From Methylobacter sp. (GTDB taxonomy: Bacteria > Pseudomonadota > Gammaproteobacteria > Methylococcales > Methylomonadaceae), in contig JAUXXQ010000068.1 of the NCBI GenBank assembly GCA_030684815.1, forward strand, positions 1-47,572: DNA of 47,572 nucleotides, given 5' to 3'. How positions within the stretch are numbered: the first letter of the stretch is position 1; every line of letters begins with the position of its first letter. Both the position numbers and the translations under genes were made by a program. This document shows, one piece after another, positions 1-47,572 of the stretch. The notes beneath the pieces were generated by a model that worked only from the letters and a program-made list of their open reading frames with translations, did not search any database and was not told the DNA's origin.

Positions 1-374
1 AGATAAGTGGCTCTCGTTAATAGATTGTCGCTCGGCTTGGCCAAAATACGCTGCTGTTGTCATCTCGGTTTTTTGTAGGGTTGGAATAGGTGCTTATTTT
101 ACTCATTTTTTTTGGTATCTTGGTTTGCGGAAAAGGCCTAAATGTCAGCGCATTTTTTCCAAAGGGGAAGCTCATAATCGGGACTCATGGGGAAATTGGA
201 CGGCCATTTTAGACGCTTTGGCTCATAATAAGAATTGCTGTGATTTAACCATCCTAATATTAATCAAGGTCGGTTTTGTCTATAATCGGGGCAATTTTAA
301 ACCCGCGCCGGGCTCCGCCAATAAAACGTTGCTGCAAACAGTAGGTTCAGGTTCCGGTTAACAGGAGTAACGCT
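1..374. other. Left-edge stretch without a recognisable gene
   Basis: A plus-strand frame is open from the left edge (position 2) to a stop at 359-361. Its translation is rich in Cys, Trp, Phe and Asn, contains no motif I know, and its only in-window start would be a TTG at 125. It could be the 3' end of a gene that begins outside the window, but nothing supports this beyond the absence of stops. The last bases (about 363-367, AGGAG) form the ribosome binding site of the next gene. Confidence 0.3.
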
Positions 375-1058
375 TTGAACCCAAAGCACAAGATTTTATT
401 CGCAGGCGATCCGCATGGGGATTTTAAGCCGTTGATAGCGGCGGTGCATGAATATAAACCCGAAGCTGTGGTGTTGCTGGGCGATTATGATTTGGACATG
501 CCCTTGGACGTTTGTTTGCAGGACATTGTCGGCTTAACCCAAATTTGGTGGATTGCGGGCAATCATGATTTTGAAACGCCCAGCAAACATAGGCATTTGT
601 TTAATTCTGCTTTGGCCGGCCAGGGTCTGCATCTAAAGGTCACTGAAATCGCCGGGTTAAAAGTTGCCGGTTTGAGCGGCATTTTTTTAGGGCGTGTCTG
701 GTATCCGCCGCAGCCGCCGAAATGGCTGGGCAAACAGGATTATTTGCGCAACCAGTCGGCCACTATCAGGCATAGGGCCATGCCGTTAAAGTATAAGGCG
801 GCGATTTGGCATGATGAGTTTGAGGCATTAAAAACACTGAAAGCGGATATTTTAGTCAGTCATGAAGCGCCGGGGTCGCATCGTCACGGTTTTGATGTGA
901 TTGGTGAATTGGCGGCGGCCATGGGCGTTAAAAATATCTTTCATGGTCATCTGCATGAAAATTACTCTGTTGTCATTAAAAAAAACATCAAGGTAGTCGG
1001 CGTGGCGGACAGGGCCGTTACTGATCTGATGGGTAATATGCTCAATAAGGGCAGGTAG
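375..1058 (+). CDS. Calcineurin-like metallophosphoesterase
   Basis: A 227-residue cytosolic protein of the calcineurin-like (two-metal) phosphoesterase superfamily. The metal-binding signatures are in order: GDPHGD with Asp12 and His14, GDYD with Asp37, GNHD at 62-65, a SHEAP segment near 160 and GHLH at 191-194. The start is a TTG at 375, chosen because AGGAG lies seven bases upstream and the D-x-H motif follows immediately. The substrate cannot be read from the sequence; relatives act on phosphodiesters, nucleotides or protein phosphates. It is followed after 13 bases by a PerM-family membrane protein in the same direction, so the two are probably co-transcribed. A second, unrelated-looking member of the superfamily sits at 44123-44851. 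Confidence 0.85.
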   Translation: MNPKHKILFAGDPHGDFKPLIAAVHEYKPEAVVLLGDYDLDMPLDVCLQDIVGLTQIWWIAGNHDFETPSKHRHLFNSALAGQGLHLKVTEIAGLKVAGLSGIFLGRVWYPPQPPKWLGKQDYLRNQSATIRHRAMPLKYKAAIWHDEFEALKTLKADILVSHEAPGSHRHGFDVIGELAAAMGVKNIFHGHLHENYSVVIKKNIKVVGVADRAVTDLMGNMLNKGR

Positions 1059-1071
1059 AAAGGGGGATGAT

Positions 1072-2151
1072 ATGAATGATTTTTTGGCTGGCTCACCGTT
1101 ACGTTACCTAATTCCCGGTGCGCTGCTGATGGGGCTTTTAGTGCTGGGTTATTGGGTGCTCAGTGAATTTCTGTACTCGCTTGCCTGGTCGCTGATTATT
1201 GCTTATTCAACCTGGCCTGTGTATTACCGGCTGCGCCAGCGTTTAAAAGGTAACGCCACTATCAGCGCTTTGCTGATGACAACTGTCATCGCCTTGTTAA
1301 TATTTATAGCGGTATTTGGCCTTGCTGCTCTGCTTCAGGATGAACTGAAATTTGCTTATCAAGCCGTTGTGGTTGAGCTGTTGCAAGAACCTTATGAGCT
1401 GCCGGATTTCATTAAAAATATCCCTTGGTTGGGTCATTCTTTGCAAGAATGGCAAGTCCGATTGGCCGATGACCGTGCTGCCGTAGCAGGGCAATTGGCT
1501 AACTGGGCGAAACAATGGTTAGGTTATCTCGGCAGTTTTTTGGGCAGTGTCGGCCATTACATTATGAAACTGGCTGTGGTCACGGTCACTGTGTTTTTCT
1601 GTTTTCGAGACGGCGAAAGGATAGTTGAACAGGTGCACACTGGATTGATTCAATTCTTGGGCAAGCACCAGGATATTTATTTTCAATCTGTGACCAAAAC
1701 AACGAGTGCAGTGGTTAACGGCTTGGTGTTGACGGCCTTGGCCCAGGGTTTTTTGGCGGGCTTTGGTTTTTATATGGCCGATGTCAAGGCGCCGGTTTTA
1801 TTCGGAGCCATTACCGCCTTATTGGCGCTGGTGCCGATGGTCGGTGCGGCATTGATTTGGCTGCCGATAGGTCTCATTTTAATTTTAATGGATCGGGTTG
1901 GCGATGGCATCGGGGTACTGCTTTGGGGCGGATTAATCGTCAGCACTATTGACAATGTGGTTCGGCCGCTGATTATCAGCGGCACAGGGCAGGTACCTTT
2001 TTTGGTCGTGTTATTTGGCGTTCTCGGTGGCCTATCCGCTTTTGGTATGGTGGGGTTATTTATGGGGCCGGTCATTCTCGCTGTGTTGCTGGCGGTATGG
2101 GAAGCTTGGTTAGAACAGCAAAGTGGCGAAAATGTAGCAGGCGGATCGTGA
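1072..2151 (+). CDS. AI-2E / PerM family membrane transporter
   Basis: A 359-residue polytopic inner-membrane protein of the AI-2E transporter (PerM, formerly UPF0118) family. Two hydrophobic hairpins lie at about residues 12-45 and 60-90, a soluble amphipathic stretch follows at about 90-150, and a further set of spans runs from about 155 to 345, including the family-typical segment around VPMVGAALIW. Members have been described as exporters of the quorum signal AI-2 (TqsA) or as cation antiporters, so the substrate here is open. AGGGGGA lies just before the ATG at 1072. It sits 13 bases after the phosphoesterase gene, which suggests an operon. No clear terminator follows. Confidence 0.85.
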   Translation: MNDFLAGSPLRYLIPGALLMGLLVLGYWVLSEFLYSLAWSLIIAYSTWPVYYRLRQRLKGNATISALLMTTVIALLIFIAVFGLAALLQDELKFAYQAVVVELLQEPYELPDFIKNIPWLGHSLQEWQVRLADDRAAVAGQLANWAKQWLGYLGSFLGSVGHYIMKLAVVTVTVFFCFRDGERIVEQVHTGLIQFLGKHQDIYFQSVTKTTSAVVNGLVLTALAQGFLAGFGFYMADVKAPVLFGAITALLALVPMVGAALIWLPIGLILILMDRVGDGIGVLLWGGLIVSTIDNVVRPLIISGTGQVPFLVVLFGVLGGLSAFGMVGLFMGPVILAVLLAVWEAWLEQQSGENVAGGS

Positions 2152-2231
2152 GCGCAATCCGTCATCAACCGGGTTTTTTGGCAGTGGTTAATGGGGCGTT
2201 GCAGTGCTGATAATAAGACTGTTGACGTTAC

Positions 2232-2462
2232 TCAATGTCTTGCAACGTATGTGGGGTCATCAAGCTCTATTAACGAATCTATCGATGCCTGAATCCACAT
2301 TGGCGGCTCGGGTTCGCTGATTTCGGCGTCGCCCAGGTTTAATTCCAAAGGCCCAAGCGCCGATGTCCAATTCAATTCGTCGCTGACTTGTTCCAATTGT
2401 TCCAGTTGCGCCAGCAATTCCAGCAAATCGGTTTGATTAGTATTTTTCTTAAATTTTCTCAT
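2232..2462 (-). CDS. Small acidic hypothetical protein
   Basis: A possible 76-residue protein read from the ATG at 2462 (MRKFKKNTNQTDLLELLAQL). After a basic start it is leucine- and glutamate-rich (about residues 12-30, possible short helix or coil), followed by an acidic Pro-rich segment and a C-terminus ending in ARH. An in-frame extension to 2558 exists but runs into the palindromic repeat at 2534-2582, so I prefer the inner ATG, which has only a weak ribosome binding site. I recognise no family. The amino-acid composition looks like a real protein and no other gene overlaps it, but it could be a chance frame. Confidence 0.4.
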   Translation of the reverse strand: MRKFKKNTNQTDLLELLAQLEQLEQVSDELNWTSALGPLELNLGDAEISEPEPPMWIQASIDSLIELDDPTYVARH

Positions 2463-2533
2463 TTGTTGACCCAGTGCGGAATTATAAATCAGGGGTTTAG
2501 GCCATTTGCTAAAAAGAAGAGCCCTGAATAATT

Positions 2534-2582
2534 GTCCATGCTTAGCACGAAATAACACGAAATTTTCGTGCTAAGCGTGGAC
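2534..2582. repeat. Palindromic intergenic repeat, CACGAAA family, copy 1
   Basis: A 49-bp near-perfect inverted repeat. Left arm GTCCATGCTTAGCACGAAA and right arm TTTCGTGCTAAGCGTGGAC pair with one mismatch around a short centre that itself contains CACGAAA. The same GTCC...GGAC frame with CACGAAA/TTTCGTG arms recurs at 12499-12556 and 24442-24491. It lies between the psd operon 3' end and the small acidic gene. Confidence 0.85.
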
Positions 2583-2635
2583 TTTATTTTTTACAGGCCA
2601 TGATTATCAAGGGATGTTATTTCTCTGAAATTACT

Positions 2636-3496
2636 TTAACCGATAACCTTGCCAATCAACTCGCCCAATTTAACCGTTTTGCCCGCCTTAAATTCAGCGT
2701 CCCATTCGGCTTTATCTTTGCCGAACAGGACGATAATCGTAGAACCCATGTTAAACCGGCCCATTTCTTCGCCGATGTTCAAGGTGGGTGCATCATCCCT
2801 GTATTGCCAGCTTTGCACCTCGGTAATGCTTGGCGGCGTGACCACACCGTGCCAGACGGTTTCCACGCTGGATACGAAGATTGCGCCAACCAGAATCAGC
2901 GCCATCGGGCCTATTTCGGTGTCGAAAATGGCGGCAACGCGCTCGTTTCTGGCGAATAAACCGGGTACCGAGTTGACGGTGGCGCCATTGACGCTGAACA
3001 AACGGCCAGGGATATGCACCATTTCCCGCAAGGTGCCGGTTAGCGGCATGTGCAGGCGGTGGTAGTCTTTAGGCGACAGATAAATGGTAGTGAATACGCC
3101 GTTGTTGAACGGCTCGGCGCGGGCAGCGTCACCGCCTAATAAGTCGGTGGCGCTAAAGCTTTTGCCTTTGGCCTGGAAAATGTCGCCGTCGGTAATAGAT
3201 CCGGCCTGGCTGACTGCGCCATCGGCCGGGCAAACAATCGCGTTTCTTTCCGTGCTGAGCGGTCTAATGCCGGGTTTTAGTGCGCGGGTGAAAAAATGGT
3301 TGAAACTCTTATAGGCATTGATGTCGGGCTCTAACGCTTCAGCCATATTAACGCCGTAATGCCTGATAATCTGCTTGATGAACAGGTTTTTAAAGGATCT
3401 GTTTTCGCAGTGAGTCAACTTGCTCATTAGCTGTGACAAGGCGTGATGCGGCAAAATATATTGGGGCAGGGTGGTCAGGGCTTCTTTAAAATTCAT
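2636..3496 (-). CDS. psd: Phosphatidylserine decarboxylase proenzyme
   Basis: This 286-residue enzyme makes phosphatidylethanolamine by decarboxylating phosphatidylserine at the inner membrane. It is a self-processing pyruvoyl enzyme. The cleavage site is visible as MGST at 250-253, where Ser252 becomes the pyruvoyl group and divides the beta from the alpha chain. The catalytic Asp and His are in PADG (Asp92) and YHRLH (His146, His149). The length matches the usual 280-300. The ATG at 3496 overlaps the stop of the FlhB-like gene by four bases, so it is translationally coupled as the last gene of a minus-strand set queF, flhB-like, psd. The 3' end is close to the psd stop, with no strong terminator. 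Confidence 0.95.
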   Translation of the reverse strand: MNFKEALTTLPQYILPHHALSQLMSKLTHCENRSFKNLFIKQIIRHYGVNMAEALEPDINAYKSFNHFFTRALKPGIRPLSTERNAIVCPADGAVSQAGSITDGDIFQAKGKSFSATDLLGGDAARAEPFNNGVFTTIYLSPKDYHRLHMPLTGTLREMVHIPGRLFSVNGATVNSVPGLFARNERVAAIFDTEIGPMALILVGAIFVSSVETVWHGVVTPPSITEVQSWQYRDDAPTLNIGEEMGRFNMGSTIIVLFGKDKAEWDAEFKAGKTVKLGELIGKVIG

Positions 3497-3777
3497 GGCT
3501 GGTCATTGTTGGGTGTTTTGCCGCTTAGGAAATAGGCAAAGGCGATTATTTCAGCAACGGCAACATAGAGTTCATTAGGGATTTCATCGCCTAACGGGAT
3601 TTGTGCCAAAATTCGTGCCAGTTCCGGCTCGGTTTGCAGCGGTATGCCGTGTTCTTTGGCGATGGCGAGGATGTGTTCGGCGGTCAGGCCGGTGCCTTTG
3701 GCGGTGACCTTGGGCGCGTTCTTGCCGTCGTATTTTAAGGCGACGGCAAGATCGGTGGTGTAGTAGGTCTTAGCCAT
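3493..3777 (-). CDS. Stand-alone FlhB C-terminal domain (FlhB-like) protein
   Basis: A 94-residue protein resembling only the cytoplasmic C-terminal domain of FlhB/YscU, the substrate-specificity switch of flagellar and type III export. Family-like features are AVALKYDGKNAPKVTAKG at about 12-29, the GIPLQTEPELARILAQ segment near 45-60 and EIPNELYVAVAEIIAFAY near 65-82. The N-P-T-H self-cleavage site and the membrane domain of FlhB are absent. Such orphan domains (FlhB2 or FlhX-like) are known in many proteobacteria; their role is unclear. It sits 35 bases after queF and overlaps psd by four bases. No other flagellar gene is in the window. Confidence 0.8.
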   Translation of the reverse strand: MAKTYYTTDLAVALKYDGKNAPKVTAKGTGLTAEHILAIAKEHGIPLQTEPELARILAQIPLGDEIPNELYVAVAEIIAFAYFLSGKTPNNDQP

Positions 3778-3812
3778 GATGGCTTAATTTCGCGGATTCA
3801 TCATTCAATGAA

Positions 3813-4202
3813 TTAAGGCAGCGTAACCAATTCCGGCGCTTGCCAATCGGGGTTTCTGTGTTCGACCACGACGGTGGTGTAAATGCCGCCGCGCACGTTA
3901 AATTCGGCGCGCACACGCATGAAATTGGGGGCAATGGCTTTAACTAAATCATCAAGGATTTCGTTGGTGATGGCTTCATGGAAGGCGCCTTGATCGCGGA
4001 ATGCCCATAAATACAGTTTGAGCGCTTTAAGTTCGACGCACAGTTTTGCCGGGACGTATTCAATCTGGATGGTGGCAAAGTCCGGTTGGCCGGTTTTTGG
4101 GCATAGGCAGGTAAATTCAGGGGTGTCGATGCGGATGGTGTAATCGCGCCCCGGTTGCGGGTTGTCGAAGGTTTCCAGATCTTTGCTTGCTTGGGTTGTC
4201 AT
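3813..4202 (-). CDS. queF: 7-cyano-7-deazaguanine reductase (QueF, type I)
   Basis: A 129-residue NADPH-dependent nitrile reductase that converts preQ0 to preQ1 in queuosine biosynthesis, a tRNA wobble modification. The catalytic motif is CPKTGQPD, with Cys34 (forms the thioimide) and Asp41 (general acid) in the spacing known for QueF. The family-specific segment [10 protein letters not shown] lies at about 57-66 and the substrate-binding FHE at 74-76. The length fits the short unimodular class, not the two-domain E. coli type. It is the first gene of the minus-strand set with the FlhB-like gene and psd and is divergent from smc, with about 107 bases between them. Confidence 0.95.
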
Positions 4203-4309
4203 GGTTTATTGATAAGTGGTGTAGTTAAATTAAAGTCGAAACTTAGCGGGTTATCGTTAATAATAGCCGGTTATTTTAATTCAACGGCAGGGATATTCAT
4301 ACCAGTACT

Positions 4310-7300
4310 ATGAAACTTGAAAAAATCAAACTTTCGGGTTTTAAATCCTTTGTTGATTCAACGGTCATACCGATCAGCGGTAATTTGACCGCGATTGTCG
4401 GGCCTAACGGCTGCGGAAAATCCAATATTATCGATGCGGTGCGCTGGGTGATGGGCGAAAGTTCGGCCAAACATTTGCGCGGCGGCAGTATGGCTGATGT
4501 GATTTTTAACGGTTCCTCGGGAAGAAAACCGGTCGGCACCGCGTCGGTCGAGCTGGTTTTTAATAATACCGAAGGCAAGCTGGGCGGCGAATATTCGCAA
4601 TACGATACCATTGCAATCAAGCGCCAGGTCAGTCGCGACGGCACTTCGGTATTTATGCTGAACGGTTCGCGTTGCCGCCGTAAAGACATTACCGACATCT
4701 TTTTGGGCACCGGTTTGGGTTCGCGCAGTTATGCGATTATCGAGCAGGGCACTATTTCGCGCATGGTTGAAGCCAAGCCGGATGATTTGCGCGTACATAT
4801 CGAGGAAGCGGCGGGCGTGTCCAAATATAAGGAACGCCGCAGCGAAACCGAAACCCGGATGAAGCACACCCGCGAGAATCTGGAGCGGCTGGATGATTTG
4901 CGCGATGAAGTTGAAAAGCAAATCAAACATCTGCAAAAACAGGCGGAAAAAGCCGAAAAATATACCGAACTTAAAAAGCAGGAGCGCCAATTCAAGCTGG
5001 AGCTGTTGGCGATGCGCTGGAATACCTATCATCAGGCCGGAAAACAGCTGGATGAAAAATTGCAGGCGGTGGCACACGAACATAATCGTTTGTTTGTAGA
5101 ATTGCGCGATATTGACAGCACGATTGACAGCAAACGCGCCGAGCACAAAATCCAGCAACAGCAGACCGACCGTTTTCAGGGCGATTATTATCGGGTGGTT
5201 GCCGAGGTCGGCAGTCTTGAACAGGCGATCAAGCACAGCGAAAACAGCCGCGAACAAACGACTGTTGAAATTAAGCGTTTGCGCGAGCAGGCCGAGCAAT
5301 CGCTGGCCGAACTCGAAGCCGACATGCAGCAACTGGAGGCCATTAAGGAAGCGTTGTTTGAGGCGGAAGAGGCGTTGATTGTTGCCGAAGAAAGGCAGGA
5401 TGAGGTGTTATCAAATCAGCAGGATGCGCAGCAGCAACGCAGTGCCTGGCAGCAGCAATGGGAAACGTACCGCACCACCAGTTCACGTTATAAAGAACAG
5501 GCCGAGGTACAGCGGGTAAAAATCACGCAGCTGGAAAATCAGAACCGCCAGCTACAAATCCGGCTGGATAAATTGCACGGCGAGCGCGATGAATTGGCAT
5601 CGAATGATTTGCAAGGCGAGATTGAAGCGCTCGACAGCAGTATCGAAATGATCGAATCGCAACGCGAGCAATTGCAAAATCAGCTGGAGGAACTGCATCA
5701 GCAGATACGCGAACAGCGCCAGCAGATCAAGCAGGCGCATGATGCGCTGCATAGCCGCCGTTCGGACATGCACAGCGTTAAAGGCAAAATCACTTCGCTG
5801 GAATTATTGCAGCAACATGCCATGGGCAAGGATAACAAGCAGTTAAGCGCATGGCTGGCGTCGGTCGATTTGGCGGAAAACCGGCGGCTGGCCGAGTTTT
5901 TGGAGGTGCAGCCGGGCTGGGATACGGCGGTTGAAACGGTGTTGGGCAGTTATCTTGAGGCGATTTGCATTGACAGCGCCGATCAGATTATCCCAGGCTT
6001 GCAGCGTTTGACCGATGAATCGTTAACCTTGCTTGAAACGGGCGCTAAAACATCGGCTTATGCGGTTAACTCGGCCTGTATTAGCTTGCTGGATAAAGTA
6101 AAAGCGCCGTGGGATTTGGGTAATTTACTGGCCGGGATTTACTGTGCCGATGATAGCGATGCGGCGCGGACGTTGTCGGCGCAGTTGCAGGTTCATGAAT
6201 CGGTCATCACCCCGGATGGCACTTGGTTCGGTGCTGGCTGGATCAGGATGATCCGCGCCAAAGACAGTAAAATCGGGGTGTTGCAGCGGGAAAAAGAGCT
6301 GCGTTTGTTAAAACAGCGGCAGGAAGCGTTGCACGGCGAAATTGAAGATTTTGAACAGCAGTTAGAAAATGCCGAAGCCGCTTTGAAAGAGGCTGAAAGT
6401 GCGCGTGAATCGCTACAGCAGCAGGACACTGGTTTGGGCAGTGAATTGTCGATAAAAAGCGCTGAATTTAGCGCCCATTCGGCAAGGTTGGAACATCAGC
6501 AACGTCGCCTGGAGCAGGTTAGTGATGATATTGACGAGATTGGCCGCGAGTTTGCCGGAAATGCCGAGACCATTGCCGAAGTCCAATTAGTGCAGGAGCA
6601 GGCCGAACAGGTTATGGCTGAACAGGAGCAAAAAAAGCAGGATTTAGAAGCGTTAAATCAGGAACTGCAAAGTGGGCAACAGCAGATCGATAACGCCGCT
6701 AATGAAGCCCGGCAACAGGTTTACAGCATTAAGTCGCAAATTGAATCGTTGCGCTCCTCTGAAACCTTGACCGGCAAACAGCTCGACCGGTTGCGCTTGC
6801 AGCATCAGCAATCGCTTGAGCGCATTGCCGAATTGGAAAATAAGCTGGAACAAACGCTGACGCCGATGGACGGGGAAAAAAAGCAGTTGGAGCAGCGGGT
6901 TATCGACAAGGCGCAGTTGGAATCCGGTCTAAAAAAACAGCGCCAGCAACAAGAAGAACTTGAGGCGGAAATAACCCAGTTGTCCGAACAGCATATCCGT
7001 ACCCAGCGCGCGTTGGAGCAGCAAAAAGAAGCGCTAGACACGATTCGCTTTGAATTGCAGGAAAGCAAAGTGCGCCAGCAAACCGTCAATGAGCAGCTGA
7101 AAGAAATTGACGCTGATGTTGAGCAGGTGTTGCAAAGCTTGCCGGAACAGGCGGAAGAGTACAGCTGGAAAAAGACGGTGGATGATTTAGTAGCGCAAAT
7201 CGAAAGATTGGGTACTATTAATTTGACCGCGATAGATGAATACAAGGCGCAATCCGAGCGCATGAAGTTTCTCAACGAACAACATGCCGATTTAATCGAG

Positions 7301-7822
7301 GCCTTGCAAACCTTAGATAAAGCGATTAGTCAGATAGACAAAGAAAGTCGGCTGCGTTTTAAGGAAACATTCGATAAAATAAACACCGGTTTGCAGGAAA
7401 AGTTCCCCAAACTGTTCGGCGGCGGTCATGCCTATCTGGAATTGACCGAAGAAGACGAACTGGAGGCGGGGGTTAATATTATCGCCCGGCCGCCCGGCAA
7501 GAAAAACAGTTCCATCCATTTGCTGTCGGGTGGCGAAAAAGCCTTAACTGCGGTGGCCTTGGTGTTTTCGATTTTTGAGCTGAATCCGGCGCCGTTTTGT
7601 TTGTTGGACGAAGTCGATGCACCGCTGGATGATGCGAACGTCGGGCGGTTTTCAAAGATGGTTGAAGAAATGTCGGCGACGGTGCAGTTTTTATATATTT
7701 CCCACAATAAGGTGACAATGGAAATTGCAAAGCAGCTGGCAGGTGTTACTATGAAAGAGCCGGGCGTGTCCCGGATGGTCGCAGTTGATATTGAAGAAGC
7801 AGTGGGTCTGGCGGAAATCTAA
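4310..7822 (+). CDS. smc: Chromosome segregation ATPase SMC
   Basis: A 1170-residue SMC protein, the core of the bacterial condensin that compacts and helps segregate the chromosome. The N-terminal head has Walker A GPNGCGKSN at 31-39. Long Gln/Glu/Lys-rich coiled coils flank a hinge at about 510-660. The C-terminal head carries the ABC signature LSGGE at 1072-1076 and the Walker B acidic pair Asp1100-Glu1101 in LLDEVDAPLDD. The length is normal. Its stop overlaps the start of zipA (TAATG), and ligA follows, the order seen in Pseudomonas. ScpA and ScpB partners are not in the window. The ribosome binding site before the ATG at 4310 is weak (GCAGGG, rather far upstream). Confidence 0.97.
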   Translation: MKLEKIKLSGFKSFVDSTVIPISGNLTAIVGPNGCGKSNIIDAVRWVMGESSAKHLRGGSMADVIFNGSSGRKPVGTASVELVFNNTEGKLGGEYSQYDTIAIKRQVSRDGTSVFMLNGSRCRRKDITDIFLGTGLGSRSYAIIEQGTISRMVEAKPDDLRVHIEEAAGVSKYKERRSETETRMKHTRENLERLDDLRDEVEKQIKHLQKQAEKAEKYTELKKQERQFKLELLAMRWNTYHQAGKQLDEKLQAVAHEHNRLFVELRDIDSTIDSKRAEHKIQQQQTDRFQGDYYRVVAEVGSLEQAIKHSENSREQTTVEIKRLREQAEQSLAELEADMQQLEAIKEALFEAEEALIVAEERQDEVLSNQQDAQQQRSAWQQQWETYRTTSSRYKEQAEVQRVKITQLENQNRQLQIRLDKLHGERDELASNDLQGEIEALDSSIEMIESQREQLQNQLEELHQQIREQRQQIKQAHDALHSRRSDMHSVKGKITSLELLQQHAMGKDNKQLSAWLASVDLAENRRLAEFLEVQPGWDTAVETVLGSYLEAICIDSADQIIPGLQRLTDESLTLLETGAKTSAYAVNSACISLLDKVKAPWDLGNLLAGIYCADDSDAARTLSAQLQVHESVITPDGTWFGAGWIRMIRAKDSKIGVLQREKELRLLKQRQEALHGEIEDFEQQLENAEAALKEAESARESLQQQDTGLGSELSIKSAEFSAHSARLEHQQRRLEQVSDDIDEIGREFAGNAETIAEVQLVQEQAEQVMAEQEQKKQDLEALNQELQSGQQQIDNAANEARQQVYSIKSQIESLRSSETLTGKQLDRLRLQHQQSLERIAELENKLEQTLTPMDGEKKQLEQRVIDKAQLESGLKKQRQQQEELEAEITQLSEQHIRTQRALEQQKEALDTIRFELQESKVRQQTVNEQLKEIDADVEQVLQSLPEQAEEYSWKKTVDDLVAQIERLGTINLTAIDEYKAQSERMKFLNEQHADLIEALQTLDKAISQIDKESRLRFKETFDKINTGLQEKFPKLFGGGHAYLELTEEDELEAGVNIIARPPGKKNSSIHLLSGGEKALTAVALVFSIFELNPAPFCLLDEVDAPLDDANVGRFSKMVEEMSATVQFLYISHNKVTMEIAKQLAGVTMKEPGVSRMVAVDIEEAVGLAEI

Positions 7823-8529
7823 TGGATAAAGAAATATTAAGAATTGTAATTATCGCAACCGGTATGCTGGTCGTTATCGGCATGTTGGCTTGGGCTTATA
7901 TTAAAGATAAACGGGCGCAAGAGGACATGGACTTTTATGATGACGATGAGCGCAATTATGGTGAAGAACAGTTAGCGGCGATGTTGACGGATGACGATGA
8001 TGACTTTGATATTGCACCGTTGGCTACGGCCGGGGAGTCTCCGGCGCCGGCACATGACAAATCAGACCGCTATTACGACGATGACGACGAAGAGGACTAT
8101 TATGCGCCGAATAATGAGGTAGAGCCGCCTCCTAGGGTCGCCGTACCGGCAATTATCCAGTTCAGTATTATCACTAAAGGCGACGAGGATTTTAACGGTG
8201 CTGATTTGGTGGAAGCCCTTGAAATGGTTGGGCTTGAATACGGCAGTTTGAAAATATTCGAGCGTCTGGATGAAAACCGCCTAGTTGATTATGGCGTCGC
8301 CTGTATTGTCGAGCCGGGCACTTTTCCGGACAGAGATTTGGATCAGTTTCACTGTCCCGGTATTGTATTTTTTATGCAACCGGAAGCATTAGATAATGCG
8401 CGTGCGGTTTTTGAAGATTATATAGAAACCATTAATTTATTGGCTAGGCAGTTGGATGGCGTTGTCCTTGATCATAGGCGGCAGCATCTGACTGAAGCGA
8501 CTATTGAAGCGATTCGGCAGAGTTTGTGA
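7822..8529 (+). CDS. zipA: Cell division protein ZipA
   Basis: A 235-residue divisome protein that anchors FtsZ to the inner membrane. The single N-terminal membrane anchor is at about 6-26, followed by charged residues, then a very acidic low-complexity linker (runs of Asp/Glu and DDDD near 41-100). The C-terminal FtsZ-binding domain spans about 108-232 (IQFSIITKGDEDFNGADLVE onward). The linker is short and acidic; E. coli ZipA has a longer Pro/Gln-rich linker. The ATG at 7822 overlaps the smc stop by one base, indicating coupled translation. Position and topology leave little doubt about the assignment although the domain is divergent. Confidence 0.9.
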   Translation: MDKEILRIVIIATGMLVVIGMLAWAYIKDKRAQEDMDFYDDDERNYGEEQLAAMLTDDDDDFDIAPLATAGESPAPAHDKSDRYYDDDDEEDYYAPNNEVEPPPRVAVPAIIQFSIITKGDEDFNGADLVEALEMVGLEYGSLKIFERLDENRLVDYGVACIVEPGTFPDRDLDQFHCPGIVFFMQPEALDNARAVFEDYIETINLLARQLDGVVLDHRRQHLTEATIEAIRQSL

Positions 8530-8568
8530 TTTTTGGCTTCCCATTTAAAGCGGGACAAGCATGCCGAA

Positions 8569-8605
8569 GTAGACCTTCCAGGTTTTAAAAACCTGGAAGG
8601 TCTAC
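8569..8605. repeat. Perfect 18-bp-arm palindrome between zipA and ligA
   Basis: A perfect inverted repeat: arms GTAGACCTTCCAGGTTTT (8569-8586) and its exact complement (8588-8605) around one central A. As RNA it would form a very stable hairpin. It is followed by CCCCCG, not a T-run, so it is not a standard terminator. Similar ACCTTCCAGG/CCTGGAAGGT palindromes are, to my recollection, scattered in many bacterial genomes as repeated elements. The remaining 210-base gap holds no gene I can see. Confidence 0.9.
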
Positions 8606-8775
8606 CCCCGTGTTAAGTTGATAGCCGTGATTTTGCGATTATTTGGCCTCAAATTAGCATGTTGATTTGAGGCATTTCAAAGAAATGCTCTTAGGTTTTA
8701 CCGGGTATTGTGCTGCAGGCGCCGCTTTATGTGTAAAGCTTGAGTTTATACCATTCACCTATTCAGATTAATCCA

Positions 8776-10731
8776 ATGCCATCCCTCAGCAATACACAGT
8801 TAGCGCTTCTTAAAGAAGCCGATGTTGAATTTGTCCATTTATCCCCCGATCTTATCGCTCAAATCGCCAAGCAATCCGATCCTAAATGGTTGGCCGACGA
8901 GCAACTGCTTGAATTTTTGCAAGTCTGCAATGCGTTGTACCGCGGCGGCGAGCCGTTCATTTCTGATGCGGATTATGATTTTATTTTTCTGGCGGAACTG
9001 CAACAACGTCATCCGCAGCATCCGTATTTAGACAGCGTCGAACCGGAAGCCGGTTTTGTCGGTAAAACGGTGGCGCTGCCTGAGCCGATGCTGTCAACCG
9101 AAAAATCCTACAGTAAAAGCGGCATTGAAAAATGGCTGTCCCGGCTGGAAAAAGCCGCCGAAAACTGCAATGTGGATTTTTCAAACCTGATGATACGCGC
9201 TACGCCGAAGCTGGACGGCTATGCGGCTTACGATGACGGAAAAACGCTGTACACACGCGGCGATGGCCGCAAAGGCACCGACATTAGCCGGGTTTTTGAG
9301 CGCGGCCTAAAAGTCGGCGGCAATGGCGAACGGGGGCAAGGCGCCGGTGAAATTGTGGTCAGCCAAACCTATTTCAACAGCCATCTGGCTGAATATTTTG
9401 AAAATTCCCGTAATTTTCAGGCCAGCATCATCAAGGAAAAAGAGCTGGAACAACATGCGCTGGAAGCCATACAAAATGATGCAGCGGTGTTTTTTCCATT
9501 CGCCCAACTGCCTGCTTGGCAAGGCACGGCCGCCGAGGTGTTAGCCGATTTTGACCGCATTATCGAAACCGTGTACACGCTGGTCGATTACGATGTGGAT
9601 GGTGTGGTTTTCGAGCTGGTCGGCAATGAACAAATTAAACACTACTTGGGCGCAACGCGGCACCATCACCGCTGGCAGATTGCTTATAAAAGCAATGTTG
9701 AAACCGCCGAAGTCATCGTGCTGAATGTCACTCCGCAAACCTCCCGTTCTGGTCGGGTTAATCCGGTTGCCGAATTGACGCCGACTAAGCTTAGCGGCGC
9801 GGTGATTTCCAGGGCGACCGCGCATCATTACGGCATGGTCAAAGAATTGGGCATCGGTGTCGGCACGTTAATTGAACTGACGCGCTCAGGTCTGGTGATA
9901 CCTAAAATCGAGCGAGTCATTACTCCGGCTCCGCCGCAAATCCCGGAACAGTGCCCGAGTTGCGGCAGCGCGCTGGTTTGGGACAGTGACTATCTGTATT
10001 GCCTGAACACCACGCAATGTCCCGCACAAATTGAAAATACTATCGAGCATTTTTTCAGGACGCTGGCCAATGTCGATGGTTTTGGCGGAAAAACCGTCGA
10101 AAAGCTCCATGCGTCCGGCATCAACTCCGTTTATGCCGTTTACCAGCTGGACATGGAAAAATTGCAGGCCATGGGTTTTGGCGACAAAACCGCGCAAAAC
10201 TTGCTTGATCAATTACAGCGCAGCCGCACCGAAGCGATAGAAGACTGGCGCTTTCTGGGCGCGTTCGGCATTCACCGGATGGGTTTGGGCAATTGCGAAC
10301 GCCTGTTGCAACATCATCATTTGCTGGATATTTTCAAACTGACGGTTGAAGACGTGATCGCTATCGAAGGCTTCGCCGAGAAAACCGGCGTCGCCGTGGT
10401 CGAATGTCTGGCAAAAATTAAAGCCGATTTCATGCAAATTTACCAGCTGGGTTTTAATTTAGTTCCAACGCCGTTAAGCGCCGAACAACAGCAAGCTAGT
10501 AGCCCGATTTCAGGTAAAACCATTGTTTTTACCGGCACTATGATGCACGGAAAACGTGACGACATGAGCAAGGAAGCCAAGCGTTTGGGCGCCAAAGTGG
10601 GCGCATCAGTGACCGGGAAAACCGATTTTCTGGTCACAGGTTCCGATGTGGGCGCGGCAAAAATCGCGGCAGCCACCGAAAAGGGTGTGCGGGTGATCAG
10701 TGAAGATGAGTATTTGGACTTGTTGGGGTAG
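8776..10731 (+). CDS. ligA: Divergent NAD-dependent DNA ligase (LigA-type)
   Basis: A 651-residue ligase-type protein with the LigA layout: N-terminal NMN-binding region with DADYD, adenylation domain with the catalytic lysine in PKLDGYAAY (Lys145), OB fold, four-cysteine zinc finger starting at about Cys393, helix-hairpin-helix repeats (about 430-560) and a C-terminal BRCT domain (about 575-650, GKTIVFTGTM). I start at the ATG at 8776; an in-frame TTG at 8740 would add 12 residues. Several normally invariant elements are altered: the RGEV motif is replaced by GAGEIVVS, the FANPRNAAAG segment is missing, and DGVV is followed by FELV instead of IKV. RWQIAYK (motif V) is kept. It follows zipA as in Pseudomonas. 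Activity is uncertain. Confidence 0.85.
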   Translation: MPSLSNTQLALLKEADVEFVHLSPDLIAQIAKQSDPKWLADEQLLEFLQVCNALYRGGEPFISDADYDFIFLAELQQRHPQHPYLDSVEPEAGFVGKTVALPEPMLSTEKSYSKSGIEKWLSRLEKAAENCNVDFSNLMIRATPKLDGYAAYDDGKTLYTRGDGRKGTDISRVFERGLKVGGNGERGQGAGEIVVSQTYFNSHLAEYFENSRNFQASIIKEKELEQHALEAIQNDAAVFFPFAQLPAWQGTAAEVLADFDRIIETVYTLVDYDVDGVVFELVGNEQIKHYLGATRHHHRWQIAYKSNVETAEVIVLNVTPQTSRSGRVNPVAELTPTKLSGAVISRATAHHYGMVKELGIGVGTLIELTRSGLVIPKIERVITPAPPQIPEQCPSCGSALVWDSDYLYCLNTTQCPAQIENTIEHFFRTLANVDGFGGKTVEKLHASGINSVYAVYQLDMEKLQAMGFGDKTAQNLLDQLQRSRTEAIEDWRFLGAFGIHRMGLGNCERLLQHHHLLDIFKLTVEDVIAIEGFAEKTGVAVVECLAKIKADFMQIYQLGFNLVPTPLSAEQQQASSPISGKTIVFTGTMMHGKRDDMSKEAKRLGAKVGASVTGKTDFLVTGSDVGAAKIAAATEKGVRVISEDEYLDLLG

Positions 10732-10732
10732 T

Positions 10733-11446
10733 TCAATTTATCGCTCTGGCGCATACCCAAACATCGACCCGGCTAATGCCGTTTTTTTTCAATATCGAAG
10801 CCAGTTCATGCACGGTTGAGCCGGTGGTCATCACGTCATCCAGTATCGCAATATGCCGGGCATGAATCGGTTTGATCACGGAAAAGGCGTTTTTCAGGTT
10901 TTTGCGGCGCTTTTTTGCCGATAATTGGGTTTGGTGCAGCGTGTCGCGGTGTCGGCTGCAACTGCTTAGATCCAGCGGAATATGTAATTCTTTGCTCACG
11001 GCTCGGGCAATTTCTATCGCCTGATTAAAGCCGCGTTCGCGGTAGCGGGCTTTGTGTAGCGGAACCGGGATAATCAGCTCAGGTAGTTCGGCGCTTTGTT
11101 TTAAATGGTCAGCCAATAGCAGGCCGAGCAGGCGGGCATTTTTATAATGGGCGTTGAATTTTAGGTTTTTGATTAAATGCCGGATGGCGCCTTGATGAAT
11201 GAACGCGGCGACAGTTTCATCAAAGGCTGGTTGTCGGCTCAAGCAACGGCCGCACAGTGTCGGCGTGTTAGTCGTTGTTTCCAGTAGGGTGGCGCATTGA
11301 TAACAGCACTGATTATTTTTGGGTAAGTGTTGGTGACAGCAATAACAAATGTCGCGGGAGTCGTAGCCGGGACTGCCACATAAGATGCAGGTGGGCGGCA
11401 GCAGGTAATCCTGTATAATATTGATCCAGTTGTATACCATTTTCAT
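10733..11446 (-). CDS. comF: ComF family phosphoribosyltransferase-like protein
   Basis: A 237-residue ComF/GntX protein. The N-terminal third carries several CxxC pairs (CILCG, CYCC, CCYQC, CGRC) that probably bind zinc. The C-terminal part is a type I phosphoribosyltransferase fold with the PRPP-binding loop ILDDVMTTGST near 203-213 and the RGFNQA segment typical of the family near 137. ComF proteins act in DNA uptake and, in Helicobacter, in the cytosolic handling of imported single strands; the enzymatic substrate is unknown. It is divergent from bioB and converges on ligA with one base between the stops, a common gammaproteobacterial order. Confidence 0.9.
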   Translation of the reverse strand: MKMVYNWINIIQDYLLPPTCILCGSPGYDSRDICYCCHQHLPKNNQCCYQCATLLETTTNTPTLCGRCLSRQPAFDETVAAFIHQGAIRHLIKNLKFNAHYKNARLLGLLLADHLKQSAELPELIIPVPLHKARYRERGFNQAIEIARAVSKELHIPLDLSSCSRHRDTLHQTQLSAKKRRKNLKNAFSVIKPIHARHIAILDDVMTTGSTVHELASILKKNGISRVDVWVCARAIN

Positions 11447-11462
11447 TTGAACAAGTTGACCA
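11430..11462. promoter_or_regulatory. Candidate BirA operator for the bio genes
   Basis: TTGTATACC (11430-11438), 15 bases, then AGTTGACCA (11454-11462). The known BirA box is TTGTAAACC, 14-16 bases, GGTTTACAA; the left arm matches 8 of 9 and the right arm 6 of 9. It lies in the comF/bioB divergent region, 50 bases before bioB and across the comF start codon. Position is right for biotin repression, but the weak right arm keeps this tentative. Confidence 0.3.
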
Positions 11463-11512
11463 ATTTATCGGTTGCCTTTGTTTAAGACTTACAGTAACTG
11501 GAGCTTAACAGA

Positions 11513-12481
11513 ATGTCTGCAAACCCTGCAATTCGCCATGACTGGCAGTTGGACGAAGTGCAAGCGCTTTATGCCTTGCCTTTTAATGACCTGATTTTTA
11601 AGGCGCAAAGCGTACACCGCGAGCATTTCGATCCTAATGAAGTCCAAATTAGCAGTCTGTTGAGCATCAAAACCGGCTCCTGTTCCGAAGATTGCGGCTA
11701 TTGTCCGCAAAGTGCGCGCTATGATTCCGATTTGACGCCCGAGGCGCTAATGCCGGTGGATAAGGTTTTGCAGGCGGCGCAATTGGCTAAAGATCAGGGC
11801 GCATCGCGTTTTTGCATGGGTGCGGCGTGGCGCCAACCTAAAGACCGGGATGTGGAGCGGGTGGTGGAAATGGTTCAGGGCGTTAAGGCGCTAGGACTGG
11901 AAACTTGCGTAACTTTGGGCATGTTGACCGATGCGCAAACCATCCGCTTAAAAGAGGGCGGTCTGGATTATTACAATCACAATCTGGACACCTCGGAAGA
12001 TTATTATTCCGAAGTCATTACTACGCGGACTTATCAGGATAGGCTGGATACGCTGGCGCGGGTCAGGGATGCCGGGATTAACGTGTGTTGCGGCGGTATT
12101 GTCGGCATGGGCGAGAGCGATGTCGACCGCGCCAAGCTGTTAATCGAACTGGCGAATCTGCCTAAACATCCCGAAAGCGTGCCGGTCAATATGCTAGTGC
12201 AAGTTGAGGGCACGCCGCTGATGGGCACCGAAGCGCTAGATCCTATCATTTTTATCCGCACCATTGCGGTAGCCCGGATCATGATGCCCGAGTCGCGGGT
12301 ACGGCTGTCGGCTGGGCGCAAAGCGATGAGCGATGAAATGCAGGCATTGTGCTTTTTGGCCGGTGCCAATTCGATTTTTTATGGCGATAAATTGCTGACC
12401 ACCGATAACCCGATGACCAACCATGATTTGGCCTTGTTTAAGCGACTGGGCGTGTATTCCGGCGGTTCAAGTTACGCTTAA
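11513..12481 (+). CDS. bioB: Biotin synthase
   Basis: A 322-residue radical SAM enzyme that inserts sulfur into dethiobiotin in the last step of biotin synthesis. The [4Fe-4S]-SAM motif CSEDCGYC has Cys57, Cys61 and Cys64. Residues for the [2Fe-2S] sulfur-donor cluster are visible: Cys101 in RFCMGAAWR, a Cys in LETCVTLGM, a Cys in INVCCGGI, and the Arg in RVRLSAGR. The length is normal. It heads the run bioB-bioF-bioH-bioC-bioD; GGAG lies upstream of the ATG at 11513. A palindromic repeat separates it from bioF, which might reduce or shape read-through. Regulation by BirA is possible (candidate operator at 11430-11462). Confidence 0.98.
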
Positions 12482-12498
12482 GCCTAGAAAAATAAAAC

Positions 12499-12556
12499 GT
12501 CCACGAAAAACACAAAAGGCACGAAAATTTCGTGTTTTTTCGTGCTAAGCGTGGAC
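12499..12556. repeat. Palindromic intergenic repeat, CACGAAA family, copy 2
   Basis: A 58-bp element bounded by GTCCACG and CGTGGAC, with inner CACGAAAA/TTTCGTG arms and AAAACAC spacers. It shares its right half (TTTTCGTGCTAAGCGTGGAC) base for base with copy 1 at 2534-2582 and its CACGAAA core with copy 3 at 24442-24491. It occupies most of the bioB-bioF gap. Confidence 0.85.
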
Positions 12557-12572
12557 AAAAACTTTAAATCTA

Positions 12573-13742
12573 ATGACCTCCTCATTCTCAGAATTAGCAG
12601 CCAACCTCAATGATATTGCCCTGCAGGGTTTGTATCGTTCCCGGCGGATTATAGACTCCCCTCAAGGTATTAATCTGCACATTGACGGCAAGTCTGTCGT
12701 CAATTTTTGCAGTAATGATTATTTGGGGCTGGCCAATCATTCGGCTGTAGTTGATGCGTTTAAAGCCGGGGCGGATAAATACGGCATCGGTAGCGGCTCG
12801 GCGCATTTGATTTGCGGGCACAGTGCGGCACATCATGCGTTGGAAGAGGAGCTGGCGGCGTTTACCGGACGCGACCGGGCATTGTTGTTTTCCACCGGCT
12901 ACATGGCCAACATGGGCGTGATTTCGGCATTAGTGGGGCGCGGTGATGCGGTGTTTGAAGACCGATTGAACCATGCTTCCTTGCTGGATGGCGGTCTGTT
13001 GTCCGCTGCGCGCTTTAAGCGTTATGCGCATGGCGATGCGCTTGATCTGGCGGTAAAATTGGAACCGGCCGCAGGCCGCAAGTTGGTTGTGACCGATGGC
13101 GTATTCAGCATGGATGGCGATTTTGCGCCGCTCGACAAATTGGCGCTTGCGGCAAGAAATCAGGGCGCCTGGTTGATGGTTGACGATGCGCACGGGCTGG
13201 GTGTCATTGGCGAACACGGCGGCGGGATTGTTGAGCATTTCGGCCTGGATCAAGACGAGGTGCCGGTGCTGATGGGGACTTTGGGCAAGGGTTTTGGCAC
13301 TTTTGGCGCGTTTGTGGCAGGTTCCGAGGAATTGATTGAAACCCTGATACAGCAAGCTCGTACTTATATCTATACCACGGCGTTACCGGCGGCCGTTGCC
13401 GAGGCGACGCGAACCAGCCTGAAAATCGTCATTGCTGAAAATTGGCGGCGGGATAAGCTCAAGCAACTCACTACGCGATTTAGTTTAGGCGCTGAGCAAA
13501 TCGGCTTGCAGCTGATGCCATCATCGTCGGCCATTCAGCCTGTTTTAATCGGCGACAGTCAAACAGCGGTGGACATCAGCAATGCTTTATTGGAGGCCGG
13601 TTTTTTGGTCAGCGCGATACGCCCGCCGACGGTGCCGCAAGGCGGCGCGAGGCTACGGGTGACTTTTTCGGCTTTGCATGAACCGCAGCATGTCGACCGT
13701 TTGCTGGATGCACTGGACAAAGCAATGATTGGCTGTAAATGA
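12573..13742 (+). CDS. bioF: 8-amino-7-oxononanoate synthase
   Basis: A 389-residue PLP-dependent enzyme that condenses pimeloyl-ACP with L-alanine to give KAPA (8-amino-7-oxononanoate), the first dedicated biotin-ring step. It has the alpha-oxoamine synthase fold: [11 protein letters not shown] near 46-56, [11 protein letters not shown] near 73-83, [10 protein letters not shown] near 205-214 and the PLP lysine Lys239 in GTLGKGFGT. Length is as expected. The 3' end overlaps bioH by four bases (ATGA), so the two are coupled. The gap to bioB is 91 bases, mostly the repeat at 12499-12556. Confidence 0.97.
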
Positions 13743-14518
13743 CCAAAATTTATCTGGAAACTTTCGGGCAAGGCAGGCCCATTGTGCTGGTGCATGGCTG
13801 GGCGATGCACAGCGGCATTTGGCGGGAATTTGCCCGGCAATTGGCGCTTAATTATCGGGTGATTTGTGTCGATTTGCCGGGGCACGGGCATAGCGAGGCC
13901 ATCGATACTTTTACCTTGGCGAGGATCAGTGCCGAGCTGGTTAAAGCCATTCCTGAGCAAAGCTGTTGTTGGCTGGGCTGGTCGTTAGGTGCAACCGTGG
14001 CGCTGGATATGACTGCACGTTATCCTGAGCGGGTGTCTTCGCTGATTTTGCTGGCAGGGAATCCTGCCTTTGTGGGAGCAACTCAATGGCCGGGTATGGA
14101 TGTTTTGCTGCTGGATGCTTTTGCCGATCAACTAAATGAAAATTGTCAGGCGACGTTGCTGCGTTTTTTATCCTTACAGATAAAGGGTTTGCCGGATCAG
14201 AAAGCTTGTTTAAAAAACTTTAAAACCGCCGTATTGGAATGCGCCGAGCCGGATAAAAACACTTTGCAGAGTGGCTTAGGTGTACTGAAACAGGCAGATT
14301 TGAGGCCGGTTCTGTCAGGCTTAAACATGCCTGTTTCGGTTATCTTGGGCGGCTTGGACGCTTTGGTTCCGGTAGCCGTAGGCGAAAAAATGCAGCAATT
14401 GTTGCCAAGCCTGGAACTGAATATCATCGACAGGGCAGGGCACGTACCTTTTTTGTCGCACAGCCGGGAAACGCTGGCGATTATTAGTCAATTTATGGAT
14501 AACCATGCACTTGGATAA
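13739..14518 (+). CDS. bioH: Pimeloyl-ACP methyl ester carboxylesterase
   Basis: A 259-residue alpha/beta hydrolase that removes the methyl ester from pimeloyl-ACP methyl ester, ending the BioC-initiated pimelate branch of biotin synthesis. The nucleophile elbow is GWSLG with Ser82. The oxyanion HGWAMHSG segment is near 20-27, the acid is in GGLDALVPV near 202-210, and the catalytic His is in [10 protein letters not shown] near 235-244. The ATG at 13739 overlaps the bioF stop, and the gene overlaps bioC by 14 bases. Its position between bioF and bioC separates it from general esterases. Confidence 0.95.
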
Positions 14519-15305
14519 AGCCAAAATCAGGCAGTCGTTTGCGGCTGCCTCGGTGACTTATGACGGCGTTGCGGCTTTGCAGCGCAGCGTTGGCTCGGCG
14601 CTGTTGGCTATGATAGACAGCGAAAATATGGGCGGAACTTTGCTCGATGTGGGCTGCGGCACCGGTTTTTTAACCGCGAATTTGGTAGGGCGCTTGGAAA
14701 GGGGCACGCAAAGCTTAGCCTGCACGACGCTTATCGCGCTGGACATTGCCTTGCCGATGCTGCAAGTCACGCGGGCAAAACTGGCCGATAGGCCGAATGT
14801 CAGCTATGTTTGCGCCGATGCGGAACAATTGCCGCTTGCCGGGCAAAGCGTCGATGGCGTGTGTTCTAATCTCGCATTGCAATGGTGCGTCAATCTTGAA
14901 ACGGTTTTTAGCGGTATGAAACGGGTGTTGAAACCGGGCGGACGGCTGGTTTTTTCGACATTCGGGCCGCAGACATTGCAGGAGTTAAAAGCCGCGTGGG
15001 TAGAAGTCGACGATTTTAACCATGTCAATGAGTTTTACGGAGAAGCGCAGTTAAGGCATTTTCTGCAGCAGGCGGGTTACGCCGAGATAACGATTGAAAC
15101 CAGCATTTACCGACCCTGCTATGCGTCTGTTTTGGCGCTGATGAAAGAACTCAAGCATATCGGCGCGCATAATGTCATGGCGGGGCGTAACAAAAATATG
15201 ACTGGTAAGACGCAGATGCGGCAAATGATGGCGGCTTATGAGCGGCACCGGGACGGCGGCTTTATTCCAGCGACTTTTGAGGTGATTATAGTGAGGGCAA
15301 GTTGA
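14505..15305 (+). CDS. bioC: Malonyl-ACP O-methyltransferase
   Basis: A 266-residue SAM-dependent methyltransferase that methylates malonyl-ACP so that fatty-acid synthesis can build pimelate. The SAM site LLDVGCGTGF is at about 46-55, and a post-motif aspartate lies in ALDIALPM. The N-terminus (SFAAASVTYD) is typical of BioC. The start at 14505 lies inside the end of bioH (14-base overlap), and its TGA overlaps the bioD ATG, giving tight coupling. The length is near the usual 250-270. Confidence 0.95.
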   Translation: MHLDKAKIRQSFAAASVTYDGVAALQRSVGSALLAMIDSENMGGTLLDVGCGTGFLTANLVGRLERGTQSLACTTLIALDIALPMLQVTRAKLADRPNVSYVCADAEQLPLAGQSVDGVCSNLALQWCVNLETVFSGMKRVLKPGGRLVFSTFGPQTLQELKAAWVEVDDFNHVNEFYGEAQLRHFLQQAGYAEITIETSIYRPCYASVLALMKELKHIGAHNVMAGRNKNMTGKTQMRQMMAAYERHRDGGFIPATFEVIIVRAS

Positions 15306-15964
15306 TGGCAACGGGCTATTTTATAACCGGCACCGATACCAATGTCGGCAAAACCTGGGCAACGATTGCACTGATGCGTTATTTTCAAAATCAAGACCAA
15401 TCTGTGGTGGGCATGAAGCCGGTTGCAGCAGGCTGTGTGATGCAGGACGGGCAGCTGAAAAATGAAGATGCTTTGTTGATACAGGCAAACGCGTCAATAC
15501 CGATCGATTATGACTTAATTAACCCTTACGCCTACGAATTGCCGGTGTCGCCGCATATTGCCGGGGTCGGCAATCCGGCCAACTTGGCGCACTTAGTTGC
15601 CCAGTTTGGGCGCTTAAAAAAACGGGCGGACAGGGTTGTAGTTGAAGGTGCGGGCGGTTGGTACAGCCCGTTAAATGAATGGGAAGCCAACAGCGATTTG
15701 GCCGTGGCGCTGGCGCTGCCGGTTATCATGGTGGTCGCGATCAGGCTGGGTTGCATCAATCATGCGCGCTTGACTTATCAGGCGATAAGGCAGTCAGGCG
15801 TAGACTGCGCGGGCTGGATTGCGATGTGTACAGACCCCGATATGTTAAGCCGGGACGAGAATATCGCCGCAATAAAAATCGCTGTGAATGCGCCTTTGCT
15901 CGGTGTGTTGCCTTATCGGGAACTTGCCGATTTTGATTTTTTTTCGGCACAGCTGAAGTTATAA
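15305..15964 (+). CDS. bioD: ATP-dependent dethiobiotin synthetase
   Basis: A 219-residue P-loop enzyme that closes the ureido ring of biotin from DAPA, CO2 and ATP. The N-terminal GTDTNVGKTW loop binds ATP, Lys36 or so in GMKPVAAGC matches the catalytic lysine, and VEGAGGWYSPL is the conserved carboxylate-containing loop near 115-125. The ATG at 15305 (TGATG overlap with bioC) is preferred over the TTG three bases before it. It ends the biotin run, so bioA (DAPA synthesis) must lie elsewhere. The stop is 10 bases from the end of the convergent GGDEF gene. Confidence 0.96.
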   Translation: MATGYFITGTDTNVGKTWATIALMRYFQNQDQSVVGMKPVAAGCVMQDGQLKNEDALLIQANASIPIDYDLINPYAYELPVSPHIAGVGNPANLAHLVAQFGRLKKRADRVVVEGAGGWYSPLNEWEANSDLAVALALPVIMVVAIRLGCINHARLTYQAIRQSGVDCAGWIAMCTDPDMLSRDENIAAIKIAVNAPLLGVLPYRELADFDFFSAQLKL

Positions 15965-15974
15965 CCGCAGCCCG

Positions 15975-17033
15975 CTAACATATCGCCACGGCAGCTTGGC
16001 CTTTGCTTTCGCGCTTGCGGACATACATGGCTTTGTCGGCGTGGTGCAGCAAGGCTTCCGCTGTAACCCCGTGTTGCGGATAGGTGGCAATGCCGATACT
16101 GATATTGGTGGTGACTGTGTTGCCCCGGTAGCTAAAGCTAGTGGCCGCCAAGTTTTCTTGTATGCGTTTTGCCACCAATTCCGCGCCTTCCAAGTCGGTG
16201 CTCGGCAGTAATACGGTAAATTCATCGCCGCCGTAGCGGGCTGCGGTGTCGCAGCCTCTTAAACAATGGCGGAAGTTGTCGGCAATGGCCTGCAACAGCA
16301 GGTTACCTGCTTCGTGGCCGTATTGGTCATTGACGATTTTTAAGTTGTCGCAATCTCCCAGCAGCACACTGAAGGTATGTTCCCCACGCTGGGCTTGTTG
16401 CAGCTGTTTTTCCAGGTGATCCATGAAAGCCCGTCGGTTGTTCAGATGGGTCAACTCATCGGTTTGCGCGACGGTTTTGATACGGCTGAAAGTATGATAG
16501 ATGTCGTTCGACAGCATGGTGGTGATGTAACCCACCAATAACATAGGAAACAGCCAGGTCAACAGCACACTGCTTTGGCTTAGCGAGAATAGCTCGCTGC
16601 TGGGTGCGCCGTTTTTGCCCAATAATAAATAGCAAGAACCGATTAAAACCACTTCCAACAGTGTGGTGAGTTTGCCTAGAGCCAGGGCGCTGGTGATAAT
16701 GGGCAGAAAATAGAGGTTAAGCAACAGGCTGTCTTGGCGTCCGGTGTGCCAAACCGACCAGGTGATTAAAAAGATCATGACCCAAGTTTCTAAAGCCAGT
16801 TTCCAAACGTTGGCTTTGGCAAAGAAGTTGGCATAATGAAATAACATGACGAAGGCGGCGAAAGCGCAAAGGCCGCCCAGTAACAAGGTTTTAACGTCGT
16901 CTTCGATATTGCCTACCACCAGATAAAACATCATCAAGACCAGCAGCAACCATTCGATTTCCGCGATGGTGCGGGAAAAGCCAGTCAGTGCGTCGGGTTC
17001 TTGATTGAGGCGAAAAAAAGGTTCCTTGATCAT
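15975..17033 (-). CDS. Membrane-bound GGDEF diguanylate cyclase
   Basis: A 352-residue protein with about five or six membrane spans in residues 25-185 and a cytosolic GGDEF domain in about 195-345. The active site YGGDEF is intact, and an RxxD inhibitory site (RGCD) lies five residues before it, so synthesis of cyclic di-GMP with product inhibition is expected. DELTHLNNRRAF marks the domain start. The membrane part does not match a sensor family I can name; a ligand or redox input is inference. It is convergent with bioD and divergent from the lipoprotein gene. Confidence 0.9.
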   Translation of the reverse strand: MIKEPFFRLNQEPDALTGFSRTIAEIEWLLLVLMMFYLVVGNIEDDVKTLLLGGLCAFAAFVMLFHYANFFAKANVWKLALETWVMIFLITWSVWHTGRQDSLLLNLYFLPIITSALALGKLTTLLEVVLIGSCYLLLGKNGAPSSELFSLSQSSVLLTWLFPMLLVGYITTMLSNDIYHTFSRIKTVAQTDELTHLNNRRAFMDHLEKQLQQAQRGEHTFSVLLGDCDNLKIVNDQYGHEAGNLLLQAIADNFRHCLRGCDTAARYGGDEFTVLLPSTDLEGAELVAKRIQENLAATSFSYRGNTVTTNISIGIATYPQHGVTAEALLHHADKAMYVRKRESKGQAAVAIC

Positions 17034-17260
17034 GGTGATTTTTCCGGTTGATAGTTTTGGTCGCAGATATTAAGGATGTTTAGTGCACTTGTTGCCATCT
17101 TAACACAATAATTTGGCTTGATTTCTGATGTGCATTTGGCCTTGGGTGGCCTTACCGGCGGGCGGTTAAAATAAAACATGACAAAGCCTTTAAGAAAGCC
17201 CTATTATTTTCATTTTTTTCCGCTTGATTCGCCGTCTAACTGATGGCACAAGGTTAATGC

Positions 17261-19117
17261 ATGTCGATTCGCCATAACTTATCTATAAAATCCCCATCCG
17301 TAAAATTTATTTTAGTTGCCGGTGCGTTGTTGTCTGGATGTGCGTCGACCCGGCAAATCGTGGTTGACCATCCATCGACGCAGGCCAGCGAATTTAAGCC
17401 TTTACCGGGCTTTCAGGCTATTGATGGTGATGACTATTATGTGCGGCTGATTTCGGAATTCGATTTCAAAGGCGATAATGTTTTAAAAGGCGGTTGTGCC
17501 AATAGAACACCGTCTTATGGCAAAGGCGATTTATCGGCGGCGCTTATTTACAGTGTGCGCAATGAGGCGCTCAAGTTTAATCGCGAAGCCACCGGTTTTT
17601 TGTACCAGGCAACTACGGGCAAATGCAACTTCACTTTCGATGCCAAAAAACTTCACTTGACGCCGTGGATACGGCTGGATTCGGGCAAAGAAACCGTGGT
17701 GGATTATAATTTTTACACCAATGCGAACAGCGATATTGATGTGTCGGGTTTGGTCGGCGATGTCAATGCGGCCAGTAGTTTGCTGGCGTTAACCGGGGTT
17801 GGCATGGGTGTTGCCATTATGGGGCAGGTCGCCGGGCAATGGGTAAAGAGTAGTCAGCAGCAAGCGGAGGCTGCGCCAGCGTCCCGCCAATCGGCCAAAC
17901 ACAGCTCGGAATCGCATTCGTTGCCGACGGCCGCACTTTTTTCAGGCAAGACGGGGACGCTTAATCAGACTGTATTCAAAGTTTATGATGTGGCGGAAGG
18001 TGGCTTTAATTTGTTTGGTTCAGACACGACGCAGCTGGGCGAGTTAAAAATTTATCCGGAAATAGTGCCTTCTTTGCTGTTTAAAACCGGTGCCGAAGGC
18101 ATCCCTGATGCGCGTGACTTGTCATTCGAAGAAATAGGTTATTTGCCCATAAAGTCAGCGGCTGGCGACATTAATTTTCAACAGTTGCTTGAGCAGTCGA
18201 CGCATCCGGCAAAACCGAATTTAAAGCCGGACTGGAATAATTATCAGAACGTCGAAGGCGTGTGCCGAAGATTGAAGTTGGTGATGCGGGATTTCGGCTT
18301 TAATAAGTTTGACCGCAATGCGGTGCTTTATTACTTCCTGGCTAAAAGCGGCGACTGGAACAATTACAATATCAGTCGGCAAAAGATTTTGGCCGAAGAA
18401 ATGCGCCCCAAGGTTATAGAGCGTTATCGCAGCAAAAACTTTGCCAACTGTTTGGCGGCTGATGATTTTACCGTGATGAAAGTGATGGGTTTGTCGGTTA
18501 ATACCGGGGCTGACTGGGAGCAAATGGGGGCGGAAAGCCAGAAAAAAGAGCGTACCTTTACGCCGCTGAAGTCAATTGAGCGGCAGTTGGTCGCGGTGCT
18601 GAAAAATCCCAGCACCCTGGAAATGGAGCGGCAATTGTTTCCTTTGTTGAATACGGCGGCCAAGGGCGATGGCAGTGTATTGCTGCAAAATCATTTGGGT
18701 GATTTTGGCTTGGAATTGTTGTTGGCTCCTCCTGTTGCGATGCCTGTACTGGATAGTTCGGCTGTTCCGGGCGAGCTTTCTGTGCCGCCGGTTGCGGCGG
18801 CTATTCCTGGCGAAGGGGTTGTGGTCAATGCCGGGCAGTTGGCGCAAGTCTTTTCGGGTTTGTCAATTGATGAGCTGAGTTGTGCGCGGCCAGCCCCTGA
18901 TAGTTTGGGCAAGTCGACCGGCATTGTATTGTTTACGACTAAGGAAGGCAGTCCGCGCAGCAAAGGTGGTGCGATAGAGTTTGAATTTTCCGGCGGCAAG
19001 ATTACGCGGATTGCTTTTCAATTGTCCACTTACCGCGATTTTGAACAGGATTTGTTGGATCGTCCTGATGTTGGCGGCTGCCGGATTGAACCGTCTTTTT
19101 TGGAAAAGCTTCGCTAG
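17261..19117 (+). CDS. Unrecognised putative lipoprotein
   Basis: A 618-residue protein with a short basic N-terminus, hydrophobic stretch at 14-25 and a lipobox LLSGC with Cys27, so it is probably a lipoprotein exported by Sec and lipidated. AAGG lies seven bases before the ATG at 17261. I do not recognise the mature protein. A glycine/alanine-rich hydrophobic stretch at about 170-190 (LLALTGVGMGVAIMG) could enter a membrane. A Gln/Ser/Ala-rich linker follows near 195-220, and a Pro/Val/Ala-rich segment at about 490-530. It stands alone: divergent from the GGDEF gene and about 170 bases before the bacteriohemerythrin. Inner- or outer-membrane location is not decided. Confidence 0.75.
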   Translation: MSIRHNLSIKSPSVKFILVAGALLSGCASTRQIVVDHPSTQASEFKPLPGFQAIDGDDYYVRLISEFDFKGDNVLKGGCANRTPSYGKGDLSAALIYSVRNEALKFNREATGFLYQATTGKCNFTFDAKKLHLTPWIRLDSGKETVVDYNFYTNANSDIDVSGLVGDVNAASSLLALTGVGMGVAIMGQVAGQWVKSSQQQAEAAPASRQSAKHSSESHSLPTAALFSGKTGTLNQTVFKVYDVAEGGFNLFGSDTTQLGELKIYPEIVPSLLFKTGAEGIPDARDLSFEEIGYLPIKSAAGDINFQQLLEQSTHPAKPNLKPDWNNYQNVEGVCRRLKLVMRDFGFNKFDRNAVLYYFLAKSGDWNNYNISRQKILAEEMRPKVIERYRSKNFANCLAADDFTVMKVMGLSVNTGADWEQMGAESQKKERTFTPLKSIERQLVAVLKNPSTLEMERQLFPLLNTAAKGDGSVLLQNHLGDFGLELLLAPPVAMPVLDSSAVPGELSVPPVAAAIPGEGVVVNAGQLAQVFSGLSIDELSCARPAPDSLGKSTGIVLFTTKEGSPRSKGGAIEFEFSGGKITRIAFQLSTYRDFEQDLLDRPDVGGCRIEPSFLEKLR

Positions 19118-19288
19118 CATCACTAAAGGTTCAGGCATGGCCTGCTGTGGACAATGATGGGCGTGTCTTTTGACGGGGTGGGCACGGCGGATTTTTTAGA
19201 AAAATAAAATATGGATTTGGCGGCCGATATAATCCATAATATTTTTGCGGTAAATAATTAATAACAAATACTACGAGGAGAGACGAAT

Positions 19289-19687
19289 ATGGCTTTAATT
19301 ACGTGGACAGCAGGTCAATACGGCACCAATGTCGGCTTTGCTGATGATGAGCATAAAATTTTGTTTGATAAACTTAATAAATTATATGATTTGGCAACAG
19401 GTGGGGCGGAGCGCTCTGCAATAGGCGCACAATTGGACGATTTGATTTCGTATGTTGTCGATCATTTTGCCCATGAAGAGCGCGAAATGCAGGCAAAAGG
19501 CTATTCAGGCTATGATCGCCACAAGGAAGAGCATGAGGCTTTATTAGGCATTTGCGGTGGCTTGCAAGCAAAATTTCATGCGGGTGAGGCAGAGGTTGAT
19601 GAGGGTGTTGGGCAATTGGTTAAAGGGTGGTTAGATAACCATATCCCTAACTTTGACATGGCTTATGCGGATGCGTTAAACAGCTGA
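19289..19687 (+). CDS. Bacteriohemerythrin
   Basis: A 132-residue single-domain hemerythrin, a di-iron oxygen-binding protein of the cytosol. All expected ligands are present: His22, His59, Glu63, His78, His82, His118 and Asp123, in the motifs DEHK, HFAHEE, HKEEH and HIPNFD. The ribosome binding site GAGGAGAG precedes the ATG. In the methanotroph Methylococcus capsulatus a homologue was reported to supply oxygen to methane monooxygenase. Here it sits just upstream of the aa3-type oxidase operon but is closed off by its own terminator, so it is a separate transcript. Oxygen storage or delivery to a membrane oxidase is inference. Confidence 0.95.
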   Translation: MALITWTAGQYGTNVGFADDEHKILFDKLNKLYDLATGGAERSAIGAQLDDLISYVVDHFAHEEREMQAKGYSGYDRHKEEHEALLGICGGLQAKFHAGEAEVDEGVGQLVKGWLDNHIPNFDMAYADALNS

Positions 19688-19708
19688 TCAAGTTTTAAGC
19701 TAATAAAG

Positions 19709-19749
19709 AAAAGGCTTGTGAGTTTTATTGGTTCACAAGCCTTTTTTTT
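19709..19749 (+). terminator. Rho-independent terminator after bacteriohemerythrin
   Basis: Stem AAAGGCTTGTGA paired with TTCACAAGCCTTT around a roughly 10-base loop, followed by a run of Ts (CCTTTTTTTT). It lies 22 bases after the bacteriohemerythrin stop. Confidence 0.9.
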
Positions 19750-19800
19750 GCGCTCAATGGAATCATGGAAAGGACAACTGGCATAGATCGCACTCATAGG

Positions 19801-19835
19801 TTAGAATTGAAAAGTTTATTTGTGATAATTATTAC
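19801..19835 (+). promoter_or_regulatory. Candidate promoter of the cytochrome oxidase operon
   Basis: An extended -10 sequence TGTGATAAT (19821-19829) lies about 100 bases before coxB; a weak -35-like TTAGAA is at 19801-19806. An alternative pairing is TTGAAA (19807-19812) with TATTAC (19830-19835), 17 bases apart. The same TGTGATAAT also occurs before recA. No operator was recognised. Confidence 0.3.
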
Positions 19836-19929
19836 GTAAAGGGAAAAAGGGTGCAGTGTTATGCCCTGACATTACGCAGCAATATAGCGCATACAAGAGT
19901 TTTATAACTACTAACGAGGAGGCTGCTCC

Positions 19930-21084
19930 GTGAAGAAAAAAAAGCAACTGTTCGCAGGACTGGTTCTAATGGCTTTAGGCCTAGGGACAGCACAGGCGGA
20001 TTACACGCTCAATTTAATGAAAGGGGTTACCAAGGTCAGTAATGACATTTATGACCTGCACATGTTGATTTTATGGATTTGTGTGTTCATAGGTATTGGT
20101 GTATTTGGAACTATGTTTTATTCGATTTACCATCATCGTAAATCAAAAGGGCATAAAGCGGCGCAGTTTCATGAAAATACCACCGTTGAAATTATTTGGA
20201 CGATTATTCCGACTTTGATTTTGATTGGCATGGCTATTCCGGCCACGAAAGCCATGATCGAATTGGATGATGTGCAGGAATCCGATATGTCCATTAAAGT
20301 CACCGGGCATCAATGGAAATGGGAATATGAATACCTTGATAATGGTATCCGTTTTTTCAGCAGTCTCGATGAAGCCAGCAATAAAGCGCGCCAGATGGAT
20401 TCAGGTATAGATCCACGGTCAGTGCCCCATTACTTGTTGAATGTTGACAAGCCTTTGGTTATCCCGACTAAAAAGAAAATCCGTTTTGTATTCACTTCAG
20501 CTGACGTTATCCACTCTTGGTGGGTTCCTGATTTAGGTTGGAAAAAAGACACCAATCCTGGCTTCATCAATGAATCATGGACTTCTGTTGATAAGCCTGG
20601 CACTTATCGCGGCCAATGCACCGAACTGTGCGGTAAAGACCATGGCTTTATGCCGATTGTGGTCATTGCCATGGATGAACCTGATTACAATGTTTGGGTT
20701 GAGCAACAAAAAGCGGCAGCCTTAGCGGAAGCCAGTTCAGCCGATAAGACGTGGTCTACTGAAGAGTTGGTCGCTAAAGGGCAGTCCCTGTATGAAACAA
20801 ATTGCGCTTCTTGCCACATGGCTGATGGCGCAGGTTTAGCCGGAACTTTCCCCGCCATAACGAAAAGTCCAGTGGTCACTGGTGATATTAATGCCCAAGT
20901 CAATTTGATGTTGAACGGAAAAGGCATGATGCCTGCTTTCGGCAAAATATTAAGCGCTGTTGATTTTGCAGCCGTTGTAACCTATACCCGTAATGGCCTG
21001 GGCAATTCAGTGGGTGATTCTATACAGCCATCAGCTATCCAGGCTCTGCAGTCGGCAACACCGGCGGCAGATAAAAATGAATAA
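19930..21084 (+). CDS. coxB: Cytochrome c oxidase subunit II with fused cytochrome c domain
   Basis: A 384-residue subunit II of an aa3-type (caa3-like) oxidase. It has a cleavable signal peptide (about 1-23), two membrane spans (about 45-70 and 90-110) and a periplasmic cupredoxin domain with the CuA ligands His195, Cys230, Cys234, His238 and Met241 (CTELCGKDHGFM). A C-terminal c-type heme domain has CASCH at 292-296 and a distal Met in GMMPAF. The start is the GTG at 19930 behind a strong AGGAGG. The fused heme suggests electrons enter directly from a soluble cytochrome c. It is the first gene of the coxB-coxA-small protein-cox11-coxC run. Confidence 0.97.
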   Translation: MKKKKQLFAGLVLMALGLGTAQADYTLNLMKGVTKVSNDIYDLHMLILWICVFIGIGVFGTMFYSIYHHRKSKGHKAAQFHENTTVEIIWTIIPTLILIGMAIPATKAMIELDDVQESDMSIKVTGHQWKWEYEYLDNGIRFFSSLDEASNKARQMDSGIDPRSVPHYLLNVDKPLVIPTKKKIRFVFTSADVIHSWWVPDLGWKKDTNPGFINESWTSVDKPGTYRGQCTELCGKDHGFMPIVVIAMDEPDYNVWVEQQKAAALAEASSADKTWSTEELVAKGQSLYETNCASCHMADGAGLAGTFPAITKSPVVTGDINAQVNLMLNGKGMMPAFGKILSAVDFAAVVTYTRNGLGNSVGDSIQPSAIQALQSATPAADKNE

Positions 21085-21138
21085 GTCATTGCGTTGTTAT
21101 CGATCTAATCTTTTTTATAGTTTTAAGAGGTATAAAAT

Positions 21139-22755
21139 ATGTCTGCTGTAGTCGCTGAACATGATGATCATCACGATCATCACGATCATGGTCCTGCCAA
21201 GGGGCTGTTAAGATGGATTATTACCACCAACCATAAAGATATCGGTACGCTCTATTTGCTGTTTGCGTTGGCGATGTTTTTTGTTGGCGGCGCCATGGCC
21301 ATGGTTATTCGCGCTGAATTGTTTGAACCGGGCATGCAGTTTGTTAATCCCCAGTTCTTTAATTCAATGACCACCATGCATGCTTTGGTTATGGTGTTTG
21401 GTGCGGTTATGCCGGCGTTTGTCGGCTTGGCCAATTGGATGATTCCAATGATGATTGGTGCGCCGGATATGGCATTGCCGCGCATGAACAACATGAGCTT
21501 TTGGTTGTTGGTTGCCGGTGTTTTGTTGTTGGCCAGCACCTTGTTCATGGAAGGCGGCGCACCTGCCAGCGGCTGGACTTTGTATCCGCCGTTGGTATTA
21601 CAAACCGGCAATGCCTTGCCTTTTGCGATTTTCTCGGTGCATTTGCTGGGTATCTCGTCAATCATGGGTGCCATTAACATCGTCGCGACTATTTTCAATA
21701 TGCGTGCCCCCGGCATGACTTTAATGAAAATGCCGATGTTTGTTTGGACTTGGCTGATTACTGGCTTTTTGTTGATTGCCATCATGCCGGTTTTTGCCGG
21801 TGCGGTGACCATGCTGTTAACTGACAAATTCTTCGACACCAGCTTTTTTGATGCAGCGGGCGGCGGTGACCCAGTCCTTTATCAACACATTTTCTGGTTC
21901 TTTGGTCATCCCGAAGTTTACGTGATGATTCTGCCTACCTTTGGTGTGGCTTCCACCATTATCCCCGTATTTGCGCGTAAACCTTTGTTTGGTTACAGTT
22001 CAATGGTTTATGCGACAGCTTCAATTGCCTTCCTGTCATTTATCGTCTGGGCCCACCATATGTTTACGGTGGGTATGCCGATAGCGGGTGAGTTGTATTT
22101 CATGTACGCCACCATGTTAATTGCGATTCCTACCGGGGTTAAAGTGTTTAACTGGACTGCGACCATGTGGAAAGGCTCGATGACTTTTGAAACACCGATG
22201 CTGTTTTCCATTGCTTTCGTTGTGTTGTTTACCATGGGCGGTTTTACTGGATTAATGATGTCTGTTGCGCCGGTTGATTTCCAGTACCACGATACGTACT
22301 TCATCGTTGCACATTTCCATTACACGCTGGTTCCTGCTTCTGTCTTTATATTGATGGCTGCCGGTTATTTCTGGCTGCCTAAATGGACGGGGCACATGTA
22401 TGACGAGAGAATCGGCCGTTTGCATTTCTGGTTGTCTGTTGTTTCGGTAAATATCCTATTCTTCCCGCAGCATTTCTTAGGATTAGCAGGTATGCCACGC
22501 AGAATCCCAGATTATGCTGTGCAATTTGCCGATTGGAATATGATCTCCAGTATTGGCGGCTTTATCTTCGGCGCCAGCCAATTGTTGTTCCTTTATGTTG
22601 TTATTAAAACTATCAACGGCGGAACAGGCGAAAAAGTAACTGATGAAGTATGGGAAGATGCAGCCAAGCATAGTTTGGAATGGACTTTGCCTTCACCTCC
22701 TCCTTATCATTCTTTTACTACGCCACCTACAGTAATACCTACTGAACATATCTAG
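21139..22755 (+). CDS. coxA: Cytochrome c oxidase subunit I
   Basis: A 538-residue heme-copper oxidase core subunit with twelve predicted spans, holding heme a, heme a3 and CuB. The active-site GHPEVY motif carries the His-Tyr crosslink pair. HH in WAHHMF (CuB) and HFHYTLV (heme a3 and heme a ligands) are present, and TTMHALVMVF holds the other heme a ligand. The D- and K-channel type segments make it an A-type proton pump. The N-terminus has an unusual histidine/aspartate run (HDDHHDHHDHG, residues 8-18). It follows coxB after 54 bases. Confidence 0.98.
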   Translation: MSAVVAEHDDHHDHHDHGPAKGLLRWIITTNHKDIGTLYLLFALAMFFVGGAMAMVIRAELFEPGMQFVNPQFFNSMTTMHALVMVFGAVMPAFVGLANWMIPMMIGAPDMALPRMNNMSFWLLVAGVLLLASTLFMEGGAPASGWTLYPPLVLQTGNALPFAIFSVHLLGISSIMGAINIVATIFNMRAPGMTLMKMPMFVWTWLITGFLLIAIMPVFAGAVTMLLTDKFFDTSFFDAAGGGDPVLYQHIFWFFGHPEVYVMILPTFGVASTIIPVFARKPLFGYSSMVYATASIAFLSFIVWAHHMFTVGMPIAGELYFMYATMLIAIPTGVKVFNWTATMWKGSMTFETPMLFSIAFVVLFTMGGFTGLMMSVAPVDFQYHDTYFIVAHFHYTLVPASVFILMAAGYFWLPKWTGHMYDERIGRLHFWLSVVSVNILFFPQHFLGLAGMPRRIPDYAVQFADWNMISSIGGFIFGASQLLFLYVVIKTINGGTGEKVTDEVWEDAAKHSLEWTLPSPPPYHSFTTPPTVIPTEHI

Positions 22756-22817
22756 TGTCATGGGTGCAGGCTGCTTATTAAAGTAGCCTGCGTTTAGATA
22801 ACGCATCCGGTAAAATA

Positions 22818-22916
22818 ATGAGCACCAAACAGAAAAATATTTTAACAGCATTGGTTTTAATCTCAGTTGCGCTGACTATTTATGTTTTTGCAGTGATTCG
22901 GGCTGTTTCCCAATGA
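22818..22916 (+). CDS. Cytochrome oxidase small assembly protein (32 residues)
   Basis: A short gene for a 32-residue protein beginning [16 protein letters not shown]. It has a charged N-terminus and one membrane span (about 9-28). Its TGA overlaps the cox11 ATG by four bases (ATGA), so it is coupled to cox11. Proteobacterial cox operons often hold such a tiny membrane protein exactly between coxA and ctaG/cox11, annotated as a small oxidase assembly protein. The ribosome binding site is weak. Function in copper or heme insertion is inference from position. Confidence 0.75.
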
Positions 22917-23458
22917 CCGAAAGTGTTGAACGAAAAAATGCCAAGCTAATTCGAATTTTGGTATTTGTTGTAGTGGGGATGTTTGGTTTTGGTTATGCTC
23001 TGGTGCCGATTTATGATGTTTTGTGCGAAGTGACAGGGCTTAATGGCAAAGTCGAAGCCTCTGCGGTTGAGGATGTCGGCTATGACGTTGATAAAAACAG
23101 GGAAGTGACTGTAGAGTTTATGACGGCGCTGAATGAGGCGACACCGATGGTGTTCCATTCAGAAATGAAAAAATTAAAAGTTCATCCGGGTGAATATTAT
23201 ACGGTGAATTTTTATGCGGAAAATAAGACCGATAAAGTCATGGTTGCCCGGGCAATTCCAAGCATTTCGCCTGGCGCGGCTGCTGAGTTTTTTAAAAAAA
23301 CCGAGTGTTTTTGTTTTTCAGAACAGACCTTTCAAGCGCAAGAAGGCAGGACTATGCCGGTGCGATTTGTGGTTAATCCTGATCTGCCTGAAAAATATAA
23401 AACAATTACACTCGCATATACATTTTTTGATATTACTGAAACATCAGTAAAAAAATAA
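22913..23458 (+). CDS. ctaG: Cytochrome c oxidase assembly protein Cox11/CtaG
   Basis: A 181-residue copper chaperone that delivers copper to the CuB site of subunit I. The N-terminal anchor is at about 13-33, followed by the conserved [12 protein letters not shown], and the periplasmic domain has the copper-binding pair Cys132 and Cys134 in ECFCFSEQ. The length is typical for Cox11. It starts inside the stop of the small upstream gene and is followed by coxC after 12 bases with the ribosome binding site AGAGGGGAAG. Confidence 0.96.
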
Positions 23459-23470
23459 GAGGGGAAGTTT

Positions 23471-24334
23471 ATGTCTACAAGTGACGCTTATTACATTCCG
23501 CATAAAGCAACCTGGCCAGTCATTGGTACTGCCGGTTTAGTAACTATGCTGGCTGGATTTGCAAATTATTTAAATGGTTCGTCGATTGGCTCAACGCTGA
23601 TGGTGCTGGGGTTGATTATCTTTATAGTGATGTTGGCTGGTTGGTTTACGTTGCAGTCTGGGGAAAGTGAATCAGGCATGTACAGTACCCAGGTTGGTAT
23701 TTCTTATCGCATGGGGATGATGTGGTTTATTTTCTCGGAAATTATGTTCTTTGCCGTTTTCTTTGGCACACTTTGGTACACGCGTAATTTATCGGTGCCT
23801 TGGTTAGGTGGTGACGGTGCACATGCCGCCACTAAAGAATTACTGTGGCCTACCTTTGAAGCGGTTTGGCCGACTAATGGACCGGGTAAGGTCGGCGGCG
23901 AATTTGAGTCTATGGGCGCATGGGGCTTGCCATTTTTGAACACCTTGATTCTGTTGACCAGTGGCGTATCTTGCACCTGGGCCCATCACGGGCTGTTGGC
24001 TAAAAATCGCGACCAGTTGATTAAAGGTTTGGCGGTTACCGTCGGTTTGGGGCTTTTGTTTGTGGCTTGCCAAGCTTTCGAATATCATGAAGCTTACACC
24101 GAAATGGGTTTAACGTTAGGTTCTGGCATTTATGGCTCGACCTTTTTCATGCTGACCGGCTTTCACGGTTTTCACGTTTGCGTGGGCGCTATCATCCTCG
24201 GTGTTGTATTATTCCGTAGTTGGAAAGGCCACTTCAAACCGGAAAATCATTTTGCCTTTGAAGCTGCCGCTTGGTATTGGCATTTTGTTGACGTAGTTTG
24301 GTTGGGCTTGTTTGTGTTTGTTTATGTAATTTAA
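23471..24334 (+). CDS. coxC: Cytochrome c oxidase subunit III
   Basis: A 287-residue subunit III with seven predicted spans, needed for oxidase stability and proton uptake. It contains the family segments WPVIGTAG near the N-terminus, FSEIMFFAVFFGTLWY in the middle, and GFHGFHVCVGA and AAAWYWHFVDVVWL at the C-terminus. The acidic residue in FSEIMFF and the FEAAAWYWHFVDV end are standard. It closes the first part of the oxidase operon; a strong terminator follows 17 bases after its stop. Confidence 0.98.
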   Translation: MSTSDAYYIPHKATWPVIGTAGLVTMLAGFANYLNGSSIGSTLMVLGLIIFIVMLAGWFTLQSGESESGMYSTQVGISYRMGMMWFIFSEIMFFAVFFGTLWYTRNLSVPWLGGDGAHAATKELLWPTFEAVWPTNGPGKVGGEFESMGAWGLPFLNTLILLTSGVSCTWAHHGLLAKNRDQLIKGLAVTVGLGLLFVACQAFEYHEAYTEMGLTLGSGIYGSTFFMLTGFHGFHVCVGAIILGVVLFRSWKGHFKPENHFAFEAAAWYWHFVDVVWLGLFVFVYVI

Positions 24335-24351
24335 TCCAAACAGCGATACCG

Positions 24352-24388
24352 AAAAAAGCGCTGTCTCACAGACAGCGCTTTTTTTTTG
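24352..24388 (+). terminator. Rho-independent terminator after coxC
   Basis: AAAAGCGCTGTC, loop TCACA, GACAGCGCTTTT, then more Ts: a 12-bp perfect stem with a T-run. The leading A-run makes it plausible in both directions, so it could also stop transcription of the minus-strand gene ending at 24527. Confidence 0.95.
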
Positions 24389-24441
24389 TCGGAACGATAC
24401 TGATGTTAGGCAAGGTGTGTGCGGGGATTGTAAAAAATAGA

Positions 24442-24491
24442 GTCCCACGAAAGGCACGAAATTTTCGTGTTTTTTCGTGATTTTCGTGGAC
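24442..24491. repeat. Palindromic intergenic repeat, CACGAAA family, copy 3
   Basis: A 50-bp element bounded by GTCC and GGAC with CACGAAAGGCACGAAA on the left and TTTTCGTGTTTTTTCGTG on the right. It matches copy 2 (12499-12556) in core order and lies between the coxC terminator and the convergent small membrane gene. Confidence 0.85.
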
Positions 24492-24526
24492 AATTATTTA
24501 GGGACTGTTCTTTTCAGGAAATAGCC

Positions 24527-24775
24527 TTATTTAGCTGCAGAAGCGGGTGTCTGATGAATTTTGGCGCCTAATCCATGAGGCGTGAACAGGCCAGTAGCAA
24601 ATGCGATGAAAATGAAAATGAATAACACAATTGAAAGGGCAATCCGAAAAGTCAGTGCTTTGACTGTTTTTTCGGATTGTTCCGGCGTTTTGTGCCTCAC
24701 CAGATGAAACAGCGCGGAACCGAGGCTGATAATTATCAGGATAAAGGCGATAATAACGATGCTTTTTATAATCAT
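24527..24775 (-). CDS. Twin-transmembrane protein, DUF2909-like
   Basis: An 82-residue protein with two membrane spans (about 5-25 and 43-64) joined by a basic loop (HLVRHKTPEQSEKTVKALTFR). This layout and the KALTFRIALS motif match small proteins of the DUF2909 family found beside oxidase genes in gammaproteobacteria. I start at the ATG at 24775; an in-frame extension to 24856 reaches close to the SURF1 start and looks non-coding. It lies between coxC and SURF1 on the opposite strand, a position often seen for this family. Function unknown; a link to oxidase assembly is inference. Confidence 0.7.
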   Translation of the reverse strand: MIIKSIVIIAFILIIISLGSALFHLVRHKTPEQSEKTVKALTFRIALSIVLFIFIFIAFATGLFTPHGLGAKIHQTPASAAK

Positions 24776-24877
24776 GGGGATAGGGTGATGTTGATTAAGG
24801 TTTTTGTATTCTCGGTTATTTAGCTGTTTGTGCCAATAGGATAAAGAAAAAAGCATGATTCTCTGGATAATTCGCCA

Positions 24878-25600
24878 ATGAAATTTAAATTCATCCCAAC
24901 CTTAATTTACCTGTGCCTATTGCCGGTATTGCTCGCTTTAGGCGCTTGGCAGCTAGACCGTTCACAACAAAAACGGGGCTTGATTGAGTCCCAGGCGCAG
25001 GCGTTGGCAAGCGAAATCCTACCGCTGTCGCCGCTCACTAAGAACGATGCGGAAACGTTACGATACAGGCAGGCCGAGGCTGTTGGCCGTTACGATGTGG
25101 CGCATCAGTTTTTGCTCGATAATCAAATCAGCGAGGGAAAGGCCGGTTATTTTGTGCTGACGCCGTTTATTTTGGCCGGAAAAAAACAGGCGGTTTTAGT
25201 GAACCGGGGCTGGGTTCCTTTGAACCCAGACCGCTCCATTCTTCCTGATTTACAAATCAGCCAGATAGAGGCAATGATTAGCGGCCGGATTAATAATTTT
25301 CCTAGCGTTGGTATAAGATTGGCGGGCGCCGAAATTCCGGCAGCCGGTTGGCCAGCCGTAGTGCAGGTGGTTGATAGCGAGGTATTGGCTAAAAAATTAG
25401 GCTACCCATTATTTCCGTTCCAGCTTGAGTTGGCTAAAGAACTGCCTGATGGCTTTAAACGGGACTGGCACACCTCAACCATCATGCAGCCGGAACAACA
25501 CACAGCCTATGCATTCCAGTGGTTTGCTTTGGCATTGACATTAACAATACTGTTTATTTGGTATGGCTTTAAAAACAATGATGCACAATCAAAAAAATAA
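24878..25600 (+). CDS. SURF1 family oxidase assembly protein
   Basis: A 240-residue SURF1/Shy1 protein that assists insertion of heme a into cytochrome oxidase. It has an N-terminal span (about 6-22) followed by GAWQLDR, a periplasmic domain with the conserved VNRGWVP (about 108-114), and a C-terminal span (about 213-232, YAFQWFALALTLTILF). The length is usual. It starts a second block of oxidase assembly genes and its end overlaps the next gene by about 20 bases. Confidence 0.93.
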   Translation: MKFKFIPTLIYLCLLPVLLALGAWQLDRSQQKRGLIESQAQALASEILPLSPLTKNDAETLRYRQAEAVGRYDVAHQFLLDNQISEGKAGYFVLTPFILAGKKQAVLVNRGWVPLNPDRSILPDLQISQIEAMISGRINNFPSVGIRLAGAEIPAAGWPAVVQVVDSEVLAKKLGYPLFPFQLELAKELPDGFKRDWHTSTIMQPEQHTAYAFQWFALALTLTILFIWYGFKNNDAQSKK

Positions 25601-26177
25601 AAATCATCTATTAATCCTGGTCATTTTCGGCATGTCGGTTATTCCGTTTTTGATCGCTTGGGGATTAAAAGAGCATCCCCAGCTGTTAAATGGGCAAACT
25701 AATCATGGCCGGTTAATAACGCCGCCATTGACAACCGAGCGCAGTGACCTAACCGGGTTCGATTCGTTTTCAGCGGAAAATATGTCAGAACTTGCCGGGC
25801 ACTGGCTGCTGGTGAATGTTATCCCAGAGTCCAATTGCAATGACGTTTGCATTGAAGCCCTGCATAAAACCAAACAATTGCGGCTGATGTTAAATAAGGA
25901 ACTGCCGCGTACCCGTCGAATAGTGTTGATATTAAAAGATATTGCGCCGGAAATTGCGGCGTCTTGGTGGGCGGATGACAAGACCTTAATAAGGGTTAAG
26001 CCGAATGACGCAGTTATTAAGAAACTTGCCGACATCAGGCAAGGCAATATTCCACACGGGATGTTGTTGTTAATGGATCCGTTAGGTAATGTAATGATGC
26101 AGTATGAGCCTGGATTCGACCCTTACGATGTGAAAAGTGACCTGATGCACCTTTTGCGAATCTCACAAATTGGATAG
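25578..26177 (+). CDS. SCO-like thioredoxin-fold membrane protein of the cox locus
   Basis: A protein of about 199 residues with one N-terminal span (residues about 9-29 from this start) and a periplasmic domain. It has a CNDVC motif (CxxxC, Cys87 and Cys91 here) after WLLVNVIPES, like the copper site of SCO1/PrrC proteins. The downstream region (RRIVLILKD, HGMLLLMDPLGNVMMQYEPG) is consistent with a thioredoxin fold. SCO proteins deliver copper to CuA in subunit II. I choose the ATG at 25578; an in-frame ATG at 25563 would lengthen the overlap with SURF1. The stop overlaps a GTG for the next gene. Genes of this type are common between SURF1 and ctaA. Confidence 0.75.
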   Translation: MMHNQKNKNHLLILVIFGMSVIPFLIAWGLKEHPQLLNGQTNHGRLITPPLTTERSDLTGFDSFSAENMSELAGHWLLVNVIPESNCNDVCIEALHKTKQLRLMLNKELPRTRRIVLILKDIAPEIAASWWADDKTLIRVKPNDAVIKKLADIRQGNIPHGMLLLMDPLGNVMMQYEPGFDPYDVKSDLMHLLRISQIG

Positions 26178-26191
26178 TGGAAAAAAATAAA

Positions 26192-28159
26192 ATGTTTAGA
26201 AAAATAACTCTCTTTGGCGTTGTTTTAGCCTTAATCGTTATCATTGCAGGTTCATACGTTCGTTTATCCGGCGCAGGGCTGGGTTGCCCCGATTGGCCGG
26301 GCTGTTACGGTCAAGCTATTCCTTCCGGCTCTGCTGACTTTGTAGAGCAGGCGGCCAGGACATTTCCCGGTCATATCCCCGACCTTGCAAAAGCCTGGAA
26401 GGAAATGGGCCACCGTTATTTGGCTGCAAGTTTAGGCCTGACTATCCTGTTATTGGCATTGTTGTCATGGCGTCAACAACAATGCCGCCTCGCAGTGGTT
26501 TCGGCGGCATTGGGTTTGCTGGTTTTGGTGGGTCTACAAGCCGCTTTGGGTATGTGGGCGGTAAAAGTGCATTTGATGCCGATTGTGGTCACCGGGCATT
26601 TGTTGCTGGGCATGATGACTTTCTGGTTGCTGTTTTGGCTGTCTTTACGGACCAATACGACAGGTTATCACTCAATTTCGCGTTGGAACGGCTTAACGGC
26701 GTTTGCCCGTTTTGCTATGGCGGTCTTGTTTGTAGAGATTGTTTTGGGCGCTTGGGTCAGTGCTAACTATGCCGCTTTAGCCTGCAGCGGTTTTCCGCAA
26801 TGCAATGGCGCGTGGTGGCCGAAAGCCGATTACCAAACTGCATTGAATTTATTGGGCGGGTTAAGCACCGGTTATACCGGCGTCATCGCATTCGATGCGC
26901 AGGTTGCCGCCAACTGGCTGCATCGGGTCGGTGCGTTGGTCGGCTTTGTGGTGCTGACTGGGTTGATGCTGGCGGCCACCTCAGGCCATCAGCCGAAAGC
27001 GGTGCGAAAAGCCGGGTTATGGTTGGGCGCGCTGTTGTTGCTGCAAATCGGCTCGGCCATTATTGGCGTCAAATTGGGTGCGCCGTTATGGGCGGCTGTC
27101 GCCCATAACGCGTTTGCCGCGCTGTTAATGTTACCGCTGGTTGCAATCAGTTTTTACAGTCGCCAGGCTTATGTTGAAACCTTACCGGTTGAGATAGAAG
27201 CCGAAGCTGTTTCGATAGCGCCTGAAGTTGTTGAACCTGAATCGGTTTATGCACGCCTTAAATCACAGTTAAAACGCACCCGTTCCGGGCTTAGCGGGGT
27301 ATTGGCGCAAATTCCTATCGGTCAAAAAGAAATCGGCGAGGATTTGCTGGAAGCGATTGAGGCTCAGTTATTAATGGCTGACATAGGCGTTGATGCGACC
27401 ACGCAAATTATCAAGCGTCTGACCGACAGTGTTGAGCGGCATCAGCTCAATGATGGCGAGGCTTTAACAGCGGCGTTAAAACAGGAACTGCTCAGTATGT
27501 TGCTGCCTTGTAACCAGAATCTGCAGATCCCCAAACAGGACAAGCCTTTTGTGATTTTGGTTGTCGGCGTTAACGGCGCCGGTAAAACCACGACTATCGG
27601 CAAGCTGGCCAAGCGTTTGCAGACCCAAGGCCATAGCGTTATGCTGGCGGCTGGCGATACCTTTAGGGCGGCTGCGGTCGAGCAATTGCAAACTTGGGGC
27701 GAGCGCAACAACATCCATGTGGTGGCGCAGCATACCGGCGCAGATTCGGCATCGGTCATTTATGACGGCGTGCAATCTGCGCAAGCGAAAGGCATTGATG
27801 TGCTGATTGCCGATACTGCCGGACGTTTGCAAACCAAGTCGAACCTGATGGATGAGTTGAAAAAAGTGAAACGGATTATGGGCAAGCTGGATGAAACAGC
27901 GCCCCATGAAGTGTTGCTGGTATTGGATGCGGGCACCGGACAAAACGCTTTGTCGCAGGCTAAACTGTTTAATGAAACAGTTGCCTTGACCGGTTTGGCT
28001 TTGACTAAGCTTGATGGGACGGCAAAAGGCGGGGTGATTTTCGCATTGGCCAAACAGTTCGGTATCCCGATACGTTTTATCGGCATAGGCGAAGGCATTG
28101 ATGATTTGCAGGATTTTGATGCGGAAGCTTTTGTTAATGCCTTATTTGTCAAAGACTAA
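26192..28159 (+). CDS. Heme A synthase (CtaA) fused to SRP receptor FtsY
   Basis: One uninterrupted frame codes for two known proteins. Counting from an alternative GTG at 26177 (660 residues), residues 6-328 are a complete eight-span CtaA/Cox15 heme A synthase with Cys37/Cys43, heme ligands His79, His141, His249 and His310, and Cys203/Cys209. An acidic linker follows (about 332-356). Residues about 357-660 are the NG domains of FtsY, with GVNGAGKTTT (464-473), DTAGR (546-550) and TKLDG (610-614). CtaA oxidises heme O to heme A; FtsY receives SRP-ribosome complexes at the membrane. CtaA is expected to end in the cytosol, where FtsY must be. The ATG at 26192 looks the better start. An internal ATG at 27128 could yield FtsY with a short hydrophobic tail. 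Confidence 0.9.
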   Translation: MFRKITLFGVVLALIVIIAGSYVRLSGAGLGCPDWPGCYGQAIPSGSADFVEQAARTFPGHIPDLAKAWKEMGHRYLAASLGLTILLLALLSWRQQQCRLAVVSAALGLLVLVGLQAALGMWAVKVHLMPIVVTGHLLLGMMTFWLLFWLSLRTNTTGYHSISRWNGLTAFARFAMAVLFVEIVLGAWVSANYAALACSGFPQCNGAWWPKADYQTALNLLGGLSTGYTGVIAFDAQVAANWLHRVGALVGFVVLTGLMLAATSGHQPKAVRKAGLWLGALLLLQIGSAIIGVKLGAPLWAAVAHNAFAALLMLPLVAISFYSRQAYVETLPVEIEAEAVSIAPEVVEPESVYARLKSQLKRTRSGLSGVLAQIPIGQKEIGEDLLEAIEAQLLMADIGVDATTQIIKRLTDSVERHQLNDGEALTAALKQELLSMLLPCNQNLQIPKQDKPFVILVVGVNGAGKTTTIGKLAKRLQTQGHSVMLAAGDTFRAAAVEQLQTWGERNNIHVVAQHTGADSASVIYDGVQSAQAKGIDVLIADTAGRLQTKSNLMDELKKVKRIMGKLDETAPHEVLLVLDAGTGQNALSQAKLFNETVALTGLALTKLDGTAKGGVIFALAKQFGIPIRFIGIGEGIDDLQDFDAEAFVNALFVKD

Positions 28160-28167
28160 AATAAGCT

Positions 28168-28824
28168 ATGTTGAAATTCGATAATGTCAGTATGCGCTAC
28201 CCTGGAGCAGGCGATGTGTTGCGTAATGTCAGCTTCCATTTGGAGCGCGGTGAAATGGCTTTTTTGACCGGGCATTCAGGCGCCGGAAAAAGCACATTAT
28301 TGAAGTTGATTGCGGTCATCGAACGTTGTAGTCGGGGTCAGGTTTTATTGGATGGGGAAAATCTTAATCAGGCTAAGGATAGGCGGATTCCTTTCATACG
28401 CCGGAAAGTGGGCTTGATTTTCCAGGATTATAAGTTATTACAAGACCGCACCGTTTTTGACAATGTGGCCTTACCCTTAGTCATAGCGGGTTATGGGACT
28501 CACGAAGTGGCCCGAAGGGTGCGGGCCGCATTGGATAAAGTCGGTTTAAAAGGCAAGGAAAGGAAATACCCGGCAGTGTTGTCCGGCGGCGAGCAACAGC
28601 GCGTCGGCATTGCGCGGGCTGTAGTCAATAAGCCGCCGTTGATAGTGGCCGATGAGCCCACCGGCAATCTCGACCCGGAACTGTCGGCTGAAATTATGTA
28701 TTTATTTGAACAGTTTCAACAGGTTGGCGTCACCGTATTGATTGCTTCACATGATATTTCATTAATTACGCAGATGAACCATCGGATTTTAAAATTGGAT
28801 CATGGGCAACTGGTTGCGGGTTAA
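28168..28824 (+). CDS. ftsE: Cell division ATP-binding protein FtsE
   Basis: A 218-residue ABC ATPase that, with FtsX, controls septal peptidoglycan hydrolases in the divisome. Walker [10 protein letters not shown] is at 35-43, the signature LSGGE at 138-142, and Walker [13 protein letters not shown] follows near 160-171. The length is standard. It begins nine bases after the ctaA-ftsY stop and its own stop abuts the ftsX ATG, the usual ftsY-ftsE-ftsX-rpoH order. Confidence 0.97.
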
Positions 28825-29820
28825 ATGATGAAACGCGTCAATAAAAAGCGGAATAAGGAGGGGCGCTGGCAAACTAAACGGTCTGGCGGCAATTTTGTCG
28901 ATAAGCTTCATGCTTACCGCAATCTTCATGCACATGCCTTGTTTTCAAGTCTGGGGCGCTTGGTTGCATCACGCTTTTCTTCGGCAATGACCATCGTCGT
29001 GTTAGCCATCGCCATTTCACTGGCCAGCGGCTTTTATATTCTGGTGGCGAACTTTCAGCAGTTGTCCGGTAACCTGGAAGCAAGTAATCAAATCTCATTA
29101 TTCCTTAAAGATGAAGTTTCAGAGGTGAGGGCGAGCAAATTTGCCGATAGCATCAGAAAAAATCCTGATATTCAGGAAGTTAAGCTCATCACTAAGGAAC
29201 AGGCACTGGCTGAGTTTCAAGCGTACAGCGGATTTGCCGATGCGGTCAAGGCATTGAAGAAAAACCCGTTACCCGCAGTCATTCAAGTGTTGCCGAAAAA
29301 TTCATTTGAAAATGAGCAGGCGCTGGAGGTTTTGCTTGATGATTTTAAGCGCATGGCAGAAGTTGATTTTGCCCAAATGGATATGCAGTGGGTCAAACGC
29401 CTGCAGTCGATTATTGGATTGGCGCGGCGTGGCGTTACTTTGTTAAGCCTGTTGCTAGGGGCCGGTGTGTTGTTTATTACCGCGAATACCATACGCCTGG
29501 AGTTGTATAACCGCCGCGATGAAGTTGTTATTGCCAAATTGGTGGGGGCGACCAACGGCTTTATTTGCCGGCCTTTTTTATACAGTGGTTTTTGGATTGG
29601 TTTTTTTTCCGGGGTGATGGCTTGGTTTATTGTTACAACGATTATGCTGTTTTTGAAACAATCTATTGAAAATTTGTCCAGGCTTTATGATGACAGTTTT
29701 CATGTTCTGTTTTTGGGCTTTACCGAAACGGTGTCATTATTACTTATTTCCTCTGTACTGGGAGTGTTGGGGTCATGGATCGTACTTCATTTCCAGTTGC
29801 GGCAATTAAAACCCGAATAG
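28825..29820 (+). CDS. ftsX: Cell division protein FtsX
   Basis: A 331-residue membrane partner of FtsE. After a basic cytosolic N-terminus (about 1-50) come four spans: about 52-75, 205-225, 250-280 and 295-325, with a periplasmic domain between spans 1 and 2 that in relatives recruits a hydrolase activator such as EnvC. The NRRDEVVIAKLVGAT segment is the typical FtsX cytosolic loop. The start at 28825 directly follows the ftsE stop; a second ATG at 28828 is equally possible. The CIRCE-like operator of rpoH follows 9 bases after its stop. Confidence 0.95.
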   Translation: MMKRVNKKRNKEGRWQTKRSGGNFVDKLHAYRNLHAHALFSSLGRLVASRFSSAMTIVVLAIAISLASGFYILVANFQQLSGNLEASNQISLFLKDEVSEVRASKFADSIRKNPDIQEVKLITKEQALAEFQAYSGFADAVKALKKNPLPAVIQVLPKNSFENEQALEVLLDDFKRMAEVDFAQMDMQWVKRLQSIIGLARRGVTLLSLLLGAGVLFITANTIRLELYNRRDEVVIAKLVGATNGFICRPFLYSGFWIGFFSGVMAWFIVTTIMLFLKQSIENLSRLYDDSFHVLFLGFTETVSLLLISSVLGVLGSWIVLHFQLRQLKPE

Positions 29821-29829
29821 AAAAAATTA

Positions 29830-29856
29830 TTAGCACTCTTGTTTGTAGAGTGCTAG
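29830..29856. promoter_or_regulatory. CIRCE-like HrcA operator upstream of rpoH
   Basis: TTAGCACTC (29830-29838), nine bases, GAGTGCTAG (29848-29856). The CIRCE consensus is TTAGCACTC, nine bases, GAGTGCTAA, so 17 of 18 arm positions and the spacing match. It lies 34 bases before the rpoH ATG. An extended -10-like TGCTAGAAT (29851-29859) overlaps the right arm, so HrcA binding would block that promoter. No T-run follows, which argues against a terminator. Confidence 0.85.
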
Positions 29857-29890
29857 AATTCGAAAAAACTTAAACAAGGGGGAAACTTCA

Positions 29891-30748
29891 ATGAGTAATG
29901 CCTTAGCTTTACCTGTTAATTTATCAGTCGGGACATTTGATGCTTACTTAAATGTCGTCAGGCAAATGCCTAAGTTGACAGTGGAACAGGAACGCGAATT
30001 AGCCTTGAAGTTCAGAGATGACGGCGATTTGGAAGCGGCGCGCGAATTGGTGATGACTAATTTACGTTTTGTGATCCACGTTGCCAGAGGCTACAGTGGC
30101 TATGGTTTATCCATGCCGGACATTATCCAGGAAGGTAATATCGGCCTGATGAAAGCGGTTAAGCGTTTTGACCCCGATGTTGGGGTGCGCTTGGTTTCTT
30201 TCGCTGTACACTGGATTAAAGCCGAAATTCATGAGTATGTGATTAAAAATTGGGGCATTGTTAAAGTTGCCACCACTAAGGCGCAACGTAAATTGTTTTT
30301 TAACTTGCGTAAATCCAAGCAGGGGTTAGGCTGGTTATCCAATGACGAGGCCGAGGCGATTGCCAAAGACCTGGATGTTGATGTCAGCGCGGTTTATGAA
30401 ATGGAAAAACGTTTGGGCAGTAAAGATTTATCTTTTGATATGCCGGTTGATGAAATCGCCGAAGAAACCTATACCGCGCCAGCGAGTTACCTTCATCAAC
30501 ACGGTACAGACCCTGCAGTATTGCTGGAAAATTCGGATTGGGTCGGCCATGAGCAGGATTTATTGGCGGATGCCATGGCGGAGTTGGACGAACGTAGTCT
30601 GGATATTCTGTCGAGCCGTTGGTTAGCGGATGAAAAAGCGACATTACATGAGCTCGCCGAACGTTATAGCGTATCGGCAGAAAGAATCAGGCAATTGGAA
30701 CAAAATGCGATGAAGAAATTACGTGCGGCAGTTGAACTTGCCGCTTGA
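29891..30748 (+). CDS. rpoH: RNA polymerase heat-shock sigma factor (sigma-32)
   Basis: A 285-residue sigma-70 family factor that directs transcription of heat-shock genes. Region 2 (NLRFVIHVARGY, DIIQEGNIGLMKAVKRFDP, SFAVHWIKAEI) and region 4 (DERSLDILSSRW, SAERIRQLEQNAMKKL) are clear. The RpoH box QRKLFFNLRKSK, used in regulation by chaperones and FtsH, lies at about 133-144. AAGGGGGA is an excellent ribosome binding site before the ATG. It follows ftsX as in E. coli. A CIRCE-like site just upstream suggests HrcA control of this promoter. A strong terminator follows. Confidence 0.97.
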   Translation: MSNALALPVNLSVGTFDAYLNVVRQMPKLTVEQERELALKFRDDGDLEAARELVMTNLRFVIHVARGYSGYGLSMPDIIQEGNIGLMKAVKRFDPDVGVRLVSFAVHWIKAEIHEYVIKNWGIVKVATTKAQRKLFFNLRKSKQGLGWLSNDEAEAIAKDLDVDVSAVYEMEKRLGSKDLSFDMPVDEIAEETYTAPASYLHQHGTDPAVLLENSDWVGHEQDLLADAMAELDERSLDILSSRWLADEKATLHELAERYSVSAERIRQLEQNAMKKLRAAVELAA

Positions 30749-30792
30749 TGCTCAGGGCTGTCCCTTTATTTTGTAAGGGCAGGCCTCAAAAT

Positions 30793-30828
30793 AAAAGGCT
30801 TAACAGTCAGAATGTTAAGCCTTTTTTA
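30793..30828 (+). terminator. Bidirectional terminator between rpoH and the TIGR02647 gene
   Basis: AAAAGGCTTAACA (30793-30805), loop GTCAGAA, TGTTAAGCCTTTT (30813-30825), then more Ts: a 13-bp perfect stem. The A-run on the left gives a T-run on the other strand, so it can serve both convergent genes. Confidence 0.93.
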
Positions 30829-30848
30829 TTGCCTACCGCTTATATATT

Positions 30849-31085
30849 TTAAACAGCAGTGAGTACATCCAGAACGGCCTGCGCCTGTTTTGCCGTTTCA
30901 ATGCCCAGATTGGTCAGATAACCGCCGTCTTCTTGCGAGATCAGGCCTTTTTCGAACAAGCGATGGGTTGCAGCAATGGTTTCCGGTGTGGCTGTTTTAT
31001 GTACTTTGATGCCTTCTTGCGTGGTGGACAGGTTGTAGCGGGCCAGAATATTCAGTTCATCTACAATATCTTGGGTATAGGGCAT
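30849..31085 (-). CDS. TIGR02647-family small conserved protein
   Basis: A 78-residue protein matching the TIGR02647 family as I recall it from Pseudomonas and relatives. Typical segments are ELNILARYNLSTTQEGIKVH (about 10-29), TRLFEKGLI-like ATHRLFEKGLISQEDGGYLT (about 39-58) and a C-terminal helix. The fold looks like a small helical, possibly winged-helix domain, but no function is known. It is convergent with rpoH and shares the terminator at 30793-30828. The next minus-strand gene upstream, an O-methyltransferase, ends about 70 bases away. Confidence 0.75.
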   Translation of the reverse strand: MPYTQDIVDELNILARYNLSTTQEGIKVHKTATPETIAATHRLFEKGLISQEDGGYLTNLGIETAKQAQAVLDVLTAV

Positions 31086-31156
31086 AGCAAATCCTCATGG
31101 TTCATTGGTTTTTAAAGCGATAGCATAATGCCATTTACATCGGAGAAGTATTTTTT

Positions 31157-31846
31157 TTATGCGGTTTTTTTCCGTGCAACGATGACGCCGTCACGGGTGG
31201 GGTTGATGAACGCATCAAATTCAGGGTCATTAAAAATGAGTTGGTTGTGTTCAATAATGGCCTCAGTCCAGCCCGGAAAAATGTCAGTGGGGTTTTCTAT
31301 CGCTACCCGGCCTCGCCAAAGCACATTGTCGGCAATATACAACCCGCCGGGACGGATCCTGTCTTTAGCCAGACACCAAATAGCCGGATAATCGCCCTTG
31401 TCGACATCGTTATAGCAGATGTCGAATAGCCCTTCGGTCTGGGCAAACACATCTTGTGCCATGCCGGTGCGAAAATCGATCCTATCCCATAAACCGGCGG
31501 CACTGAGATAATGTTCAGCCTTTTCCTGGTTGAGGAAGTCGGCATCGGTGCAAATCACTTGCCCTTTGGCGCCTACCGCTTTGGCAAACCAATAAGCCGA
31601 ATAACCATAACCGCTGCCGAATTCAAACACCCGTTCGGCGTTAATCATTTTGGCCTGCACTTCAAGAAAAGCCCCAACCAAACGGCCAATAATCGGAAAG
31701 TTATTTTTCTGTGCCAGCGCTTCCATTTCAGTTAATGCCGGATGGTCGGTATGATGCAGTAATCCGTGCAGATAATGTTCTATCGCTGGGTTGACTGGAA
31801 CTAATACATCGGGGTTTAAAACGGTTGGGGGTTTTATATCGGCCAT
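31157..31846 (-). CDS. SAM-dependent O-methyltransferase (CCoAOMT-like family 3)
   Basis: A 229-residue methyltransferase of the O-methyltransferase family 3 type. SAM motif I is VFEFGSGYGYSAYW at about 71-84, and the metal/catalytic segment CYNDVDKGDYP resembles the YDVDKEGYP motif of caffeoyl-CoA O-methyltransferases. GGLYIADNVLWRG follows, as in the family. The substrate is unknown; small catechols are usual. I start at the ATG at 31846, since the longer frame from a TTG at 31912 adds a Pro/Ser-rich stretch with no family signal. It follows the GGDEF gene on the same strand with a 62-base gap. Confidence 0.85.
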   Translation of the reverse strand: MADIKPPTVLNPDVLVPVNPAIEHYLHGLLHHTDHPALTEMEALAQKNNFPIIGRLVGAFLEVQAKMINAERVFEFGSGYGYSAYWFAKAVGAKGQVICTDADFLNQEKAEHYLSAAGLWDRIDFRTGMAQDVFAQTEGLFDICYNDVDKGDYPAIWCLAKDRIRPGGLYIADNVLWRGRVAIENPTDIFPGWTEAIIEHNQLIFNDPEFDAFINPTRDGVIVARKKTA

Positions 31847-31908
31847 TAGCGGTTTCTCATGGGGGGTTAGGGAAGGGGGGCTTGTGCAATTGGAAATCAG
31901 CTTGGGAA

Positions 31909-32907
31909 TCAAAATAACTCAATGTCATTGGCAATATTATTTTGTGCTGGGATGATCATGTCTTCATACAAAACCACCCGGTTTCTGCCATTTTCTTTGG
32001 CATAATAAAGCGCTTTGTCAGCATGGTCTAATTGTGTCGTCGGCATGGAAACGCCATCGACCCGTGTTAAACCGATGCTGACCGTGATGCGGCCAACAGT
32101 AGGGAAATGGTAATTGGCAACCGATTCCCGGAAACGGTTAAAAATGGTCATAGCGGTATTTCGGCAGGCCAAATTTAGGATGACCACGAATTCCTCGCCG
32201 CCAAAACGGAACAGGAAATCATTGTAGCGAAAACATTTTCCCATCAGTTGGCTGAATGTCAGCAGTACTTCGTCACCGTATAAATGGCCGAAGTCATCAT
32301 TAACCTGTTTGAAATGGTCAATATCCAAGATGGCGATCCACGAGCTTTCCCCTTCGGGATTATCAATGTACCTATAATGCTCGCAGACCTGTAATAAACG
32401 GACATCTAACGACTGCCGGTTAGGCAGCTTGGTCAATACATCCCGCTCTTTGGTGTCATGTAATATCACTAAATTCCGATAGATTGCGCGCAAATTATTC
32501 AGTAAATCGAGCATTTTCTGATTGAATGCACCTTCGATATGAATGGCACGCTCCGGGCCGCTGCTCCCTCTGATGGGAAAAATGGCCCAAGTGTATGAAC
32601 CGGACTCATCTACCGCGCTAAGATGCAAATCTGACGCATGGTCGAGTCCGGCAAACAAGCTGTTATAGTTTTCATCGTCATTTCTGGCAAAATCCAACGG
32701 GAAGCGTCTGATTAATAACTCGTGAACAGTGGCCGTGTCCCCCGGCTTTTTTCTCTCGTGTTCATACATTTCATAAGCATTGGCACTGTCAATCCACGGA
32801 ATGTCAGCGAGAATATCTAAAAAATTATGCGTTAATGCCTGGTAATCCTGTTGTGCGGATAACTGAATAGTCCAGGAAAAAATGTTCTGTACTGTTGGGG
32901 GGAACAT
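31909..32907 (-). CDS. Cytosolic GGDEF diguanylate cyclase with GAF-like N-terminus
   Basis: A 332-residue soluble protein. The C-terminal GGDEF domain (about 155-315) has the active variant FGGEEF and an RxxD inhibitory site (RYND) five residues before it. The N-terminal 145 residues have no membrane span and look like a GAF-type sensor (IPWIDSANAYEMYE, then TWAIFPIRGSSGPERAIHI). Cyclic di-GMP synthesis is expected; the signal is not evident. It is read in the same direction as the O-methyltransferase. It is unrelated in layout to the membrane GGDEF protein at 15975-17033. Confidence 0.9.
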   Translation of the reverse strand: MFPPTVQNIFSWTIQLSAQQDYQALTHNFLDILADIPWIDSANAYEMYEHERKKPGDTATVHELLIRRFPLDFARNDDENYNSLFAGLDHASDLHLSAVDESGSYTWAIFPIRGSSGPERAIHIEGAFNQKMLDLLNNLRAIYRNLVILHDTKERDVLTKLPNRQSLDVRLLQVCEHYRYIDNPEGESSWIAILDIDHFKQVNDDFGHLYGDEVLLTFSQLMGKCFRYNDFLFRFGGEEFVVILNLACRNTAMTIFNRFRESVANYHFPTVGRITVSIGLTRVDGVSMPTTQLDHADKALYYAKENGRNRVVLYEDMIIPAQNNIANDIELF

Positions 32908-32983
32908 AAGTCATCAGTTAGCAAGTAGGGGAAATGGCTAATTATGCAGTTTTATAGGGGGGGCGCCAATTATGCCATGTGTA

Positions 32984-34018
32984 TTAAATGCCGGGGTTCT
33001 GGGCGTATTTTTTCTTATCCCGCCCAAACCAATAATCGGTCGCCAACTGCTGCGCCTGTTCCTGCGTATCCGCTTTGCCCAGCAACTTGAGTGCAACCGC
33101 CGCTGTGCCGATGATGGACGCTTCGGCAAATTCGTCTTCAGCCTTTCCATGCCAGATTAACGCCAATTGTTCCGGCTCAAGCAGTTCGGGTTTGACGTGG
33201 CGGTGGGTAAACAAAGCGGGCCAGTTTTCGTCGGACAGTTCGCCGTTGTGTACGCTTTGCACCAAACATTCCATATCGGGGTTGCGTTCGGTTTCGCCGC
33301 CTTCGCCTTTTAATACCGCCATGTGCGGCTGATTTAACAGCGCGGCGGCTTGTTGATGCACAGGGCGATAACCGGGATGGAAGATGCCTTGAATGCTGTA
33401 TTGCGCATGAAACGGGTTTAACAAGCGCACCAAGGTGTGAACCGGTGAGCGCAAGCCCAATATCGGGCGCAGTTCGATAATGTCATGCAGTTTGGGGCAA
33501 AAATGGGCGAGCGACAAATAACTAAAATGCTGTTGTGTAAGCTGTTGCTTGGCCTCTTCAATAGAATTTGCGCAGCTAAGCCCTAAAAACGTCAGCATGT
33601 TTTCAGTGTACAGGCGGCCTGCGGTATGGCCGCTGGCGCCGTGCATGAAAACGGTGGTGCCGTTTTCGGCCAGTAATAAAGCGGATAGCAAAAACCAGGG
33701 CAAATGCCGCCGCTTTCCGGCGTAAGACGACCAATCCAAGTCGACTTTTACGGCATTGTCGGCAATGGCAAACGACTCTTGCGCGGCCTGTGCGAATCCG
33801 GCCAATTCTTCCGGAGTTTCTTCCTTGACCCGCATCAGCATCAGGAATGCGCCCAATTGTACCGGCAACACCTGATCGCTCAAGATCATCTGCATGGCGC
33901 GATAGGCTTCATCCTGGGTTAACGGGCGTGAGCCTTTTTTGCCTTTGCCTAAGATGCGGATGATGTCTGCAAACGGATGCTCAGGGGACGGCGTTTGTTC
34001 GTGATGAGTAAAGGTCAT
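32984..34018 (-). CDS. TrpD2/YbiB-like glycosyltransferase-fold protein
   Basis: A 344-residue member of the anthranilate-phosphoribosyltransferase-like family (TrpD2, E. coli YbiB). ADIIRILGKGKKGSRPLTQDEA at the start and PVQLGAFLMLMRVKEETPEEL are typical of the TrpD N-terminal helical domain. The glycine-rich PRPP loop of true TrpD is replaced by MHGASGHTAGR. E. coli YbiB binds nucleic acids and is LexA-regulated, so a DNA-repair role has been suggested. Here it lies beside recA but is read with ctaB: its ATG overlaps the ctaB stop by four bases. Confidence 0.85.
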   Translation of the reverse strand: MTFTHHEQTPSPEHPFADIIRILGKGKKGSRPLTQDEAYRAMQMILSDQVLPVQLGAFLMLMRVKEETPEELAGFAQAAQESFAIADNAVKVDLDWSSYAGKRRHLPWFLLSALLLAENGTTVFMHGASGHTAGRLYTENMLTFLGLSCANSIEEAKQQLTQQHFSYLSLAHFCPKLHDIIELRPILGLRSPVHTLVRLLNPFHAQYSIQGIFHPGYRPVHQQAAALLNQPHMAVLKGEGGETERNPDMECLVQSVHNGELSDENWPALFTHRHVKPELLEPEQLALIWHGKAEDEFAEASIIGTAAVALKLLGKADTQEQAQQLATDYWFGRDKKKYAQNPGI

Positions 34019-34902
34019 AAGGTAAATTTAAAATAATGGTCGATTAACAAGGCGATAAACACGCCGGTTAAATACATTAGCGAATAAAAGAAAGTGCGCA
34101 TCGCGGTTTTATCATCTTTCCGGTGCATCATCAAAATGGCGAAATAGATAAAGCCGAGACCTAACGGCACCACCGCCGCTAAATAAATCAGCCCGCTCAT
34201 GCCGGTCAAATAGGGCAATAGGGTGACGATGAACAGCAGCAGCGAATACAGCAAAATATGCAGACGTGTATATTCCACGCCGTGCGTGACTGGCAGCATC
34301 GGGATGCCGACTTTGGCGAATTCTTTGCGTTTGGCGATAGACAGCGGCCAGAAATGCGGCGGCGTCCACACGAAAATAATCAAAAACAGCAGCAGCGAAT
34401 AAGGATGCAGTTCGCCGGTCATTGCGCACCAGCCCAGCATGGGCGGGGTAGCGCCAAAGGCACCGGCAATGACGATATTTTGCGGGGTCATGCGTTTGAG
34501 GTAAACGGTGTAAATAATCGCGTAACCCAGCGCCGACAGGAAAGTCAGCAATGCGGTCAGGGCGTTGACCAGAATAATCAGCAAAGCCATTGAAATGACG
34601 CCGAGCAACGCGGCAAAAACGATGACATTGGTCGAGCTTAACTCGCCTGTAGGCAAAGGGCGGCGCTTGTTGCGGTCCATCAGTGCATCGGCTTCGCGGT
34701 CGATATAATGGTTAATCGCGGCAGCGGAGGCGGCGGCCAATGCAATGCCTAAGCTGCTGTAGATAAACAGGCCGATAGGCGGCACGCCGGGTACGGCTAA
34801 TAACATGCCCGCTATCGCGGTAAACACAATTAGCGCAACCACTTTAGGTTTGCATAATTCAAGATAACTTTGCCAGGAAGGTCTGGCAGATTCGCTAGTC
34901 AT
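34015..34902 (-). CDS. ctaB: Protoheme IX farnesyltransferase (heme O synthase)
   Basis: A 295-residue UbiA-family prenyltransferase that attaches a farnesyl group to heme B, making heme O, the substrate of CtaA. The prenyl-diphosphate motif is NHYIDREADALMDR (about 64-77), and YLKRMTPQN and KRKEFAKVGIPMLP mark the second half. About eight or nine spans. In many gammaproteobacteria this gene follows ctaA in the cox operon; here it is 6 kb away, coupled to the YbiB-like gene. That displacement coincides with the ctaA-ftsY fusion. The start ATG is at 34902. Confidence 0.95.
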   Translation of the reverse strand: MTSESARPSWQSYLELCKPKVVALIVFTAIAGMLLAVPGVPPIGLFIYSSLGIALAAASAAAINHYIDREADALMDRNKRRPLPTGELSSTNVIVFAALLGVISMALLIILVNALTALLTFLSALGYAIIYTVYLKRMTPQNIVIAGAFGATPPMLGWCAMTGELHPYSLLLFLIIFVWTPPHFWPLSIAKRKEFAKVGIPMLPVTHGVEYTRLHILLYSLLLFIVTLLPYLTGMSGLIYLAAVVPLGLGFIYFAILMMHRKDDKTAMRTFFYSLMYLTGVFIALLIDHYFKFTL

Positions 34903-34972
34903 TATTTAATGATTCCAACTTTTAGTTTAGGGTGAGGTTATTAAAAAACCGTAATAGTTATGATGTAGATGC

Positions 34973-34989
34973 TGCATCCAATGGATGCA
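34973..34989. promoter_or_regulatory. 17-bp palindrome, possible operator
   Basis: TGCATCCA, A, TGGATGCA: perfect 8-bp arms with one central base. It is 71 bases upstream of the ctaB start on the minus strand. The size suits a dimeric regulator; the protein is unknown, and chance is possible. Confidence 0.35.
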
Positions 34990-35174
34990 TAGTAATGATG
35001 AATAATTAGGCCATAGAATACAGTGAACCCGTGATTATTGAAATAGTCCGAGCCGTTACGGTGTGCAGAACCGCCGTGTTATCAGTCATCTGTACGCTGT
35101 TTGGCAGTAATGCTAAAGCAAATTAGCTTTAACACTTTCCATCAAATCAACACTATCCGAACCCTTTGTCACTA

Positions 35175-35183
35175 TGTGATAAT
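35175..35183 (+). promoter_or_regulatory. Candidate extended -10 promoter of recA
   Basis: TGTGATAAT, an extended -10 element about 68 bases before the recA ATG, with no good -35. The same nine bases occur upstream of coxB at 19821-19829. Confidence 0.35.
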
Positions 35184-35250
35184 AAACGGCTTAATTTTGG
35201 CGAAATTTCTTTCTAACTGACACAGCCGCAGGGCGTAAAGGGTATAGATA

Positions 35251-36294
35251 ATGGATGAGAATAAAAAGAAGGCGTTAGGTGCTGCGCTGATGCAGATAGA
35301 AAAGCAGTTCGGCAAAGGTTCTGTGATGCGCATGGGCGATGTCGCTGCTGCGCGTGATATTGACGTAGTGTCTACCGGTTCGTTAGGTTTGGATATTGCG
35401 CTGGGCTGTGGCGGTTTGCCGCGCGGCCGTGTCATTGAAATTTACGGCCCTGAATCATCCGGCAAGACCACGTTGACGTTGCAAGTCATTGCCGAAATGC
35501 AAAAGCTCGGCGGCACTGCGGCGTTTGTCGATGCTGAACACGCTTTAGATCCGGGTTATGCGCAAAAAATCGGCGTTAATGTCGAAGATTTATTAGTTTC
35601 ACAGCCCGATACCGGCGAACAGGCATTGGAAATTACCGACATGCTGGTGCGTTCCGGCGCGGTGGATGTGGTGGTGATTGATTCGGTGGCGGCGTTGACG
35701 CCGAAAGCCGAAATCGAAGGCGATATGGGCGATTCGCACATGGGTTTGCAGGCGCGTTTGATGTCGCAAGCATTGCGCAAATTGACCGGTAATATCAAAC
35801 GCTCCAACACGCTGGTTATTTTTATCAACCAGATTCGGATGAAAATCGGTGTGATGTTCGGCAGCCCTGAAACCACCACCGGCGGTAATGCGCTGAAATT
35901 TTACGCCTCGGTGCGCTTGGATATTCGCCGCATCGGTTCGATTAAAAAAGGCGATGAAGTGATCGGCAATGAAACCCGGGTCAAAGTGGTTAAAAACAAA
36001 GTCGCACCGCCGTTTAGACAGGCTGAATTTGAGATTTTATACGGTGAAGGCATTTCCTTTTTGGGCGAAATCGTGGATTTGGGCGTCAGTTATGGTTTTA
36101 TTCAAAAATCGGGTTCCTGGTACAGTTATGGCGATGAAAAGATCGGTCAGGGCAAAGATAATGTGAAGGCTTTTTTAAGGGAACATCCTGAAAAAGCGAA
36201 AGAAATTGAAGCAAAAATCAGGGCAGAGGCTTTTGCTAAAAAAGGCGCGCCGTTAATTGAAGAATCAGTCGTTATCGAAGAAGACGACGAGTAG
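35251..36294 (+). CDS. recA: Recombinase RecA
   Basis: A 347-residue recombinase that forms filaments on single-stranded DNA, promotes strand exchange and triggers LexA cleavage. Walker [10 protein letters not shown] is at about 67-75, Walker [11 protein letters not shown] near 140-149, loop L1 near 157-165, loop L2 [11 protein letters not shown] near 212-222, and the acidic C-terminal tail ends EEDDE. The length is standard. AAAGGG precedes the ATG. recX overlaps or directly follows it. No LexA box of the usual form was found upstream. Confidence 0.98.
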
Positions 36295-36787
36295 TTTTTT
36301 GATTGAACAAGAAGACGAGGCGCCGTCCGGCGTCGCCAAAGACATTGAAGAAGTTTGCCTGCGGCTATTGTCCCGAAGGGAGCATAGCCAAAAAGAATTG
36401 CTGGATAAATTGGCGTTAAGAGGCTTTGACCGGGCTGATGTACAACCGGTGCTTGATGAACTGGCGCGGCAAGGTTGGCAGGACGATTTGCGCTATGCCG
36501 AAAGCTACGCCCGCTTTCGTATACAGAAAGGTTACGGGGCGATTCGGGTGAGTTACGAGCTGAAGCAAAACGGCATTGCGGCGCTTGATCTTGACGCTAT
36601 CGCACAGGAAGAAGCCGGCAGCTGGATGGCGTTAATAGAGCAGGTTTACCGTAAAAAATACACTGATGAAGTCGTGCTGGAGCGCAATGAATGGGCAAAA
36701 CGCAGCCGTTTTTTATTGCATCGCGGCTTTTCCGGCGCAATGATCAGTACGTTATTTGATGAATTGAATATTAGATTCTCTAAGTAG
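36257..36787 (+). CDS. recX: RecA regulatory protein RecX
   Basis: A small modulator that caps RecA filaments. The frame is 176 residues from the ATG at 36257, which lies inside recA (38-base overlap). A TTG at 36299, five bases after the recA stop, would give 162 residues and matches the usual family start better, since residues 1-14 look like out-of-frame recA. The helical repeats are clear: [38 protein letters not shown] and a third repeat near the C-terminus ([14 protein letters not shown]). It is probably co-transcribed with recA. Confidence 0.93.
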
Positions 36788-36875
36788 TGGGTCAGCCTCG
36801 AGCAACCCGATTTTGTAACTTATCATTAATGACAGGTAAAAAGATTATTAAGTAGGTAAGCCTATTTCTTTTACA

Positions 36876-36934
36876 TTGGAGTCCAATAGCTTTAGCTATT
36901 GGCGGTAAAACAGCTAAAGCTGTTTTACTCCCAA
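36876..36934. repeat. Composite palindrome with two adjacent hairpins between recX and alaS
   Basis: Outer arms TTGGAGT (36876-36882) and ACTCCCAA (36927-36934) enclose two hairpins: CCAATAGC-TTTA-GCTATTGG (36883-36902) and AAAACAGC-TAAA-GCTGTTTT (36907-36926). The loops TTTA and TAAA are complementary. It looks like a three-way-junction palindromic element and is not followed by a T-run. The rest of the 266-base gap holds no gene I can see. Confidence 0.85.
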
Positions 36935-37053
36935 CTTGTTTGTTAAGAAACTTTTGAATAAATTACTATTCAGCTCTCAGTTGGTTTGAGCGACTTGATG
37001 TTTTCTGAGAGTAATGAGAAGTTACCCGATTTTTTTAAAAGCATTTATTTATT

Positions 37054-39663
37054 ATGAAAAAAATGACTAGCGCCGAGTTGCGCACCGCCTTTATGGAATT
37101 CTTTCGTGAGCGAGGACATTCCGTTCAGCCTTCAAGCTCGCTGATTCCGGGCAATGATCCGACCTTGTTGTTCACCAATGCCGGTATGGTACAGTTCAAG
37201 GATGTGTTTTTAGGCCGCGACCATCGCGACTATAACAAAGCCGCGACCAGCCAGCGTTGCGTGCGTGCAGGCGGCAAACATAACGACCTGGAAAATGTCG
37301 GCTATACCGCGCGGCACCATACTTTTTTTGAAATGCTGGGCAATTTCAGCTTCGGCGATTATTTTAAAAAAGATGCCATCCATTTCGCCTGGGATTTTTT
37401 GACCAAAGAATTGGGCATACCGGCGGAAAAATTATGGGTCACCGTGTTTGACGAAGATTCGGAAGCCGAAAAAATCTGGCTGGACGATGTCGGCGTTTCG
37501 CCTGACCGCTTCTCAAGAATCGGCGCTAAAGATAATTTCTGGTCGATGGGCGATGTTGGGCCTTGTGGGCCGTGTACCGAAATATTCTACGACCACGGTG
37601 CCGACATTGCCGGTGGCCCGCCGGGATCGCCGGATGAAGATGGCGACCGCTATATCGAAATCTGGAATCTGGTGTTCATGCAATACGACCGTTCCGCCGA
37701 CGGCTCGTTAACGCCTTTGCCGAAACCTTCGGTCGATACCGGCATGGGCTTGGAGCGTATTGCCGCTGTATTGCAAGGCGTACACAGCAATTACGAAATC
37801 GATCTGTTCCAAAAATTATTAAAAGCTGCCGCCGGATTGGCGGGTACTGATGATTTAACTAAAAGCTCATTACGGGTGATTGCCGACCATATCCGCTCTT
37901 GCGCTTTCCTGATTGCCGATGGCGTAATGCCGTCCAACGAAGGGCGCGGTTATGTGGTGCGCCGCATTATTCGCCGCGCCATTCGGCACGGTTATCGTTT
38001 GGGCATCCGCGATGTGTTCTTTTATAAACTGGTAGCGCCCTTGACTGAAGAAATGGGCGAGGCTTTTCCTGAACTTAAAGCCGCGCAAGCCCAAGTTGAA
38101 CGCGTGTTGAAAAAAGAAGAGGAGCGTTTTGCCGAAACTTTGGAACAAGGCATGAAGATTTTGGAAGCCTGTGTCGCCAAGATGGAAGGCTCGGTGATTC
38201 CCGGCGATACCGTGTTCCAGCTTTACGACACCTACGGTTTTCCTGTCGATTTGACCGCCGATTTTGCCCGCGAACATCATTTGACCGTCGATCATGCCGG
38301 CTTTGAAATGGCGATGACAGCGCAACGCGACCGGGCGCGCTCTGCCAGCAGTTTCGGCGCCGATTACGATCAGGACATCAAACTTGATGCGCAGACCGAA
38401 TTTACCGGCTACGAACAGCTTGACGACCAAGTGCATATCATCGGCCTGTTCAAAAAAGGCCAGCCGGTCAACAGCTTGCAAGATGGCGAAGAGGGCGTTG
38501 TTGTTTTGGACAAAACGCCGTTCTATGCCGAGTCCGGCGGACAAACCGGCGATTGCGGCAAAATCGAAGCCGATGGCGCGGTGTTTGAAGTCAGCGACAC
38601 GCAAAAACAGGGCGGTAATCTGTTTTTGCATAAGGGAAAATTACTGAGCGGCACGCTGACTAACGGCCAGTTGTGCGCGGCGCGGGTCAGCGCGGCAGAA
38701 AGAACCGCGACCGAGCTTAACCATTCGGCGACTCACTTACTCCATGCCGCTTTACGGCAGGTTTTAGGCGATCATGTGGCGCAAAAAGGCTCGCTGGTTA
38801 ATCCTGAACGCTTGCGTTTTGACTTTTCCCATTTTGAGCCGGTCACCGCGTTTGAAATCAGCACGGTTGAGCGCATCGTTAATGAACAGATTCGGGCGAA
38901 CAATCCGGTTGTTGCAAAAGTCATGGCCAAAGATGACGCAGTTAAAGCCGGGGCAATGGCCTTGTTTGGCGAAAAATACGGCGATGAAGTTCGTGTGTTG
39001 AAAATCGGCGAATTTTCAACCGAACTGTGCGGCGGTACCCATGTCGAAAGGGCAGGGGACATTGGCTGCTTTAAAATCATTAACGAAACCGGTGTTGCGG
39101 CGGGTGTCCGACGCATAGAAGCAGTAACCGGCGGCGCGTGTTTTGAGTTTATCGCCGGTCGCGACCATGCGTTGGCCAGCATTGCCGGTTTGGTCAAAAG
39201 CGCACCGGAAAAAGCGCCGGAAAAGGTCGAGCAGTTAATAGAGAAAAACCGCTTGTTGGAAAAGCAGCTGGAACGCTTGCAGGCCAAATTAGCCAGTTCT
39301 GCGGGTAACGAGCTGGGCGCTCAGGCGGTCGAGGTTGATGGCATCAAAGTGTTGGCGGTCAAACTCGAAGGTGTTGATGCAAAATCCCTGAAAGACATGG
39401 TCGATCAGTTGAAAAACAAACTGGGCAGCGCCGCGATTGTGTTGGCCGTGGTTGACGGCGACAAAGTCAGTCTGATTGCCGGTGTGACCAAAGACTTTAT
39501 GGGGCAGATAAAAGCCGGTGATTTGGTCAATTTTGTCGCCACGCAAGTCGGCGGCAAAGGCGGTGGTCGGCCCGATATGGCTCAGGCCGGGGGCAATGAT
39601 CCGTCCGGTTTGGCGGTTGCTTTGCAGCAAGTACCGGAGTGGGTTAGAGGGCAGTTGACATAG
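37054..39663 (+). CDS. alaS: Alanyl-tRNA synthetase
   Basis: An 869-residue class II synthetase that charges tRNA-Ala and edits mischarged Ser and Gly. The catalytic core begins with [17 protein letters not shown] and holds motif 2 ([32 protein letters not shown]) and motif 3 (GMGLERI). The editing domain has [11 protein letters not shown] and [10 protein letters not shown], the zinc-binding H/C sites. A Lys/Glu-rich coil (about 720-750) precedes the C-terminal oligomerisation domain with the glycine-rich [15 protein letters not shown]. Length is normal. It lies in the usual recA-recX-alaS order, but lysC is pushed downstream by an AT-rich cassette. Confidence 0.98.
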
Positions 39664-39717
39664 AGGCGTCTTTATTTGTTTTAATGCATAGAGTTCGCTG
39701 GCAAATTAAAGATATGA

Positions 39718-40128
39718 ATGAATAATAAAAAAGCCAAATGGTTGGCTTACACTGTTTTAGTTGGATTAATACCAATACTATGTCGAGTAATTGCGTGGCT
39801 AGTTACTAAAAGTGGCACAATAGAGCTATTAGCTTCCTCAGATTTTGTGGCGCTTGGTCTGGTTCTTCATATTTCCATCATAAATGAAATGGAACATATT
39901 TCTGACGAGGAACAGCACTGGAAAACCATACAAAATGGCGTATCCATTGCTTTCATAGCTGCATATAGTGTTTTATTCACTTTTACTTTGTTTGGTGACA
40001 ATCTTGTAGATATATCTGTAATGACAAAAAGCACTATTACTCTTGCAGCAATATCCTTTGCTATTAGTTACTCTGTTTTTGATCGAATATCAAAAATACC
40101 TGTTTATATTTCGGGAGATGAGACATGA
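39718..40128 (+). CDS. Multi-span membrane protein of the AT-rich cassette
   Basis: A 136-residue hydrophobic protein with about four predicted spans (about 8-28, 38-54, 74-93 and 105-122) and a charged loop near 57-70 (NEMEHISDEEQHWKT). I do not recognise a family. Base and codon use differ from neighbours: many ATA, AGA/AGG-type and A/T-ending codons, against the moderate-GC style of alaS and lysC. It begins 54 bases after alaS with a poor ribosome binding site. Its TGA overlaps the ATG of a 42-residue membrane peptide, and an unknown soluble protein follows, so the three look like one unit. Transfer from elsewhere is likely. Confidence 0.7.
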   Translation: MNNKKAKWLAYTVLVGLIPILCRVIAWLVTKSGTIELLASSDFVALGLVLHISIINEMEHISDEEQHWKTIQNGVSIAFIAAYSVLFTFTLFGDNLVDISVMTKSTITLAAISFAISYSVFDRISKIPVYISGDET

Positions 40129-40253
40129 CAAATTTTATAATCGCGATGACTGTATTGCTATGTATCGTTGGTATAAGTGTTGTTATTTGGTCTATTGTTG
40201 ATACTAGACATAAATACTATAACAATTATTTATCCAGGAAGGGGCATGATTAA
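40125..40253 (+). CDS. 42-residue single-span membrane peptide of the cassette
   Basis: A small frame beginning MTNFIIAMTVLLCIVGISVV, with one membrane span at about 3-25 followed by a basic tail (TRHKYYNNYLSRKGHD). Its ATG overlaps the stop of the membrane-protein gene (ATGA), and its own end overlaps the start of the following gene (ATG at 40246), so it is chained on both sides. This linkage is the main reason to call it real. Size and topology (one span, cationic tail) would suit a membrane effector or a small subunit, but that is inference. Confidence 0.6.
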   Translation: MTNFIIAMTVLLCIVGISVVIWSIVDTRHKYYNNYLSRKGHD

Positions 40254-41184
40254 AAATTTTATCTATTTAGATGAAGAAAAGATGTACTCCCTTTCTTCTC
40301 AGGTTTTTGAAGGGGTTACTGAGTATGTCCTCAATGAAAAATCCAGTGAATCTGAAAATGCTGAATCTCAAAAAGGACCTGTTGGGAGTGGCAGGATACT
40401 CGGTGACATCCTTCGCCAAGCTGATAAAAAGACAGAAAAAAAATTTTTAAGTGATTTTTCTTATACACTTTTTGAGAAAAAGTTATTAGATGATAATAAA
40501 GTTATAGAGGTCGGTGAGGATTTTTTAATTGAAGAACTACGTGATAAAGCAGAATCTATATCTTTTATTAAGGTGACGGCAAAGGCTGTTTTCAATGATA
40601 TGAAGTTAATAAAAGAAACATTAAAAAACTTTAATAACTTTGGTTTAGCTTTAACGCATGTCACAAATGTTAATGTAATTAATGAAGCTAGAGAGAGATT
40701 AGAAAAAGCAAAATCAATCACCAAAGATCGCAATCAACAAAGCAAGCTAACTTCTCAAGATAAAAGTATTATAAAGATAATTGAAAAACTTGCTAATGAA
40801 CATGGATTGCAACAAGATCAAAAATTTCTAGATAATCTCGTATCACTTTTTGATTACGGTTTTCAAGATCAACTAGAAATACAGATGCAATTAACTGATT
40901 CTATTGTGTCTGCAAATTTAAAAAGAAACTTCTTGAGAGAAAGTGAAGAGTTAATGATTAAAAAATATTCAAGACAGACTGAATGTAATTTTGTTATGTT
41001 TGGAATCATCACTCAATATAAAAGAGACAAATTGAATGAAATTAAAGAGCTAAGTGGTATTCCATCAATAAAAGAGGCATTAATGAATATGATGGCACAC
41101 TTAACAAATATTGAAGAAGGTTTTATAGGTCGCTTAAGCAATGAAGTAATAATTGATCCGATAGCACTTTATACGGAACTATAA
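40246..41184 (+). CDS. Unknown soluble protein of the cassette (DUF6414-like?)
   Basis: A 312-residue protein starting MIKNFIYLDEEKMYSLSSQV. I use the ATG at 40246 because AGGAAGGGG lies directly before it; a longer frame from 40177 starts at a rare codon and overlaps the small peptide. No membrane span. It is Lys/Glu/Asn/Ile-rich and mostly helical, with a linker of Ser/Glu near 30-45. The opening resembles what I recall of uncharacterised proteins grouped as DUF6414; this is unverified. Codons such as AGA, ATA and AAA dominate, unlike the host genes. Function unknown; partner of the two membrane proteins upstream by gene order. Confidence 0.75.
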   Translation: MIKNFIYLDEEKMYSLSSQVFEGVTEYVLNEKSSESENAESQKGPVGSGRILGDILRQADKKTEKKFLSDFSYTLFEKKLLDDNKVIEVGEDFLIEELRDKAESISFIKVTAKAVFNDMKLIKETLKNFNNFGLALTHVTNVNVINEARERLEKAKSITKDRNQQSKLTSQDKSIIKIIEKLANEHGLQQDQKFLDNLVSLFDYGFQDQLEIQMQLTDSIVSANLKRNFLRESEELMIKKYSRQTECNFVMFGIITQYKRDKLNEIKELSGIPSIKEALMNMMAHLTNIEEGFIGRLSNEVIIDPIALYTEL

Positions 41185-41193
41185 ACAATAAAC

Positions 41194-41352
41194 ATGGTTG
41201 GTATTCTTATTATTCAAGAAGATATTATTAACGTATTGCAATACATCCCCGAAGCCAAGCTTATAGAGATTTATGACCTTATCCATGAGGTAAGGAAAGA
41301 GCTGGATTTGGACAATAATAGGGTTTACATCAACACAGAACTTGATAAATAA
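41194..41352 (+). CDS. Small 52-residue protein, possible antitoxin-like remnant
   Basis: A short frame, MVGILIIQEDIINVLQYIPE at the start, then AKLIEIYDLIHEVRKELDLD. The amphipathic helix pattern (IPEAKLIEIYDLIHEV) resembles the dimerisation helix of small antitoxin-like proteins, but I cannot assign a family and no toxin gene is adjacent. It starts nine bases after the cassette's soluble protein and ends 34 bases before lysC. Composition is less AT-rich than the cassette. It could also be chance. Confidence 0.35.
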   Translation: MVGILIIQEDIINVLQYIPEAKLIEIYDLIHEVRKELDLDNNRVYINTELDK

Positions 41353-41386
41353 ACTACACGATCATTAGTAAATAAGGTTTTATTAA

Positions 41387-42619
41387 ATGGCATTATACGT
41401 ATATAAATTCGGCGGCACCTCGGTAGGAAATGTCGAGCGCATTAAAGCAGTTGCCGAAAAGGTTAAGCAAGCCCACGATTTGGGCGATCAAATCGTGGTC
41501 GTGGTTTCGGCAATGAGCGGTGAAACCAATCGGCTGATTGGCTTGGCAAAAGACACTCAGCAAAACCCTAACGAGCGGGAAATGGACGTGTTGTTGTCCA
41601 CCGGTGAGCAGGTTACGGTGGCGCTATTAAGCATGGCTTTGCATGAACTGGGCTGCGATGCCTGTTCTTATACCGGCGGTCAGGTCAAAATTCTGACCGA
41701 CAGCAGCCATACTAAGGCGCGTATCCGCAAGATTGACGACGCGCGCATTCGAGCTAATCTTAACGACGGCAAGGTGGTGGTGGTCGCAGGCTTTCAGGGC
41801 GTAGACGAACACGGCAATATCACTACCTTGGGGCGTGGCGGTTCGGATACCACGGCAGTGGCATTGGCGGCGGCGTTAAAAGCCGACGAATGCCACATTT
41901 ATACCGATGTCGACGGCGTTTACACCACCGATCCGAGAGTGGAGCCAAAAGCTCGACGGCTGGATAAAATCACTTTTGAGGAAATGCTGGAAATGGCCAG
42001 TCTGGGTTCAAAAGTGTTGCAGATCAGGTCGGTAGAATTTGCCGGCAAATATAACGTTGCGTTACGCGTATTATCATCATTTACAGAAGGTAAGGGCACG
42101 CTCATTACCTATGAGGAATCACAAGTGGAAAGTGCTTTAATTTCAGGAATCGCGTTTAATCGGGATGAGGCAAAATTAACCATTAACGGCGTACCTGATT
42201 TGCCGGGTGTCGCGTTTAAAATTTTGGGGCCTATCGCTGATGCCAATATCGAAATCGATATGATTATCCAGAATATCGCCGACGATAAGACCACCGATTT
42301 TACCTTTACTGTGCATCGTAATGATTATCAGCGGGCAAAAACCTTGCTGGATCAAACCTGCGCCGAACTCGGCGCCAGAAATGTCACCGGTGACGACAGC
42401 ATCGTCAAAGTATCGATTGTCGGTGTCGGTATGCGCTCCCATGCAGGTATTGCCAGCACTATGTTTAAAGCGTTAGCTGATGAAAATATCAATATCAGAA
42501 TGATCTCAACGTCCGAGATTAAAATATCGGTTGTGGTTGATGAAAAATATTTGGAGCTTGCGGTCAGGGCATTACATGCTGCATTCGAGTTGGATCAGGA
42601 AAAATCACTGCTGGCTTAG
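41387..42619 (+). CDS. lysC: Aspartate kinase
   Basis: A 410-residue enzyme that phosphorylates aspartate, the entry to lysine, threonine, methionine and diaminopimelate synthesis. The N-terminal kinase domain has KFGGTSVG (about 7-14), STGEQV near 71-76, the GRGGSDTTAVALAAAL segment near 149-164 and a YTDVDGVYTTDPR loop. Two C-terminal ACT domains (about 265-335 and 345-405) carry feedback regulation by amino acids. The length fits the monofunctional class. It normally follows alaS directly; here about 1.7 kb of cassette lies between. csrA, often next, is absent. Confidence 0.97.
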   Translation: MALYVYKFGGTSVGNVERIKAVAEKVKQAHDLGDQIVVVVSAMSGETNRLIGLAKDTQQNPNEREMDVLLSTGEQVTVALLSMALHELGCDACSYTGGQVKILTDSSHTKARIRKIDDARIRANLNDGKVVVVAGFQGVDEHGNITTLGRGGSDTTAVALAAALKADECHIYTDVDGVYTTDPRVEPKARRLDKITFEEMLEMASLGSKVLQIRSVEFAGKYNVALRVLSSFTEGKGTLITYEESQVESALISGIAFNRDEAKLTINGVPDLPGVAFKILGPIADANIEIDMIIQNIADDKTTDFTFTVHRNDYQRAKTLLDQTCAELGARNVTGDDSIVKVSIVGVGMRSHAGIASTMFKALADENINIRMISTSEIKISVVVDEKYLELAVRALHAAFELDQEKSLLA

Positions 42620-42718
42620 GCTTAATGCGGGGCGGTTAAAAAGAAGGCTTAAAGAATGGGGCTTCACGCCCAGTATATTTTGATGCCTTTGTCCAGCAAA
42701 GGTGCGGTGAACAAGTGC

Positions 42719-42787
42719 GGGAAAGGAAACTGCGGGCGTTGGGCAGTGTTGAATAGTTGACACTGCCGGTGTTCCCGTATGTTTCCC
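42719..42787. other. Possible structured element between lysC and ispG
   Basis: An inner hairpin GGCAGTGT (42742-42749), ten-base loop, ACACTGCC (42760-42767) is flanked by GGGAAA (42719-42724) and TTTCCC (42782-42787), which could close an outer stem. It lies in the gap between convergent lysC and ispG. No T-run follows on either strand. Confidence 0.35.
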
Positions 42788-42817
42788 TCCGTAAAGCCTT
42801 GCCGCTAGCAACGATGC

Positions 42818-44035
42818 TTACGGCGCGTAATGTGTTTCAATATAACGTTGCACAATGTCTTGGAATTCTTCTGCGATACGGTCGCCTTTCAACGTAACCG
42901 TTTTTTCGCCGTCTTCATAAACCGGCGCGACCGGGGTTTCGCCGGTGCCGGGCAGGCTGATGCCGATATTGGCGCTTTTGCTTTCGCCGGGGCCGTTCAC
43001 TACGCAACCCATCACCGCCACTTCCATGGTTTCAACGCCCGGATATTGGGTGCGCCAGACCGGCATTTGATCGCGCAGATAGCTTTGTATGTCCATCGCC
43101 AGTTTTTGGAAATAGTCGCTGGTGGTGCGGCCGCAACCGGGGCAGGAAATGACCATCGGCGTGAACGAACGAAAGCCCATGGTTTGCAAAATTTCTTGGC
43201 CGACGATGACTTCCTGGGTTCTGGACGCGCCGGGTTCCGGTGTCAAAGAAATACGGATAGTGTCGCCGATGCCTTGTTGCATCAATACCGATAACGCGGC
43301 GGCCGATGAGACGATGCCTTTAGAGCCCATGCCCGCCTCGGTCAAACCCAAATGCAACGCATAATCGCAACGGCTGGACAGATCCTGGTAGATATTGATC
43401 AATTCCTGTACATTGCTGATTTTGCAGGACAGGAGGATTTTGTTTTTGCTCAGGCCAATTTCTTCGGCTTTAGCCGCGCTTTCCAGTGCGGACAACACGA
43501 TGGCTTTGCGGGTGACGGCGGCCAAAGGTTCGGGTGTTGCAAGGCTTCTGTTTTCGTCCAGCAAACGGGTCAATACCGCTTGGTCCAAACTACCGCCGTT
43601 GACGCCGATACGTACCGGTTTGTCATATCGGCAGGCAAATTCAATCATTTGTTGAAATTGCGGGTCACGGCTTTTGCCACGTCCTACATTGCCTGGATTG
43701 ATGCGGTATTTGTCCAGCGCTTGGGCGCAATCGGGGTATTTTTCCAGCAGCTTATGGCCGTTAAAATGAAAATCGCCGACGATGGGTGTCGAGTTGCCTT
43801 TTTTGTCCAACTGGTTGCGGATTTCAGCAACAGCCGCCGCCGCTTCCTCCGAATTGACCGTGATGCGGACAATCTCGGAACCGGCGGTTGCCAGCTCGAT
43901 GATTTGATTAACGGTTGCGGTCACATTGGCGGTATCGGTATTGGTCATCGACTGCACCACGATTGGCGCGCCGCCGCCGACTTTAACATCGCCGATTAAA
44001 ACTTGATGGGTTATTTTTCTAAGGCTGATAGACAT
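42818..44035 (-). CDS. ispG: 4-hydroxy-3-methylbut-2-enyl diphosphate synthase (IspG)
   Basis: A 405-residue iron-sulfur enzyme of the MEP isoprenoid pathway that converts methylerythritol cyclodiphosphate to [21 protein letters not shown] near the start and GDFHFNG mark the TIM barrel. The [4Fe-4S] ligands are in CPGCGR (about 301-306) and GCVVNGPGE (about 347-355). I start at the ATG at 44035 (MSISLRK); a TTG six bases earlier is possible. Length suits the short gammaproteobacterial form. It is convergent with lysC and divergent from the second phosphoesterase gene. Confidence 0.97.
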
Positions 44036-44122
44036 ATACAAAATCTTTTGAAAAAGGTTACAGTTATCTGGAAGAATGTTGTTAAATTATACGCCGATAC
44101 AGGCTATTGAGTAGAGATTAGT

Positions 44123-44851
44123 GTGAGGATAAATTATTTTTCCGATGTGCATTTGGAGTTTGGTGGGCTGCAAGCGCCTGATAATAATGCCGATATTATT
44201 GTTGCCGCCGGTGATATAGGCATTGGCATGCAAGGTTTGAACTGGCTTAAAGCGTTAAATAAACCAGTGGTTTATATTGCCGGTAACCATGAGTTTTATA
44301 GCCATGAATATCACAACACCTTACAGGAAATCCGCAAACAATGTGCGGGCAGTAATGTGCATTTTCTTGAAAACGATTGTTTTATATTTCAGGGCGTGCG
44401 TTTTTTGGGTTGTACCCTGTGGGCAGACTTGTTTGTTGAGGGGGACAAAAAAGCCGCCGCGTTGGGCAAGACCTTAAATGATTTCAGGAAGGTTAAATTC
44501 AATGACAACCCTTTTGATGCAAGCCATTTTAGTGAAATGCATCAAGGTTCAAAGGCTTGGTTGGCGCAGGCATTGGCCCTGCCTTTTTCCGGAAAAACAG
44601 TGGTGATAACCCATCATGCCCCTTCTTTTTGGAGTTGGAACGATTCGGCCTATGCGCTGAAGAAGTTGGCTTATTGCAATGATTTAAAGCCCTTGTTGCA
44701 TGAGTACGAGATTGAGGCTTGGTTTCACGGTCATGTCCACAGTTTGGTGGATTACCGTATAGCCGGGGCCAGGATATTGTGTAACCCCAGAGGTTATTTC
44801 GGGATAAAGCTGGTGTCCGGTTTTGACCTGAACAAGGTTGTGGAAATTTAG
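44123..44851 (+). CDS. Calcineurin-like metallophosphoesterase
   Basis: A 242-residue phosphoesterase with all metal-site motifs: SDVH (Asp8, His10), GDIG (Asp31), GNHE (Asn55, His56), ITHHAPS near 170 and FHGHVH near 206. It starts with a GTG at 44123; GAG lies close upstream but the ribosome binding site is modest. YFSDVHLE and the short length resemble single-domain phosphoesterases of unknown substrate. It stands alone: divergent from ispG and convergent with the FixJ-like gene. It differs in motif detail from the phosphoesterase at 375-1058 (GNHE against GNHD). Confidence 0.87.
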   Translation: MRINYFSDVHLEFGGLQAPDNNADIIVAAGDIGIGMQGLNWLKALNKPVVYIAGNHEFYSHEYHNTLQEIRKQCAGSNVHFLENDCFIFQGVRFLGCTLWADLFVEGDKKAAALGKTLNDFRKVKFNDNPFDASHFSEMHQGSKAWLAQALALPFSGKTVVITHHAPSFWSWNDSAYALKKLAYCNDLKPLLHEYEIEAWFHGHVHSLVDYRIAGARILCNPRGYFGIKLVSGFDLNKVVEI

Positions 44852-44932
44852 CCCCGACCCCCGTTGCCGCTGCCCTTGGGTAAGGCATGACGGGAACGGG
44901 CGCGCAGGTTAGGTGATTTTCAGGAAGCCAAC

Positions 44933-45586
44933 TTAATGAAACCGCTCTTCTTGTATGTTAATTTCAGGGGGTTCGCAATACATCACCATGGTGATCAGTT
45001 CGGCGACATTTTCCGCCTGCATTTTTTCCATGATGCTCGCCCTATGTACATCGACGGTGCGGTTGCTGATATTGAGTATTCTTGCCGATTCCTTATTGGA
45101 ATGGCTTTTTACGATCAGTCCCAGCACTTCCTTTTCCCGCGTTGTCAGATGATCGATGCGGTCTTGTATGCGCCGTTTTTTGCCGAATTCTTCCCTAAAC
45201 GCGATGTCCTTTTTGATGGCTTCGTTGATGCGCTCCAGCAGCACTTCATTATCAAACGGCTTTTCCAGAAAATCGACAGCGCCGGCCCTGAATGCTTTGG
45301 CCGAGTCGGCAATATCGGCGTGGCCGCTGATGAATATGATAGGGATGCGGATATTCCTGTTCGATAACTCAGTCTGAAGCTCATGCCCGCTCATTGACGG
45401 CATCCTGACATCCAGCAGCAGGCAGCCCGGATGGTTAGGGTTATAGCTATCCAAGAAATCTTCGGCGGATTCAAAGCTTATGACGTTTTGTCCGGTTGAT
45501 TCAATCAACAGCGTCAACGAGTCGCGTATGGCGAATTCATCGTCAACCAAATAAACCAGGGGTGTCGAGTTATTAGCGCTCATCAT
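44933..45586 (-). CDS. FixJ-family response regulator
   Basis: A 217-residue regulator. The receiver domain (about 9-125) has the acidic pair Asp15-Asp16, phosphoacceptor Asp59 in CLLLDVRMPS and Lys109 in FLEKPFD. A short linker leads to a LuxR-type helix-turn-helix (about 148-195, LTTREKEVLGLIV, SNRTVDVHRASIMEKM), the FixJ/NarL output type. I start at the ATG at 45586 (the next codon is also ATG); a longer frame to 45673 is out of place inside the kinase gene. It overlaps the end of the histidine kinase by 14 bases, so the pair is coupled. Confidence 0.95.
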   Translation of the reverse strand: MMSANNSTPLVYLVDDEFAIRDSLTLLIESTGQNVISFESAEDFLDSYNPNHPGCLLLDVRMPSMSGHELQTELSNRNIRIPIIFISGHADIADSAKAFRAGAVDFLEKPFDNEVLLERINEAIKKDIAFREEFGKKRRIQDRIDHLTTREKEVLGLIVKSHSNKESARILNISNRTVDVHRASIMEKMQAENVAELITMVMYCEPPEINIQEERFH

Positions 45587-47402
45587 TTTTTCTCCGTAAC
45601 GGTAGGGTAAAGTAAAAAGTGGTGCCTTTTCCCGGCAGGCTGTTGAAATGCAAACTGCCTTCATGGGCTTCAATCAGTGAACGGCTAATGGAGAGCCCCA
45701 TGCCCATGCCATCTGTCTTGGTGGTATAAAAAGGCGTCAGTATTTTTTGTTGTTGGGCTTCGTCAAGGCCAATGCCGTTGTCTTTCACCCTAACCTGAAT
45801 GTTGTCGTTGTGGGTCAGGTGGCTGTGGATGGTTAGTTGGCGCGGCTGATTTTCGGGTAGGTTTTGTAGCGCATCCATGCTGTTTCTGACCAGGTTTATC
45901 AGAACCTGCTCAATTTGTATCTGGTCGGCATAGAGCGGCGGCAGGTCGTCCTCCAGTTCAAATGACAGCTTTATGCCGGACTGATTGAGGTCGTTAATGC
46001 ACAACCCGATAGCCTCATGGATCAGCTTGTTAACGTCGATGGTTGAGCGGTGTTTGACATGGGATTTAACGAATTCCCTCATGCGATGGATAATGTGCCC
46101 GGCCCTTAATGCCTGTTGTTGGGTTTTTTGCAGAATGTCGGCAAGCTTGTCCAGATCGGGTTTTTTACTATGAATCAGGTTTAAACTGGCTTGGGTATAG
46201 CTGGAAATGGCTGACAGCGGCTGGTTGACTTCATGCGCAATGCCGGACGCCATTTCCCCCATTAAACCTAGGCGGGTGACATGGGCGAGTTCATCGAGAT
46301 GCTCTTTGTCTTGTTGTTCCTGGTATTTGCGCAAACTGACATCGCGCACAATATGGGTGAAATAGTGCGTGTTATCGAGTGAAAATTCTGCGGTGGACAT
46401 ATCCAACGGCACGCTGGAGCCGTTTTTGTGAAGGCCTTCAATTTCCTGTATTTGGCCGGTGTATGTTGCTTTATCAGTAGCCGTATTTGTTGTCAGTGAT
46501 GGCATCAGCCGGTTAATGTTGAGGCCGGTCAGCTTTTCCGGCGGGTAACCGAAAATGGTTTCTACGGCGGCATTCGCCGAAACAATCGTGTTGGACAGGT
46601 CGACCGTGATAATGCCTTCTACCGAGGCATTGAAAATGGAATTGAGTTTGGCTTCCCGTTCCATCAATTGATGCTTGGAATAGCGCAGTTCCTCTATTTT
46701 TTTCATTAAACTCAGGTTGGTTGAAGTCAGCGCGTTGTTTTGTTTGCGAACTTTTTCTTCCAATTTCTTGTTGAGGCAGGCAATGGTGTCCTGTGCTAGT
46801 TTACGCTCGCTGATGTCGGTAATGCTGAGTAATATGCGTAACTTGTTTTCATGGTTAACAATAGTTTTCCCATAGCACTCAACATAAGTTGACAGTTGGC
46901 ACCCTTTTGTTTCCTGTACATCGGCACACAGTTGAAAGTGCTGATATTCAGGGGGCGGGGCGGGGGGCGTGCCGGCCTTAATTTTTGCATTGAGGACTTG
47001 GTCGGTTTTTTGGCCTATAAGCTGATTTATAAACAGATAACAGGCGTCTTGGTCTGAAGGGTGGACAAGTTCCGCAAAGCGCTTGTTAACCAGGTCTTCT
47101 TGCGGGTAACCGAGTAGGTTGGCGGCGGCAATATTGGCCTTTTGGATAAGCCCCGTCCTATCAAGGGTCAGATAGGCGACAGGCGATAAGTGATAAAGTT
47201 GCAAATACTTGTCACGGGACAGCATCAACTCTTGTTGCACCCGGTTGAACTCCTCATTTTGCATTTTTAATTCAATTTGATGCACCTGGAATTCAAACAG
47301 CAGTTTTTGAATATCCTCGGTGGACATGCGGGCAATATCGGCACCGGTGTAGGCCAGCATGAGCTCCGCCTGTTTTCGGATTGTTTCCCGGTGCTGATCC
47401 AA
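45573..47402 (-). CDS. PAS-domain histidine kinase (FixL-like)
   Basis: A 609-residue soluble sensor kinase. An N-terminal helical segment (EDIQKLLFEFQVHQIEL, about 29-45) precedes PAS domain 1 (about 64-200), a coiled-coil linker (about 205-250), PAS domain 2 (about 252-360), the phosphoacceptor His390 in GIAHEVNQPLS, and an ATPase domain with NLVRNSMDAL, DNGIGLDEA and GMGMGLSIS. No membrane span. The start is a TTG at 47402 with AGGA four bases upstream; an ATG at residue 14 is the alternative. A heme-binding PAS as in true FixL is not evident. It is coupled to the FixJ-like gene downstream. Confidence 0.93.
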   Translation of the reverse strand: MDQHRETIRKQAELMLAYTGADIARMSTEDIQKLLFEFQVHQIELKMQNEEFNRVQQELMLSRDKYLQLYHLSPVAYLTLDRTGLIQKANIAAANLLGYPQEDLVNKRFAELVHPSDQDACYLFINQLIGQKTDQVLNAKIKAGTPPAPPPEYQHFQLCADVQETKGCQLSTYVECYGKTIVNHENKLRILLSITDISERKLAQDTIACLNKKLEEKVRKQNNALTSTNLSLMKKIEELRYSKHQLMEREAKLNSIFNASVEGIITVDLSNTIVSANAAVETIFGYPPEKLTGLNINRLMPSLTTNTATDKATYTGQIQEIEGLHKNGSSVPLDMSTAEFSLDNTHYFTHIVRDVSLRKYQEQQDKEHLDELAHVTRLGLMGEMASGIAHEVNQPLSAISSYTQASLNLIHSKKPDLDKLADILQKTQQQALRAGHIIHRMREFVKSHVKHRSTIDVNKLIHEAIGLCINDLNQSGIKLSFELEDDLPPLYADQIQIEQVLINLVRNSMDALQNLPENQPRQLTIHSHLTHNDNIQVRVKDNGIGLDEAQQQKILTPFYTTKTDGMGMGLSISRSLIEAHEGSLHFNSLPGKGTTFYFTLPLRRKNDER

Positions 47403-47572
47403 TAAATCCTGCGCAGTGGCGGCCTGGTTTATACTCGATGTTCCAGTTTTTAAGCTTAGAAAAATAACTAAAAAACGGATAAGCTAACCAATGTAAACTT
47501 CCGTTCATTTCAGCGCTATGTTGATGCATGAACCGGCACACTTTATAAAAACATTTGTCAGTGATTTAGATA
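47403..47572. other. Upstream region of the FixL-like gene at the right edge
   Basis: The last 170 bases hold the upstream region of the kinase gene (minus strand). The kinase frame stays open to a stop at 47484-47486, with no ATG upstream of the TTG. I see no other gene. Confidence 0.4.

Follow-up and report, generated by a model that had tools for sequence, protein, structure and literature searches.

Gene organization of the locus

The window, a 47,572-nucleotide stretch of DNA from Methylobacter sp. (contig JAUXXQ010000068.1), carries the gene order coxB-ctaD-ctaG-coxC-surf1-redox-ctaA::ftsY-ftsE-ftsX-rpoH, with ctaB convergent downstream of rpoH. The plus-strand genes upstream of the fusion are coxB (19930..21084) and ctaD (21139..22755), which encode cytochrome c oxidase subunits II and I and were assigned by NCBIfam, ctaG/cox11 (22913..23458), coxC (23471..24334; COX3 by Pfam), surf1 (24878..25600; Pfam) and, directly 5′ of the fusion, the gene of a PA0111-like redox protein (25563..26177), whose match lies below the model cut-off. 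On the same strand the fusion is followed by ftsE (28168..28824), an ABC ATPase by Pfam that is named ftsE by position, by ftsX (28825..29820; Pfam) and by rpoH (29891..30748), where Pfam detects sigma-70 regions 2 and 4 and the name is again given by position. The heme O synthase gene ctaB (34015..34902, minus strand; NCBIfam) probably occupies its ancestral place, as judged from the gene order in unfused loci.

A DUF2909 gene (24527..24856) lies on the opposite strand inside the cox cluster, between coxC and surf1, and co-transcription of the fusion with coxB, ctaD and coxC is therefore in doubt. The preliminary description had proposed that the amount of FtsY is tied to oxidase biogenesis; this is weakened by the DUF2909 gene and also by the loci of families f2-f6, of which only 5 of 16 were seen to have oxidase subunit genes upstream of the fusion. 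Of the 139 fused loci whose upstream sequence is long enough, 138 have the redox gene directly before the fusion, and surf1 precedes it in 103 of the 110 loci that could be tested. In 19 of 101 testable fused loci, some of them short, no coxC was found ahead of the fusion, which is nevertheless still there.

Structure of the fusion protein

The fusion gene (26192..28159, plus strand) is free of stops, its frame being open from a GTG at 26177 or an ATG at 26192 through 28159. Counted from the ATG, as are all residue numbers given here, the product has 655 amino acids and a mass of 70 kDa. Pfam places COX15-CtaA at residues 5-314 (5.2e-66), SRP54_N at residues 377-433 and SRP54 at residues 452-652 (2.1e-76), while the NCBIfam ftsY equivalog TIGR00064 gives 365.8 bits against a cut-off of 260.7. 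The in-frame joining of CtaA to FtsY that had been claimed for this DNA is genuine, with complete domains in one frame and 154 distinct fused proteins.

Hydropathy predicts eight TM segments in the window protein. By comparison of residues and TM segments, the CtaA half is made of an N-bundle (TM1-4; 26192..26656, plus strand), the substrate-heme half, in which C32, C38, E71, H74 and H136 are all present, and a C-bundle (TM5-8; 26717..27166, plus strand), the heme-b half, with C198, C204, H244 and H305. E71 is presumably equivalent to E57 of B. subtilis CtaA. The window protein thus shows the features of class B CtaA, that is eight TM segments, both extracytoplasmic Cys pairs (C32/C38 and C198/C204) and both heme His pairs, while many of its fused relatives lack the full set of eight TM segments and two Cys pairs. 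Previously the histidines had been given as His79, His141, His249 and His310; these residues and the Cys pairs are indeed present, although the His numbers are five too high for the start that had been chosen. The shift is such as would come from counting from the upstream GTG.

The C-terminus of CtaA is expected to be cytosolic. This orientation, which had also been claimed before, is predicted for the window fusion, since the Lys plus Arg content of the loops (9/62 inside versus 9/127 outside) favours a C-in topology.

A variable linker (27167..27241, plus strand), which holds no in-frame ATG, GTG or TTG, lies where the A domain of FtsY would be. It is followed by the amphipathic helix alphaN1 (27242..27292, plus strand), recognized by its conservation in 154 sequences, and by the N and G domains (27320..28147, plus strand; Pfam, NCBIfam) with GVNGAGKT, DTFRAAA, DTAGR and TKLDG, which we take to be the GTPase motifs of the FtsY part. 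The N-terminal A domain with alphaA1, which is typical of free proteobacterial FtsY although not universal, is missing, and CtaA is found in its place.

Continuity of the reading frame

An assembly, sequencing or frameshift error could create such an apparent fusion, and there is one broken fused copy, L007 from the 75% complete MAG G045, whose TM8 is interrupted by a single in-frame TGA. However, the 154 distinct fused sequences come from independent assemblies in six families, and single-contig genomes carry the fusion as well (e.g. G043, G061, G079, G126 and G153). Conservation over independent assemblies rules out chance or error, and an artefact is practically out of the question.

Among the fused genes compared there is no conserved stop between the CtaA and FtsY halves, nor is there a conserved internal start in the 154 genes, and the fusion thus survives both of these checks. 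Some in-frame ATG, GTG or TTG occurs between TM8 and alphaN1 in 93 of 154 genes; an ATG is found there in only 11, and a start accompanied by an SD-like motif likewise in 11. Production of a free FtsY by internal re-initiation was rejected, since the starts are not conserved and the window gene has none between TM8 and alphaN1.

Distribution of fused and free FtsY

The closest named relatives are Methylobacter, the best with 93% identity. In the family sample, 143 of 151 genomes have one FtsY match at E<=1e-60 and eight have none; the frames are of at least 558 aa in 141 of the 143, the two short ones being at a contig end (G041) and interrupted by the TGA mentioned above (G045). The order sample gave 53 matches in families f2-f6, 51 of them with frames of at least 656 aa; the short frames of G207 and G222 are probably partial. 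Frames from families f7 and f8 are no longer than 367 aa among the matches listed, which do not extend to G163 of f8. Frame length alone is no proof of fusion, and so the sequences themselves were read. Among 162 distinct FtsY frames there are 154 fused ones, including that of the window, and five free ones (four from f7/f8, and E. coli FtsY, L180); two more are truncated where their contigs stop, and the last is L007. The fused set includes close strains and leans towards the relatives of the window through the way in which it was found; six copies read later are left out of the counts based on 154. A search of related genomes for proteins with both CtaA and FtsY parts, which had been suggested earlier, thus yielded 154 distinct proteins from six families of the order Methylococcales, whereas two further families, f7 and f8, keep a free FtsY. 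All four free f7/f8 proteins read carry MFGFGKKK near their start.

In the class sample, 3 of 369 genomes match P0001 at E<=1e-140, all of them in this order and the window's own genome among them. In the phylum sample of 299 genomes, all the matches listed except the window's own begin at query residue 302 or later, so that none of these reaches into the CtaA part proper. Twelve of at least 14 phylum-sample frames of 590 aa or more (the window's own excluded) were fetched; a multi-span extension is present in none of them, and a single TM-like stretch was seen in three.

No report of a CtaA-FtsY fusion was found in searches of the open-licence PMC literature. PMC9145763 does not contain the word 'FtsY', and the 'fused' or 'fusion' passages of PMC8239418 concern CtaB, DUF420 and COX fusions only. 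The fusion is real and, in the literature searched, unreported.

Origin of the fusion

In three unfused loci, two from f7 and one from f8 (L181-L183), ftsY-ftsE-ftsX-rpoH converges on ctaB-ctaA-redox-surf1-coxC-ctaD-coxB; in a fourth unfused genome, G156, the ftsY and ctaA clusters are on separate contigs. The preliminary description had proposed a merger of the cox cluster with ftsY-ftsE-ftsX-rpoH, which the gene order bears out, and a relocation of ctaB, which it contradicts. In all three linked unfused loci, ctaB is downstream of rpoH on the opposite strand, the same spot as in the window, and hence ctaB stayed and the cox-ctaA block moved. Probably the segment reaching from ctaA to coxB changed its orientation and was transferred to a place ahead of ftsY, leaving ctaB behind, and the resulting joint made the fusion.

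The 16 loci from f2-f6 all have the redox gene before the fusion, and surf1 was found in 15 of them. Within the sequence stretches examined, oxidase subunit genes are near the fusion in L157, L160, L169, L171 and L172, and of the 16 loci only L172 shows ctaB, which there converges on rpoH. The oxidase subunit genes seem to have left the locus later in several f4 genera.

In a tree of the NG domain computed by a quick method, all 154 fused proteins are on one side of a branch with SH-aLRT support of 96, and the free ones on the other. A CtaA tree (36 fused, 4 free and 16 standalone sequences) separates the fused and free proteins from the standalone type with support of 100. If the standalone type is taken as outgroup, the free f7/f8 CtaA fall within the fused ones beside f5. 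One change is enough when this root is dropped, but the tree does not confirm a single origin. The CtaA tree was given little weight because of its long branches and unreliable root.

SRP components and CtaA copies

The genome to which the window belongs (235 contigs, 99.25% complete) has three SRP54-GTPase loci, the fusion, Ffh and FlhF, and carries one 4.5S RNA. The suggested search for a second ftsY gave no further copy in these contigs, which leaves the fusion as the sole FtsY found here. A similar search for a separate ctaA turned up, besides the fusion, a second locus that is not linked to it, a standalone ctaA of a different type between a GcvT-like gene and an AI-2E transporter gene on another contig. 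The standalone type has the first Cys pair only, and its first substrate-heme His is replaced by Asn in 16 of 16 copies compared, which makes it a putative heme A synthase. A similar CtaA is tabulated in PMC8239418 as 'type 1.3, H60N', where H60 would equal H74 of the fusion.

In the order sample, at least two CtaA matches were found in f1-f6 genomes except G154, G164 and G223 (one each), and f7/f8 genomes mostly have one. When 20 genomes with one CtaA match outside f7/f8 were rechecked, the single match was the fused gene in 12. Eleven of these copies were read, of which eight are intact (four g21 genomes, 94-99% complete; G154, 94%; G111, 85%; G150, 89%; G223, 83%) and three decayed (G106, 79% complete; G130, 90% with 5% contamination; G164, 85%); in the twelfth genome, G121 (79% complete), the CtaA match begins at position 85 of the profile. 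Genus mates of G106, G130, G164, G111, G150 and G223 have a standalone ctaA, which may thus simply be missing from those six draft genomes. The credible fused-only lineages are therefore g21 and perhaps G154, both with intact copies, in weak agreement with redundancy. The second CtaA may have made catalysis by the fused one dispensable, an idea weakly tested on few lineages.

COX3 turned up in 19 of the 20 genomes searched for it, lineages with a decayed N-bundle among them, and was missed in G087; an association of the fusion with oxidase loss was rejected on these grounds. A clean link to methanotrophy was also rejected, as AMO-family genes occur in the two unfused families too, if not in every genome.

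Decay of the heme A synthase half

The N-bundle binds the substrate heme O and the C-bundle heme B, and TM5 and TM6 form the core of the Aquifex enzyme trimer (passages of PMC7327177 and PMC8239418). The N-bundle set (C32, C38, E71, H74 and H136) is intact in 48 of the 154 fused proteins and not intact in 106, while the C-bundle set (C198, C204, H244 and H305) is intact in 149; both histidines are kept in 81 proteins for the N-bundle and in 150 for the C-bundle. In the copy L061 of Methylotuvimicrobium buryatense 5G, for instance, Arg and Gln stand at positions 74 and 136. On the NG tree the N set needs at least 16 changes and the C set at least 4, with minima of 24 for H74, 20 for H136, 4 for H244 and 3 for H305. 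One or more C-bundle ligands are lost in L087, L152, L201, L202 and L219, the alignment of L201 and L202 being poor around these ligands, and all five are still fused.

Eight segments are predicted by hydropathy in 115 of the 154 proteins and seven in 28. One lineage, genus g14 with its clade mates, lacks TM2 and TM3 and is left with six segments, TM1 and TM4-8. Six distinct sequences of this form were read and a seventh, L110, looks alike, L109 being one of the six-segment relatives; in g14 the frames are of 565-582 aa in 11 of 11 genomes. The number of spans lost is even, and the NG domain should therefore keep to the same side of the membrane.

Median dN/dS is 0.037 for NG, 0.099 for the C-bundle and 0.121 for the N-bundle among pairs with an intact N-bundle (105 pairs), and 0.061, 0.156 and 0.284, correspondingly, among pairs without one (95 pairs); the pairs are non-independent, and 37 mixed pairs were excluded. 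Medians are used because pairs among f2-f6 loci look saturated.

FtsY is still attached where the substrate-heme set is broken, which indicates anchoring rather than enzyme coupling. The same observation bears on co-translational cofactor delivery, according to which the fusion would put heme A synthesis or hand-over at the place where SRP brings the nascent oxidase subunit I. Such coupling would suit the intact CtaA of the window, the surf1 (103/110) and redox (138/139) genes upstream and the presence of COX3 in the genomes tried, and a passage of PMC9145763 suggests that CtaA binds apo-subunit I. However, the set is broken in 106 of 154 proteins although the genomes tried keep the oxidase, and the fusion persists in the 19 loci, some of them short, where coxC was not found upstream; cofactor delivery is decidedly improbable.

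The alphaN1 positions R355, L356, Q359, L360, T363 and R364 are 94-100% conserved in the 154 sequences. The linker before them varies in sequence and in length (10-47 aa), has a median net charge of -3 and is net negative in 84%. E. coli FtsY undergoes cleavage, as a title cited by PMC5533587 states, and a cut in the variable, mostly acidic linker would give a separate CtaA and a soluble, NG+1-like FtsY, making the gene fusion functionally meaningless. NG+1, which is almost without the A domain, supports growth of E. coli (passage of PMC5533587), so that a cleaved product of the fusion could work too, though NG+1 is only partially active according to a passage of PMC2780400. Against cleavage, the 106 proteins without an intact N-bundle set keep TM segments, and in one lineage an even number of spans was lost; a dead CtaA would be useless in a cleaved protein, and its loss or replacement by a plain start would be expected. 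No internal start is conserved either, and a cleaved precursor is improbable.

The heme-b site is the least explained part. Its ligands are kept beyond the need of an anchor and dN/dS of the N-bundle is below 1 in the decayed lineages, from which it follows that an extra function may remain and that the fused CtaA may keep some role besides spanning the membrane. One such role would be sensing, with heme b and the periplasmic disulfide of the C-bundle gating NG. The four ligands are retained in 149 of 154 proteins while the catalytic half decays, and in the decayed lineages the C-bundle evolves under a lower dN/dS than the N-bundle (0.16 versus 0.28). Yet five proteins have lost at least one of these ligands and are still fused, the linker is unconserved and varies in length, unlike a signal relay, and heme as a structural cofactor accounts for the same pattern. 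As the main reason for the fusion, heme or redox sensing is hardly to be expected. A broader reading, for that reason granted a higher probability though still an unlikely one, is that besides anchoring the C-bundle would be a redox module of heme b and a disulfide that tunes the SRP receptor, the catalytic half having been discarded and the sensory heme site kept by almost all the fused proteins read; membrane-protein insertion would then respond to heme or oxygen status.

A predicted integral-membrane SRP receptor

FtsY is essential in most bacteria studied, and the firmness of its membrane seating has long been debated. The product of the fusion gene is quite probably a natural SRP receptor that is itself an integral membrane protein, with CtaA serving as anchor in place of the A domain and with heme A synthesis of secondary importance. 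A receptor of this kind had been proposed before, and it is supported as what the fusion should be, as predicted from the sequence.

As the sequences show, ctaA landed in frame before ftsY in an ancestor of the fused families, and the CtaA bundle occupies the place that the A domain and the N-terminal lipid-binding motif alphaA1 have in free FtsY, with alphaN1 and the NG GTPase kept. As the C-terminus of CtaA would face the cytosol, NG would stay at the membrane permanently instead of passing through the transient 'Dynamic mode' known from free FtsY, while SRP would still trigger the active 'Stable mode' by way of alphaN1. The CtaA half presumably started as a working heme A synthase, and in the window it may still be one, since all the ligands are there. 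With a second CtaA of the other type in most genomes sampled, catalysis could have become dispensable and the substrate-heme bundle could have decayed or shrunk, as it has in many lineages. With neither an anchor nor a start of its own any longer, FtsY would have been unable to separate from CtaA again. Most of the fused proteins keep the heme-b C-bundle, which in a known heme A synthase forms the core of the trimer, and heme perhaps stabilizes the anchor. The enzyme seems to be on its way to becoming a permanent anchor.

In E. coli FtsY, alphaA1 makes a transient membrane contact and alphaN1 an SRP-triggered stable one; alphaA1 can be swapped for a TM segment, while a TM-tethered FtsY without alphaN1 fails to support growth (passages of PMC5533587). 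The text of PMC2780400 cites Zelazny 1997 for a functional TM-tethered FtsY in E. coli. The fusion matches this two-step model, its A domain being gone, its alphaN1 nearly invariant and its linker variable; indeed, the model, as given in those passages of PMC5533587, allows the transient anchor to be swapped for a polytopic enzyme as long as alphaN1 is kept. Such a replacement would have taken place in six families of an order in which methane oxidisers abound. The fused receptor itself needs membrane insertion before it can work and may thus depend on the very pathway that it serves. Catalytic residues were lost repeatedly while the spans remained, a record of how an enzyme may turn into a scaffold, and a CtaA domain in these genomes need not mean a heme A synthase.

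Comparison with known systems

The FtsY part is similar to proteobacterial FtsY (E. coli FtsY; TIGR00064) in its N and G domains, its GTPase motifs, its alphaN1 and the ftsY-ftsE-ftsX-rpoH gene order. Unlike these proteins, the fusion is without the A domain and alphaA1, and has instead a CtaA of about eight TM segments (six in one lineage).

The CtaA part resembles the class B, or type 1.1, heme A synthases (B. subtilis CtaA, PDB code 6A2J; PDB code 8AW5, which we take to be the Aquifex heme A synthase) with their eight TM segments, two Cys pairs and four His. The window protein matches 8AW5 with 3.7e-12 and 6A2J weakly, with 0.0017, both over the first ~150 residues only. Unlike class B enzymes, the fusion has a C-terminal GTPase, and many relatives have lost substrate-heme ligands or have a shortened N-bundle.

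Integral-membrane SRP receptors are known as S. lividans FtsY with its hydrophobic N-terminal segment, eukaryotic SR-alpha, which is seated on SR-beta, and the engineered TM-FtsY of E. coli (passages of PMC2780400 and PMC5533587; Bibi 2001 and Zelazny 1997 as cited there). The fusion is like them in having a membrane tether before NG, but its tether is a whole polytopic heme enzyme, which originated by gene fusion and is found in six families.

CtaA-CtaB fusions, listed for Ktedonobacter, Bdellovibrio and others in the table of PMC8239418, are similar in that CtaA is joined in frame to another gene product. However, CtaB is the preceding enzyme of the same pathway, while FtsY is functionally unrelated to CtaA.

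Gene order around the fusion

A DUF2909 gene lies on the minus strand between coxC and surf1 (window positions 24527-24856), in the orientation opposite to both, and a match on the opposite strand upstream of the ctaA::ftsY fusion was found at 14 of the 16 loci from families f2 to f6. This arrangement suggests that surf1 and the genes following it belong to a transcript of their own. The end of surf1 and the PA0111-like redox gene share 38 bases (window positions 25563-25600).

In the lineage whose fused CtaA lacks TM2 and TM3 and has six TM segments (L109, L111, L207, L230), surf1 was not found upstream of the fusion and the redox gene still adjoins it, while COX3 was found in all four genomes of genus g14 that were tried. 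On the downstream side, the ftsYEX unit seems to be broken in several genera of family f4, since ftsE was not found 3' of the fusion (L162, L164, L168, L169, L170) and rpoH follows it directly in L168 and L169.

Altered and additional copies

The CtaA half of L201 and L202 (genomes G007 and G057) has lost most of its recognizable heme ligands and part of its membrane spans, with FtsY still joined to it, and in a Pfam search of these genomes this half is no longer detected as CtaA. L007 (G045, contig C246), from a metagenome-assembled genome that is 75% complete, has one in-frame TGA within TM8 of an otherwise fused gene, which is either an error or a true split. Two genomes of the unfused family f7, G204 and G179, each contain a second FtsY-like locus, possibly due to contamination.

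A standalone CtaA, a putative heme A synthase, is encoded on a contig unlinked to the fusion (genome G000, contig C91, positions 14664-15557; L185, 8635-9609), with no oxidase genes among the nine adjacent frames scanned. Only the first Cys pair is present in this standalone CtaA, and its first substrate-heme His is replaced by Asn, a substitution found in 16 of 16 standalone copies compared.
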